Shown piece by piece: positions 1-50,912 of a stretch of DNA of 50,912 nt (positions are counted from its first letter, which is position 1; every line of letters begins with the position of its first letter). Origin of the DNA: an uncultured Prevotella sp. Lineage in GTDB: Bacteria > Bacteroidota > Bacteroidia > Bacteroidales > Bacteroidaceae. The translations under genes and the position numbers were made by a program. The stretch is taken from contig ONTZ01000020.1 in NCBI GenBank assembly GCA_900320905.1, positions 1 to 50,912 on the forward strand, given 5' to 3'. The notes below the pieces were generated by a model. That model was given only the letters and a program-made list of their open reading frames with translations. It was not told where the DNA came from and did no database searches.

Positions 1-1
1 G

Positions 2-604
2 ATTGAGCGTACACTCAAAAGGACAAGCAGCCTAAGGCTGGTTAAACAAACCTTCCTTATCGTCTGTGAAGGAGAGGTAACTGAACCAGAATACTTCAAT
101 TCCTTCCGACTGACATCTGCAAACGTGAAAGCTATTGGAAAGGGTATGAATACCATTTCGCTAGTTAAAGAGGCAATAGCCATTAGAGATATTGAGAAGA
201 GAAGAAGTCGAAACTACGATCAATGTTGGGTCGTATTTGACAAGGATGATTTTTCTGACAGCGATTTCAACGCTGCCATACAGATGGCTCAGACTAATGG
301 TTTTCATGTGGCATATAGCAACCAAGCATTTGAATATTGGTTCCTGTTACATTTCAACCTATATCAAGAATCCATACACAGAAGCCGCTACGGTGAGATG
401 CTTTCCCATCTGCTTGGCTTCAGATACGGTAAGACAAAAGGGGACTTCATGAAAGTCTTCAATGTCATTTACCCGAAAACTCGTATTGCAATAGACAATG
501 CCCAAAAGGTACAGGAATCATTCGATGGCAGTAATCCGGCAAAAGAAGAGTCGTCAACCACCGTACATCAATTGGTTGAACAACTCCTACAGTTCATCGG
601 ATAA
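2..604 (+). CDS. RloB-like protein, 5' end cut by window edge
   Basis: The open frame enters from the window edge and gives about 200 residues, close to full length for the RloB family, so only a short N-terminus is missing. The first internal ATG (125) is too late, because conserved sequence lies upstream of it: FLIVCEGEVTEPEYFNSF is the N-terminal acidic motif of RloB. WVVFDKDDF (a TOPRIM-like DxD strand) and SNQAFEYWFLLHF follow in the family order. RloB-type proteins usually sit directly downstream of an RloA/AbiL-type AAA ATPase in phage-defence or restriction-linked loci. That partner would lie just left of this window and cannot be seen. The TOPRIM-like nuclease role is known of the family by inference, not shown here. 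No terminator hairpin is obvious after the stop. Confidence 0.75.
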   Translation: MERTLKRTSSLRLVKQTFLIVCEGEVTEPEYFNSFRLTSANVKAIGKGMNTISLVKEAIAIRDIEKRRSRNYDQCWVVFDKDDFSDSDFNAAIQMAQTNGFHVAYSNQAFEYWFLLHFNLYQESIHRSRYGEMLSHLLGFRYGKTKGDFMKVFNVIYPKTRIAIDNAQKVQESFDGSNPAKEESSTTVHQLVEQLLQFIG

Positions 605-622
605 AGATGAACTTACAGTTTT

Positions 623-784
623 CTACATAGTCATCATTCCAGGTATCAGCCATCGATTAAGTTTTACCCAGAATCGTGCAATACTTAGTCGGGATTGTTC
701 TGGGACGCTTGGTTCATGAACAACAAATCCGCGTTCTTCAATATATTGGGCACGAAGTTCTTTAACGGCATCACTGGTTTTTAG
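623..784 (-). pseudogene. start-less reading frame, remnant of a small gene
   Basis: On the minus strand a 53-codon frame runs between two stops and reads like protein (DAVKELRAQYIEERGFVVHE, then FWVKLNRWLIPGMM). It has no ATG/GTG/TTG near its beginning. It follows, in the same frame, the stop codon of the XRE-like C-terminal fragment at 785-823. I do not recognise the family. It is best explained as the truncated downstream gene of a toxin-antitoxin-like or regulator operon, but a noncoding chance frame is possible. Confidence 0.3.
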
Positions 785-823
785 TTATGCCTCCATCGCT
801 GCAGCTTGGAAGTGTTTGAGCAT
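785..823 (-). pseudogene. C-terminal scrap similar to XRE-type antitoxin
   Basis: The minus-strand frame ends LKHFQAAAMEA-stop. This matches the end of the XRE-like remnant at 2474-2632 (GIELFQAAAMEP-stop), and the two stretches are about 80% identical at DNA level over roughly 27 nt. The frame continues upstream into the left palindrome without a recognisable HTH, so only the extreme C-terminus survives. It and the 2474-2632 copy flank the ATPase unit as imperfect direct repeats. Confidence 0.4.
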
Positions 824-832
824 CAAAACACC

Positions 833-901
833 AAAAATTGTGCGTAAATCAGCGGAATCTCAAAAAAAATGATAGATTCCGCTGGTTTAAGCACATTTTT
901 T
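833..901. repeat. left terminal palindrome of the ATPase unit
   Basis: This is a near-perfect palindrome with 28-nt arms (833-860 and 874-901; about 25 of 28 positions pair) around a 13-nt A-rich loop. The core arm is CAGCGGAATCT / AGATTCCGCTG. An inverted copy with the same 13-nt loop length lies downstream of the ATPase gene (2398-2465). The 19-nt outer arm at 842-860 is perfectly repeated, in reverse orientation, at 2438-2456. The right arm runs up to the ATPase -7 box, so the structure overlaps the -33 region and could also act as an operator. Confidence 0.8.
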
Positions 902-903
902 AT

Positions 904-912
904 TATCTTTGC
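904..912 (+). promoter_or_regulatory. Bacteroidetes -7 promoter element for the ATPase gene
   Basis: TATCTTTGC matches the TAnnTTTGC -7 element. Transcription would start around 918, upstream of ATG 930 and downstream of the in-frame TTG at 909, so the TTG start is ruled out. Confidence 0.7.
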
Positions 913-929
913 ACCAAAATTCTAAGATT

Positions 930-2387
930 ATGCTGATAGGAAGAGACAACGAAAGAAAAATACTGCAAGACGCGCTTACTGATGAGTATTCTCAGTTTAT
1001 AGCGGTCTATGGCCGTCGCCGTGTTGGCAAAACTTTCCTGATAAGGGAGTCATACGACTATCATTTTACGTTCCAGTTCACTGGAGCGGCTAAGATCCCA
1101 GCCAGGAAGCAGCTGGCTCGTTTCCGCATGGCACTGAAGGAGCATGGGCTGACGGATATGCCGCCAGTATTCTCCAATTGGATAATCGCATTCTCTGAAC
1201 TGAAGCGATTTATCACCCTTCAGCCAGAAGGTAAAAAGATCATCTTCCTTGACGAACTGCCCTGGATGGATGCCCCTCGCTCTGGTTTTCTTTCTGAACT
1301 GGAATCGTTCTGGAACGGATGGGCATCAGCCAGAAAGGACATCGTATTCGTAGTGTGCGGCAGTGCTACATCTTGGATGGTCAAGAAGATTATCAAGAAT
1401 AAGGGTGGGCTGCATAACAGGCTCACTCATAGAATAGCCCTGAAGCCTTTCTCTCTCCGTCTGTGCGAAGAGTTGATGGCATCTCGTGGTATCGAGATGA
1501 CACGCAAGCAGATACTGAACGGATATATGATATTCGGTGGAGTACCCTACTATTGGAGTCTGCTGCAAAAGGGAGCCAGCCTCTCGCAAGAGGTTGACCG
1601 TCTGATTTTCTCTAAGGAGGGAGATCTGTATGATGAGTTTAGTATGCTCTATGCAGCACTCTTTAAGAAACCAGAGCCATACATCAAGGTAATCAGTCTT
1701 TTGGCTGGAAAGAAAGAGGGTATGACTAGACTGGAGCTTATTGAGGAAGGAGGATTGGAAGATAATGGAAAACTGACAGACATGTTGAACGATTTGGAAT
1801 GGTGTGGTTTCATCCGTGGTTACTCCGTCATTGGCAAACAAACAAAGGATGAGATATTTCAACTCATCGACCATTACACACTCTTCTATTATGAGTATAT
1901 CAATGGAAAACGGCACGGCATAAATTTCTGGCAGGCGACGGAGGGAACGCCCCGATATTACAACTGGTGTGGCCGTGCCTTCGAGCGCGTCTGCCTCTGT
2001 CATACTGACCAGATAAAACAGAAACTTGGTATTAGCGGAATTCTGACAGAGGAATACGCATGGCGATACATTCCCAAGAAGAAAAAGGAGGATGAAGAAC
2101 CTGCAGTGGCAAAAGGTAAGAGGAAAAAGGAAGGTTGCCAGGTAGATTTATTGATAGACCGAAGTGACGGTATTATCGACCTCTGTGAAATGAAGTACCA
2201 TGAGGGTAAGTTTACTATTTCGGAATCTTACCAAGAGGACTTGAACAACAGGAAGAATATCTTTAAAGAGGCATCCAAGACCCAAAAAGCCGTGCATAAT
2301 ATCATGGTCACAACCGATGGTCTTGCACACAATGCCTATTCCAAGGAAATACAGAATGAAGTGTGCTTAGGAGACTTGTTCCTTTAG
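930..2387 (+). CDS. AAA ATPase with C-terminal PD-(D/E)xK nuclease-like (DUF234) domain
   Basis: The protein has 485 residues. The Walker A motif is GRRRVGKT (residues 28-35) and the Walker B motif is IIFLDELPW (about 104-112). The middle section is a winged-helix-like region (SLLAGKKEGMTRLELIEEGG). The C-terminal part has VDLLIDR...IDLCEMKY, the D...ExK pattern of the DUF234/PD-(D/E)xK fold found in archaeal-type ATPases (about 403-425). ATG 930 is chosen because the promoter -7 box covers the earlier TTG. These ATPases occur as multi-copy paralogues in Bacteroidetes and archaea, and their cellular role is not established. The gene stands alone, flanked on both sides by inverted copies of one palindrome and by broken XRE antitoxin pieces, which suggests insertion as a unit. 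No transposase is present. Calling it a mobile, selfish or defence gene is inference; calling it an ATPase is secure. Confidence 0.85.
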   Translation: MLIGRDNERKILQDALTDEYSQFIAVYGRRRVGKTFLIRESYDYHFTFQFTGAAKIPARKQLARFRMALKEHGLTDMPPVFSNWIIAFSELKRFITLQPEGKKIIFLDELPWMDAPRSGFLSELESFWNGWASARKDIVFVVCGSATSWMVKKIIKNKGGLHNRLTHRIALKPFSLRLCEELMASRGIEMTRKQILNGYMIFGGVPYYWSLLQKGASLSQEVDRLIFSKEGDLYDEFSMLYAALFKKPEPYIKVISLLAGKKEGMTRLELIEEGGLEDNGKLTDMLNDLEWCGFIRGYSVIGKQTKDEIFQLIDHYTLFYYEYINGKRHGINFWQATEGTPRYYNWCGRAFERVCLCHTDQIKQKLGISGILTEEYAWRYIPKKKKEDEEPAVAKGKRKKEGCQVDLLIDRSDGIIDLCEMKYHEGKFTISESYQEDLNNRKNIFKEASKTQKAVHNIMVTTDGLAHNAYSKEIQNEVCLGDLFL

Positions 2388-2397
2388 CATAAGAACG

Positions 2398-2465
2398 AGA
2401 AATGTACTCAAACCAGCGGAATCTACCGAAATTTTATAGATTCCGCTGATTTACGCGCAGTTTTT
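2398..2465. repeat. right terminal palindrome of the ATPase unit
   Basis: This is the inverted partner of the 833-901 palindrome. The arms AAACCAGCGGAATCT (2410-2424) and AGATTCCGCTGATTTACGC (2438-2456) flank a 13-nt loop. In reverse complement it matches the left copy in both arms, with divergence only in the loop and outer edges. It may also act as the transcription terminator of the ATPase gene, since it starts about 10 nt after the stop and is followed by a T-run. Confidence 0.8.
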
Positions 2466-2473
2466 ATAGAGCC

Positions 2474-2632
2474 TTATGGCTCCATCGCTGCTGCCTGGAA
2501 TAGCTCTATGCCAAGACCCTCTTCAATCTCTGAGATTGTCTTGAACGAGAAGTTCACCTTGCCGGAAAGGATCTTGCTCACATACTGAGGGCTGACTCCC
2601 AACTTCTCAGCAACATCGTTACGGGAAAGCCC
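2474..2632 (-). pseudogene. N-terminally truncated XRE/HTH_3 antitoxin-type regulator
   Basis: The minus-strand frame gives LSRNDVAEKLGVSPQYVSKI followed by LSGKVNFSFKTISEIEEGLG and a stop. This is the recognition part of an XRE helix-turn-helix typical of HigA-like antitoxins. A stop codon (2633-2635) immediately precedes the frame, and the first helix and start codon are missing, so the gene is truncated or frameshifted. A second minus-strand frame upstream (about 2619-2796, containing DGTVSRYLKAQGLTGKTGRS) overlaps its beginning in another phase. I do not recognise that frame, and it may be what remains of the 5' half or of a neighbour. Confidence 0.65.
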
Positions 2633-2869
2633 TTATCGGGAACTGCTTGCCTGAAAATTCAGGCACATTTTCTAACCCTTGTGATGACCTCCCCGTTTTC
2701 CCAGTCAGACCTTGCGCCTTGAGGTAACGACTGACAGTCCCATCGACAAGATGCGCGAAATTGCAAAATAGTCTGCGGCTCGACTCTCAAAATATGCAAT
2801 AATTGTTTCAAAATATGCAAAAACTGAGTGCATCAGGATTTCGGAGCATCGTTATTGGGGGAATTTTGC

Positions 2870-2878
2870 TATCTTTGC
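2870..2878 (+). promoter_or_regulatory. -7 element of the kinase-like gene
   Basis: TATCTTTGC has an upstream TTG (2855-2857) in the -33 position. The 5' UTR to the TTG start at 2971 is about 85 nt. Confidence 0.65.
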
Positions 2879-2970
2879 AAAAACAAAAGATGTCCATAAA
2901 ATCCGTATCATAGCATGAATAAAAGGTGTACACCTATTTTAATAATTAACCCCCAAAAGAAATATTAGTA

Positions 2971-4995
2971 TTGAAAAAGATTGTGTTATTATCCTTGGCC
3001 CTTTTGGTGGTAAGTGCAACCCTTGCGGCCCAGCAGAATTCTACGGTCCAAGAGAAACAGCAACAGCCCTCGGAGCAGGAGATGGCAATGGTGCAGCGCA
3101 TAAATGAGGCACAGATGAGTGGTGGCGACTCGGACTTCTACGAGGCGCAACAGGCGTATATTGATTATTTAGAGAGTCGTCAAGAATGGGATAAATACTA
3201 TCGTACTTGGTTGAATCGCGTGATATATGAGGTGAACCATAAACGTTTCCATCGTGCCTTTGCTGAGATTCATTACATCACTGAGCACATTAAAGAGTTT
3301 CATCAGGAACAGTATCTCTACATCCCTAATATGGGTCTGGGCTTCTTCTATAATGGTAGTAACCTGCCAGAAATGGGTGAGAAGTTCTTCCGGCGTGCTT
3401 TGCAGGGCATTGATGTAAAGAAAGAGCCTGTGGCAGTGTTCAATGTCTACCTCTCGCTGGCGCAGTCGCTCAGTTTCAAGCGCCCTGCCGAGGCTATGGC
3501 ATGTCTTGACAGCCTGCCGCAGCAGATGCTCGCAAACCCGATGTATGAGAGCGGTGTGTTAGGTTATCGCTGTATCATCGCCAACAAGATGGGCGACCGG
3601 GAGGCTTTCTACCGCTATTTCGCAAAGTATGACAGCATCCGCCAGAATCTGCCTGCACAGTTTAATGCGGCCAACCTGCAACAGGTGATGGTGTGCCACC
3701 ACCTCATGCAGAACGACTATCGGCAGGCTCTTGCCTGGTGCGATTCCCTCGATGTGCCACTGGTGGCTACAGAGTTGCGCATCAACGTCTATGAGCAGAT
3801 GGGCGACTGGGAGCGGGCCTTTCGTGGCTCGCAGTTAAAAGACAGTCTTGTTCATGCCGATGAGCGTGAAACATTGGAGTTACAATTTGCAGATATGGCG
3901 CATGATATTGACTTGCTTCAGGCTGAGCAGGACAAAGCCGAGATGCAACGTATACAGTTGGTGATAGTTGGTGTGATGGCTGTGGCCATCATCGCGCTGC
4001 TCATCGGTATGCTCGTCTATCGCCATAGGAAAAACCGCCGGTTGAAGGAGCAGTTCCTGATGTTGCAGGAGGCTCGTCGCAGCACTGAGGCAGGGCAGGC
4101 CATCCGCCGCGCCTTTGTCAGTACGATTCAGCAGAAACTGAAGTCGCCCATCAACGTGCTGATGGGTTATGCCCGCATTTTCAACAACCCGTCATTCCTC
4201 TTGAAACCTGAGGAACGTCCCAAGCGTTACAACGACATCCTTGCTGCCGCTCGAAACATAGAGTCGCTGATAGACCCTGTGCTCGACTCTTTTGCTCAGG
4301 GAACAACAGGTATCACTGATGAGGAGAGGAATATCTGTATGGAAGCACTCCGTTCACCGCTGCTTACACTGATGAGCACAACAGAGATTATCATTGATGG
4401 GCACGGGCAGATACCCCGAGATGAATATATTCAACTACGCGCTATCGTGTGCCATAATGCCTACCATGTGGCCACCTCTACTCATCAACTTATCCTGTTC
4501 AGTCTCTATGGCGATGACATCCCGACACCTAAGCAAGACAGAGCAGAACTGAATGAAATAGTACGCTCCATCCTGAATAGTTACGACCACCACCCATCGG
4601 CCATATCTAATATCGATAAGGACCTCAATGTGACCACAGCGTTCAAGACCGATGTGGCAGACGACGTGATTGTTTATGTCAGCCCACTATTGCAGGATCT
4701 GTTGAACTGTCTGCTTAACAATGCTGACAAGTATGCTACCGGTGGTACTGTGCTAGTAGGTTGTCATGACGATGGCGATGGCACCTACTCCATATCCGTC
4801 ACCAACGAAGGTCCCGTCATCCCCGCTAATGTTGCAGAGCGCATCTTCGAACCCTTCGTCCGCCTCTCTTCCGACGAGCGTAGCCTTGGCATAGGCCTGC
4901 CTTTGGCTCGCCACCTCGCGATATCAATGGGTTACAACATCACCCTCGATCTGGAATATACCAACGGAGCCCGTTTTGTTGTCACGGGTATCTGA
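2971..4995 (+). CDS. Membrane histidine-kinase-like protein with periplasmic TPR-type sensor; phospho-acceptor His absent
   Basis: The protein has 674 residues. The TTG start is chosen because it gives a proper signal peptide (KKIVLLSLALLVVSATLAAQ). Residues about 35-310 are helical, TPR-like and predicted periplasmic. One membrane helix lies at about 329-350, followed by a basic cytoplasmic linker. The dimerisation/H-box region reads FVSTIQQKLKSPIN (382-395), where the family has F..x.SHE[IL][RK][TS]P, so Gln388 stands at the position of the phosphorylated His. The C-terminal HATPase domain keeps an N-box (LLNCLLNNADKY), a G1-like VTNEGPVIP, an F-box (IFEPFVRL) and G2 (LGIGLPLA). No response regulator gene is adjacent. 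It resembles other Bacteroidales tetratricopeptide sensor kinases but may be a pseudokinase or a partner in a heterodimer. Confidence 0.8.
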   Translation: MKKIVLLSLALLVVSATLAAQQNSTVQEKQQQPSEQEMAMVQRINEAQMSGGDSDFYEAQQAYIDYLESRQEWDKYYRTWLNRVIYEVNHKRFHRAFAEIHYITEHIKEFHQEQYLYIPNMGLGFFYNGSNLPEMGEKFFRRALQGIDVKKEPVAVFNVYLSLAQSLSFKRPAEAMACLDSLPQQMLANPMYESGVLGYRCIIANKMGDREAFYRYFAKYDSIRQNLPAQFNAANLQQVMVCHHLMQNDYRQALAWCDSLDVPLVATELRINVYEQMGDWERAFRGSQLKDSLVHADERETLELQFADMAHDIDLLQAEQDKAEMQRIQLVIVGVMAVAIIALLIGMLVYRHRKNRRLKEQFLMLQEARRSTEAGQAIRRAFVSTIQQKLKSPINVLMGYARIFNNPSFLLKPEERPKRYNDILAAARNIESLIDPVLDSFAQGTTGITDEERNICMEALRSPLLTLMSTTEIIIDGHGQIPRDEYIQLRAIVCHNAYHVATSTHQLILFSLYGDDIPTPKQDRAELNEIVRSILNSYDHHPSAISNIDKDLNVTTAFKTDVADDVIVYVSPLLQDLLNCLLNNADKYATGGTVLVGCHDDGDGTYSISVTNEGPVIPANVAERIFEPFVRLSSDERSLGIGLPLARHLAISMGYNITLDLEYTNGARFVVTGI

Positions 4996-5013
4996 CTTTA
5001 CGGCTTATCCTAA

Positions 5014-6990
5014 TTATGCGTCGATGTTGGCGTAGGTGGCGTTCTTCTCGATAAACTGGCGGCGAGGCTCTACGTCGTCGCCCATCAGCATGGAGAATAT
5101 CTCGTCGGCCTCAGCGGCATTCTCGATGGTGACCTGTTTCAACAGGCGATTCTCAGGATTCATGGTGGTCTCCCACAACTGCTCGGGGTTCATCTCACCC
5201 AGACCTTTGTAGCGCTGGGTGTGGAGGGCTGTGGCGTTCTCGTCGCCTGCCACGTACTTGTCGATGAAGGCCTGGCGCTGCTGCTCGGTGTAGCAGTACT
5301 CAGAGAACTTCTTATACGTACACTTGTAGAGTGGGGGGGTAGCGATATACAGATGCCCGCCCTGGATGACCTGTGGCATGAAACGGTAGAAGAGCGTCAT
5401 GATGAGTGTGTCGATGTGTGAGCCATCGACGTCGGCATCGGTCATGATAATGATCTTGTCGTAGCGCAGTTTGTCGATGTTGGCCTCGCGGTCGCCTTCA
5501 CCCTCGACACCGAAACGTACGCCAATCGACTGGATGATGTTCATCACCGACTCGGCCTCGAACACACGGTGCCACTGTACTTTCTCTACGTTCAGAATCT
5601 TTCCGCGCAATGGCAGGATGGCCTGGAAATGACGGTCACGGCCCTGTTTGGCAGAGCCACCGGCAGAGTCACCCTCGACGAGGAAGATCTCGCAGACCTT
5701 CGGGTCTTTCTCGGAGCAGTCGGCGAGTTTGCCGGGCAGGCCACCTCCTGTCATCGGGTTCTTGCGCTGCACGCTCTCACGGGCCTTACGGGCGGCGATA
5801 CGGGCGGTGGCTGCAAGAACGACCTTGTCGCAGATCATCTTAGCCTCTTTCGGATGTTCCTCCAGATAGTTGGCCAAAGCCTCTCCTACGGCCTGCTGGA
5901 CGGCACCAGCAACTTCAGAGTTGCCGAGTTTGGTCTTGGTCTGTCCTTCGAACTGGGGCTCGGCAACCTTGATGCTAATCACTGCTGTAAGGCCCTCGCG
6001 GAAGTCCTCGGGTGCAATCTCAATCTTGGCTTTTTCAATCTGCTTGGAGATCTGTGGGTCGCTATCTGCATATTTCTTTAAGGTACGTGTGAGGGCGGCA
6101 CGGAAACCGGCCAGATGGGTACCTCCCTCAATCGTATTGATATTGTTCACGTAGGAGTGTATGTTTTCTGAGTAGTCTGTGTTGTACATTACAGCCACCT
6201 CGATGGGAATGCCCTGCTTTTCGGTTTTCAGGTAGATGACATCATCTACGAGATGCGTGCGGTGACGATCCACATAGCGCACGAACTCTTTCAGACCGTC
6301 CTTGGCATGGAACACCTCAGGCTGTCTCAGGTTGCCCTCTTCATCGGGACGCAGGTCGGTGAGCGTGATGGTGATGCCTGCATTCAGGTAGGCCAGTTCA
6401 CGCATACGACGGGCGATGATGTCGTATTTGTATTCTGTGGTGGTGAAGATGGTACTATCTGGCCAGAACTGCTGACGGGTACCCGTCTTGTCGGTATCGC
6501 CCACGATTTTCACGTCGTAGAGGGGTTTGCCCTTCTCGTATTCCTGCTGGTAGATATGCCCGTTGCGGAACACCTGTGACATCATACGGGTAGAAAGGGC
6601 GTTCACACAGGATACACCCACACCGTGCAGACCACCAGACACCTTATAGGAGCCCTTGTCGAACTTACCACCCGCATGGAGCACTGTCATCACGACTTCC
6701 AAGGCACTCTTGTGCATCTTTTCGTGCTCGTCGACTGGGATGCCTCGTCCGTTGTCCTGCACGGTGATGCTGTTGTCTTCATTGATGGTTACCTCGATAT
6801 GTGTACAGAATCCTGCCATCGCCTCGTCGATAGAGTTGTCGACGGTCTCGTTGACTAGATGGTGGAGTCCTTTCTCACTGATGTCACCGATATACATGGC
6901 AGGGCGCTTGCGCACAGCCTCCAAACCTTCGAGCACTTGGATGTTACTCGCGGAATAATTCTGTTCCTGATTCAGTTGTTCGTCTGTCAT
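5014..6990 (-). CDS. gyrB: DNA gyrase subunit B
   Basis: This is the ATP-hydrolysing subunit of the A2B2 gyrase that introduces negative supercoils. Its 658 residues are the usual length for Bacteroidetes GyrB without an insertion. It starts MTDEQLNQEQNYSASNIQVL, then RKRPAMYIGD, the GHKL ATP-site motifs NETVDNSIDEAMAG and GGLHGVGVSCVNAL, the TOPRIM glutamate block EIFLVEGDSAGGSAKQGRDR, the metal-binding DADVDGSHI, and the C-terminal QRYKGLGEMNPEQL motif. gyrA is not in the window. The gene has its own promoter (7018-7026) preceded by a perfect 9-bp palindrome. It ends 18 nt from the convergent kinase-like gene. Confidence 0.97.
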   Translation of the reverse strand: MTDEQLNQEQNYSASNIQVLEGLEAVRKRPAMYIGDISEKGLHHLVNETVDNSIDEAMAGFCTHIEVTINEDNSITVQDNGRGIPVDEHEKMHKSALEVVMTVLHAGGKFDKGSYKVSGGLHGVGVSCVNALSTRMMSQVFRNGHIYQQEYEKGKPLYDVKIVGDTDKTGTRQQFWPDSTIFTTTEYKYDIIARRMRELAYLNAGITITLTDLRPDEEGNLRQPEVFHAKDGLKEFVRYVDRHRTHLVDDVIYLKTEKQGIPIEVAVMYNTDYSENIHSYVNNINTIEGGTHLAGFRAALTRTLKKYADSDPQISKQIEKAKIEIAPEDFREGLTAVISIKVAEPQFEGQTKTKLGNSEVAGAVQQAVGEALANYLEEHPKEAKMICDKVVLAATARIAARKARESVQRKNPMTGGGLPGKLADCSEKDPKVCEIFLVEGDSAGGSAKQGRDRHFQAILPLRGKILNVEKVQWHRVFEAESVMNIIQSIGVRFGVEGEGDREANIDKLRYDKIIIMTDADVDGSHIDTLIMTLFYRFMPQVIQGGHLYIATPPLYKCTYKKFSEYCYTEQQRQAFIDKYVAGDENATALHTQRYKGLGEMNPEQLWETTMNPENRLLKQVTIENAAEADEIFSMLMGDDVEPRRQFIEKNATYANIDA

Positions 6991-7017
6991 TTTATACTCA
7001 TTTTTCTGATTTTCCGT

Positions 7018-7026
7018 GCAAAGGTA
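7018..7026 (-). promoter_or_regulatory. gyrB -7 promoter element
   Basis: TACCTTTGC on the minus strand lies about 28 nt before the gyrB ATG. Confidence 0.7.
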
Positions 7027-7038
7027 AGAAAAAAAAAT

Positions 7039-7059
7039 CAGATAAACTATGTTTATCTG
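7039..7059. promoter_or_regulatory. perfect palindrome upstream of the gyrB promoter, possible operator
   Basis: CAGATAAAC-TAT-GTTTATCTG has 9-bp arms with a 3-nt spacer. It lies 13-33 nt upstream of the gyrB -7 box and so overlaps the -33 region. It is also just downstream of the rpsT terminator. No T-run of its own makes it a clean terminator for gyrB-side transcription, so an operator is more likely. Confidence 0.35.
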
Positions 7060-7064
7060 CTAAA

Positions 7065-7111
7065 AAACAATAAAAAAGAAAGCCGCAGTCCAGAATAGGG
7101 CTGCGGCTTTC
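7065..7111 (-). terminator. Rho-independent terminator of the tRNA-Glu/rpsT unit
   Basis: An 11-bp GC-rich stem, GAAAGCCGCAG (7078-7088) with CTGCGGCTTTC (7101-7111), is followed on the minus strand by a T-rich tract. It lies 19 nt after the rpsT stop. Confidence 0.85.
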
Positions 7112-7129
7112 TATTGTTGTTGCTGTTTT

Positions 7130-7381
7130 TTACAATTTGTTGATGTGCTGAGCAAGGCTTGATTTGAGGTTTGCGGCCTTGTTCTTATGGATGATGTTTG
7201 TCTTGGCCAGTTTGTCCAGCATCTTCTGCACCTTCGGGTACAGGGCTACAGCCTCTTCCTTGTTAGTCATAGCGCGTAGTTTGCGCACAGCGTTACGCAT
7301 CGTTTTTGCGTAGTAATGGTTGTGAAGCGCCCTCTTCTCTGTTTGGCGTATTCTCTTCACGGATGATTTGTGATTTGCCAT
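7130..7381 (-). CDS. rpsT: 30S ribosomal protein S20
   Basis: The protein has 83 residues and begins [18 protein letters not shown]. It has the all-helical, Lys/Arg-rich composition and the late [16 protein letters not shown] motif of S20, which binds 16S rRNA early in 30S assembly. It lies downstream of tRNA-Glu in the same orientation with no terminator between them, and is followed by a strong hairpin, so it is probably co-transcribed with the tRNA. Confidence 0.96.
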
Positions 7382-7398
7382 TTTTAATTTTAAATTGT

Positions 7399-7500
7399 TT
7401 AAATGTTAATGTTAAAGCTTGTGGGTCTTACATCATAACGACCGCCCTGGGCAACCCCCTTAGGAGTTTCCGTCACCTTATCCCAGTAGTCTGGTAGCAC
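7399..7500 (-). CDS. possible 33-codon ORF in the tRNA-Glu/rpsT spacer
   Basis: A minus-strand frame opening at GTG 7500 reads [18 protein letters not shown] then [10 protein letters not shown] and stops 18 nt before rpsT. The composition is protein-like and it fills the otherwise unexplained spacer between tRNA-Glu and rpsT. There is no ATG and no recognised family. It may be a leader peptide, a decayed gene, or coincidence in an RNA leader. Confidence 0.2.
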
Positions 7501-7528
7501 TTGGCTGTGCAGATGGCGGATTTAATGT

Positions 7529-7603
7529 TGGTAGTCCGTAGGAGAGTCGAACTCCTCTTTAGAGAATGAAAATCTCTCGTCCTAACCGATAGACGAACGG
7601 ACC
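7529..7603 (-). tRNA. tRNA-Glu (anticodon UUC)
   Basis: This is a 75-nt cloverleaf with encoded CCA. The acceptor GGTCCGT pairs with ACGGACT, with a G-U pair at 1-72. The anticodon stem is AGAGA/TCTCT with loop TTTTCAT, giving anticodon TTC. The T-arm is AGGAG-TTCGACT-CTCCT. Confidence 0.95.
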
Positions 7604-7621
7604 GAAGCCATAAAAGCGGGT

Positions 7622-7630
7622 GCAAAGGTA
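7622..7630 (-). promoter_or_regulatory. -7 element of the tRNA-Glu/rpsT unit
   Basis: TACCTTTGC on the minus strand lies 19 nt before the tRNA 5' end. It is divergent from the recO promoter. Confidence 0.65.
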
Positions 7631-7725
7631 CTGCTATTTTTCCATTCCGCCAAATTTTCTTAAGAAAAAATGTCTTATTGCTTGAAAAAATGTGCATTAT
7701 GCATGATTTATTATGCATTATTTTG

Positions 7726-7734
7726 TATCTTTGC
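7726..7734 (+). promoter_or_regulatory. recO promoter -7 element
   Basis: TATCTTTGC ends only 6 nt before the recO ATG at 7741, so transcription should start at or within a base or two of the start codon. Upstream lie overlapping GCATTATGCAT / TTATGCATTA palindromic stretches (about 7693-7720). Confidence 0.65.
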
Positions 7735-7740
7735 ACCCGT

Positions 7741-8466
7741 ATGCTGACCAAGACACAGGCTATTGTGCTGCATTCAATCAAGTATGGCGAGACACGACTT
7801 ATCGTCGATATGTTCACCAGAGCCTACGGTAGACTCTCGTTTATCGTCAGCCTGCCCAAATCCCCTAGGTCAAAGGTCAAGAAGCAGCATTTCCAACCAT
7901 TGACGATGCTTGAGATTGAGGCGGATGTGCGCCCTAAGGTGCAGTTGCAGAAGGTTCGGGATGTGCGGTTGTCAGGGCCTTTCTCCAGTATCCCTTTTAA
8001 TCCGTATAAACTCTCTATCTCTTTATTTGTAGCAGAGTTTCTTTATCATGCCTTGCGTGGGGAACAGCAGAATGTACCACTTTTCGACTATGTAGCCTCA
8101 AGCATCCTGTGGCTTGATGCCCAGCAAACTAACTTTGCCAATTTCCATTTGGTCTTTCTTATGAGAATGAGCCGGTTCTTGGGCTTCTATCCAAATCTCG
8201 ACAACTATGCGCCTGGTGACTATTTTGACCTTCGCGAGAGTGTATTCCTTCCCAGCCCGCCTGTCCATCGCGAGTTCTTGATGCCACAGGAGGCGGAAAA
8301 GGTACAGTTGATGATGCGCATGGATTTTCCTACGATGCACCTGTTCCAGATGTCACATGCAGCGCGCAATCGTCTTCTGGAGGTGGCACTCGTCTATTAT
8401 CGCCTACATCTGCCCGATTTCCCGGAACTGAAGTCCGTTGGTGTTCTTCAGGAACTATTTTTGTGA
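7741..8466 (+). CDS. recO: DNA repair protein RecO
   Basis: This is the recombination mediator that works with RecR to load RecA at SSB-coated gaps. It has 241 residues from ATG 7741. MLTKTQAIVLHSIKYGETRL and IVDMFTRAYGRLSFIV form the N-terminal OB-fold. The C-terminal helical part (FHLVFLMRMSRFLGFYPNL) is the family zinc/helical domain, but the Cys ligands are absent, as in many Bacteroidetes RecO. An upstream in-frame ATG at 7678 is rejected because it precedes the promoter. The 3' end overlaps the convergent MG2-protein gene by 12 bp. Confidence 0.93.
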   Translation: MLTKTQAIVLHSIKYGETRLIVDMFTRAYGRLSFIVSLPKSPRSKVKKQHFQPLTMLEIEADVRPKVQLQKVRDVRLSGPFSSIPFNPYKLSISLFVAEFLYHALRGEQQNVPLFDYVASSILWLDAQQTNFANFHLVFLMRMSRFLGFYPNLDNYAPGDYFDLRESVFLPSPPVHREFLMPQEAEKVQLMMRMDFPTMHLFQMSHAARNRLLEVALVYYRLHLPDFPELKSVGVLQELFL

Positions 8467-11289
8467 TGGAGTGGTGATGCCTGCGGTGGATACCTTGAGG
8501 CGTGTCTGCTTGCCGTTGTTGTAGAAGGTGGCTGTGAAGCGACCTTCGGCATCAGGACGGGCATTGGGATTCCAGTATAGTGTGCGGCGGTGATCTTGCA
8601 GGTCGGAAGGCAAGGGACGCTGACTGTAGTCAGGGTGATAGAAGTCATCGGGCTCGTACATGCCGTCGAGAATATAACGGCGATCGCGGTAGGTATAGCG
8701 TTTCCCGTCATCGGGCAGTAGCATGTAGTCGAGGGTGACATCTGCCACTGTGCTCTGCATCTCCACATGCTTGTCCTCGTTGCGCAGTTCGAAGTCGGTA
8801 TAGAGCCTGATCTGGTTCTGGCGGTTTAGTTTGATTTCGTTGAAGACAAGTTGTTCGCTTTTGAACTGTTCTGTGACAGTGGGTCCTGGATCGTAGTTGC
8901 GGTAGAAGACGTAGGGCCTATAAACCTGGTCGTTGAGCCGCGCCATAACCTGCATACGGCGGTCGCTGTTGTAATTGCCTAAGAGGGCCATACTCACCTG
9001 GATAGGAAACATTTTGGCATTGTACATGCCGTAAGAGAGTCCACGATCCGTGACGAGATTGTAGAGGTCGTAGGTATCGAAGACATAGGCGGGCTTCGAG
9101 TAGTCGATGCTGCGCCTGCCACGATGCTTGTGGCCTTTCACCTGAATGTCCTTGAGGGTCTGGTCCATCTTCGAGAGTCGGGCGGTGTCTGCTATGGTAT
9201 AGTCGTCGAAGGCAGTGCCATCAGCAATCTCTGGCAGGTGACACTGGTAATAGTCATATTTGTCGGCGAAGACGGGATAGAAGATATCGCGCTTCACGTA
9301 AAAGTCTGGGAAGGCCGTCTCGTCGAGCATACGGTTCTGACGCTTCTGCTTCTTCTTGTCACTGAGGTCGGCCTTTCTGGCCTTGAGGAAGAGAATGGCA
9401 TTGCCGTAGTAGGGCGGGATGGAGAATGAGAAGCGACCCATCGAGTCGGTGGACAATTCGATGGTTGCGATGTCGTCCTCAAAGACGAGTTCACTTTCCA
9501 CAACCACCATCTTGTGCAGGTTCTTGCGGTCGATACCGAAATAGGGGTCGATGGCACTCGTGGGGTTTTCGGTATCCTCCACATAGATGGCTGTGCCCAC
9601 CTGTTCCACCTGTAGGGTACCGTTCTGTGTCTGGGCCACAAGACCGTCGGGTGTGGTGGCCTGATAGCGGTCCATGCCCTGCACTTTCTCTTCACCTTGC
9701 TCCTGTTCGATGGTGGAGGTATTCGCTTCCTCAGCACTTGGGACGTAGCCGAAGATACCTTGAGGCCAATAAGGCAGTTCTTCGGGCAGGATATCGAGGG
9801 AGTTAGGCACGGGATAGACGGCTCCTTCGATAGTCATTGTCTTTTCGGGTTGATAGCGCAGGGGGGTGTTGCTGGTGATCTCGTTGTAATCGTAGCGCCG
9901 CCATCCCTGTACCATCATCAGCAGGTCGAGGGCGCGCCTATGTGTCTGGTCATCGGATTCAAAGTAATAGTCCGGGTAAGCGATGAAACCCTTCAGTTCG
10001 CTGGAGAGCAGAAGGTCAGTGACGATGTTGCCCGTGTCGTAGGTCGGGTCCTCGTGGGCACCGTCACGCACGGAGATGGATATAGGTCCAGTGCCTGGGG
10101 GTGCCTGGAACTGCAAGTTGACCGCCTCGAAGGGCTGGTACTCACTCTGCATACCGCTGACGGTGATGGGATTCAGGTCGTAGTCGTGGTGGTTGACGAA
10201 AAACAAACGGTCTGCCAACAGATGTCCTTCTTCATCGAATACCAGTAGGTCGTTGACACCTGTGGGCAGTATCGACTGGTCGATGGTGACGCGTCCATTG
10301 CCCTTGATAGTCTGGAACGACTTGAGCACCCCCCTACAGAGTACCGCCACCCCGTAGTCGCGGTCGGCGGGGAGTCCCTGTAGTGTGATATCTGCAGTAG
10401 TGGATTGGGGTGAGGTCTCTACATGCAGGGCGCAGCCTGTGCGCTCTGGCTTTGGCAGGTCGAAGTAGTAGGTCTTACCATGATATGTAAACGAGGCTTC
10501 TGCGTCCTTGCCCTCAGGCACGGTCAGGAAGAACAGACCTTTGCCCTGATGCTCTGTGCGGATGGTCTGGCTGTTGTCGCCTATTGTCACCTGTCCGCTG
10601 ATGTCGATATGCTCACCCTCCTCGTTGACCACCTCAAAGGCGACGGCGCAACGGGTGCCTGCCAACAGATGACCCCCCTCGGGATAGAAGCGCACCTCCA
10701 GTTTCGCTTTCAGTTCCTTCTCAATCCTGGTCTTGGGTCTGTTGACGATGTATTTCTGACTGTAGTCACCTGTGGAGTCAGGACGCTCATAGACGGGAAA
10801 CACGCGACTATACACCGTTCCAAATTGCCGGAAGAAGTCGCGTGCCATGTCCTTGTTATAAAAATACTCGCGGTCCTTGCGCCCGTAAGGATGTTCCGTC
10901 ACACAGAAATTGAGCATCCACCGCGTGTAGGCACGTATCTCGTAGTAGCCCGAATAGAGTGAGTCCATCAACACGAAGTTGCCGTCGCTATAACCGTCGG
11001 GTGACACGATGATGTTCTCGCGCTTCACCACCAGTCCGTCAGGTGAGAGCAGTTCCACATAGAGGATGCGACTCATGTCGCTATATATCAGACTGTCGGC
11101 CCGTACTACATACGACTTGTACCAGATGGTGTCGCCTTTGTAGTAACAAGTGTTGTCAAGGTGCAGGTAGACTTTTTCCTGTACTGGTGCCTGCTCTAGC
11201 ATCTGGCGTATGTTGTCCAACCGTGTTTGTGCCCCCGCCGGATCCACCAGCGTGACAAGCATCATCAAAGTCATTATGATTTTTTTCAT
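8455..11289 (-). CDS. Large exported MG2/macroglobulin-like protein of the Bacteroidetes envelope
   Basis: The protein has 944 residues with a signal peptide (KKIIMTLMMLVTLVDPAGAQ). Just after it, EKVYLHLDNTCYYKGDTIWY followed by KSYVV is the MG2-like module seen in Bacteroidetes proteins often annotated as TonB-receptor plug or alpha-2-macroglobulin-like. A further beta-rich region (PEGGHLLAGTRCAVAFEVVN) is followed by a C-terminal TLYWNPNARPDAEGRFTATF motif typical of the family. A cluster DKKKQKRQNR lies in the middle. The substrate is unknown. It is 18 nt downstream of the small exported protein at 11308-11901, with no promoter between them, so they form an operon. The gene at 47158-48408 carries a shorter related MG2-like segment. 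Confidence 0.7.
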   Translation of the reverse strand: MKKIIMTLMMLVTLVDPAGAQTRLDNIRQMLEQAPVQEKVYLHLDNTCYYKGDTIWYKSYVVRADSLIYSDMSRILYVELLSPDGLVVKRENIIVSPDGYSDGNFVLMDSLYSGYYEIRAYTRWMLNFCVTEHPYGRKDREYFYNKDMARDFFRQFGTVYSRVFPVYERPDSTGDYSQKYIVNRPKTRIEKELKAKLEVRFYPEGGHLLAGTRCAVAFEVVNEEGEHIDISGQVTIGDNSQTIRTEHQGKGLFFLTVPEGKDAEASFTYHGKTYYFDLPKPERTGCALHVETSPQSTTADITLQGLPADRDYGVAVLCRGVLKSFQTIKGNGRVTIDQSILPTGVNDLLVFDEEGHLLADRLFFVNHHDYDLNPITVSGMQSEYQPFEAVNLQFQAPPGTGPISISVRDGAHEDPTYDTGNIVTDLLLSSELKGFIAYPDYYFESDDQTHRRALDLLMMVQGWRRYDYNEITSNTPLRYQPEKTMTIEGAVYPVPNSLDILPEELPYWPQGIFGYVPSAEEANTSTIEQEQGEEKVQGMDRYQATTPDGLVAQTQNGTLQVEQVGTAIYVEDTENPTSAIDPYFGIDRKNLHKMVVVESELVFEDDIATIELSTDSMGRFSFSIPPYYGNAILFLKARKADLSDKKKQKRQNRMLDETAFPDFYVKRDIFYPVFADKYDYYQCHLPEIADGTAFDDYTIADTARLSKMDQTLKDIQVKGHKHRGRRSIDYSKPAYVFDTYDLYNLVTDRGLSYGMYNAKMFPIQVSMALLGNYNSDRRMQVMARLNDQVYRPYVFYRNYDPGPTVTEQFKSEQLVFNEIKLNRQNQIRLYTDFELRNEDKHVEMQSTVADVTLDYMLLPDDGKRYTYRDRRYILDGMYEPDDFYHPDYSQRPLPSDLQDHRRTLYWNPNARPDAEGRFTATFYNNGKQTRLKVSTAGITTPSQK

Positions 11290-11307
11290 ATTCGTTTTGC
11301 TTATGCC

Positions 11308-11901
11308 TTACTTGATTTTTATGCCGAGGACATAGAAATGCGGAATGGACTTCACAATGTCCGATGAAAGATCGGGCTTGATGACGCTCTCGCCGCAGAA
11401 GCGGCTAACACCTGTCTCTGGTTCATACCAATAGGAGCCATACAAAATGAGTGGGACGAATTCCCCTTTCTCGAAAGGCGGGACAAGTTCAAAAGGACGC
11501 GACTCGTAACTATACCTGCTTTTGGTTGGCTCCTCGGGTGCATAAATCGCCCTTAGGCTAAGCCGTCCGTTGAAACCTCTCCCCTCGGAGAAATTGAAAG
11601 TGTAAATGGCTGTCGAGTCATTTCCTGACGGCGCAAAGCCGATGACCAGTTTCTCACTGAAGTTCATGGAAAAACTGAAACCGAGCACATCCTTCGGCTC
11701 TTCGCCCTTCACATATTCCATAACTACTGGTTCAGCCTGAGCACCGTTAAAGTCCTTTGTGTCGAAACTGTAAGCCATATAACCCTGCGCTTTGAGGAGC
11801 GGCAGATAATCGTTAAGCGAAGGCTCAACCGACTTTAACTCCTGTGCCTGTCCGGTAAGGAAGGCACAGGAGAGGAGGATGGTAATGATATGCCTGATCA
11901 T
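11308..11901 (-). CDS. Exported protein of unknown function
   Basis: The protein has 197 residues with signal peptide MIRHIITILLSCAFLTGQAQ. The ATG at 11901 is chosen because an upstream in-frame ATG (11931) falls inside the -7 promoter box. The mature part is beta-rich without Cys pairs or repeats (SFDTKDFNGAQAEPVVMEY, then FELVPPFEKGEFVPLILYGS). I do not recognise it; it may belong to one of the Bacteroidales DUFs for small periplasmic proteins. It is first in an operon with the MG2 protein. Confidence 0.6.
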   Translation of the reverse strand: MIRHIITILLSCAFLTGQAQELKSVEPSLNDYLPLLKAQGYMAYSFDTKDFNGAQAEPVVMEYVKGEEPKDVLGFSFSMNFSEKLVIGFAPSGNDSTAIYTFNFSEGRGFNGRLSLRAIYAPEEPTKSRYSYESRPFELVPPFEKGEFVPLILYGSYWYEPETGVSRFCGESVIKPDLSSDIVKSIPHFYVLGIKIK

Positions 11902-11927
11902 TCGTTTGTCCTTTTTCGTTTTCGCCT

Positions 11928-11936
11928 GCAAAGTTA
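11928..11936 (-). promoter_or_regulatory. -7 element of the small exported protein/MG2 operon
   Basis: TAACTTTGC on the minus strand lies 27 nt before the ATG at 11901. Confidence 0.65.
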
Positions 11937-11972
11937 CGAACTTTTCCCGAAAAACAACATACCCTACAGACT

Positions 11973-13940
11973 TTATTTCTCCTTGGTCGTGATAAGCAAT
12001 CTGTCCTTAGGGTGCTCGCTGTCCTTAGCGACATACTCTATGCTCTTGATGGGGTTTAGGGGAGATTTCTTCTCCTTCATATCCTTTACGGAAACGGGTA
12101 CCCCATCGATTTCATAATCGAAATGCTCAGGATCATTGATCATGATATTCCCAATGGCTCTTAACAATTGATTATCAGTAGGAAGTTCAAACAGATATCT
12201 TTTCACTTCCTTACCGTTGACGATGAGTCTGCCGTTCTCGTCGATTCCTGTCATTCCCTCAGCGGACTCTGCTGGCGTGTCGGTACCCTTGACATTAGTT
12301 GCTTCTTTGTTACCCAGACGGAAAGAGACAGGTACTGAATATTTCACACGGACTGCTTGACCATTTTGTTTGCCAGGCGTCCATTTCGGCATGTTGCTAA
12401 CCACACGGAGGGCTTCCTCATCAAGAGAAGAATACGTCGGCTTCGCCACTTTGGCGTTGCTGATACTACCATCTTTCTCAATAATGAAACTGACGATGAC
12501 ACGTCCTTGAGTACCTGACTCTTTTGCATCCTTCGGATAACGCACGTTGGTGCTTAGATATTGCATTAGTCCCGCCATACCATCAGGGAAATGCGGCATC
12601 TCGTCCACCTTGTCAAAGACATCTGGTTGGCTGAGTGGTTCATTGTCTATTTCTTCTTGATGCTTCACTGTGGTTATTATCAGTGCACCATACTTGGCCT
12701 TTTCGCCGTATGACCTAATGGCAGCCCTTTCTCTCATCGTAGCCACCTTGGCGACAGCATCTCTGGGGATAGCCCGCACCTGTTCTATTGTGGCAATCTT
12801 GCCATCAACGATGAGCAACGGTTCTTCTCCTTTCTTCTTGGTATTGAGGATAATGACAGCCACATTCAGCTCTGTCTCTTGCAATTCGGCAGTGTAACTT
12901 GGCAATTGTTCAGCCGTTGCAGCCTTGTCTTGCTCAACCACCTGAATGGTCTGGTTGCCGCCAGTCTTGATGGTGGCATCTTTCTTGCCTTTCTTCACGG
13001 GCACCTGTTTCTGGGGCTCGTCATTCTTATAGACCACGTCAGTGATGGTTTCGGCATTAAGTGCGAGGGTGACGCCAACGATGGGAAGCAGGGCCAACAA
13101 CTTCAGGGAGTTGCGGCGTGGGGATTTATTAACTAACATCATATTAATTCTCTTTTTGATGGTGCTGTTGTTGATGCCGTTGGCGAGGATACAGGCCTTT
13201 GTACCCGTCGCCTTCCGCATCAGTAATTGGATGTATTGGCTCACGTCTGAACCTGACGAGAGGACGGATGCATCGGCTTCATACTCATGGATGGTTCGCA
13301 GGTCGCGACGCAGGAGCCATACCACAGGGTTGAACCATTGCAGGGCCGTAAGCACTTCGACGAAGACGATATCCCAACTGTGATGCAGTAGGATGTGTCC
13401 CCGTTCGTGGGCAAGTATCGAAGGGTTGCGCTCCTCGTAGTCAATCCGGCTTAACACGATGGTGCGCATCCATGAGAAAGGTGCGACGGGCAGGTCGACA
13501 ACTGCCAGTGTCACGCCATCCTCCAACGAATGTTGCTCACTATCCTTAATCATTCGGCGCAATTGCCGATAACTTTTCGCGATATATAGTGATCGGCAGA
13601 CAACGCCGATCATAAAGATGGCAAAGATGACGGATGAAGAATCAAGGGGACTGGTCGCGTGATTGTGGTCTTTGACCCAGTCATGGACCTGCCCCTCTGA
13701 TTCTCCCAATTCTGTGATCACCAGTTCGGCAGTATCTACCACCGGTATCTGCTCAACCTCTACCGTTTTATGCAGCGTGATGACGCACAGAGGCAAGACC
13801 AGCGAGAGCAGAATGGACGACAGCAATACGATACGGTTCAACCGATGCATCGTCTCACGTTCCATCAACAGCCGATAGCAGAAATAAAACACGGCTATCA
13901 ATACGGCAACCTTCAAATCGTATATCAGAAATTCAGCCAT
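11973..13940 (-). CDS. M56 (BlaR1-type) membrane metallopeptidase with TonB C-terminal domain
   Basis: The protein has 655 residues. The N-terminal membrane helices (about 8-24, 37-55, 103-120) surround the cytoplasmic gluzincin site ILAHERGHILLHH (H178-E179-x2-H182), followed by the helix HEYEADASV that supplies the third ligand. A further membrane segment lies near 275-290. The periplasmic part contains a TonB-plug-like stretch (LIVDGKIATIEQVRAIPRDA) and then a TonB_C domain (VIVSFIIEKDGSISNAKVAK, then VRVKYSVPVSFRL). About 100 residues of unclassified tail follow. By family analogy, ligand sensing outside activates proteolysis of the BlaI-type repressor encoded directly upstream (1-nt overlap). 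The inducer need not be a beta-lactam, since no beta-lactamase is nearby. Confidence 0.85.
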   Translation of the reverse strand: MAEFLIYDLKVAVLIAVFYFCYRLLMERETMHRLNRIVLLSSILLSLVLPLCVITLHKTVEVEQIPVVDTAELVITELGESEGQVHDWVKDHNHATSPLDSSSVIFAIFMIGVVCRSLYIAKSYRQLRRMIKDSEQHSLEDGVTLAVVDLPVAPFSWMRTIVLSRIDYEERNPSILAHERGHILLHHSWDIVFVEVLTALQWFNPVVWLLRRDLRTIHEYEADASVLSSGSDVSQYIQLLMRKATGTKACILANGINNSTIKKRINMMLVNKSPRRNSLKLLALLPIVGVTLALNAETITDVVYKNDEPQKQVPVKKGKKDATIKTGGNQTIQVVEQDKAATAEQLPSYTAELQETELNVAVIILNTKKKGEEPLLIVDGKIATIEQVRAIPRDAVAKVATMRERAAIRSYGEKAKYGALIITTVKHQEEIDNEPLSQPDVFDKVDEMPHFPDGMAGLMQYLSTNVRYPKDAKESGTQGRVIVSFIIEKDGSISNAKVAKPTYSSLDEEALRVVSNMPKWTPGKQNGQAVRVKYSVPVSFRLGNKEATNVKGTDTPAESAEGMTGIDENGRLIVNGKEVKRYLFELPTDNQLLRAIGNIMINDPEHFDYEIDGVPVSVKDMKEKKSPLNPIKSIEYVAKDSEHPKDRLLITTKEK

Positions 13941-14326
13941 TACTTACGGTGTTTTAGGATTTCCATAATCTCACTGACCTCTTCATCGCTTAACTGCTCG
14001 TCTTTGGCAAAGAAAGAAACGAGTGATGCAAACGAACCGCCAAAAAATGTATTCTGCACCTCTTTCATATAGGCGCGCGTATATTCCTCTTTGCTGATGG
14101 TTGTACTGAAGAGCTGGGCTTTTCCATGTTTCTCCGAACTGACAAATCCCTTATCCTTTAAAATCTTGAGGAACGTCAACAGGGTTGTCAGGGCCGGCTT
14201 AGGCTCTGGGTACTTCTCCATAATCTCAGATGAATAGCCCTGGCTCTCCGGCAATGACCAGAGAATGCTCATCACTTGTGTTTCTGCCTTAGTCAGTTGA
14301 CCTTTGGCTTGTCTTTTCTCTTCCAT
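13940..14326 (-). CDS. BlaI/MecI/CopY-family repressor
   Basis: This 128-residue winged-helix protein begins with a basic N-terminus, then LTKAETQVMSILWSLPESQG, the family's first helices, and TTLLTFLKILKDKGFVSSEK, the recognition helix and wing. The C-terminal dimerisation helices include FFGGSFASLVSFFA, around the region where BlaR1-type proteases cut in relatives. It overlaps the M56 peptidase gene by one base (TAATG type). Three copies of a TCTAAA-N2-TTTAGA palindrome surround its promoter, so autorepression is likely. Confidence 0.9.
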   Translation of the reverse strand: MEEKRQAKGQLTKAETQVMSILWSLPESQGYSSEIMEKYPEPKPALTTLLTFLKILKDKGFVSSEKHGKAQLFSTTISKEEYTRAYMKEVQNTFFGGSFASLVSFFAKDEQLSDEEVSEIMEILKHRK

Positions 14327-14328
14327 AT

Positions 14329-14406
14329 TCTAAACTTTTAGAGTTTCTGGTGGCAAATATACTCTAAACTTTTAGAATTTCCAAATATTTTCTCTAATTC
14401 TTTAGA
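14329..14406. promoter_or_regulatory. three BlaI-type operator palindromes around the promoter
   Basis: TCTAAACTTTTAGA occurs perfectly at 14329-14342 and 14363-14376, and as TCTAATTCTTTAGA at 14393-14406. Centre spacings are 34 and 30 bp. The -7 box (TATATTTGC, minus strand, 14353-14361) lies between the first two, and the first ends 3 nt before the repressor ATG. This is a classic layout for an autoregulated dimeric repressor, though the sequence differs from the TACA/TGTA bla operator. Confidence 0.65.
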
Positions 14407-14438
14407 ATATTAACAAGAATTAAGGGAAACATAAAGAC

Positions 14439-14492
14439 TGGGGCAGACTTCTGATGGAATGGTTCGTATTCACATCAAAGGCCTGCCCCAGC
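14439..14492 (-). terminator. terminator at the end of the dcw operon
   Basis: CTGGGGCAGAC (14439-14449) pairs with GCCTGCCCCAG (14482-14492), giving a stem of about 9-11 bp with a long loop. On the minus strand it is followed by TCTTTATGTTT. It lies 22 nt after the ftsZ stop. Confidence 0.6.
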
Positions 14493-14513
14493 AATTGTTG
14501 TCTCCGTAATTGA

Positions 14514-15842
14514 TTACATAAACTTGATGGTTCCCTGTACAGGCTCCGTTGGAGCCTGAGTAGTCTCTGCAGGTTCGTCGCCAGTAGCCTGTGAGTTGAT
14601 ACTGTCAAGTACCTCACGGGTGCGCTTATAGGTAGGTGTGGACTCAACGGCGGAGATGACATCATCATTGTCGAGATCTTCTAAACGGAAGAGATAGATG
14701 TTCGGACGACGTTTGTAGCGCTTGGCGGTGCTGTCGCCACCATAGTAACGGTTGCGGCGGTCCTGCCGCTCTACGGCTTTAGCTTGTTCCTCGGCAATGC
14801 GGTTGATGTCGTCTTGGGTATGTTTCTTCATGTGGGCATCCATACCGTCGACACTCTCGATGCCGAATCCTGTGGCCAGAATAGTGACCTTCACCTTCTT
14901 GCCGAGTTCCGGATCGGTAGCCAGACCCCATTTGATCTCGAAGTCGTTGCCGAACTTCGCCATGAAGTCATTTACATCATTCATTTCCTCCATCATCAGT
15001 GACTGCTGGCCGTCCTTTGCACCGGCGAAGGAGATGCTGAGCAGGATCTTCTTGGAGTTGAAGATGTCGTTGTCGTTGAGTAACGGTGAGTTGAGCGCGT
15101 CCTCAATGGCTTTTTTCACACGCCCCTCGCCTTCGCCGTAGCCAGTCGACATGATAGCCACGCCACCGTCTTTCAGGACGGTCTTCACGTCGTTGAAGTC
15201 GAGGTTAATGAGACCGTGGACGGTGATTATTTCTGCGATAGACTTGGCAGCGACGCTGAGTGTGTCGTCGGCCTTGCCAAAGGCATCGAGGACGGAGAGT
15301 TCAGGGTAGATTTCACGCAGACGTTCGTTGTTGATGACGAGCAAGGCGTCTACATGTTTCTGCATCTCTTCCACACCGTCGAGTGCCTGATCGATCTTAC
15401 GGTCACCCTCGAAACGGAAAGGGATGGTGACGATACCGACTGTCAGGATGCCTAACTCCTTGGAGACACGAGCAATGACGGGAGCCGCTCCCGTGCCTGT
15501 ACCTCCGCCCATGCCGGCAGTGATGAAAGCCATGCGGGTGCCGTCGCTAAGCATGCCCTTGATATCTTCGAGACTTTCCTCTGCAGCCATACGAGCCTTC
15601 TCTGGCTTATTACCTGCGCCGAGACCTTCCTTGCCTAATTGGAGATGAACGGGCACAGGTGAGTCATTGAGAGCCTGATTGTCCGTGTTGCAGAGCACGA
15701 ACGTGACATCGTGAATGCCTTCACGATACATATGGTTAACGGCATTGCCGCCACCGCCACCGACACCAATCACTTTGATGATGCTATGATCCTTCTCCGG
15801 TGTGCCGAAGTCCAGGATATCGATATTGAGATTTTCTGCCAT
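14514..15842 (-). CDS. ftsZ: Cell division protein FtsZ
   Basis: This is the tubulin-like GTPase that forms the Z-ring. It has 442 residues. The nucleotide site includes IIKVIGVGGGGGNAVNHM, the tubulin signature AGMGGGTGTGAAP and FRFEGDRKIDQAL. The catalytic T7 loop is NLDFNDVKTVL. After about residue 320 comes a variable linker (AVERQDRRNRYYGGD) and a short C-terminal segment (TPTYKRTREVLDSINSQ, ending GTIKFM) that probably binds FtsA. It is last in the leftward dcw operon, 43 nt after ftsA. The ftsA-ftsZ spacer contains a perfect 14-bp direct repeat. Confidence 0.97.
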   Translation of the reverse strand: MAENLNIDILDFGTPEKDHSIIKVIGVGGGGGNAVNHMYREGIHDVTFVLCNTDNQALNDSPVPVHLQLGKEGLGAGNKPEKARMAAEESLEDIKGMLSDGTRMAFITAGMGGGTGTGAAPVIARVSKELGILTVGIVTIPFRFEGDRKIDQALDGVEEMQKHVDALLVINNERLREIYPELSVLDAFGKADDTLSVAAKSIAEIITVHGLINLDFNDVKTVLKDGGVAIMSTGYGEGEGRVKKAIEDALNSPLLNDNDIFNSKKILLSISFAGAKDGQQSLMMEEMNDVNDFMAKFGNDFEIKWGLATDPELGKKVKVTILATGFGIESVDGMDAHMKKHTQDDINRIAEEQAKAVERQDRRNRYYGGDSTAKRYKRRPNIYLFRLEDLDNDDVISAVESTPTYKRTREVLDSINSQATGDEPAETTQAPTEPVQGTIKFM

Positions 15843-15846
15843 AACT

Positions 15847-15876
15847 ACTTAACTTCTTACATACTTAACTTCTTAC
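15847..15876. repeat. 14-bp direct repeat in the ftsA-ftsZ spacer
   Basis: ACTTAACTTCTTAC occurs at 15847-15860 and again at 15863-15876 (period 16). It fills most of the 43-nt spacer directly upstream of the ftsZ start. Confidence 0.7.
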
Positions 15877-15885
15877 CTACATTAA

Positions 15886-17346
15886 TCATTCTTCAGAGAC
15901 GATGTCTTCACCAAATTTCTTGGCTTTCTTCAGGAATCTGTTCCAGATGCTGTTCTCGCGCTTCTCCTTGGCGATACGCTGGCGTTCTGCCTCTTCCGCT
16001 TCGAGGCGCTGGCGCTCCTCTTCTTCCTGCTGGCGACGGCGCTCCTCTTCGGCCTTCTGCTTCTCGGCCTCTGTACGTACAACACCCGCTGGGATATCGC
16101 CCACCTGACGGGCTGGCCGCTGGTCTGCAGTAGGATGGGGTATCTCTTTCTTAGGCATGCCAAAGAGATCGCCGTTGAGACTGACCTCATTGCCTGCGCA
16201 GTTGATGTCGCCCTTGGCCAACAGGCCGAGAACAGTATTCATCTTGCCATCATGAGCCTTAATGTCCTCGTTGTTGGAGTTGATGGTATTTGTCACGAAC
16301 TTGGCAATGCGGATCTTATCCACGTGGGTGTGGTTGGCAAAGGCCTGTTCGATATTCTTCATGTTCGAGCCGCCGCCAGTCAGTATAATGCCTGCCAGCA
16401 GTTTATCGTAATAGTCGGATGGTATCTGGTACCATACGTTCTCGATAATCTCCTCCAGGCGTCCTTCAACAATCTCAATGAATTTGCGGCTTTCTACCTG
16501 GCGTTCTGCATCGATGGGATACTTCAGGTTGTTGTCGATATCGTTGTTGTCGGTATAGGCCGATCCGTATTTCAGCAGCATCTTCTCCGCATCGCTCTCT
16601 TCCATCTGAAGGGTGGTGATGTCCTTGCTGATATTGTTGGTGCCAAGGGGAATGACGGCCAGGTGGCGCAGGATATTTTTGCTATAAACGGAGACAGTGG
16701 TGGTATCGGCTCCGAGGTCGACAAGGGCACAGCCAGAACGCTTCTCCGCCTCAGTGAGTACGCTATCGGCCAGAGCCAATGGAGCCAAGTACATCTCGGC
16801 CACGTTGATGCCTGCCACCTCGAAACACTTGTTGAGGTTGCGGTAGAAAGCCTTGCGCTCGAGAATGTTCAGAAAATTGCCTTCCAGACGGGTGGCCTGG
16901 ATACCCACGGGATCGATCTGGTACTGGGAGTCGACCTTGTATTCCTGAACGGCAGCATCAAGGATCTCCTGATCCTGATACTTCATGTCACGGTTGGCGT
17001 CCATTAGTTCAATGACCATATCCTGAGTGATGATAGTCTCTGCAGGCAGGTCTTTTGTTATCACATTCCTGATGCTGCGAATAGATTGTCCGCCAACACC
17101 GACATACACCTGAGTAATTTCTGTCTTTAATTGATTCTCCAGTTTCTTGATGATGTTGGTGAGGCATTGTGCGGTCTTGTCGATGTTGTAAACGACACCT
17201 TTGCGGATGAACGACGAAGATGCCTCTTTGATGACGGCCAGTACGGTGATACTCCCGTCGAGGTTCTTCTGACCCGCGATACCGGTCATCTTAGATGAGC
17301 CGAGTTCAATTGCTACGATGAATTCCTTTGCTGCCATATTATTCAC
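15886..17346 (-). CDS. ftsA: Cell division protein FtsA
   Basis: This is the actin-fold membrane tether of FtsZ. It has 486 residues from GTG 17346, which overlaps the ftsQ stop by 4 nt; ATG 17337 is an equally plausible start. The ATPase motifs are IVAIELGSSKMTGIAG (phosphate 1), ALVDLGADTTTVSVYS (phosphate 2) and GIILTGGGSNMKNIEQAF (adenosine). An SHS2/1C insertion (LENQLKTEITQVYVGVGGQS) lies between them. Residues about 410-465 form a highly charged EER/QRL-rich helix, an extension common in Bacteroidetes. The protein ends in an amphipathic helix (NSIWNRFLKKAKKFGEDI) fitting the membrane-targeting sequence. Confidence 0.95.
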   Translation of the reverse strand: MNNMAAKEFIVAIELGSSKMTGIAGQKNLDGSITVLAVIKEASSSFIRKGVVYNIDKTAQCLTNIIKKLENQLKTEITQVYVGVGGQSIRSIRNVITKDLPAETIITQDMVIELMDANRDMKYQDQEILDAAVQEYKVDSQYQIDPVGIQATRLEGNFLNILERKAFYRNLNKCFEVAGINVAEMYLAPLALADSVLTEAEKRSGCALVDLGADTTTVSVYSKNILRHLAVIPLGTNNISKDITTLQMEESDAEKMLLKYGSAYTDNNDIDNNLKYPIDAERQVESRKFIEIVEGRLEEIIENVWYQIPSDYYDKLLAGIILTGGGSNMKNIEQAFANHTHVDKIRIAKFVTNTINSNNEDIKAHDGKMNTVLGLLAKGDINCAGNEVSLNGDLFGMPKKEIPHPTADQRPARQVGDIPAGVVRTEAEKQKAEEERRRQQEEEERQRLEAEEAERQRIAKEKRENSIWNRFLKKAKKFGEDIVSEE

Positions 17347-18086
17347 TTCTTCTTACATATTATCTGATTGTCGAACTCCACACTGATATAGGAGTATTTG
17401 TTCCAGCCGGCCTGGTTCAGACCGTACAGATAGAACTTGCGCAGACGCTCCAGTTTTCTAGGAACGTCGATGGGCGATCCGAGGTAGACGATATGATTGC
17501 CGACACGGGGAACAACCTCTAATGAACCGTCGTCGAGTACATGAATCTGTACAATCTGACTCTGCCAGAATTTGTCTCTGACAATCTCGTTGACCACGGG
17601 TGTGAGTGTTTTCTGTGCATATTTCTTAGTGATATTGCCCGTAGTCACTAGCAAGTCGGAGGCAAAGCGCGTCTCTGGCAGGATATTACCATGTATATCG
17701 ACATAGTAGTTGTCGCCATTGTTGGCCATCACGTGCATGATGGGCATACGTTGTTTCAGGCTGATACAGACGTGCCCGTTCTGGGCTTTGTAGCACTCCG
17801 CCTGCTGCACAAACGGGTTCTTTCGGAGTGTCTCCTCTATGTCACGGGCATTGACATCCATCATAGGCTTGGCCAGTGGGTAGAGTTGCTGTTTCTCCAG
17901 AATCTTCTTAATCTCATTCGCATTGAGGAAGCCGTCGGGCATCTCGTCGTCGATGTCAATTTTCACCTCAGAACACACGGAGGCTCTTTCAGCGGGCTTG
18001 TTGAACGCTGTGACAGCCAGTATGAGATAAGCGGCGATGACGATATCAAATACGACGATGATGGACTTTTTCCAGTTGAATGACAT
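17343..18086 (-). CDS. ftsQ: Cell division protein FtsQ
   Basis: The protein has 247 residues: a short cytoplasmic N-terminus, one membrane helix (about 8-27), then a periplasmic POTRA-like part (FLNANEIKKILEKQQLYPLA, then IEETLRKNPFVQQAECYKAQ) and the FtsQ beta-domain with YVDIHGNILPE and LGSPIDVPRKLERLRKFYLY. It scaffolds FtsB/L and recruits FtsW/FtsI. It lies between murC (1-nt gap) and ftsA (overlap). Sequence identity in this family is low, so position and architecture carry the assignment. Confidence 0.9.
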   Translation of the reverse strand: MSFNWKKSIIVVFDIVIAAYLILAVTAFNKPAERASVCSEVKIDIDDEMPDGFLNANEIKKILEKQQLYPLAKPMMDVNARDIEETLRKNPFVQQAECYKAQNGHVCISLKQRMPIMHVMANNGDNYYVDIHGNILPETRFASDLLVTTGNITKKYAQKTLTPVVNEIVRDKFWQSQIVQIHVLDDGSLEVVPRVGNHIVYLGSPIDVPRKLERLRKFYLYGLNQAGWNKYSYISVEFDNQIICKKK

Positions 18087-18087
18087 C

Positions 18088-19464
18088 TTATTGCTTGCTA
18101 TTTAACAATCGGGTTATCTTGGGTACCATGTTGTCGAGATCGCCGGCACCAAGGACAATGAGCACTTCGAAATGGTGTGACTTGACAAAATTAAGCACCT
18201 GATCTTTGCTGATCATTTCTTTTTTCACACCCTCGCTGAGGTTGTCATAGATGAGTTGGGAGGTGACACCTTCGATAGGTTCCTCACGGGCAGGATAAAT
18301 CTCGGTGAGGATGACCTCATCGAGTTGGCTGAGAGCCTCGGCAAATTCCTTGTAGAAGTCGCGGGTACGGGTATAGAGATGTGGTTGGAAGATGGCTGTG
18401 ATATGCTTATCCTTGTACAACTCACGGATACTCTTGGCACTCTGGTAAATCTCTTTCGGGTGGTGGGCATAGTCGCTGAGGAAGACTAGACGGTCTGTCT
18501 TGATTTTAAAGTCGAAACGACGATCTACACCTCCGTAGGTTTGGAGACCGAATTTCAGTTCCTTAGCCGTACAGCCATTGAGTTGGGCCATAGCCATTGC
18601 GGCAATGCCGTTCTCAATATTGATGGGGATGGGCTGACCCAGTTCCACGTTTGGCACACATTCGATGGGGGAGATGAAGTCGAAGGTAATCTCTCCATTT
18701 TCGATACGGATGTTCTCGGCATGAAAGTCACCTTCATTGAGACTGTAATCATAGCGACGCACGCCGTCGCGAAGGTGTTCCTTCATTTCCAAGTCACGAT
18801 GGATAATCAATGCACCACCAGGCTGAATCAGTTCAGTGTAGTGGCGGAAACTCTCGAGATAGGCTTCCTTTGTGCCATAAATGTCCAAATGGTCAGGATC
18901 TGTGGAGGTGATGACTGACATCCATGGACTGAGCCAGTGGAAACTGCGGTCGAACTCATCGGCCTCGATGACGACATAGTCAGAATCGGAGAGGATATAG
19001 TTTGTTCCGTAGTTCTTGGAGATGCCTCCTAAGAAAGCGTTGCAGTTGAGGTGGCTCTGGTGCATGATATGGGCACACATGGTGGAGGTGGTGGTCTTGC
19101 CATGGGTACCTGCCACACAAAGGCCCTTATGGGTCTGGGTCAGAGAACCCAGAACCTGAGCCCGTTTCTGAATCTCAAAGCCATTCTCCCGGAAATAGCA
19201 GAGTTCTTGATGGCTCTCAGGAATGGCAGGGGTGTAGATGACGAGACATGACTCCTTATTTTTGCAGGCATGGGGAATCTCATCGATATTCTCTTCATAG
19301 TGGATGAGCATACCTTCTTTTTCCAGCCTCCGTGTAAGTTCGGAGGGGGTCTTGTCGTAGCCAGCCACGACAAGACCTTTCTTGATGAAGTAGCGAGCGA
19401 TGGCACTCATACCGATACCACCTGCTCCTACAAAATAGACTGCTTTTATTTCTTTTAAATTCAT
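18088..19464 (-). CDS. murC: UDP-N-acetylmuramate-L-alanine ligase
   Basis: MurC adds L-Ala to UDP-MurNAc using ATP. It has 458 residues from ATG 19464 (MNLKEIKAVYFVGAGGIGMS). A longer frame back to 19587 is only read-through of the murG end. The nucleotide loop is GTHGKTTTSTM, and the central domain contains DSDYVVIEADEFDRSF and DPDHLDIYGT. The C-terminal domain has YAHHPKEI and FQPHLYTRTRDF. It starts 4 nt after the murG stop. Confidence 0.96.
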   Translation of the reverse strand: MNLKEIKAVYFVGAGGIGMSAIARYFIKKGLVVAGYDKTPSELTRRLEKEGMLIHYEENIDEIPHACKNKESCLVIYTPAIPESHQELCYFRENGFEIQKRAQVLGSLTQTHKGLCVAGTHGKTTTSTMCAHIMHQSHLNCNAFLGGISKNYGTNYILSDSDYVVIEADEFDRSFHWLSPWMSVITSTDPDHLDIYGTKEAYLESFRHYTELIQPGGALIIHRDLEMKEHLRDGVRRYDYSLNEGDFHAENIRIENGEITFDFISPIECVPNVELGQPIPINIENGIAAMAMAQLNGCTAKELKFGLQTYGGVDRRFDFKIKTDRLVFLSDYAHHPKEIYQSAKSIRELYKDKHITAIFQPHLYTRTRDFYKEFAEALSQLDEVILTEIYPAREEPIEGVTSQLIYDNLSEGVKKEMISKDQVLNFVKSHHFEVLIVLGAGDLDNMVPKITRLLNSKQ

Positions 19465-19468
19465 GGGT

Positions 19469-20593
19469 CTAAAGGGCTTGATGTGTTGAATGGGCGAGGG
19501 CGATGACCTCGTGGGCGATGATGTTAGCGGAATCTGGAAGTGCGAGTGTGAGCACATTATCGCTGAGCGATTTGAGTTTCTGCCCATCTTGAACTGTTTG
19601 GATGGCTAATGGCAAGAGAGTGGCAGGCGCCTCTGCGTCCTTTACATAGAGGGCTGCGCCCTTATTGGCCAGGGCGAGGGCATTTTTCGTTTGGTGGTCT
19701 TCCGCAACATTCGGACTGGGTACGAGGATTACGGGTTTGCCGATGAGACAGAATTCGGAGATACTGCTAGCACCGGCCCGACTGATGACCAGGTCTGCGG
19801 CCTTGTAGGCGGCTCCCATGTCGGTAATGAAGTCTGTGACTTTCAGGTTGGGGATATCTTGACCCTTCAGTTGTTCATTGATACTGGCATTGTAATATTT
19901 ACCTGTCTGCCAGATAAATTGGATGTCACTCTCCTTGATGAGGTCGAGGTGCTGTATGACACTTTCGTTGATGGTTCTGGCTCCCAGACTTCCGCCCACA
20001 AGCAGAATGGTTTTCTTGGCAGGGTCGAACCCCAGACTACGTACGGCATCCTCGTGGGTAATGGCAGTCTCTAAAAGAGCCTGTCGCACGGGATTACCAG
20101 TGAGCATCAGTTTCTCAGAAGGGAAGAACCGTTCCATCCCTTCGTAGGCTACACAGATCTTAGAGGCCTTTCTGGCAAGGGTCTTGTTGGCAAGACCAGC
20201 ATAACTGTTCTGCTCTTGTAGTAAAGTTGGGATGCCTAAACTGTTGGCGGCACCTAAGGCAGCACTGCTAGCATAGCCGCCTACTCCGACGGCCACCTGT
20301 GGACGGAACTGTTTGAGAATCTTCTTGGCCATCCACTTGCTCCTGAGGTAGTCGATGGCCACACCGATATTGGCAGGCTTCCACAACGGACGGAAAAATC
20401 CGCGGATGGGCAGACCCTTGATTTCGTAGCCAGCGGCAGGAACACGTTGCATCTCCATGCGTCCCAAGGCCCCTACGAACAGGATTTTGGCATCAGGGTA
20501 CAAGGCTTTGATAGCGTTGGCGATGCTGATGGCGGGGAAGATATGTCCTCCGGTTCCACCTCCGCTGATGATAACTCTCAACTCTTTCTCCAT
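19469..20593 (-). CDS. murG: UDP-N-acetylglucosamine transferase MurG (lipid II synthase)
   Basis: MurG transfers GlcNAc to lipid I at the inner face of the membrane. It has 374 residues of GT-B fold (GT28). The G-loop is ISGGGTGGHIFPAISIA and the second glycine-rich loop is LLVGGSLGARTINESV. The donor site includes SRAGASSISEFCLIGKPVIL and PSPNVAEDHQTKNA. A perfect -7 box (20614-20622) in the 33-nt spacer after ftsW suggests an additional internal promoter. Confidence 0.96.
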   Translation of the reverse strand: MEKELRVIISGGGTGGHIFPAISIANAIKALYPDAKILFVGALGRMEMQRVPAAGYEIKGLPIRGFFRPLWKPANIGVAIDYLRSKWMAKKILKQFRPQVAVGVGGYASSAALGAANSLGIPTLLQEQNSYAGLANKTLARKASKICVAYEGMERFFPSEKLMLTGNPVRQALLETAITHEDAVRSLGFDPAKKTILLVGGSLGARTINESVIQHLDLIKESDIQFIWQTGKYYNASINEQLKGQDIPNLKVTDFITDMGAAYKAADLVISRAGASSISEFCLIGKPVILVPSPNVAEDHQTKNALALANKGAALYVKDAEAPATLLPLAIQTVQDGQKLKSLSDNVLTLALPDSANIIAHEVIALAHSTHQAL

Positions 20594-20613
20594 ACCTATT
20601 TATATATTGGTGT

Positions 20614-20622
20614 GCAAAGTTA
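20614..20622 (-). promoter_or_regulatory. putative internal promoter before murG
   Basis: TAACTTTGC on the minus strand, preceded by AT-rich sequence, lies 20 nt before the murG ATG in the ftsW-murG spacer. Confidence 0.45.
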
Positions 20623-20626
20623 CAAA

Positions 20627-21880
20627 TTATATTTCGTTTATCGGCATATTCTGCCCTCTTTTTTTTGCAGAACGACTAACACTTAACATCGCTCCAATAT
20701 AGGCACAGTTGATGATGGTCGATGTGCCGCCACGGGAGATGAGTGGCAAGGGCTGACCTGTGACAGGAGCAATACCCACTGCCACCATCATATTGAAGGT
20801 GGCTTGGATAACCAACATCAGGGCCAGGCCCATGACCAGAAATGCAGGGAAGTTATTCTCGCAGCGACTGGCAATACGTGCTGCTCGATAGAGTAGGACA
20901 ATGTAGAGGAAGGCCACGAAGGCTGCCCCCAAGATGCCCAATTCCTCAATGATGATGACATAGATGAAGTCGCTGAAAGCCTGAGGAAGGAAGTCACGCT
21001 CTACCGACTTGCCTGGACCCTTTCCGATAATGTTACTGCCGACAATGGCGATGTTCGCATGAGCCACCTGAGCATCCTTGTCAAGGTCGTAATCCTCTGG
21101 CGCTACGTTTTTTTTGTTTAGGTGCTTGTCGATACGTCCTTTCCAAGTACTGAAACGATGCAGGAAAGTGGTTTTTTTCTTTGTGTCTGTCTTGACTTCA
21201 TTGTTGACGATTGTCTCTGTCTGGGTCTCTCCACCCTCGCTATTCTCGAAACTGCCTAACAGATAGATGGAGCCGATGAACAGAATCAGGAGGATGATGC
21301 CCGCACCAACGAATTTGCCTAACTGTGTCAGGGGTACCCGTCCGATGAACATCATTAGGAAGATGACAGTCAGGATGAGGGCTGCTGTAGAAAGATTTTC
21401 TAATCCGATGAGCAGACAGAAGGGAAGAACGATGAAGAGTATATATTTGAAGGCCCGTTTGTCGGCTCCGTCATCACGTTGCATGGCACTGAGAATCTGG
21501 GCTGTCACCAGCACCATCGTGCCTTTGGCAATCTCGGAAGGTTGGAATTTCAGGCCTAACAAACTGATCCAACGTCCGGCATCATTGGTTTTCTCTCCAA
21601 AGAACAATACCCAGAGCAACATGATGACGGAGATGAGCAACAGACCTGGTGTTGCTAGTTTGAAAAAGCGACAAGGAACGTTCAGGATGAGAATGGCCAC
21701 ACCGACGCCTACTAAGATCTTCCAGGTATGCCCGATGATGGGACCCAGATAGTCCTGACTCTTGTATGTCAGCGTGCTAGAGGCAGAGAACACCTCCACG
21801 ATGCTGATCAGGCACAAGAACAGGAGTACCATCCAGATGACCCTGTCTCCCTTAAACAGATTTCCTAATTTTTTATTCAT
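20627..21880 (-). CDS. ftsW: Septal peptidoglycan polymerase FtsW (SEDS family)
   Basis: The protein has 417 residues and about ten membrane helices. SEDS motifs are GRWISLLGLKFQPSEIAKGT, LENLSTAALILTVIF, and late FSDFIYVIIIEELGILGA and ISRGGTSTIINC. An unusually long hydrophilic loop (about residues 215-285, with EGGETQTETIVNNEVKTDTK) lies in the extracellular region before HANIAIVGSNIIGKGPGKS. It polymerises glycan from lipid II together with FtsI encoded upstream. The gene ends in AKKRGQNMPINEI. Four CCTAGG-type 10-bp repeats lie between murD and this start codon. Confidence 0.95.
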   Translation of the reverse strand: MNKKLGNLFKGDRVIWMVLLFLCLISIVEVFSASSTLTYKSQDYLGPIIGHTWKILVGVGVAILILNVPCRFFKLATPGLLLISVIMLLWVLFFGEKTNDAGRWISLLGLKFQPSEIAKGTMVLVTAQILSAMQRDDGADKRAFKYILFIVLPFCLLIGLENLSTAALILTVIFLMMFIGRVPLTQLGKFVGAGIILLILFIGSIYLLGSFENSEGGETQTETIVNNEVKTDTKKKTTFLHRFSTWKGRIDKHLNKKNVAPEDYDLDKDAQVAHANIAIVGSNIIGKGPGKSVERDFLPQAFSDFIYVIIIEELGILGAAFVAFLYIVLLYRAARIASRCENNFPAFLVMGLALMLVIQATFNMMVAVGIAPVTGQPLPLISRGGTSTIINCAYIGAMLSVSRSAKKRGQNMPINEI

Positions 21881-21891
21881 ACTTTTCTTTT

Positions 21892-21930
21892 TCTAGGCTT
21901 CCTAGGCTATCCTAGGTTGTCCTAGAGATT
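21892..21930. repeat. CCTAGG tandem repeat, 10-bp period, murD-ftsW junction
   Basis: Four units on the plus strand (TCTAGGCTT, CCTAGGCTAT, CCTAGGTTGT, CCTAGAGATT) lie between the ftsW start and the murD end. The murD stop codon is inside the last unit. A second array of the same kind lies at 28581-28616. Confidence 0.75.
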
Positions 21931-23253
21931 TCTTACTAATTCTTTGAATTGCTCTCCACGATCCTCCATATTCTTGAAGAGGTCGAACGAAGCGCAGCAG
22001 GGACTCAACAGCACGGTCTCGCCTGGTTGGGCCATTTCGTAGCAGGCGGCCACACAGTCCTTCATGGAATGCGTGTCGCAGACGGGTATGCCCAGGCTGT
22101 CAAAGTTGTCGTGCAGTTTTTGATTGTCGGCTCCAAGATAGACGATACCTGAGCATTTCTCCTTCACAAGGGGCTTGATGGGTTCGTAGTCATTGCCTTT
22201 GTCCTTACCGCCGATGATGAGGATGACCTTGGTCCTCATGGCTTCCAAGGCATACCAGCAGGCATCGACATTCGTGGCCTTGGAGTCGTTGATATATTGT
22301 ACGCCGCGTACGGTGCAGACTTTTTCCAGACGGTGCTCTACCCCGGGGAAGTCGCTCAGGGACTTGCGGATCTCCTCTTTTTTGATACCGGCAATGTCTG
22401 CTGCGATACCAGCGGCCAGAGAGTTGTAGATATTATGCTTGCCCGTGAGACTGAGACTCTCCTGTTCCATGTTGAATGGCTCGGGTTTCTCTATCTTGTA
22501 CTGGCCCTCCTCGATGTAGCCTATGACACCTTTCTCTTTTAGTTCGGCAAAAGGATACTGAATGGCATGGATATCGTACCTTTCTAGTTCCTTCTTGATG
22601 ATGGGGTCATCAGCCCAGTAGATGAAGGCATCGTCACCCGTCTGGTTCTGAATGATACGCATCTTTGCGTCCACATAGTTCTGCATCTTGAAGTCATAGC
22701 GATCCAAATGATCAGGCGTGATGTTCAAGAGAATGGCGATGTTGGCACGGAAGTCATACATATTGTCGAGTTGGAACGAACTGAGTTCGATGATATAGTA
22801 TTCGTGCGGGTCCTCAGCCACCTGCAGAGCCAGTGAGTTTCCGATATTACCAGCCAGTCCGGCATCATAGCCAGCATCTTTGAAGATATGGTAGATGAGC
22901 GACGTGGTTGTGGTCTTGCCGTTAGATCCGGTAATGCAAATCATCTTGGAGTGGGTGTAGCGGCCTGCAAACTCAATCTCACTAATGATGTGGATGCCTT
23001 TTTCCATCACCTTTTTAATCATTGGGGCTGTGTCGGGGATACCGGGACTCTTGATGATCTCATCGGCATTGAGTATTTTTTCTTCTGTATGCTGACCTTC
23101 CTCCCATTCGATATTGCGGTCGTCGAGCATTTTCTTATACTTATCGGCAATTCTTGACATGTCTGACACAAACACGTCGAAGCCTTCTTTTTTGGCCAGT
23201 ACGGCAGCACCTGCGCCACTCTCGCCTGCGCCTAATATAACGATTCTTTTCAT
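21922..23253 (-). CDS. murD: UDP-N-acetylmuramoylalanine-D-glutamate ligase
   Basis: MurD adds D-Glu to UDP-MurNAc-L-Ala. It has 443 residues: an N-terminal Rossmann part (IVILGAGESGAGAAVLAKKE), the ATP loop ITGSNGKTTTTSLIYH, the central ELSSFQLDNMYDF and NITPDHLDRYDF, and the C-terminal INDSKATNVDACWYALE and LLSPCCASFDLFKNMEDRG, which is typical of MurD. It starts 1 nt after the mraY stop. Confidence 0.97.
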   Translation of the reverse strand: MKRIVILGAGESGAGAAVLAKKEGFDVFVSDMSRIADKYKKMLDDRNIEWEEGQHTEEKILNADEIIKSPGIPDTAPMIKKVMEKGIHIISEIEFAGRYTHSKMICITGSNGKTTTTSLIYHIFKDAGYDAGLAGNIGNSLALQVAEDPHEYYIIELSSFQLDNMYDFRANIAILLNITPDHLDRYDFKMQNYVDAKMRIIQNQTGDDAFIYWADDPIIKKELERYDIHAIQYPFAELKEKGVIGYIEEGQYKIEKPEPFNMEQESLSLTGKHNIYNSLAAGIAADIAGIKKEEIRKSLSDFPGVEHRLEKVCTVRGVQYINDSKATNVDACWYALEAMRTKVILIIGGKDKGNDYEPIKPLVKEKCSGIVYLGADNQKLHDNFDSLGIPVCDTHSMKDCVAACYEMAQPGETVLLSPCCASFDLFKNMEDRGEQFKELVRNL

Positions 23254-23254
23254 T

Positions 23255-24526
23255 TTATCTCATTTTTAATGTTATAATAGTCAATGCTGCCAGTATAATG
23301 GTCGTGATCCAAAAGCGGATAGTTATCTTTGACTCATGGAACGGCCGATGTGGCCAGCCTTTTAGGATATAGGTGCTGGTGGCATCCAACTGCTTGTCAA
23401 GTTTGCGGAAATTATCATGGATGGGTGTGGCCCGGAACACACGGACACGCTTACCCTTGCGTTTCTGAATCTTGAACCACTGCGTCTGTATGATGACACT
23501 GAGACTCTCGACGAAGAAGATGCCGCAGAGGATGGGTAGTAGTAGTTCTTTGTGGATGATGACAGCACAGACGCCGATGATACCACCGATGGTCAGAGAG
23601 CCAGTATCGCCCATAAAGACCTGAGCCGGGTAGGCGTTATACCACAAGAAACCGATCATGGCTCCTATAAAGGCACAGAGGAAGATGACCAGTTCCTCTG
23701 AATGTGGAATGTACATAATATCGAAGTACGATGCATAGCCGATGTGTGATGAGACGTAGGCTAAGATTCCCAACGCTACACCGATAATAGCGGAATTGCC
23801 TGCACACATGCCATCCATGCCATCGTTGAGATTGGCGCCGTTACTGACAGCTGTTACTACCAGAATGGTCATCAGGACAAAGATCGCCCAACCTGCAGCC
23901 ACCTTATATTTGCCCAAGAACCCCAACACCGCAGAGTAGTTCAGGTTATGGTTCTTGACAAAAGGAATAGTGGTCTGTAACGATTTAACAGCCTCCTGCT
24001 GGTGCTTGACTACAATCTCCTGGTTTTGTTGCTTGACGTTGACATTCTCTCGCACCACCACATCTGGACTGAGCCAGAGGGTCAGGCCTACGATGAATCC
24101 GATGCTGATCTGGCCAACAATCTTATATTTGCCTTTCAGTCCTTCCTTGTCGCGCTTGAATATCTTGATGTAGTCGTCAAGGAATCCCAGGAATCCTAGC
24201 CAGAGAGTGGTAGCAACCATCAAAATGAGGTAGATATTACGGATACGTCCGAACAAGAGTACAGGTACGAGAATACTGACGATAATGATGATACCTCCCA
24301 TTGTGGGAACGCCTTTTTTCTCAACACCGAAGGGATCGATTTCTGGGTCACGCTCCGTCTCGAAGATCTTCCGTCGTTTCATCCACTTGATGAACTTCTC
24401 ACCAAACCAGGCAGAGATAAGCAAAGAGAAAATCAGTGTCAACAGTGAGCGGAACGAGATATAGGCCCACATGTGAGATCCTGGGATATTGTATTGCTCT
24501 AAGAATCTGAAGAAATAGTACAACAT
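23255..24526 (-). CDS. mraY: Phospho-N-acetylmuramoyl-pentapeptide transferase
   Basis: MraY forms lipid I from UDP-MurNAc-pentapeptide and undecaprenyl phosphate. It has 423 residues and ten membrane helices. Catalytic motifs are KKGVPTMGGIIII, LGFLDDYIKIFKRDKEGL and NGANLNDGMDGMCAGNSAI, with the late ATPIHDNFRK HHH-like motif. An extra hydrophilic loop (about 160-205, VVRENVNVKQQNQEIVVKHQ) is longer than in Proteobacteria and is normal for Bacteroidetes. It lies 11 nt from murE. Confidence 0.96.
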   Translation of the reverse strand: MLYYFFRFLEQYNIPGSHMWAYISFRSLLTLIFSLLISAWFGEKFIKWMKRRKIFETERDPEIDPFGVEKKGVPTMGGIIIIVSILVPVLLFGRIRNIYLILMVATTLWLGFLGFLDDYIKIFKRDKEGLKGKYKIVGQISIGFIVGLTLWLSPDVVVRENVNVKQQNQEIVVKHQQEAVKSLQTTIPFVKNHNLNYSAVLGFLGKYKVAAGWAIFVLMTILVVTAVSNGANLNDGMDGMCAGNSAIIGVALGILAYVSSHIGYASYFDIMYIPHSEELVIFLCAFIGAMIGFLWYNAYPAQVFMGDTGSLTIGGIIGVCAVIIHKELLLPILCGIFFVESLSVIIQTQWFKIQKRKGKRVRVFRATPIHDNFRKLDKQLDATSTYILKGWPHRPFHESKITIRFWITTIILAALTIITLKMR

Positions 24527-24537
24527 GGCTTTTATTA

Positions 24538-25992
24538 TTAATTTAATTCCAAAATTTCTCTTACCACCTCTTTGTCATCGAAATGGTGTTTTACACCCTT
24601 GATTTCCTGATAGTCCTCATGACCTTTGCCGGCAATGAGAATCACGTCACCCTTTTCTGCCATCATACAGGCTGTGCGGATGGCCTCCCTGCGGTCGACG
24701 ATGGAAACCACTTTCTTCATCTGCTTGGCATCCAGGCCAGCCAACATGTCGTTGATGATGTCCTGCGGTTCCTCGAAGCGGGGATTGTCGGAGGTGATGA
24801 TAACTCTATCACTTTGTTTTACAGCCTCCTGTGCCATCAAAGGACGCTTGCCTTTGTCGCGGTTGCCACCGGCACCACAGACCGTGATAACCTTTCCCTT
24901 TCCGTCGAGTACCTCGTGGATGGCCTTTAGAACATTCTCCAAGGCATCGGGGGTGTGGGCATAATCAACCACTGCCGTATAACCCTCTGGGGAACGGATG
25001 GGCTCCAGTCGGCCATTGACACTCTTGAGGGTACTGAGTATCACGAGTATGTCCTCTGGTTTCTTGCCCAGCATGACGGCCGCCCCATAGACTGCCAACA
25101 GGTTACTGACATTGAACTTGCCTATGAATTGAACGCCTACCTCATGGCCATCAATCTCCAAGTACATACCTTCAAAATGACACTCAATGATCTTCGCCTT
25201 GTAATCGGCCATGCTGCGGATGGAATAGGTCTTCACTTGTGCCTTCGTGTTCTGCACCATGAACAGACCGTTCTTGTCGTCTGCATTGACAATGGCAAAG
25301 GCATCTTTTTCTAGTCCGTCGAAGAAAGCCTTCTTGGCATCACGGTAGTTCTCGAAAGTCTTGTGATAGTCGAGGTGGTCGCGAGTAAGATTGGTAAAGA
25401 GTCCTCCTTTGAATTTCAGACCACCGATACGCTTTTGGGCGATGGCATGACTGGAACATTCCATAAAAGCATATTCGCAGCCAGCCTCTACCATCTGAGC
25501 CAGTAATTGGTTCAGTTCAATGGGATCGGGCGTGGTGTGACTGGTGGGGATGGCTTTGCCCTCGATATAGTTGCAGACGGTGGAGAGAAGGCCACACTTG
25601 TGCCCAAACTGGCGGAACATATTATATAATAAGGTGGCGATGGTGGTTTTGCCGTTGGTGCCGGTGACACCGACCAGTGTCAGTTTTCTGGACGGGTCAC
25701 CATAAAACTGTGTAGCCACCTTACCGACCGCATCCTCCGTTGAGGACACCTGAATGTAAGTGATTCCTGCTGTATATGTTTCTGGTATCTTTTCACAGAG
25801 GATGGCCTTCGCTCCCAACTCGATGGCTTTCGGAATGAACTGATGACCATCGGTCTGTGTGCCAGCGATGGCAACGAAGAGATGTCCTGCCTTAATACGG
25901 CGTGAGTCGATGTTCACACCAGTGATATCGGCTCCTGTGTCGCCAATCATGTTGAGGATTTCCACGTTTTTAAGTAACTCTTTCAGTTTCAT
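24538..25992 (-). CDS. murE: UDP-MurNAc-tripeptide synthetase (meso-DAP-adding)
   Basis: The protein has 484 residues: an N-terminal uracil-binding domain ([20 protein letters not shown]), ATP loop [16 protein letters not shown], and the carbamylated-lysine region [20 protein letters not shown]. The C-terminal motif [17 protein letters not shown] contains DNPR, the meso-diaminopimelate recognition motif, so DAP rather than lysine is the third stem residue. It is followed by [12 protein letters not shown]. No murF follows, as is normal for Bacteroidetes, where murF is elsewhere. Confidence 0.96.
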
Positions 25993-26013
25993 ATTGTTAT
26001 TCGCTTTTGTCTC

Positions 26014-28137
26014 TTATTCCAGATGTAACTCACAGGCCATACCTTGTTTGATGGCTGTTCCACTGTATATGCTTTGTGACTTGACCTTGCCACGTCCCTT
26101 TACGATAGCCTTGACACCGCGTCGTTCCAGTTGATAAACTGCATCCTTGGCACCCATGCCTGTCAGGTCGGGGATGATACCGGAAGGGGTGTTCTTTACA
26201 GACAATGACGGTCTTTTCTTGATGTGCAGACTATTGAGGACATAGTCGGCTGACGTAACATCTCCCTCCTTTACATCGGGGACAAACACGGATTTCTCGT
26301 CGCGGGCATCTGCTACGCTGAGTTTCAGGTTCTGGGCCATCACCCCTTCGGAGATGCGGTGGAACACCACACCACTCATGCCACCTCCGGAAGCGGGTAG
26401 TCCAGATTTTTTCAGACAGACGATGCATGTGTAACGTGGGTTGTCGGCAGGGAAATAGCCTGCAAACGACAGCCAGTAACGGGTCGTGCCAGAGTGGTAG
26501 CCGCCATATTGGTCTGCCACTTGGGCTGTTCCGGTCTTACCGGCTACCTTGAACATCTTGGAACCCGCCTTACGACCAAGGCCTTGACTGACTACATGTT
26601 CCAATATGGTCTGCATGGTCTTGATGGCTTGAGGCTTGGCAATACGTTCTTTTAGGACAACAGGTTCAAACTCCTTGATGACCTGACCGTCCTTGACGAG
26701 TTGCTTGACGAAGCGGGGCTGCATCATCTTACCATCGTTGGCAATGGCATTATAGAACGCCACGGTATTGATGGGCGCAATCTGTGTCTCATAGCCGATA
26801 CTCATCCACGGCAAGGTAGTCTTGCTCCAGTATTTGGTACGGTCGGTGGTCTTGGTGTCTGGCATTCGGATCCAAGGCGTGTGATAGCCCACAAGCGGAA
26901 GTTTCAGATCCTCATGAATACCCACACGGTAGAGGCCCTGCACATATTTCGTAGGGTTATTGCCGTAGAACTTGTCAATGACATAACTGACGCCAATGTT
27001 GGAACTGACCTCTAAAGCCCGGGCTACGTTGATGTCCTGATAGCCACCACGACGCCAGTTATGGTCTTTCATCGGGCGCCCGTGCATCTCCATTACACCA
27101 CTGCCAGTATGAATGACAAAGTTCGTGTCGTTGGGAATGATTCCATCGTCGAGGGCTACGAGAAAGGATGCCACCTTGAAGACAGAACCGGGCTCACAAC
27201 GGTAACTGATAGCATTGTTCACCATCTCATAATATTCGCCATCTGCAGCACGGCTCATATTGACGATGGCTTTCACATCGCCAGTCTTTACTTCCATGAG
27301 GATGGCTACGCCCATCTCACCGTTGATCTCTTTCAACTCGTCTATAACAGCCCGCTCGGCTAAATCCTGCATACTCACGTCAATGGTGGTCACAATGTCA
27401 CAGCCGTCGATAGGAGAAAGAACTGGGATGTCGAGATACTTACTGAGTACCTTACGACGGTGCATCAGTCCGTTGGTGCCTCGCAACAAGGAGTCATATG
27501 ATAGTTCCAGACCATTCTTCGCACTGTCTTTGGCGATATACACGTCGCCGATGGTGCGCCACGCCAGTGAACCGAACGGATGACGACGGGAATTGTACTC
27601 CTCCCAGTGGAAGCCTCCTACGCCTGGACGCTCACGGAAAATAGGCAATTTATGCACCTCACAGAAAGTGTTGTAATCGATGCGTTTAGACCAGATAGCC
27701 CAATGGCGGGCACCGATGGTTCCGTTTTTCATCACCTTGTGCTTGCCTTCCAAAAGGTGTGTCTTGAATTCCGCTGCAGAGCGGGTGGGGAAGATCTGGT
27801 TGAGTTCATAACAGATAGTGTCAATGTTGGCTTCCCAAAGGGAGTCACGGTTGTGATTGCCGATGGAGTCTGTAGCACCTGCCTGAAAGTCAATAAACAC
27901 TTTGTATTCCGGAATGCTGCTGGCCATGAGTTGACCGTCACTACTGAGGATATTACCACGTGTAGGCTTCACACTGACACTGTCGCGTTTCAGACGGGAG
28001 GCCACTTGAGTCCAGTAGGTCTTTTTTGCGGTCATGATGTACATGGCTTTACCGATGATGGCAAAACCAATAAGCGTCAGGAATACCGCAATGGCAAAGT
28101 ACCTGGGCATGACTTTATCTGAACTAAACCTACTCAT
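26014..28137 (-). CDS. ftsI: Septal transpeptidase FtsI (class B PBP3) with C-terminal PASTA domain
   Basis: The protein has 707 residues: one N-terminal membrane helix (about 12-33), the pedestal domain with KPTRGNILSSDGQLMAS, and the transpeptidase domain with S318-x-x-K (CEPGSVFKVASF), SSN (378-380) and KTG (534-536, KVAGKTGTAQVADQYGG). A C-terminal PASTA-like module begins GIIPDLTGMGAKDAVYQLER, preceded by a second degenerate one (FVPDVKEGDVTSADYVLNS). It crosslinks septal glycan made by FtsW. It lies between ftsL (23-nt gap) and murE (21-nt gap). Confidence 0.95.
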   Translation of the reverse strand: MSRFSSDKVMPRYFAIAVFLTLIGFAIIGKAMYIMTAKKTYWTQVASRLKRDSVSVKPTRGNILSSDGQLMASSIPEYKVFIDFQAGATDSIGNHNRDSLWEANIDTICYELNQIFPTRSAAEFKTHLLEGKHKVMKNGTIGARHWAIWSKRIDYNTFCEVHKLPIFRERPGVGGFHWEEYNSRRHPFGSLAWRTIGDVYIAKDSAKNGLELSYDSLLRGTNGLMHRRKVLSKYLDIPVLSPIDGCDIVTTIDVSMQDLAERAVIDELKEINGEMGVAILMEVKTGDVKAIVNMSRAADGEYYEMVNNAISYRCEPGSVFKVASFLVALDDGIIPNDTNFVIHTGSGVMEMHGRPMKDHNWRRGGYQDINVARALEVSSNIGVSYVIDKFYGNNPTKYVQGLYRVGIHEDLKLPLVGYHTPWIRMPDTKTTDRTKYWSKTTLPWMSIGYETQIAPINTVAFYNAIANDGKMMQPRFVKQLVKDGQVIKEFEPVVLKERIAKPQAIKTMQTILEHVVSQGLGRKAGSKMFKVAGKTGTAQVADQYGGYHSGTTRYWLSFAGYFPADNPRYTCIVCLKKSGLPASGGGMSGVVFHRISEGVMAQNLKLSVADARDEKSVFVPDVKEGDVTSADYVLNSLHIKKRPSLSVKNTPSGIIPDLTGMGAKDAVYQLERRGVKAIVKGRGKVKSQSIYSGTAIKQGMACELHLE

Positions 28138-28160
28138 TAAACCTGTTCAATCTGTTGATC

Positions 28161-28568
28161 CTATTCCTCTACATTAATTATATAAGGTGGCTGGTCAGCG
28201 ATATGCAGAACACTATCCTTGTTGTTTCGCAGAGCATCTAGCACATGACTTTCACGGCATTTCTCCGTGAGAGTACTCGAACTCGACAGAGCCTTGTATT
28301 TTGCATCAAGCAGTTCTTTTTCCATTTTGTCGATGGCAATCATATCCTGCTGACACTGGTATCTGAAAGCGACATAGACAATGGCGAACAAGACAATTAG
28401 CATGATGAGCCAGATCTGATGGCGTACCATCTCGGCTGTAAGGAAATCACCGCCCAGAATCGTGCGTAGAGTCAGTGTGGATGACAGTTTTGGGTCTTCT
28501 TCCTTGACAGTCTCCTTGATCTTCCGGATGGTTCCCTTTGTTTGTTCCTTTATCTCGTTTTCGTCCAT
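28161..28568 (-). CDS. FtsL-like division protein
   Basis: The protein has 135 residues: a charged cytoplasmic N-terminus (about 1-50), a single membrane helix (about 54-72, LIMLIVLFAIVYVAF), then a short periplasmic coiled coil (DMIAIDKMEKELLDAKYKAL). The topology and location between rsmH and ftsI fit FtsL, which joins FtsB and FtsQ to activate FtsWI. Primary sequence alone would not identify it. The last residues (ADQPPYIINVEE) are typical of the Bacteroidales version. Confidence 0.8.
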   Translation of the reverse strand: MDENEIKEQTKGTIRKIKETVKEEDPKLSSTLTLRTILGGDFLTAEMVRHQIWLIMLIVLFAIVYVAFRYQCQQDMIAIDKMEKELLDAKYKALSSSSTLTEKCRESHVLDALRNNKDSVLHIADQPPYIINVEE

Positions 28569-28580
28569 ATTTTTTATTAT

Positions 28581-28616
28581 CTTAGGCTTTCCTAGGCCTT
28601 TCTAGGTTTTCCTAAT
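28581..28616. repeat. CCTAGG tandem repeat, 10-bp period, rsmH-ftsL junction
   Basis: Units CTTAGGCTTT, CCTAGGCCTT, TCTAGGTTTT, CCTAAT fill the spacer between the ftsL start and the rsmH stop. They are nearly identical to the array at 21892-21930. Confidence 0.75.
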
Positions 28617-29543
28617 TCACGCTTTCTCCCCAATTCTTAGTTTCGCGCTCCTGCTGCGCGGGTTCTGAGTCTGTTCGTCTGCAGAGGGCGTTATCACTTT
28701 GTTGTTGACGGTTTTAAAGGGAGCCTCTATCCGTCCGAAGAAATCCTGGCATACTTTTCCTTCGGCATTACCCGCCTTGATGTAGTTCTTGACCATACGG
28801 TCTTCCAATGAATGGTAGGTAATCACGGAGAGCCGTCCTCCCGGACTGAGCAGGTCGCGAGCACCGTTGAGCATCTCGCGAAGCGCGTCCATCTCGTGAT
28901 TGACTTCAATGCGCAGGGCCTGGAAAAGTTTTGCCATTTCTTTCTTCTCGCTCCCATTAACCCCATTGGACCTAAGCAAACCATCAGTCACTCTTATCAG
29001 GTCAGCCGTAGTCTCTATCCGTCGTATGGCCCTCTCTTTTACAATGGCGGAAGCAATTCTCCGCGCCTGTTTCAACTCTCCATAAATGTACAGGATGTCG
29101 GCCAATAGACTTTCTTCAGTCTCATTGAGGACATCGGCTGCAGTCTTTCCAGCCCGTTTGTTCATCCGCATATCCAAAGGAGCCTCGTAGCGGAAGGAAA
29201 AACCACGCGTTTCATCGTCGAAATGATGACTGGAGACTCCAAGGTCGGCCAACAGACCGTCTATTTGCTCTATGCCATAGTAGCGCATCCAGTTTTTGAT
29301 ATATCTGAAATTGCTCCTGACAAAGGTAAATCGCTCGTCGTTTATGCTGTTTCTTTCTGCGTCTGCATCCTGGTCGAAACTGAACAGATGTCCTTTCTTC
29401 CCCAGCCTGTTGAGTATCTCCTTGCTGTGGCCACCACCACCAAAGGTCGTATCTATATAAACACCGTCGGGCTTGATAGCAAGCCCGTCGACGCTCTCCA
29501 TAAGGAGTACTGGTACATGATATGTCTCAGCCGTCTTGATCAT
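28617..29543 (-). CDS. rsmH: 16S rRNA (cytosine1402-N4)-methyltransferase
   Basis: This enzyme, MraW in older naming, has 308 residues. It begins with YHVPVLLMESVDGLAIKPDG, then the SAM site YIDTTFGGGGHSKEILNRLG, LLADLGVSSHHFDDETRGFS and late LSVITYHSLEDRMVKNYIK, and ends NPRSRSAKLRIGEK. It overlaps mraZ by 4 nt, and its stop lies at the edge of the CCTAGG repeat. Confidence 0.97.
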   Translation of the reverse strand: MIKTAETYHVPVLLMESVDGLAIKPDGVYIDTTFGGGGHSKEILNRLGKKGHLFSFDQDADAERNSINDERFTFVRSNFRYIKNWMRYYGIEQIDGLLADLGVSSHHFDDETRGFSFRYEAPLDMRMNKRAGKTAADVLNETEESLLADILYIYGELKQARRIASAIVKERAIRRIETTADLIRVTDGLLRSNGVNGSEKKEMAKLFQALRIEVNHEMDALREMLNGARDLLSPGGRLSVITYHSLEDRMVKNYIKAGNAEGKVCQDFFGRIEAPFKTVNNKVITPSADEQTQNPRSRSAKLRIGEKA

Positions 29544-29995
29544 TGGGCGTTGTCGGTATTCATAATGTCCTCCAAAGCGGCTCCAAATTCTTCATCAGTC
29601 TTCAAGCTCTCCTTCAGACGTTGGGGTGACCAAATCTCAATTGTGTCATCAACACCGATGAATTGCAAGTCCTGTTCCAGATTGGCCATCCGTTGTAAGC
29701 GTTTGGAGATCAGGAAGCGGCCATTCCCGTCAAGGCTGACCACCTCCGCCTCCGAAACGAACTGCCTTAATATCTGCTGATGCGTGGGTTTCCACTGCTT
29801 CAACTGGGATTTCAGCAGGTCTACGCGCTGATTCCACACACTTTCAGGAAACAGAACCAGACACTGCTGGAAAATGTCCTTGCGCAGCACAAGATTTTCT
29901 TCGCCCGATGCTTGTAGCACCTTGCGGAAAACGGCTGGCAGGAATGCCCTTCCTTTAGCATCGGCCTTCGCTTCTATGTTTCCTAAGAATCGCAT
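29540..29995 (-). CDS. mraZ: MraZ, transcriptional regulator of the dcw cluster
   Basis: The protein has 151 residues in two AbrB-like swapped-hairpin domains: RFLGNIEAKADAKGRAFLPA (first DXXXR motif region) and VVSLDGNGRFLISKRLQRMA (second). ATG 29995 (MRFLGNIEAK) is chosen; the longer frame to 30058 would extend across the promoter. It is first in the operon. Family members bind TGGG-type repeats in their own promoter, and such repeats are present just upstream (30043-30078). Confidence 0.93.
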   Translation of the reverse strand: MRFLGNIEAKADAKGRAFLPAVFRKVLQASGEENLVLRKDIFQQCLVLFPESVWNQRVDLLKSQLKQWKPTHQQILRQFVSEAEVVSLDGNGRFLISKRLQRMANLEQDLQFIGVDDTIEIWSPQRLKESLKTDEEFGAALEDIMNTDNAQ

Positions 29996-30024
29996 ACGTA
30001 CAACTTTTATAAAGAATTCGGTTA

Positions 30025-30078
30025 CAAAATTAAGTAATTCTCCCCCATTTTCATCCACTTTTATGAACTAATTCCCCA
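30025..30078 (-). promoter_or_regulatory. dcw operon promoter with MraZ-box-like repeats
   Basis: The -7 box TAATTTTG (minus strand, 30025-30032) lies 30 nt before mraZ. Upstream on the same strand lie TGGGG (30074-30078), TGGAT (30053-30057) and TGGGG (30043-30047). The last two are separated by exactly 5 nt, the spacing known for Enterobacteria MraZ sites. The plus strand has another TGGGG at 30100-30104. Confidence 0.45.
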
Positions 30079-30258
30079 CTATTTAGTATTTTTAACTATT
30101 GGGGGCTTCTTTTGCTATCTGGGATTTTACATCTGACTCGATTTGATTCTCTTCTCATTTTGTGGATACTTATGGGAGTAAAAATGCAAATCGTATTCAA
30201 ATTGTACCTTTTTTGAAAGATTTCTCGATTTTTTTGCTCATAATTAAAAGATTTGTGC

Positions 30259-30267
30259 TATTTTTGC
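30259..30267 (+). promoter_or_regulatory. -7 element of the acyltransferase operon
   Basis: TATTTTTGC lies 24 nt before the ATG at 30291. The region 30105-30250 between the divergent promoters is AT-rich and holds no further gene. Confidence 0.6.
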
Positions 30268-30290
30268 AACTTGTTAGTATGAGATGAGAA

Positions 30291-31115
30291 ATGGCAACGG
30301 TCACAGAGAAGACAATCGACATCGATAAGATACTCCGTCAGAAGATGGGAGCCAAGGCGAATTTTGTCCCAGGATTCCTTGTCAGTTGGCTGAAACGGAT
30401 CATCCATCAGGATCGGGTGAATGCCTTCCTATGGGAGAGCCGTGATAAGTCGGGTGTCGAATGGTTGGAGGAGTGTGTACGCTATCTCGACATGACGTTG
30501 GAGATAAAAGGGAAGGAGAACTTGCCAGACCCCAATGATGGCCGGCTCTATACCTTTGTCAGTAACCATCCTCTTGGCGGAGAAGACGGGGTTGCCCTTG
30601 GCGCCATCATCGGACGCCATTATAATGGCCGTTTCCGTTACCTCGTCAACGACTTGTTGATGAATCTCCCTGGACTGGCTCCCGTCTGTATACCTATCAA
30701 TAAGACAGGTAAGCAGAGTCGTAACTTCCCAGCGATGGTGGAGGCAGGATTCCAGAGTGATTACCACATGCTGATGTTTCCTGCCGGCATCTGTTCCCGT
30801 AAGCGCGATGGAGTTATCAGTGACATCCCATGGAAGAAAACCTTTTTGTCGAAGAGCGTTGAATACCATCGGGATGTAGTTCCCATCCATTTCAGTGGAC
30901 AGAATTCCAATTTCTTCTATCGTCTGGCCAGTTTCAGTGACAACCATCTGAAATTCAACCTTGCTATGCTGTTTTTGGTCGATGAAATGTATAAAAACGT
31001 ACATAAAACTTTCAAAGTGACAATAGGTAAGCCTATTCCTTGGCAGACTTTCGACAAGAGTCGGAATCCCGTAGATTGGGCTCAGTATGTCCGTGATAAA
31101 GTTTATTCCCTATAA
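30291..31115 (+). CDS. glsA: O-acyltransferase of glycine/ornithine-lipid synthesis (PlsC-like)
   Basis: The protein has 274 residues. The acyltransferase signature is SNHPLGGEDGVALGA (H-x5-D variant of HX4D, about residue 90), followed by the substrate motif VCIPINKTGKQSRN and MLMFPAGICSRKRDG. It is followed after 23 nt by a GNAT-like N-acyltransferase gene. This pair matches glsA/glsB of Bacteroides thetaiotaomicron, which make N-acyl then O-acyl glycine lipids. The head group here (glycine, ornithine or serine-glycine) cannot be read from sequence. Confidence 0.8.
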   Translation: MATVTEKTIDIDKILRQKMGAKANFVPGFLVSWLKRIIHQDRVNAFLWESRDKSGVEWLEECVRYLDMTLEIKGKENLPDPNDGRLYTFVSNHPLGGEDGVALGAIIGRHYNGRFRYLVNDLLMNLPGLAPVCIPINKTGKQSRNFPAMVEAGFQSDYHMLMFPAGICSRKRDGVISDIPWKKTFLSKSVEYHRDVVPIHFSGQNSNFFYRLASFSDNHLKFNLAMLFLVDEMYKNVHKTFKVTIGKPIPWQTFDKSRNPVDWAQYVRDKVYSL

Positions 31116-31138
31116 GACTTTCAATCAACCCCAAAAAT

Positions 31139-32131
31139 ATGGAACAAGAGATTATCCAACCCATCGAAAAGGAAGTCCTCAAAAGTGAATTGACGCCTGA
31201 CCGTCAACTTCGGATGACCAACAAGAGTCACAACGAAATCTACATCATCACGGCTCACAATGCTCCTAACGTGATGAAGGAGATTGGCCGTCTGCGTGAG
31301 ATCGCTTTCCGCGAAGCGGGTGGTGGAACGGGAAAGGACATGGATATCGACGAGTTTGATATCTGCGAGAACTGCTATAAACAACTCATCGTCTGGAATC
31401 CAGAGGCTGAGGAGATTATTGGTGGCTACCGTTATCTCGAAGGCTCTGCCTGGGAGATGGATGAACAGGGACAGCCTAAACTTGCTACCAGCCACATGTT
31501 CCATTTCTCTGACAAGTTCCTGAAAGAGTATATGCCTTATACCATCGAACTTGGACGTTCGTTTGTGGCACTGCCATATCAGTCGTCACGCATGGGAGCC
31601 AAGAGTCTCTTCGCACTTGATAATCTCTGGGATGGTTTGGGGGCGCTGACTGTTATCAAGCCCAACGTGAAATACTTCTTTGGTAAGATGACCATGTACC
31701 CTTCGTATATCCGCAAGGGACGCGATATGATCCTGTATTTCCTGAAAAAGCATTTTGATGACAAGGAGCACTTGATAATCCCGATGAAACCGCTGAAAAT
31801 TGAAGAAGACCCCCAAGAACTGGAGCGACTATTTTGCGAAAATACCTTCAAGGGTGATTATCGTATCTTGAACCGCGAAATCCGCAAACTTGGCTATAAT
31901 ATCCCACCATTGGTCAATGCATATATGAGTCTCTCGCCCACCATGAAACTGTTTGGTACGGCCATCAATTATGGTTTTGGCGATGTCGAGGAAACAGGTA
32001 TTCTCATTGCTGTTGATGAAATCCTTGAGGATAAGCGTGTACGACACATCGATTCCTATATTCAAGAACACCCTGATGCTCTGAAGATTACAAGTGGTGC
32101 TAACAAGGTCATCTACAAAGAAAACGGATAG
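31139..32131 (+). CDS. glsB: N-acyltransferase of glycine/ornithine-lipid synthesis (GNAT/OlsB-like)
   Basis: The protein has 330 residues. The GNAT-like core includes IGRLREIAFREAGGGTGKDM, IVWNPEAEEIIGGYRYLEGS and YTIELGRSFVALPYQ, the order seen in the hemolysin/OlsB family. It transfers a 3-hydroxy fatty acyl group from acyl-ACP to an amino acid, giving the substrate of the upstream O-acyltransferase. The C-terminal 80 residues (YNIPPLVNAYMSLSPTMKLF) are typical of the family. It shares an operon with the preceding gene and ends before a strong hairpin. Confidence 0.82.
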   Translation: MEQEIIQPIEKEVLKSELTPDRQLRMTNKSHNEIYIITAHNAPNVMKEIGRLREIAFREAGGGTGKDMDIDEFDICENCYKQLIVWNPEAEEIIGGYRYLEGSAWEMDEQGQPKLATSHMFHFSDKFLKEYMPYTIELGRSFVALPYQSSRMGAKSLFALDNLWDGLGALTVIKPNVKYFFGKMTMYPSYIRKGRDMILYFLKKHFDDKEHLIIPMKPLKIEEDPQELERLFCENTFKGDYRILNREIRKLGYNIPPLVNAYMSLSPTMKLFGTAINYGFGDVEETGILIAVDEILEDKRVRHIDSYIQEHPDALKITSGANKVIYKENG

Positions 32132-32208
32132 TTAATCGTATTTCACATTGAGTAATGCGCGAGTTTTGAGCCTTTCTCACGCGCGTAGTAGTAGGCTAAA
32201 TGGAAAAT

Positions 32209-32285
32209 AACCCGCTCATCCCGCCTATCACGCACCTAAGTAAAAAATATTACGTGTAGGTTAGGCGGGATGAGCGGGTTGTTTT
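32209..32285. terminator. 19-bp perfect-stem hairpin between glsB and dgt, probably bidirectional terminator
   Basis: AACCCGCTCATCCCGCCTA (32209-32227) is perfectly complementary to 32262-32280, with a 34-nt AT-rich loop and GTTTTT after it. The stem is longer than needed for termination and could be a dispersed intergenic repeat. Confidence 0.6.
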
Positions 32286-32341
32286 TGGCATAAGACAAGT
32301 AGGTGCAAAATCGGTCAAAATCAGGTGCTTCTTGCCAGGAC

Positions 32342-32405
32342 AGTACTAATTTTCGCTACGACGGTACTATTTTTCGTTACGATAGTACTAATCTTTCTAT
32401 CGACC
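32342..32405. repeat. 21-bp tandem repeat, three copies
   Basis: The units begin at GTACTA 32343, 32364 and 32385 and share the pattern GTACTAnTnTTCGnTACGAn, with the third diverged. They lie in the 291-nt gap between glsB and the dgt end, downstream of the long hairpin. No gene is seen in this gap. Confidence 0.65.
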
Positions 32406-32422
32406 GTCCCCAAAATATCCAA

Positions 32423-33760
32423 TTAGACGATGGGCAGGGAGATGCCACAAATCTTCTGATAGACATCGAGGGCATAGACATCGGTCATACCACTGATATA
32501 GTCAATGACAGCCATCAGGCGGGTCTCGAGGTTAGGCGAGTAGATGTCGTATTGGCTGCTCACACGGCTGATGAGTTGTTTTGAATAGAAACGTTCAGGA
32601 TGGCGGGTCGCCTCGATGAAATGGCTCATGAGTGTTTCCATTATTTTATAACCGGAGAGTTCCACGTCAAGCACGGGGCGACTCTTGTAGATGCGTTCTA
32701 CAGATAGTGAGGCGCATCTCTTATAAGCCTCGTTGGGCGTTTCAGAGATATGGTCGATGAGTGAACTCTCAAAAGTTCCGTTGAGGATGTCCTTTTCATG
32801 TTCGACAAACACACGGACGCACTCGTTCTCCAATCTGCCAATGACACAGGCACGCATATAGACGATCTTCTCATTGTCGTCTGTCAGCCCTTCGTCAATG
32901 ATGCGTCTTTGGATATGTTCTTGTTCTTTCTCTTCAAAGAAACTAAGCATCAGTTGGGCAGTTTCTTCGTATGAAAGAATTTTAAGTTTGTGTGCATCCT
33001 CAATATCCATGATTTCGTAGCAGATATCATCGGATGCCTCTACGAGATAGACCAATGGGTGGCGCACGTAGCGCAACGGTTCTCCTGGGCCAGAGAGGCA
33101 AATAATGCCCAATTCATCGGCTACTTTCCGATAGACATCCTTCTCTTCGTTGAAGAAGCCGAACTTCCCTTTCTTGCTGGGAGCGGAAGATGAGTAGGGG
33201 TATTTCACGATGCTGGCAAGCATGGAATAAGTCATGACAAATCCACCAGGGCGACGACCCCTGAACTGATGGGTGAGCAGACGGAAAGTATTGGCATTGC
33301 CCTCGAAGTGGGTGATGTCATCCCAGAACTGGTGGCTCACCTCCCTCTGTAGGTCGCTGCCTGGGCCTTCAGTAAAATAAGTCTGCATAGCCTTCTCGCC
33401 ACTATGCCCGAAAGGCGGATTGCCCATGTCGTGCGCCAGGCAAGCCGTTGCCACAATCTGTGCAATCTCAGCAAAGAGTGTGTCTTTCAGTTCCGGGTGG
33501 CGACAGATGAGTTGTTTTGTCACATCATTACCTAGCGACATACCGACGCTGGCCACCTCAAGAGAGTGGGTGAGACGATTGTGTACGAAGACGCTGCCAG
33601 GTAGGGGGAACACCTGCGTCTTGTTTTGTAGACGACGGAAAGGGGCCGAGAAAATTAGTCGGTCGTAGTCGCGTTTGAACTCTGTTCTGTCGTCGTGGCG
33701 CTCAGGATGACGGTGCTCCTGTCCGAGCCGTTTGTTGGATATAAGTTGCTGCCAATTCAT
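32423..33760 (-). CDS. dgt: dGTP triphosphohydrolase (HD family)
   Basis: Dgt hydrolyses dGTP to deoxyguanosine and triphosphate. From ATG 33760 it has 445 residues; an in-frame Met lies directly before it, and the longer frame to 33805 crosses the promoter. The HD site is RLTHSLEVASVG ... CLAHDMGNPPFGHSGEKAM. Its N-terminus (RHDDRTEFKRDYDRLIFSAP, FRRLQNKTQVFP) is diagnostic for Dgt. It is divergent from dut across about 120 bp, so the two dNTP-pool enzymes share a control region. Confidence 0.93.
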   Translation of the reverse strand: MNWQQLISNKRLGQEHRHPERHDDRTEFKRDYDRLIFSAPFRRLQNKTQVFPLPGSVFVHNRLTHSLEVASVGMSLGNDVTKQLICRHPELKDTLFAEIAQIVATACLAHDMGNPPFGHSGEKAMQTYFTEGPGSDLQREVSHQFWDDITHFEGNANTFRLLTHQFRGRRPGGFVMTYSMLASIVKYPYSSSAPSKKGKFGFFNEEKDVYRKVADELGIICLSGPGEPLRYVRHPLVYLVEASDDICYEIMDIEDAHKLKILSYEETAQLMLSFFEEKEQEHIQRRIIDEGLTDDNEKIVYMRACVIGRLENECVRVFVEHEKDILNGTFESSLIDHISETPNEAYKRCASLSVERIYKSRPVLDVELSGYKIMETLMSHFIEATRHPERFYSKQLISRVSSQYDIYSPNLETRLMAVIDYISGMTDVYALDVYQKICGISLPIV

Positions 33761-33771
33761 CATAATTGACT

Positions 33772-33780
33772 GCAAAAGTA
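33772..33780 (-). promoter_or_regulatory. dgt -7 element
   Basis: TACTTTTGC on the minus strand lies 12 nt before the ATG, giving a very short leader. Confidence 0.6.
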
Positions 33781-33843
33781 GCGAATTTATTATAAAAAAC
33801 AACATTTTCTTGGGAAAAATATGGATATTTCAAGATAAATGTG

Positions 33844-33852
33844 TACTTTTGC
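33844..33852 (+). promoter_or_regulatory. dut -7 element
   Basis: TACTTTTGC, the same sequence as at dgt, lies 29 nt before the dut ATG. Confidence 0.65.
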
Positions 33853-33880
33853 ACCAATGTTAAAATGAAATTTTAAAAGT

Positions 33881-34318
33881 ATGCTCAAGATCAAGGTCGT
33901 CAACAAAGGGCATCATCCGTTGCCACAGTATGCCACCACGCAAAGCGCGGGGATGGATCTGCGGGCTAATTTAGATGCTTCAATAACATTGAAACCAATG
34001 GAGCGCAGACTCATCCCGACAGGACTTTACATTGCGTTGCCCGAAGGCTTTGAGGCTCAGGTACGCCCGCGTAGTGGATTAGCCCTAAAAAAGGGGATCA
34101 CAGTGCTTAATGCCCCAGGCACGGTGGATGCTGACTATCGCGGTGAGGTGGGCGTTGTGCTCATAAATCTTTCGCAGGAGGACTTCGTTGTGGAAGATGG
34201 TGAGCGTATTGCCCAAATGGTCATTGCTCGTCACGAACAGGTTATGTTTGAAGCCGTTGAGGTGCTCGATGAAACAGAACGCGGGACTGGTGGCTATGGG
34301 CATACAGGTGTGAAATAA
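33881..34318 (+). CDS. dut: dUTP diphosphatase
   Basis: The trimeric dUTPase converts dUTP to dUMP. It has 145 residues with all five motifs: [56 protein letters not shown], and the C-terminal [12 protein letters not shown] (motif 5, Tyr where Phe is usual). It is followed 57 nt later by a TPR lipoprotein gene in the same direction, probably the same operon. Confidence 0.97.
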
Positions 34319-34374
34319 ACTCAAAAGGAAAACAAGTCACGAATAAGAGGAATAAAATAATCATTCATGCCTGG

Positions 34375-36138
34375 ATGCTGGTGACCATACTGACAGTAGG
34401 CATCTTGTCGTGTTCGACCACTGCTAAGACGAGCGGTGGAGTGAGTATTGTGGCAGAGGGGAGATCCCAACTCTCCCCAGAAAAGGCACGCCTCTATGAT
34501 TATTTCTTTCTGGAAGCGATGATACAGCGACAAAAAGGCCAGAATGATGCGGCTTTTGATTTGTTGAACCATTGTCTAGAGATTAATCCGCATGCGGCTG
34601 AGGCCTATTTCTTTATGGCACAGTATTACAGCGCCCTGAAACAAGCGGAGAAATCGCTCGACTATTTTCAGACAGCAGCCCGTCTGAACCCGCAGAATGA
34701 GACTTATATGGAAACGCTGGCACAGGTGTATATCCGTCAGCAGAACTATCAGGATGCCATTGCTGTGATAGAGAAACTCTATGAGCGTCATAAAGACCGA
34801 GAAAACTTGTTGGAGATGCTCTTCCAACTCTATCAAGAAGTAGACGATTTTCAAAATGCTATTGCCGTTTTGGAGCGGATTGAGATGATTGATGGCAAAA
34901 GTGAACGACTTTCCATGGCAAAGAGTGAGGTTTATACGCGGATGGGCAACGAGGAGGCTGCAGTGGAAGAAATGGCTGCCCTTGCCAAGCAATACCCCAA
35001 CGATTTGAATTATCTGGCGATGTATGGGGAGAGTCTGATGATGAACGGCGAGACAAAGCAGGCGTTGGAAATCTATAATCGTATCCTGAAAGAGGAGCCA
35101 AATAATAACCGTGTTCTCATGTCATTGCGTACTTATTACCAGTCGCTGGAGGATTATGAGATGGCTGACTCATTGACGAGACGTGTACTGTTGGGTAGAA
35201 GTACGAGCCTGGAAGAGAAAACCTACCTGATCCGACAGATTATTGGAACCAATGAACAGGCAGGCGGTGACAGTACAGAGGTACTCCGAATGTTTCACCA
35301 GATGATGTCAGTTGATACTACTGATGTGGACATCCCTATGTTGTGTGCCACCTATATGGATTTAAAAAAGATGCCTTCGGACAGCATAAAGCCAGTACTA
35401 AACCATATCTTGAGACTCGCACCGGACAATTCGGTGGCACGTCTGCATCTGGTGGGCTACGCTTGGGCAGAAGACGACAAGGACCGTGTGATAGAACTCT
35501 GTCAGACGGCCAGGGAATATAATCCTGACGATATGGCTTTTTATTACTATCAGGGAATTGCCTATTATCAGCGTGACAGTCTGGATCAGGCGCTTTCTAC
35601 CTTCCAGAACGGGGTGAGCGTCATCAACGAGAAGAGTAATGCAGATATTGTTTCAGACTTTTATGAAGTGATGGGTGAGATCCTGCATAAGAAGGGAAGG
35701 GTTGAAGAGGCTTTTGCTGCCTATGACTCCTGTCTGCAATGGAAACCCGATAATATTCCGTGCCTGAATAACTATGCCTATTATCTCAGTCTGCGCAATG
35801 AAAATCTGTCGAAGGCCGAGACGATGAGTATGAAGACGTTGAAGGCAGAGCCAAAGAATGCCACCTATCTTGACACGTTCGCATGGATCCTTTTCATGCA
35901 GCAGCGTTATGCTGAGGCGAAAATCTACATTGATCAGGCTTTACAGAATGTAGATACCGTTGCTCTCAATGGAGATACCATTAGCAATGCGGCTATCTAT
36001 GAGCATGCCGGTGATATATACTGGTATTGTAAGGATCCCGACAAGGCATTGGTCTTCTGGCAGGATGCCCTGAAAGGTGACTCGGAGAACAAGGTACTTA
36101 TCAGAAAAGTTAAACTTAAAAAATATTTTAAAGAATGA
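34375..36138 (+). CDS. TPR-repeat lipoprotein
   Basis: The protein has 587 residues from ATG 34375. The lipobox GILSC places the lipidated Cys at residue 13. About ten TPR units follow, such as AEAYFFMAQYYSALKQAEKS, ETYMETLAQVYIRQQNYQDA and DMAFYYYQGIAYYQRDSLDQ. The signal peptide lacks a basic n-region; in-frame codons upstream of the ATG encode NKRNKIIIHAW, which would supply one but has no standard start codon. The 3' end overlaps the DUF4292 gene by 4 nt. The dut-TPR-DUF4292-LytM order recurs in Bacteroidales, so a shared envelope role is inferred. The partner is unknown. Confidence 0.82.
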   Translation: MLVTILTVGILSCSTTAKTSGGVSIVAEGRSQLSPEKARLYDYFFLEAMIQRQKGQNDAAFDLLNHCLEINPHAAEAYFFMAQYYSALKQAEKSLDYFQTAARLNPQNETYMETLAQVYIRQQNYQDAIAVIEKLYERHKDRENLLEMLFQLYQEVDDFQNAIAVLERIEMIDGKSERLSMAKSEVYTRMGNEEAAVEEMAALAKQYPNDLNYLAMYGESLMMNGETKQALEIYNRILKEEPNNNRVLMSLRTYYQSLEDYEMADSLTRRVLLGRSTSLEEKTYLIRQIIGTNEQAGGDSTEVLRMFHQMMSVDTTDVDIPMLCATYMDLKKMPSDSIKPVLNHILRLAPDNSVARLHLVGYAWAEDDKDRVIELCQTAREYNPDDMAFYYYQGIAYYQRDSLDQALSTFQNGVSVINEKSNADIVSDFYEVMGEILHKKGRVEEAFAAYDSCLQWKPDNIPCLNNYAYYLSLRNENLSKAETMSMKTLKAEPKNATYLDTFAWILFMQQRYAEAKIYIDQALQNVDTVALNGDTISNAAIYEHAGDIYWYCKDPDKALVFWQDALKGDSENKVLIRKVKLKKYFKE

Positions 36139-37010
36139 AATCATCCAGTTATTTGAAGATTGCCGTTTTGGCAATGCCGCTGATGCTGACTTCTTGTTTC
36201 TTACACAAGAAAAGCGTGAAAGAAGAAACCCCGCAACCCTTGACTGTTGAACAGCAACAGCAGAAGGACTTTGTGGAGAGAGTACAGGACAATGTCACTA
36301 CCGCCCGCTTTATTACTTCAAAGGTGAAGTTCTCTGTTGAAGTGGGTGCACAGAAACTGACGTTGACAGGTAACCTGAAGATGAAGCGCGATGATGTAAT
36401 CCGCCTTCAACTGATGGCATTCGGTTTTGTAGAGGCCGGACGTATTGAGATGACCAAGGACTATGTACTGATTATGGACCGTATCAACAAACAGTACTTG
36501 AAGGCTCCTTGGATGCAGGTGGACTTCCTGCGTAACAGTGGTCTGGACTTCAGTTCGATGCAGGCCCTGTTCTGGAACGAGTTGTTCAAGCCCAATCCTG
36601 TCATCATCGGTAAGAAGCCTGCCGCTTCTGACACGACAGCCATCTATACAACCCTTGAAAGCGGTGATGACATGATTATCCAACTGAATGAAGGGAAGAT
36701 GGACTATAGTTGGCTTGTTGGAAATAAGGATGCTGCCATCAAGATGGCGAATATCCAGTACAAGGATCGCTTCAATCCGGAGAATAGTGCTCAGTTGAAC
36801 TGGGACTACGATAAATTTGAGATGTTCTCTGGTAAGAAGTATCCTACCAAGCATGCCATTGCCCTGACAACTGCTAAGAAGGAGGTGAAACTCGGTATGA
36901 CCCTTAATTATCTTGGTAATGATACAGAGTGGGAGACCCGTACCGAAGTATCCAATAAATACCGTGAGGTGACGGTCGATGAGATTCTCCGTCGCTTTAT
37001 GTCCCTGTAA
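36135..37010 (+). CDS. DUF4292 lipoprotein, LolB/LolA-like
   Basis: The protein has 291 residues: signal peptide with lipobox LTSC (Cys21), then a single beta-rich domain (KFSVEVGAQKLTLTGNLKMK, then RLQLMAFGFVEAGRIEMTKD) resembling the incomplete beta-barrel of lipoprotein or lipid carriers. ATG overlaps the TPR gene stop (ATGA). DUF4292 is a Bacteroidetes family; a lipid- or lipoprotein-handling role is inferred from fold resemblance only. Confidence 0.75.
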   Translation: MKSSSYLKIAVLAMPLMLTSCFLHKKSVKEETPQPLTVEQQQQKDFVERVQDNVTTARFITSKVKFSVEVGAQKLTLTGNLKMKRDDVIRLQLMAFGFVEAGRIEMTKDYVLIMDRINKQYLKAPWMQVDFLRNSGLDFSSMQALFWNELFKPNPVIIGKKPAASDTTAIYTTLESGDDMIIQLNEGKMDYSWLVGNKDAAIKMANIQYKDRFNPENSAQLNWDYDKFEMFSGKKYPTKHAIALTTAKKEVKLGMTLNYLGNDTEWETRTEVSNKYREVTVDEILRRFMSL

Positions 37011-37017
37011 ATAGCAG

Positions 37018-38616
37018 ATGAAACGACTGCAGGTAGTCCTCCTGTTGTTTTGTCTCTTTGTAGTGACCGTTTCCGGACAGAAAAAAAACACTGTCCGGAA
37101 AAAGGTTGCTACTACAAAGATTGTGTCTAAAAAACAACCTGCTAAAAAGACAACCAAGAAGGTCTCTACCACCAAGAAGGAGCAGCCTGTGACGGTGAAA
37201 GGGTTGCAGAGCCAGCGCCAACAACTCCAACAGCAGATGAAGGAGCAGGAGCGCAAGTTGCGCCAGAATGAGCAGGACGTGAAGAAACGCTTGCAGAACC
37301 TGATGATCATCAATACGGAGATCAGTGACAAACGTCGGACGATTGATACCATCCGTCGCGACATCAATACCCTTGATGGGAATATACAGGTCTTGGATCT
37401 TCAAGTAAAGAATCTGGAAAAAGAACTTGAAGAACGTAAGGAGCGTTTCAAGAAGTCCGTGCGCTATATGCACCGCAATAGGAACATCCAAAACCAGTTG
37501 ATGTTCATATTCAGTGCCAAGAACTTCTCACAGATGTTCCGTCGTCTGCGCTTTATGCGGGAGTATGCTGTTTTCCAGCAGGCTCAAGGTGAGGCCGTGC
37601 AGTCCATGCAAGAGCAGGTTGCTGAGGCGGTCGAGGAACTGTCGGGCGTGAAGAAGCAGAAGAACGATCTGCTCTACCGTGGTGAACGCGAAAGGAAGTC
37701 ACTTGAAAGCAAACAGGTGGAGCAGCAAAAGGTGGTGACCTCCTTGCAGAAACAGCAGAAGACCATCCAAAGTGTGTTGGAACAGCAACGAAAAAAAGAT
37801 GCTGAACTGAACGCGCAGATTGATAAGTTGATTGCCGAGGAGATTGCTCGTGCCAAGGCCCGTGCTGAGGCTGAGCGGAAGAAGAAGGCCGCAGAGGAAG
37901 CCCGTAAGAAACAAGAGGCGGAAATGGCCCGTAAGAAGGCTGCTGCCGAAGCCGCTGCCCGGGAGAATGCCCGTAAGATTCAGGAGGCAAAGGAGAAGGA
38001 GGCTAAGGCCAAGGCCGAAGCCCGTGCTGCCGTCCGTAAGAGTGAACGTGAGAAGGCTACCGCAGAGAAGGCTGCCCGTGAGGCAGAGAATGCCCGTAAG
38101 GAGGCGGAGCGCAAGGCGGCTGATGAGGCCAAGGCCCATGAGAAGGAGATGGCTGAGGCCAAGAAAAAATCGGAAGAGGCCTGGATTATGTCGTCTGTCG
38201 ACCGACAGTTGAGCGGTAACTTCGAGAGTAATAAGGGACGGTTCCCCATGCCCATTACTGGGGCTTATAAGATCGTCAACACTCAAGGTCAGCATCGTGT
38301 GGAGGGGCTGAAAGGAACAACGGTCCAGGAGACGAAGGGCATTGAACTGAAAGGACAACCGGGTGCAAAGGCTCGTTGTATCTTCGACGGAGAAGTGAGC
38401 CGGGTGCAAGACTATAGAGGTTCGGTGATTGTCATCGTGCGTCATGGAACCTACTTCTCCGTATATAGTGATCTCTCGTCGGTGAATGTTACGAGTGGAC
38501 AGAAAGTCAGCACGCGCCAAATCATAGGCTCTGTCAGTCGCGATGGTACGATGAAGTTCCAGTTGCGTCGACTGTCGGGAGCCTTGCTCAATCCCTTGTC
38601 GTGGTTGAGCAGATAG
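37018..38616 (+). CDS. EnvC-like protein: coiled coil plus degenerate LytM (M23) domain
   Basis: The protein has 532 residues with signal peptide KRLQVVLLLFCLFVVTVSGQ. A long coiled coil (about 60-270, rich in QQQLQQQMKEQERKLRQNEQ) is followed by an Ala/Glu/Arg/Lys-rich helical stretch (about 270-395). The C-terminal LytM fold has TKGIEL where active enzymes have HxGxD, and MKFQLRR where they have LHFQ (HxH). The zinc ligands are missing, so like E. coli EnvC it probably activates an amidase rather than cutting wall itself. It lies 7 nt after the DUF4292 gene and is convergent with the M20 gene, 9 nt between stops. Confidence 0.85.
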   Translation: MKRLQVVLLLFCLFVVTVSGQKKNTVRKKVATTKIVSKKQPAKKTTKKVSTTKKEQPVTVKGLQSQRQQLQQQMKEQERKLRQNEQDVKKRLQNLMIINTEISDKRRTIDTIRRDINTLDGNIQVLDLQVKNLEKELEERKERFKKSVRYMHRNRNIQNQLMFIFSAKNFSQMFRRLRFMREYAVFQQAQGEAVQSMQEQVAEAVEELSGVKKQKNDLLYRGERERKSLESKQVEQQKVVTSLQKQQKTIQSVLEQQRKKDAELNAQIDKLIAEEIARAKARAEAERKKKAAEEARKKQEAEMARKKAAAEAAARENARKIQEAKEKEAKAKAEARAAVRKSEREKATAEKAAREAENARKEAERKAADEAKAHEKEMAEAKKKSEEAWIMSSVDRQLSGNFESNKGRFPMPITGAYKIVNTQGQHRVEGLKGTTVQETKGIELKGQPGAKARCIFDGEVSRVQDYRGSVIVIVRHGTYFSVYSDLSSVNVTSGQKVSTRQIIGSVSRDGTMKFQLRRLSGALLNPLSWLSR

Positions 38617-38625
38617 ATTCCTTAT

Positions 38626-39690
38626 TTAGAGTTGAAAGTCCGAGAGCAACCGCACATACGTGTCGATGGCCTGCTCTATCTCGGAGATGCGGATGAACTC
38701 ATCGGCAGAGTGACTGCGTGCAGAATCACCAGGGCCTAACTTCATCGACGGGAAGGACATCAGGGCCTGGTCGCTGAGGGTCGGACTGCCAAAGGGCTGC
38801 ATATTCATTGCCAGGCATTTCTGTACCAAGGGATGCGTCTCTGGGATGCTCGACGAGTGCAGACGGAACGAGCGGGCCTCTAAACGGCACTTTTTCATTT
38901 TCTTCCTTAAGAACTCAAACAAGTATTCATTTTGATAGAATTCATTTGGGCGTACATCGATGATAAAATGCAGGCTATCGGGAATCACATTGTGCTGGGT
39001 GCCTGCCTCTACGACGGTTACCGTCATCTTCGTGGGTCCTAACAACGGACTCTCTTTGCGGAACTTGTAGTCTCTCAGCCAGACCAGATCGTCCAGGGCC
39101 TCATAGATGGCATTCACCCCTTCGCTCCTGGCAGCATGACCTGATATGCCATCGGCATAACCGTCGATGACCATTAAGCCCTTTTCGGCGATGGCGGGCT
39201 GCATACCTGTCGGCTCACCGACGATAGCCACGTCAATCTTCGGAAGTCTCGATATGACACGACTAAAACCGTCCTTACCAGAAACCTCCTCCTCGGCAGA
39301 GGCTACCCAGAGAATATTATAGTTACGGGGGCGGTGGAGCATGATGCGATAGGTTTGAAGCAAGGCCACAAGACCGCCACCACAGTCGTTGGAACCTAAG
39401 CCATAGAGGAGATCGCCTTCTTGGGTTGGCTGATACGGATTGTGGGTCCATGTGGCAACGGGCTTGACGGTGTCGATATGGGCATTCAGCATCACTGTCG
39501 GACGGTTGTTATTCCAGTCCTGGCAACCTATCCACAAGTTATTGCCCTCACGACCGTATGGTAATCCCCATTCTTCTAAATAGCGACTTAACAGATTGGC
39601 TGCACGCTCCTCATTTCTGCTGACTGATGGTGTGGCTATCAGTGCCCTCAACAGTCTCACAGCGTCATTCAAATAAATGTTTTGCTCCAT
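38626..39690 (-). CDS. argE: M20 metallopeptidase, acetyl-/succinyl-ornithine(citrulline) deacetylase-like
   Basis: The protein has 354 residues. M20 metal motifs are LNAHIDTVKPV, GSNDCGGGLVALL (bridging Asp), ASAEEEVSGKDG (general-base Glu) and AIVGEPTGMQP, with late ARSHSADEFIRI. The dimerisation lid occupies about 165-270. Best fit is the Bacteroidetes ArgE-type enzyme of arginine synthesis, which uses acetyl- or succinyl-citrulline/ornithine. Other arginine genes are not in the window, so substrate is inferred. It has its own promoter. Confidence 0.82.
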   Translation of the reverse strand: MEQNIYLNDAVRLLRALIATPSVSRNEERAANLLSRYLEEWGLPYGREGNNLWIGCQDWNNNRPTVMLNAHIDTVKPVATWTHNPYQPTQEGDLLYGLGSNDCGGGLVALLQTYRIMLHRPRNYNILWVASAEEEVSGKDGFSRVISRLPKIDVAIVGEPTGMQPAIAEKGLMVIDGYADGISGHAARSEGVNAIYEALDDLVWLRDYKFRKESPLLGPTKMTVTVVEAGTQHNVIPDSLHFIIDVRPNEFYQNEYLFEFLRKKMKKCRLEARSFRLHSSSIPETHPLVQKCLAMNMQPFGSPTLSDQALMSFPSMKLGPGDSARSHSADEFIRISEIEQAIDTYVRLLSDFQL

Positions 39691-39708
39691 AGATACTTAA
39701 TATTTGCT

Positions 39709-39717
39709 GCAAAGTTA
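39709..39717 (-). promoter_or_regulatory. argE-like gene -7 element
   Basis: TAACTTTGC on the minus strand lies 19 nt before the ATG and just beyond the terminator of the upstream RNA unit. Confidence 0.65.
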
Positions 39718-39738
39718 CAAATATAAATTGAAAGTACC

Positions 39739-39775
39739 AAAAAAAGATGCCACCACTCTCGCGAGCAGTGGCATC
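39739..39775 (-). terminator. Rho-independent terminator of the small RNA unit
   Basis: On the minus strand, GATGCCAC...GTGGCATC extends inward through two G-U pairs and CTC/GAG to a GCGA tetraloop, followed directly by T7. Confidence 0.9.
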
Positions 39776-39971
39776 AAAAAAGCCTATGTTTAACTAAAAA
39801 TCCTTTTCTCTAAAAGAAATTTTCAGCCTTACGGCTAAAAATTTGAAAGTTTAAAAGGGAATTTCACAATTGCCTCCTGTTATCCACAGCTGAAAACTTT
39901 CTCTTACCAATAACTAAAAACCTAAAACTATAAATATTACTACTAACCTAAAACAATCTATTAACCTTTTG
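39739..39971 (-). ncRNA. candidate structured small RNA, about 230 nt
   Basis: A complete minus-strand transcription unit has no coding frame longer than about 10 codons. The promoter is TTG-N20-TATCTTTGC (-7 at 39977-39985). The body folds into a stem GAAAGTTT/AAACTTTC (39894-39901 with 39845-39852) enclosing CTGT/ACAG, then a 12-bp hairpin with a GTAA tetraloop (39817-39828 with 39833-39844), then CTTTT/AAAAG (39803-39816). The terminator is a 13-bp stem (39746-39758 with 39763-39775) with GCGA loop and seven Ts. An AGGAGG followed by GTG could start a 10-residue peptide (VKFPFKLSNF). I cannot match it to tmRNA, RNase P or SRP RNA; 6S RNA is not excluded. Confidence 0.65.
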
Positions 39972-39976
39972 ACGTT

Positions 39977-39985
39977 GCAAAGATA
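39977..39985 (-). promoter_or_regulatory. promoter of the small RNA unit
   Basis: TATCTTTGC has TTG 20 nt upstream, which is near-consensus spacing for the Bacteroidetes -33/-7 promoter. No ATG-started frame follows. Confidence 0.65.
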
Positions 39986-40123
39986 ATTCTTTTTGGGATA
40001 ACTTGCAATACTTTCACTAAAATAAGTGTATAAAAACCCATCATTCTTGACATAAATCAAGCGATTGTGTGCGGAAACACTAAATAAATACTCATTTTTC
40101 TTTGTTTTTTGCAAAACTTACAG

Positions 40124-40132
40124 TACCTTTGC
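40124..40132 (+). promoter_or_regulatory. -7 element of the DUF4359-glycosyltransferase operon
   Basis: TACCTTTGC lies 25 nt before ATG 40158. It excludes the longer frame that begins at 40065. Confidence 0.65.
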
Positions 40133-40157
40133 GCTCAAATTAAATAAAGTATATGAT

Positions 40158-40742
40158 ATGAAGAAATTATTAGCAGTAATTATCGTTTTGCTTGTTGCGA
40201 TTCTTATGGCACTGACAGTACCAGACAAGCAGAAACACAAAGATGCCATGATGGAGGCGGTCAACGAATTCGTGGAAGAAGAAGCCGTCGATAAACTGGG
40301 CGACAATATTCTTGCAAAACTTGGTAAGGGTGTTGTCGTGAAAACCGTAGAGACCGCTCTGAATTCCAAACTAAAAGTTGACAACTATTACCTCTTTAAT
40401 ACCACGCATGTGCGTCTGAAAGGGGAAGATCAAATCCTCTCGGTAGGTATGTTTGGTCATGTGTTTACCTTTGATAAGCAGATGCTTCGTGATAAGTTGG
40501 ATGAAGCCCTGAATGCAAAGGAGGAGGCTGCCAGTGAGAAAGAGGCTGCTAAGGAAAGTGCCAAGGAATTGAAACGTCTCCAAAAGGAACAGAGGAAGCG
40601 CGAAAAAGAATTGGAGAAAGAACAAAAGAAACGCGAGAAGGAAGCAGCCAAGGAAGCCAAGCAAAGAGCCAAGGAAGCCGAAAAGGCTGCTAAAGAAGCC
40701 GCGAAAGAAGCCAAGCGCAGAGCCAAGGAAGCAAAGAATTGA
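40158..40742 (+). CDS. DUF4359-like membrane-anchored protein with charged coiled tail
   Basis: The protein has 194 residues. An N-terminal membrane helix or uncleaved signal (KKLLAVIIVLLVAILMALTV) is followed by a small domain (AVDKLGDNILAKLGKGVVVK, then DNYYLFNTTHVRLKG) resembling DUF4359. From about 120 the sequence is almost only Lys/Glu/Ala/Arg in heptad-like runs (KEAKQRAKEAEKAAKEAAKE), a strongly charged helix. Function unknown. Its stop overlaps the next gene's ATG (TGATG), so translation is coupled to the glycosyltransferases. Confidence 0.65.
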   Translation: MKKLLAVIIVLLVAILMALTVPDKQKHKDAMMEAVNEFVEEEAVDKLGDNILAKLGKGVVVKTVETALNSKLKVDNYYLFNTTHVRLKGEDQILSVGMFGHVFTFDKQMLRDKLDEALNAKEEAASEKEAAKESAKELKRLQKEQRKREKELEKEQKKREKEAAKEAKQRAKEAEKAAKEAAKEAKRRAKEAKN

Positions 40743-41995
40743 TGCGAGTCTTGATTGTCAATACCAGTGAGCGGACAGGTGGGGCAGCAGTTGCTGCCAA
40801 TCGTTTGATGATGGCTCTGAACAACAATGGTGTCAAAGCCAAGATGCTGGTACGCGACAAGGAGACAGATTCATTGACTGTCATCGGATTACCGAAATCG
40901 CCGATGCTCCATTGGCATTTCCTATGGGAACGGTTAGTCGTTTTCGTTCGTAGCCGCTTTTCACGGAAACATCTTTTTGAAATCGACCTTGCCAATATAG
41001 GTTCCGACATCACTCGATTGCCGGAATTTCAGGAGGCCGACGTCATCCATCTGCATTGGATCAATCAAGGCATGCTCTCGCTTGGTAGCATCCAAGGGAT
41101 CTTACGGAGTGGCAAACCTGTGGTGTGGACTATGCACGACATTTGGCCTGCGACGGCCATCTGCCATCTCACACTGGGATGCAGGAGTTTTACCTCGGCG
41201 TGTAAATCGTGCAAACTGTTGCCGAAAGGCAGTAGGCTCGCCCAGCGTGTCTGGCGCAAAAAGCAACGGCTGTTGGAAGACGGGAACATCTATTTTGTGG
41301 CTTGTAGTCGCTGGCTGGAACAGGAGGCCAAGTCGAGTGCATTGTTAAAAGGACATAAGATTACGAGCATCCCTAACCCGATAGATACACATATATATAA
41401 TAATAGGTGTCAAAAACTGGAAGCCCGCCAGCGTCTCGGACTGCCTGCGGACAAAAAACTGATCCTCTTCGTCTCACAGCGTGTGACAAATCCCAATAAA
41501 GGTATGGATTACCTTAGTGAAGCCTGTCGTCAACTGGAAGACGTACCTCACTTGGGGGTTGTCATCCTTGGCGGACATGCCGAGGAAGTGCTTGGCCAGA
41601 TATCTTTCGAGGCTTATCCCTTAGGCTATGTCAACGATGAGCATCGTATTGTGGATATCTATAATGCTGTTGATGTCTTTGTGTTGCCATCGTTGTCGGA
41701 GAATCTTCCCAACACCATCATGGAAGCAATGGCCTGTGGCGTGCCGTGTGTTGGTTTCAGGGTAGGGGGGATCCCCGAAGAGATAGACCACAAGCAAAAT
41801 GGCTATGTTGCCGAGTACCGCAATGCGGAGGATTTGGCACGGGGCATCCGCTGGATTCTTACCGAGGCCGACTACGGATCCCTTAGTCAGCATGCCGTCC
41901 AAAAAGTAGCGCAGAACTACTCCCAACAGAGTGTTGCCCTTAAGTATCTCGATGTCTATCAACAAGCGATGGCCTTTAAGCACTACGGACTATGA
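40742..41995 (+). CDS. Glycosyltransferase family 4
   Basis: The protein has 417 residues of GT-B fold. N-terminal motif RVLIVNTSERTGGAAVAANR fits GT4 enzymes that take a nucleotide sugar. A cysteine cluster (CHLTLGCRSFTSACKSC, about 135-155) follows TMHDIWPATAI, as in a subset of exopolysaccharide/LPS glycosyltransferases. The donor site is VFVLPSLSENLPNTIMEAMA (E-x7-E) and CGVPCVGFRVGGIPEEI. ATG 40742 is used rather than TTG 40739. It overlaps the following GT2 gene by 4 nt. Product glycan unknown. Confidence 0.9.
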   Translation: MRVLIVNTSERTGGAAVAANRLMMALNNNGVKAKMLVRDKETDSLTVIGLPKSPMLHWHFLWERLVVFVRSRFSRKHLFEIDLANIGSDITRLPEFQEADVIHLHWINQGMLSLGSIQGILRSGKPVVWTMHDIWPATAICHLTLGCRSFTSACKSCKLLPKGSRLAQRVWRKKQRLLEDGNIYFVACSRWLEQEAKSSALLKGHKITSIPNPIDTHIYNNRCQKLEARQRLGLPADKKLILFVSQRVTNPNKGMDYLSEACRQLEDVPHLGVVILGGHAEEVLGQISFEAYPLGYVNDEHRIVDIYNAVDVFVLPSLSENLPNTIMEAMACGVPCVGFRVGGIPEEIDHKQNGYVAEYRNAEDLARGIRWILTEADYGSLSQHAVQKVAQNYSQQSVALKYLDVYQQAMAFKHYGL

Positions 41996-42780
41996 TCAAG
42001 ATTACCTACGTCACCATCACCTACAATGCAGAGAAGGTGCTGCAATGTACACTCGATAGTGTCTTAAAGCAAGACTATCCTGACATTGTCCACCTGATTA
42101 TTGATGGAGCCTCGACAGACAGGACTATGGAGATTGTCAACAACTATATCGAACGTTCCAATGCTGCCGATAACGGTCATTCTATTCAGGTGACCTCAGA
42201 ACCTGACAAGGGTATCTACGATGCCATGAACAAAGGTCTACGCTCATTAGATGGCGACTATGTCTGTTTCCTGAATGCTGGTGATTTCCTCCCTACCCCC
42301 GATACCGTCAGCCGCATTGCCGCTACCATAGGCAACAATGGTGATAGTCCTCAGTGTGACCTTCCTGCCGTGCTCTATGGCGACACTGATATTGTCGATG
42401 ATAACGGACATTTCTTGTATCACCGTCGCCTGTCGCCCCCAGAACAACTTACCTGGAAGTCATTCCTTCATGGTATGCTTGTCTGCCATCAGGCTTTCTA
42501 TGCCCGTACCGACTTCGCCATTGCTACACCTTACGACCAGCAGTACCATTATTCGGCCGATGTCGATTGGTGTATCCGTATCATGAAGGCCGCCGCCAAA
42601 GAGAATGTGCCTTTGTTGAACCTGCACATGGTGGTGGTCAACTACACCCAAGAAGGACAGACAACCCTCCATCACCGTGAGTCGCTCTTTGAGCGCTATC
42701 GGGTGATGAACCGCCATTACGGCTATGTACGGACCTTCCTCATGCATTGCTGGTTCGTTGTCCGTTCTATTGTGAAATAA
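41992..42780 (+). CDS. Glycosyltransferase family 2
   Basis: The protein has 262 residues of GT-A fold. ITYVTITYNAEKVLQCTLDS opens the nucleotide site; LIIDGASTDRTMEI, SEPDKGIYDAMNKGLRSLDG and CFLNAGDFLP (DxD equivalent) follow. The acceptor part has GMLVCHQAFYAR and YSADVDWCIRIM, typical of WcaA-like transferases. There is no membrane helix. It is third in the operon. The downstream gap to 42906 contains no recognisable promoter or terminator. Confidence 0.9.
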   Translation: MIKITYVTITYNAEKVLQCTLDSVLKQDYPDIVHLIIDGASTDRTMEIVNNYIERSNAADNGHSIQVTSEPDKGIYDAMNKGLRSLDGDYVCFLNAGDFLPTPDTVSRIAATIGNNGDSPQCDLPAVLYGDTDIVDDNGHFLYHRRLSPPEQLTWKSFLHGMLVCHQAFYARTDFAIATPYDQQYHYSADVDWCIRIMKAAAKENVPLLNLHMVVVNYTQEGQTTLHHRESLFERYRVMNRHYGYVRTFLMHCWFVVRSIVK

Positions 42781-42906
42781 TAGGAGTTGTTCTTCTCTCC
42801 ATGGATATATGGTTAAACTGCGTTAAAATATGGCACTGCTATACAAGATTTTCAGAATAGGAGTATTATAAATAGAAAAAGACTAATTTTTTTCAAATAT
42901 AAAGAC

Positions 42907-45843
42907 GTGAAAAAACATTTGTTGGTATTTGCCTGTATGATGGTATTTGTGCAGCATGTTGGGGCTCAGGATTATTTTACTTCTGCTTCCGATTATGCTC
43001 GTCTGTATGTGGGGGCAGTTGAACCACAGTACCAATTATGGTTGTGGCATGACATTCCTTATTATAAAGGCGATACAAATATGTATAATGGACGTATCAG
43101 TTATTATGGTGTAGTTTATGAGCATGTACAACTGCGTTTTGATCAATTGAAACAGAGGGTTGTTGTCCTTTCACCTGTGGGAAATATTTATTGTCTGCCT
43201 GAACAAGAATTTGTTGACTGGTTTGAGATGGACGGCCATAGATATGTTCATGATCCGGAGAATGACTCGCGATATGCGTCTCTGCTTTATGATGGAAAGG
43301 CTAACGGCATTCGTCTTTACCATAGTGTGTGGAAAGTTATTAATGGAGAAAACAGTTTTGGTGGAAAGAAATCACTAAAAGTTCTCAGCACCAAAGAGCA
43401 TTATATGCTCATGACTCCCGATGGCCAAAAGCATCATGTGAAAAGGGCATCTGATGTGGCAAATCTCTTTCCTGAACAGAAAAAACTGATCAAGCAGTTT
43501 GTAAGGCAGAATCATCTGTCATTTTTAAAGGGGGAGCGTGGGAATAGCCTTGTGAAAGTGGTGGAAAGTCTGCATGTTAGCAATGTCGCTCCCCAACCTC
43601 TACAACCCCCAATAGCCATAGAGACCCCGGAAGTCCCCGCCACAATGGAACACCCAATTGATGAAAATTCGCTTATTACCGGTATCCCTGTCCTTGATAG
43701 TGATTCCGTAGCCACATCTGTTGCTCCAACCAAGACCTATATTGTACCGGGGTTGAAGAAGGCACGAGCAAGTATTGCCGATGACCAGGAATTAGACGAG
43801 ATCGTTGTTGTCGGTGGACGGCAGTCGGCTGTAAGAAGTACTACAATGGGTTCAGAGAAGTTCAAGCCTCAGATACTGAAGAACATTCCCTCGGCTTTTG
43901 GCGAGTCGGATATCATGAAGATCGTACTTACGCTGCCAGGTGTCACTACCGTAGGAGAGGCCTCAAGCGGGTATAATGTGCGCGGAGGTGCTACAGATCA
44001 GAATCTGATACTTTTCAATGGAGGTACAGTGTATAATCCGTCACATCTGTTTGGCCTGTTCACGTCGTTCAATTCGGATGCGGTTGAAGATGTAGAACTG
44101 TTCAAGTCGAGTATTCCAGTAGAATACGGAGGAAGGATAAGCAGTGTACTGAAAGTGACATCGAAGGAGGCTAATATGCAGAAACTGACGGGTTCGGCAA
44201 GTATCGGTGCGCTTACCAGTAAGGCGAATCTTGAGATACCGATTGTGAAGGATCATATGTCATTGCTGTTGAATGGCCGTACAACCTACAGCGACTGGAT
44301 GCTCAAGAAGTTGCCAGAGGATAGTGGTTATAAGAACGGTACAGCAAACTTCTTTGATCTTGGTGGTGTGTTGACATGGAGGATCAACAACATTCACAGA
44401 CTAAAGATATATGGCTATTGGAGTAAAGACAAGTTCTCGTTCAGTTCAGAGGACAAGTACGGTTATCAAAACCGGAGCGTTTCTGCTGAGTGGCGTTCTA
44501 TCCTGAGTGAAAGTGTGACTGCCACGCTGTCTGGCGGACATGATCACTACGACTATTTCAACGAGGAGAGAGGCACACCTTCTATGGCAGCCCGCCTGAG
44601 TTTCGGCATTGACCAGTTATGGGGTAAACTGCATATTCGTCAGCGTCTGTCTGAAAAGCAGGTTCTCTCTTATGGTCTTTCCGTGCAGCATTACAATGTA
44701 CAGGCTGGTAAGTATGAGCCTGCTGGTGAGGCATCCTGCATTATGACAGATCAGTTGCAGAGAGAAAAAGCATTGGAAAGTGCCGCATATATTGACTATG
44801 AGCATTCACTCACAGAAAAACTGTCCGTTTCAGCCGGTTTGCGTTATTCTATGTTCAATGTCCTTGGCCCTCGTGATGTGAATTATTATGAAGACGGCGA
44901 ACTTCCATCGGCGGGGACATTACAGGAGACCCGTCATGAGACAGGCGTCATCAAAACCTATCATGCCCCAGAACTGCGCTTGTCGGCTCGCTACGCCTTC
45001 CAGGAAAACCTCTCCTTGAAGGCAGGCTTCAACACGATGCATCAGTATATTCATAAAGTGTCGAATACTTCCATCATGTCACCAACGGATATCTGGAAAC
45101 TCTCCGATCTGAACATCAAGCCGCAGAATGGCTGGCAGTTGGCTGCAGGAATCTATTACGAGACAGCGCGCAAACAATACGAGTTCTCAGCAGAAGTGTA
45201 TTACAAGCATATCGGCGACTACCTCAACTATCGCAGTTCTGCCGTTCTGCTGATGAACCCACACTTAGAGACCGATGTGATCTCTACCACGGGACGGGCA
45301 TATGGTATAGAACTCCAGGCGAAAAAGCCGACGGGAAAGTTGAATGGATGGGTCAGTTATACCTTCTCGCGTTCTCAACTCCGCCAGGATGACAATAGGG
45401 TGGCAATACCTCTGAATAATGGTGAATGGTATTCATCCGAATATGACAGACCTCATGAGGTGAAGGCTGTGCTTAACCTGAAGTTTACCGAGAGATATAG
45501 CCTTTCAAGCAACTTCAACTATGCCACTGGTCGTCCGACGACGTTGCCGGCAGGCAAATATTATGATTCGTACAATCATAAATACATGCCCTACTATACA
45601 GACCGCAACAAATACCGTATTCCCGACTATATGCGTCTGGACCTTGCGTTTAACATAGAACCGACGCATAAGTTGACATCCTTCCTCCACACCTCGTTCT
45701 CGATAGGTGTCTATAATGCCCTTGCCCGCAAGAATGCCTATAATATCTATTACGTCAATGAAGGTGATGAGATAAAGGGGTATAAGTTGTCTGTGTTTGG
45801 CACAGCCATTCCTTATGTTTCACTTAATATACGATTCAACTAA
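42907..45843 (+). CDS. TonB-dependent outer-membrane receptor with unusual N-terminal domain
   Basis: The protein has 978 residues from GTG 42907, which gives a signal peptide (KKHLLVFACMMVFVQHVGAQ). Residues about 25-215 form a domain rich in Tyr/Trp/His (YNGRISYYGVVYEHVQLRFD, YCLPEQEFVDWFEMDGHRYV) in place of the usual carboxypeptidase-regulatory domain. A Pro-rich linker (about 225-280) leads to the plug domain: LDEIVVVGGRQSAVRSTTMG, LTLPGVTTVGEASSGYNVRG, DAVEDVELFKSSIPVEYGGR. The rest is a 22-strand barrel ending IPYVSLNIRFN (terminal Phe-x). It is paired with a DUF4249 lipoprotein 3 nt downstream. Cargo unknown. Confidence 0.9.
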   Translation: MKKHLLVFACMMVFVQHVGAQDYFTSASDYARLYVGAVEPQYQLWLWHDIPYYKGDTNMYNGRISYYGVVYEHVQLRFDQLKQRVVVLSPVGNIYCLPEQEFVDWFEMDGHRYVHDPENDSRYASLLYDGKANGIRLYHSVWKVINGENSFGGKKSLKVLSTKEHYMLMTPDGQKHHVKRASDVANLFPEQKKLIKQFVRQNHLSFLKGERGNSLVKVVESLHVSNVAPQPLQPPIAIETPEVPATMEHPIDENSLITGIPVLDSDSVATSVAPTKTYIVPGLKKARASIADDQELDEIVVVGGRQSAVRSTTMGSEKFKPQILKNIPSAFGESDIMKIVLTLPGVTTVGEASSGYNVRGGATDQNLILFNGGTVYNPSHLFGLFTSFNSDAVEDVELFKSSIPVEYGGRISSVLKVTSKEANMQKLTGSASIGALTSKANLEIPIVKDHMSLLLNGRTTYSDWMLKKLPEDSGYKNGTANFFDLGGVLTWRINNIHRLKIYGYWSKDKFSFSSEDKYGYQNRSVSAEWRSILSESVTATLSGGHDHYDYFNEERGTPSMAARLSFGIDQLWGKLHIRQRLSEKQVLSYGLSVQHYNVQAGKYEPAGEASCIMTDQLQREKALESAAYIDYEHSLTEKLSVSAGLRYSMFNVLGPRDVNYYEDGELPSAGTLQETRHETGVIKTYHAPELRLSARYAFQENLSLKAGFNTMHQYIHKVSNTSIMSPTDIWKLSDLNIKPQNGWQLAAGIYYETARKQYEFSAEVYYKHIGDYLNYRSSAVLLMNPHLETDVISTTGRAYGIELQAKKPTGKLNGWVSYTFSRSQLRQDDNRVAIPLNNGEWYSSEYDRPHEVKAVLNLKFTERYSLSSNFNYATGRPTTLPAGKYYDSYNHKYMPYYTDRNKYRIPDYMRLDLAFNIEPTHKLTSFLHTSFSIGVYNALARKNAYNIYYVNEGDEIKGYKLSVFGTAIPYVSLNIRFN

Positions 45844-45846
45844 GAT

Positions 45847-47148
45847 ATGAAGGAATTGAGACAATTGCTATATTTGGTGCTATGCCTCATCATAGGTGTA
45901 TGTACATTTTCGGGCTGTATTGAGGAATATGAAGCCGACATTCCGTCAGAGGATACCGACCTGCTCGTTGTTGAGGGCACGATATGCTCGTCCAAGATGA
46001 ATAAGTTTGTCCTGACGCGTACACAGGCTCTCCATTCGATGACGCCAGATTCTTACTTTTCGTCTGTCATGATGTCACCCCCCCGGATGGTCACGAACGC
46101 CATCGTCTCTGTACGTGGGACTGATGGCTCTGAATACATGGCTCGCGAACATAGCAAGGAGATAGATCCCGGCTTTTACGTTGGAGGCAACCCTCAGGAC
46201 GGCATCACGAGGGAGTCTATCTACCCGGCTACTGGCGGATATTACTCCTGCCAACTTGGTGCTCTCAATCCCGACGTGGAGTATTATCTGCATATCGAGG
46301 TTGGCGGTGAGGTCTATGAGTCTGTACCTCAGAAACCGCTGCCCACTGAGAAAATAGCGGAAGTAAGTGCGGTACAGGACGCGCCGCAAAGTAATATCGA
46401 CATCCTCGTCACGCCTGAAGCCCCTTTGGTGTCTGATGAGGCGAACTACTATTCGTGGACATACGATGAGACCTGGGAACTGCGTCCAGAATACGTGACC
46501 AACATGGTTTTCGACACAGGAGAGATGAAACCCGTCAGGAAGACAGATCAGTTTCCAAGACGTGGGTGGAAAGATGCAACAGGCACGACAATCATGGTTG
46601 GCGCCAGTACCAGTTACGAAGGACAGCACATCCGGAGACTCAAGTTGTACGACATCGACCGTGGTGACGAACGGGTCTATTACAGGTACAGTGGACTGGT
46701 TCATCAACGTGCCATCTCAAAGGCTGAGTACGAGTATGAGACAGCAAGACGTCAGGCTAGTTCAGAGATGGGAGGTTTGTTCACCCCCCAGCCCTCAGCC
46801 CTTCCAACCAATATCCGTTGCCTCACGTCAAAAAAGCATGTGATAGGATTTGTGGGATGCTCATTGAATACGAGCGAATACCGGTTCTTCATTGATGCCG
46901 AAAATTTCTCTGTCCTTATTCCTCAGATTAGAGATCTCGTATGGCTTGAGGATTGTAATGAGACAGACTGCTTGCGAATGGTATATAGTGGCATGTACCT
47001 ATGTATATGGGAAGATAACAGAAAAATTGGCTACGAATTGCGAACAGGCTGGGCTTTCGACTATCAACTCGATGTCAGGTTAAGGCATGCAGGTGTCTAT
47101 ATTGAAGAACCTGTTTTTTGGTCACTGAAAGAAAACGTAAGTTATTGA
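45847..47148 (+). CDS. DUF4249-type outer-membrane lipoprotein, partner of the TonB receptor
   Basis: The protein has 433 residues: signal peptide with lipobox FSGC (Cys24), then CIEEYEADIPSEDTDLLVVE and GTICSSKMNKFVLTRTQAL, the start pattern of DUF4249. It continues with beta-sandwich repeats (LNPDVEYYLHIEVGGEVYES). It is analogous to a SusD-like surface partner but from a different family. It starts 3 nt after the receptor stop and ends 9 nt before the third gene. Confidence 0.85.
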   Translation: MKELRQLLYLVLCLIIGVCTFSGCIEEYEADIPSEDTDLLVVEGTICSSKMNKFVLTRTQALHSMTPDSYFSSVMMSPPRMVTNAIVSVRGTDGSEYMAREHSKEIDPGFYVGGNPQDGITRESIYPATGGYYSCQLGALNPDVEYYLHIEVGGEVYESVPQKPLPTEKIAEVSAVQDAPQSNIDILVTPEAPLVSDEANYYSWTYDETWELRPEYVTNMVFDTGEMKPVRKTDQFPRRGWKDATGTTIMVGASTSYEGQHIRRLKLYDIDRGDERVYYRYSGLVHQRAISKAEYEYETARRQASSEMGGLFTPQPSALPTNIRCLTSKKHVIGFVGCSLNTSEYRFFIDAENFSVLIPQIRDLVWLEDCNETDCLRMVYSGMYLCIWEDNRKIGYELRTGWAFDYQLDVRLRHAGVYIEEPVFWSLKENVSY

Positions 47149-47157
47149 AGATTGAAC

Positions 47158-48408
47158 ATGAATAACAGAATAATGTCACTGATAGCAGCGATGGTGCTTA
47201 CACTGAGTATCTCTGCTGCACGTATTGAGACAGACCGCTCATGGTACCTCGCAGGTGAGGCGATGAAAGTCAGTGTGACTATTGATAATGCTTTAATAGC
47301 ATACGCAGAACTGTGTGATACCCATAGTTTGGTGGCGGGTGTCATCGTCAGTCTTAAGGGAGGAGAAGGAGAGGGCATCATCGAACTGCCTTCCAATCTC
47401 CATAGTGGGTATTATGTGTTGTCGGTCTATGCTCGCAACAATATACATGTGTCTCACCGGCTTGTCGCTGTTGTCAATCCGCTTCACAAGAGTGAGGACG
47501 ACGATGTCGAATGGGTGTCGGATGATAGTTGTTGGGTATCGGGTGTCGGAAATGCGGATATGGTCGGTGTGAAGGACGATGAGGTGCGTGAGACGGAAGG
47601 CCATATCATCAAGGCGCGTATTAGGAATGTCTATGATGGTCATTCTTTTGGTAGAAGCCAGATCCAACCTTCCGTGAGTATCATAGGGAAACAGATACAT
47701 TATTTTGAAGGAAAGATGGTGAATGACTCCATAGCCATCTTCTATACTTTCGGCATCCATGGCAAGCAACCGTTAGTGCTCTCTGCCTTGTCGTCCACAG
47801 GTGTGAGCCTACCTATTGAGATGATCAGTCCGTTTGCCACCTTACTTCCGAAAAGGCTCCCACATCTCGTGTTCCATTACAGACGCAGTGAGGTGGAAAC
47901 CCGTTCCATTGCCATGCAGCGGCACCAAATGGCCATAGCACCTGCCAAGCGTGAATTAAAGTTGGGTGACTTATCTGATGACGCGGCAGAGGATGGCGTG
48001 CCATTAGCGTATGACGAGGTTGTGTTTGGCACGAAGCCCGACCTGACCTATAACCTTGACGAGTACCGGCAGTTTTTTACCATCAGGGAGGTGCTACTTG
48101 AATATGTGAGTTGCGTAACGACCAGGAAAGTAAATGGCGTACCACAACTGCTTGTCCGTAAGGAGGATGCCCCCTATGATAGTTCATGGCCATCCATGGT
48201 ACTGATCGACGGTATGCCGGTCATTGACACAGAACGTCTTCTGAAATACGATGCCCGCCGTATTCACTATATCAATATCTATGGTGGTCAATACACATTT
48301 GGTAACGGCATATACAACGGCATTCTGTCGTTTATCACCCGCTCAGGGCGACTCACGAACTATCCAACCGAGCCCAACGTACAGTATCTCGTGTATGATT
48401 TCCCTTAA
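47158..48408 (+). CDS. Exported MG2/plug-like protein, third gene of the TonB-receptor operon
   Basis: The protein has 416 residues from ATG 47158 (TTG 47152 is also in frame) with signal peptide NRIMSLIAAMVLTLSISAA. ETDRSWYLAGEAMKVSVTID followed by GYYVLSVYARN is an MG2-like module related to the start of the protein at 8455-11289. The C-terminus (SMVLIDGMPVIDTERLLKYD, YINIYGGQYTFGNGIYNGIL, SFITRSG) copies the end of a TonB-receptor plug domain without a barrel. It may bind the receptor or its cargo. No terminator is visible after the stop. Confidence 0.7.
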   Translation: MNNRIMSLIAAMVLTLSISAARIETDRSWYLAGEAMKVSVTIDNALIAYAELCDTHSLVAGVIVSLKGGEGEGIIELPSNLHSGYYVLSVYARNNIHVSHRLVAVVNPLHKSEDDDVEWVSDDSCWVSGVGNADMVGVKDDEVRETEGHIIKARIRNVYDGHSFGRSQIQPSVSIIGKQIHYFEGKMVNDSIAIFYTFGIHGKQPLVLSALSSTGVSLPIEMISPFATLLPKRLPHLVFHYRRSEVETRSIAMQRHQMAIAPAKRELKLGDLSDDAAEDGVPLAYDEVVFGTKPDLTYNLDEYRQFFTIREVLLEYVSCVTTRKVNGVPQLLVRKEDAPYDSSWPSMVLIDGMPVIDTERLLKYDARRIHYINIYGGQYTFGNGIYNGILSFITRSGRLTNYPTEPNVQYLVYDFP

Positions 48409-48447
48409 CGTTAATGCATAGCAATAGCGACGATATTAATGATGCTG

Positions 48448-48723
48448 TCACCGTTCTTGATACTTGTCACCCTCCTTTGAAGTGGAAACCTCAAAGAATT
48501 TGTCGGTGTTGACATTCGTCACATCGACAGTCTGTGGACTGCCCGTGCCTGTGCTAAACACGAAACTCATAGCATCATAGTCCTCATTGATGGTGTAGGT
48601 CTGCTTGTACCATTTCTTGCCGCCCACCTCGTACAAATACTTATCGCCAGTCCTCAACTCCGGACGCTGTTGGCAGTATCCGTGTTCTTCAACCTCTTCC
48701 GTGTAGGTGATGACGTGTGGCAT
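48448..48723 (-). pseudogene. fragment of a starch-binding C-terminal module (alpha-amylase type)
   Basis: A 91-codon frame contains KYLYEVGGKKWYKQTYTINE and then DAMSFVFSTGTGSPQTVDVT and FFEVSTSKEGDKYQ. This resembles the C-terminal CBM26-like module of Bacteroidales alpha-amylases. The catalytic part is absent, and upstream is immediately the stop of the LRR gene (18 nt). It may be a decayed leftover or an independent small protein; no signal peptide and no promoter were seen. Confidence 0.5.
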
Positions 48724-48741
48724 TTTGCGATTATGAATCTA

Positions 48742-50912
48742 TCACTTGCTTAATATTGTTTTTGACACCATAATGACATCAGCGCTGTTGACAACACCGT
48801 CACCATTGACATCGGCCTTTTCTTTAATTAAATTAATGTTATAGCCAGCAATATAATTAGTCAAATCTACAATGTCCTGAGCATTAACTTCACCATCTGA
48901 ATTAACATCACCTTTGATAATTGAAACGATTGTTAACACACCATTAATGTAGGAAATGTCATAGTTCTTTGCTTCTGCGCCTGATACAACAATGTCATAT
49001 TCACCCGCAGGAGAATCTACCGTAGCCTTGGTGGTCGCTGTCGGCTCTTTAGTCAAAATCTTCTCGTCCTCATCATTCACAAATCCATCATAGATAAATC
49101 TGAATTCAGGATTCTCTTCGCCGTAATTGCGAGAACATGATTCGGCGGTAATCGTCAGAGGTGCTTTCTTGATGGTATATTCATAGTCCAGCACATCCTT
49201 GATGTTATAGCCGTTAGTTGTATAGGTAACATCTATACGTTTCTGATAGGTTCCTGCATCTTTTGCCTCTGTGTCCCTATTATCAAGTACAATTGGGAAA
49301 TCTGTTTTATATCCAATCACATGACCTTCACCGCTATATGTGAAATTACTATATATCTCACCAACGGCTTCAATCTTATCGGTATAGTCTTTCCAAATCT
49401 TTGTCGATTTGTAATTGTCTGGGAAGAATACATAAATCTTGCTATCTTCTGCAGAATTCGAAAGGAATGTATTTGCGTCATCCAAAGTTGGTGGTGTCAC
49501 ACCAAGGATAACAAGTGTCTTAAGATTATTACAACGATTGAATGAAGAACTATGGATAGTCCTGACCGATGACGGTAGGTAGAGTTCCGAAATTGCTGTA
49601 GAATAGAAGATGCAGTAACCTAATGATTTGACTTTCGGCCCGATTGTGATTTCGCTTAATGTACTGACATAGGCAAAGGGAGAATATCCATTATCTTTTT
49701 TTTCTGTATAACTCAGGGTTCGTCCAAGATAAAGAGATTCTAATGGACAGTCGTTGAACAGGCCATAGCCCTTTCCATTAGAAGCGCCATAGCCAAGAGC
49801 CAAAGTTTCCTCACCATCAGCGAATACTACCTGCTTAACGCCTGTACATCCTGAGAAAGCATAATTGCCAATACCAGTTGTTGTGGCAGGGATCTTGAAC
49901 TCCGTCAGCCCCGTACAATCCTGGAATGTGTAAGCACCAATGGTTACAAGATTTTCTGGCAGATCGAAGTTGGTAAAGGTTACACAGCCCTTGAATGCTC
50001 CCTCATCAAATGCCGTCACTGTGCTCGGGAATTGTGGCGTGGGCAGGTTGATACAACCGTCAAAAGCATATTTCCCGACAGATTGCAGTTCGCAACTCTT
50101 ATTAAACACAACGCTGCTCAATTCTGTGTCACCCTGGAAAATGTAATTGGGAATACGAGTCACAGGATTGCCGAAGCGTGCTTCCGTCAGCGTTGCCATA
50201 TTGGCCAGCGGAGAATAGTTATAACTCAAGTTACGCCCGATAAAGACAGAAGTAATAGGACAATCCTTGAACAATCCCGTCTTCTCTCCTTCGGAAGAGC
50301 CATTTCCTAAAGCCAGAGTCTCTTCACTCTCCTCAATGGCAAAGTTGTTGAAAGCCACACAGCCCTGGAAAGCATAGTTGCCAATACTCTTCAATGCAGG
50401 ATGGAAGATAAGGCCTGTCAGTTGTTTACAACCGTTAAACGCATAATCACCAATAGTCTCTAAACTGTGTGGAAGCACCAATGAGGTAATCGTTTCACAA
50501 TTATAGAATGCACAACTACCAATAGAAGTAATTGCGTCTGCCATCGATACAGACTTCAAAAATAGATCTCCACGGAAAAGATTACTTTTTACACTTACAG
50601 CATCTTCGCCAATATTAACTTCTATCAATGTAGGATGATCACGGAAAGGTGACCTGTTGCTGTATGTTGTTGTACTGTTATTCCATTTTGCCTCGTAACT
50701 AGTGTTATAAGTAAGATCCCTCTGTAAGTCTACTGACACTATTGGGCAGTCATAGAACAAACCGTAACCTGGACCATCATTTGCACCATAACCTAAGGTC
50801 AGTTTAGAAGCTCCTATCTCCTTACCCTTCTCAAATATCAGTCTAGAGATGCCCGTACAATTAGCAAATGCATAATTACCTATACTATTCAAAGTACCAG
50901 GTATTGTAAATG
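48742..50912 (-). CDS. BspA-like leucine-rich-repeat surface protein with MBG and dockerin domains, 5' end outside window
   Basis: At least 722 residues are visible; the frame runs through the window edge. Most of it is LRR_5 repeats with the core SIGNYAFxxCxxLxxLxxP (for example LKSIGNYAFQGCVAFNNFAI). They are arranged in three longer blocks that each contain an LGYGA.xGxGYGLFxDCP module (residues about 29-47, 196-212 and 367-385 counted from TTG 50892). Then comes an MBG-type domain (IKKAPLTITAESCSRNYGEE). The C-terminus is a type I dockerin with two calcium loops, DVNSDGEVNAQD and DVNGDGVVNSAD. Such proteins are exported adhesins or glycan-associated proteins in Prevotella. A cohesin partner is not in the window. 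Confidence 0.88.
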   Translation of the reverse strand, partial: FTIPGTLNSIGNYAFANCTGISRLIFEKGKEIGASKLTLGYGANDGPGYGLFYDCPIVSVDLQRDLTYNTSYEAKWNNSTTTYSNRSPFRDHPTLIEVNIGEDAVSVKSNLFRGDLFLKSVSMADAITSIGSCAFYNCETITSLVLPHSLETIGDYAFNGCKQLTGLIFHPALKSIGNYAFQGCVAFNNFAIEESEETLALGNGSSEGEKTGLFKDCPITSVFIGRNLSYNYSPLANMATLTEARFGNPVTRIPNYIFQGDTELSSVVFNKSCELQSVGKYAFDGCINLPTPQFPSTVTAFDEGAFKGCVTFTNFDLPENLVTIGAYTFQDCTGLTEFKIPATTTGIGNYAFSGCTGVKQVVFADGEETLALGYGASNGKGYGLFNDCPLESLYLGRTLSYTEKKDNGYSPFAYVSTLSEITIGPKVKSLGYCIFYSTAISELYLPSSVRTIHSSSFNRCNNLKTLVILGVTPPTLDDANTFLSNSAEDSKIYVFFPDNYKSTKIWKDYTDKIEAVGEIYSNFTYSGEGHVIGYKTDFPIVLDNRDTEAKDAGTYQKRIDVTYTTNGYNIKDVLDYEYTIKKAPLTITAESCSRNYGEENPEFRFIYDGFVNDEDEKILTKEPTATTKATVDSPAGEYDIVVSGAEAKNYDISYINGVLTIVSIIKGDVNSDGEVNAQDIVDLTNYIAGYNINLIKEKADVNGDGVVNSADVIMVSKTILSK

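Follow-up and report, generated by a model that had tools for sequence, protein, structure and literature searches.

Prevotella and Segatella are major fibre degraders of the gut and the rumen. In a 50,912-nt stretch of DNA from an uncultured Prevotella sp. (hereafter the window), an initial annotation had described a promoter, a structured body and a terminator on the minus strand (40008-39739) and had named 6S RNA or a new regulatory RNA as candidates. Does this element encode a functional RNA and, if so, to which class of RNA does it belong? All described parts, that is promoter, body, motif repeats, an AGGAGG with a 10-codon frame and terminator, are present in the sequence. Comparative analysis indicates that the stretch is very probably a real small RNA (sRNA) gene that lacks an Rfam family, belongs to a genus-wide family with several paralogs and carries a distinctive promoter. 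With a probability of roughly 0.6, its product would be a riboregulator that resembles FopS, acts in trans and is under the control of a Crp/Fnr-type factor, a reading in which expression, factor and targets are predictions. If true, this adds an sRNA gene that recurs throughout the genus at a fixed genomic address, with a folded core that is open to probing, together with a promoter signature that predicts co-regulated sRNAs and small open frames from sequence alone.

Conservation and members of the RNA family

With positions 39735-40000 as the query, BLAST matches at E<=0.01 were obtained in 187 of 200 sampled genomes of the same genus and in 84 of 85 good-quality ones (at least 90% complete, at most 5% contaminated), many of these matches comprising the promoter and the 5' module only because the middle of the RNA varies. 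The conservation of the window RNA far exceeds chance. Three forms, often found at one locus, can be distinguished: class A, which includes the window RNA (~230 nt), class C, which has extra hairpins, and the short class S (~170 nt). Further paralog classes with different bodies occupy other loci. A covariance model built from ten class S sequences and searched in 301 genomes of the bacterial family matched 35 of them; 22 are from the window's own genus (best E<=4.3e-18) and 13 from ten other genera (E 8e-7 to 1e-3). Eight loci were read from these 13 genomes; L077, L080, L081 and L083 have the promoter end and some of the motifs, and L076, L078, L079 and L082 were set aside as terminator-only or chance matches by appearance. 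Carriers of the core among the matches listed include Segatella copri iA622, Prevotella bivia, P. denticola, P. jejuni, P. brunnea, P. veroralis, Hallella mizrahii, H. multisaccharivorax and Xylanibacter ruminicola.

Several observations concern individual copies. A class F paralog in the window's own genome (G000:C53, ~58958-59340; L109, L190) has the M2 promoter described below and carries GGTTTTTAGTTA ahead of its terminator. The element at G000:C47:29310-29384 (L031) has the promoter end and 33 nt in common with the window RNA (97% identity), continues into another hairpin and is absent from the set of M2 sites. At L050 (G121:C70), two RNA copies (1913-2238 and 8498-8826) lie 6.5 kb apart, the second adjoining argE. 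The contigs of L003, L017, L018, L020, L022 and L028 end inside the RNA or within ~200 nt of it, as is expected if near-identical copies break the assembly, and copy numbers in such genomes may therefore be lower bounds.

Structure of the RNA

The predicted transcript occupies 39739-39973 of the minus strand, as indicated by conservation, promoter and terminator, with a start placed at about 39973-39971 from the -7 box. Its AU-rich 5' module (39904-39960), presumably a single-stranded seed, is almost invariant in classes A and C and shorter in class S. This module includes the first motif copy, GGTTTTTAGTTA (39911-39922), an exact 12-mer found largely within loci of the sRNA family; the second copy, GGATTTTTAGTTA (39803-39791), belongs to a conserved 3' motif ahead of the terminator (GGATTTTTAGTTAAACATAGG, 39783-39803), which is kept in class A and C homologs and occurs as variants in class S. 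An exact GGTTTTTAGTTA on the plus strand of the window (776-787) is probably due to chance and has neither the family promoter nor the hairpins within 500-1150. Between the conserved ends, helix P1 (39901-39894 / 39852-39845) encloses P2 (39889-39886 / 39880-39877) and P3 (39876-39868 / 39863-39855, with a GUGA loop) within 39845-39901. The P4 hairpin (39817-39844) has a GUAA loop and the intrinsic terminator (39739-39775) consists of a 13-bp stem, a GCGA loop and T7, so that the GNRA loops recognised earlier are indeed present, numbering three rather than two.

None of 200 dinucleotide shuffles folds as well as the window RNA (z -3.8). In its single-sequence minimum-energy fold, P4 and the terminator are present and the P1-P3 region is paired otherwise. 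For comparative analysis, 19 of 30 class A bodies were picked by hand to align the body and 22 to align the terminator, omitting identical or near-identical rows and contig-end copies and, for the body, also copies with large P4 inserts. The structure of P1 (with P2 and P3) plus P4 is paired in 97.6% of cells among the 19 homologs, and RNAalifold recovers 32 of its 33 body pairs. Eight body pairs are changed on both sides, which amounts to 29 cells where shuffles give 8.6 (0/500 as high), and 9 of the 13 terminator pairs are changed on both sides among the 22 sequences, with 57 cells against 17.7 (0/500 as high), counts that are not probabilities because related species have changes in common. 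The body signal is lost when the pairing partners are slid. Further pair types show no excess over shuffles in either the body (339/500) or the terminator (284/500).

The covariation check proposed for the stems at 39817-39844 and 39845-39901 thus supported P4 and P3. Five pairs of P3 are changed on both sides and one further pair is unpaired in 12 of the 19 sequences; P4 has three pairs changed on both sides and 99.6% of its cells paired. P3, P4 and the terminator are maintained by compensatory changes. P1 is invariant and P2 lacks compensatory change among the 19 homologs, which, together with the open P3 pair and the differing single-sequence fold, makes P1 and P2 the weakest part of the structure. 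Terminator-like sites within 38600-41000 are at chance level by count (2 found, 2.2 in shuffles), so the case rests on conservation. In class S, RNAalifold also predicts a stem between UGUUUAG and UUAAACA, invariant and hence non-covarying, that would close the RNA.

The AGGAGG (39878-39873) and the 10-codon GTG frame that follows it had been considered as a possible regulatory peptide, a proposal that comparison does not bear out: of 19 homologs, 2 have GCG in place of the GTG start and 2 lose the frame through a one-base gap. AGGAGG itself, which is AGGTGG in 7 of the 19, provides one strand of P3. The body has no sizeable reading frame of its own, and a 66-aa frame with a TTG start (39914-40114) that crosses the promoter into the RNA is taken as chance.

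The promoter

On the minus strand upstream of the RNA, the window locus has an M1 element (TGTTTCCGCACACA, 40066-40079), assigned from M1-type patterns in the upstream regions of homologous loci, and an M2 palindrome (TTGATTTATGTCAA, 40047-40060), a presumed activator site recognised by upstream conservation and a spacing peak. A -33 element TTG follows (40006-40008), separated by 20 nt from TATCTTTGC (39985-39977), where a -7 element of the TAnnTTTG type is located (TATCTTTG, 39978-39985). TTTGCA precedes the core in the homologs listed in full, the exception being L017, which is cut by a contig end.

These elements recur throughout the family. Among 63 loci, drawn from classes A, S, C, D, E and F, 62 have the M2 palindrome TTGA-N6-TCAA upstream (0.5 expected from mononucleotide shuffles), its start lying at -76 to -80 relative to the first T of TTTGCA. 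M1-type patterns (TGTTTGCGCACACA-like) were seen in 50 of the 63 (for one of the two patterns, mononucleotide shuffles predict 0.06). Their position relative to TTTGCA is mostly -94 to -99 but -20 to -23 in class D, which has two repeats, and they are missing from the five class E upstream regions. A TTG is present at -26 or -27 in most of the 63 loci, exceptions including L015, L018 and L042. When M2 was searched 50-80 bp before TTTGCA in eight genomes, 58 of the 106 sites were found at 64 bp (34) or 65 bp (24), compared with 48 sites over the other 29 spacings, about 1.7 each; the reversed-pattern control gave 4 sites for the range 50-80 and 0 for 62-66. In a second, partly overlapping set, M2 is at 64 or 65 bp in 71 of the 74 loci with enough upstream sequence. 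An activator in contact with RNA polymerase would require such a fixed distance, from which we infer an activator step.

M2 resembles the FNR box, TTGAT-N4-ATCAA. The Cur site of Bacteroides, in the form given by the cited passages (wwwTATGTTnTAnAACATAwww; PMC3878776, PMC6989115), differs from M2, and Cur was rejected as the M2 factor for this reason. One Crp/Fnr-type ortholog group is, by the reader's judgement, present in all eight genomes, among which no link between it and M2 was found.

Transcripts other than the window RNA family also lie behind this promoter. The promoter search listed 62 sites, of which 57 distinct ones were classified, the other five being one duplicate and four copies of the window-RNA locus. 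Fifteen of the 57 lead to this sRNA family, seven to a short sRNA (FopS) and 35 to something else.

Relation to known RNAs

At gathering thresholds, Rfam yields no family for the window locus, where only sub-threshold matches occur, nor for 15 homologous or related loci. The check advised for the locus thus returned no known family, and the earlier view that it is not a tmRNA, SRP RNA or RNase P RNA holds, since ARAGORN and cmscan detect only a tRNA-Glu (7529-7603) in the whole window. Bacteroidales-1 has no match in the window's own genome, and BTnc231 (RF04180) matches the locus with 23.9 bits (E 0.013), below its gathering score of 80.4. The designation as a new regulatory RNA is supported in part, by the lack of an Rfam match, the compensatory changes in P3, P4 and the terminator and the conserved promoter; transcription and function are predictions.

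Among the closest known systems is FopS. In the passages cited, FopS of Bacteroides thetaiotaomicron is described as a sugar-uptake sRNA from a family of paralogous sRNAs (RF04319; PMC11697453), which the RRM protein RbpB binds and antagonises (PMC11697453). A defining trait of FopS is repression of susC-like mRNAs near the start codon. Like the window RNA family, FopS is multi-copy and has a canonical promoter, a conserved single-stranded 5' part and an intrinsic terminator. FopS genes were detected above the gathering score of 56 bits at seven loci in six of the eight genomes (74.5-80.6 bits), all behind an M2 promoter in common with the window RNA (L175, L180, L181, L194, L201, L203 and L217, the last with two copies), and the FopS core TATTAGATTTAAGGT..AGATTG is common to class S members. 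However, FopS covers 71 model positions, whereas the window RNA is ~230 nt long, has a folded middle and gives no FopS match: the FopS model (gathering 56 bits) gives no match at gathering in the window, none within 39500-40200 up to E=10 and none at the window locus (L198) up to E=5.

Likeness to the FopS core (GUGUUUUUCAUgGUAUUAGAUUUAAGGUUAA) was compared in 19 RNA bodies picked by hand, with 500 dinucleotide shuffles each. Eight bodies beat at least 499 of 500 shuffles (L199, L052, L183, L212, L178 and L215 with 0 as good, L034 and L189 with 1), three of them of class S (L199, L052, L034). Numbers of equally good shuffles are intermediate for L042 (3), L044 (3), L219 (4), L036 (17; class S), L229 (38), L046 (46), L221 (71), L190 (105), L051 (124) and L013 (196), and 307 for the window copy, whose 15-nt block AAGGTTAATAGATTG (39954-39968) resembles the piece AAGGUUAAUAAAAGAUUG of the FopS consensus in a local alignment with a gap that is not significant. 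On these results, the family is called FopS-like and the window RNA is not assigned to FopS.

A further difference lies in the protein partner. FopS has an RRM partner in Bacteroides, whereas RRM_1 proteins at E<=1e-5 were found in none of the seven Prevotella genomes tested, nor in two genomes of other genera; G452, a genome of another genus, has three matches. G117, G122 and G146 contain FopS and no RRM_1 protein at E<=1e-5, so that FopS control there would need no RbpB, or another partner. The likeness to FopS and the presence in some homologs of GTAGGATA, a motif cited for RbpB (PMC12119571), had prompted the idea of an RRM/RbpB partner for the window RNA, which was rejected on the same grounds.

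Other sRNAs offer parallels as well. GibS (RF04182), according to the passages cited, has a conserved single-stranded 5' seed, middle hairpins and a terminator (PMC7366714); as far as it is described there, it resembles the window family as a longer sRNA of the same layout but differs in its promoter motif, which is PM2 in Bacteroides. The GibS model reaches 30.1 bits (E 1.3; gathering 115) over the 5' core of the class S member L199, a sub-threshold score, and no match is listed for the window locus. MasB of B. thetaiotaomicron, in the excerpt cited, is an sRNA of ~100 nt activated by Cur, a Crp-family regulator (PMC10994844), whose published site is unlike the M2 of the window RNA.

Proposed mode of action and alternative explanations

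In the explanation favoured here, the window RNA would be the product of an independent sRNA gene. Within a multi-copy family found in Prevotella in the wide sense, this gene would be the member linked to the glycosyltransferase. A dimeric Crp/Fnr-type factor would bind the M2 palindrome ~80 bp upstream of the start and activate not only this RNA but also its paralogs, FopS and a number of small open frames. The single-stranded 5' module and the 3' motif could then base-pair with target mRNAs around their start regions, in the manner of FopS and GibS of Bacteroides, the folded middle protecting or presenting the RNA. Candidate targets were sought with the 12-mer TAACTAAAAACC, the complement of the shared motif, which has 70 sites in 23 genomes (12 in 3 genomes, 58 in 20), ~50 of them in sRNA family loci by the reader's judgement. 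The remaining ~20 sites (16 independent) are not above the reversed-pattern control (0 in 3 genomes, 23 in 20); for six of the 16 the distance to a following start codon is 7-29 nt, but the genes differ, and four non-family sites represent one coding site, a transposase by appearance. By this 12-mer test, no mRNA target is conserved in the 23 genomes.

Alternatively, the RNA might be a decoy that carries the leader motifs of small-protein mRNAs transcribed from an M2 promoter like its own and titrates a leader-recognising protein or the ribosome, thereby tuning translation, which we consider unlikely. Leaders of the 35 non-sRNA M2 promoters contain GGATAA within their first 140 nt in 24 cases (22 of 32 without the three sRNA-like ones) and GGTAA within 24 nt before the chosen start in 8 of 35, although the choice of start favoured the motif; neither occurs at the first ATGs of 46 frames of at least 150 aa in the window, some of these background frames being spurious. 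The L225 leader ATTAGGTTTATTAGTTATTAAGGTAAAGATTATG from the window's own genome resembles the sRNA core, but the window copy has GGATAACA only at P2, without AAGGTAAAGATT, and the binding factor is hypothetical. The motifs fit a common origin of leaders and sRNAs, and such ancestry could explain them without a decoy. A bolder extension, to which we give rather low odds, is a Prevotella promoter code (TTGA-N6-TCAA, 64-65 bp before TTTGCA) that co-switches microproteins and an sRNA superfamily made up of FopS and this longer, folded family; the sRNAs would carry the leader words of the microprotein mRNAs and control their translation by competing for a leader-reading factor, which would replace the RRM partner of Bacteroides. 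An array of UAG repeats for protein binding had also been considered and was dropped, since most of 21 copies contain only slightly more UAG than their dinucleotide shuffles.

That the element acts in cis on the divergent glycosyltransferase operon, with the transcript as a by-product, is improbable. The glycosyltransferase gene of the window (PF00534) is on the plus strand at 40739-41995, the window M2 lies between two divergent transcription units, and 35 of 46 loci have a homolog in the fetched flank, 33 times in divergent orientation to the RNA; in the other 11 it is outside the fetched flank, several flanks being cut by contig ends. A second set, which overlaps the first in part, has it within 2.5 kb of 49 of 80 core matches. 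The glycosyltransferase is thus the stable neighbour, and the glycosyltransferase side of the original placement stands; argE, its other side, occurs in only 3 of the 46 flanks. Against a cis element speak the paralogs with the same core elsewhere and the compensatory changes in body and terminator. Least probable of all is 6S RNA sequestering RNA polymerase. 6S RNA is a rod with a central bubble. The class A consensus consists of a three-way junction and P4, then the terminator, with no bubble-bearing rod, and the paralogs with differing bodies and the absence of an Rfam 6S match add to the contrast; the earlier proposal of 6S RNA was rejected on structure and copy number. Size and wide conservation would fit, as would the invariant closing stem predicted for class S, and no other 6S was located in ten genomes, where RF00013 and RF01685 gave no match; RF01685 matched no control genome either, so that these genomes may nevertheless contain a separate 6S RNA.

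Compatible with the trans-acting reading, and in itself rather unlikely, is the identity of the window RNA with the published Segatella copri SrcF or its ortholog. The class S copy of S. copri iA622 adjoins the same glycosyltransferase, and deletion of SrcF, according to a review, disrupts nutrient-uptake genes including PULs (PMC11814227). SrcF (El Mouali et al. 2024), as described there, comes from the same bacterial group and has a nutrient-related role. Among the literature listings and passages covered, no description of this RNA or of the M2 promoter was recognised, the S. copri ortholog being a possible exception.

Open frames behind the M2 promoter

Among the 35 M2 sites that lead to something other than this family or FopS, three (L178, L196 and L221) are judged sRNA-like, many precede putative frames of 25-46 aa or small exported proteins, and a few are judged to be chance. 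Open frames of 25-46 aa are seen at L184, L186, L193, L200, L204, L205, L206, L208, L213, L214, L216, L222 and L225 and can be sorted by eye into types such as ..AQAIN.., MLLDF..HTN, ..RR.ALASK.K and ..YN.GR[VI]N. Frames of ~120-130 aa at L176, L185, L209, L218, L223 and L226, the last in the window's genome (G000:C75), resemble small exported proteins (MKKM..AMLSMTMAFAE..); two fragments of such frames had no match in Pfam. At L186, positions 47-143 hold a purine riboswitch (RF00167) that is unrelated to the window RNA.
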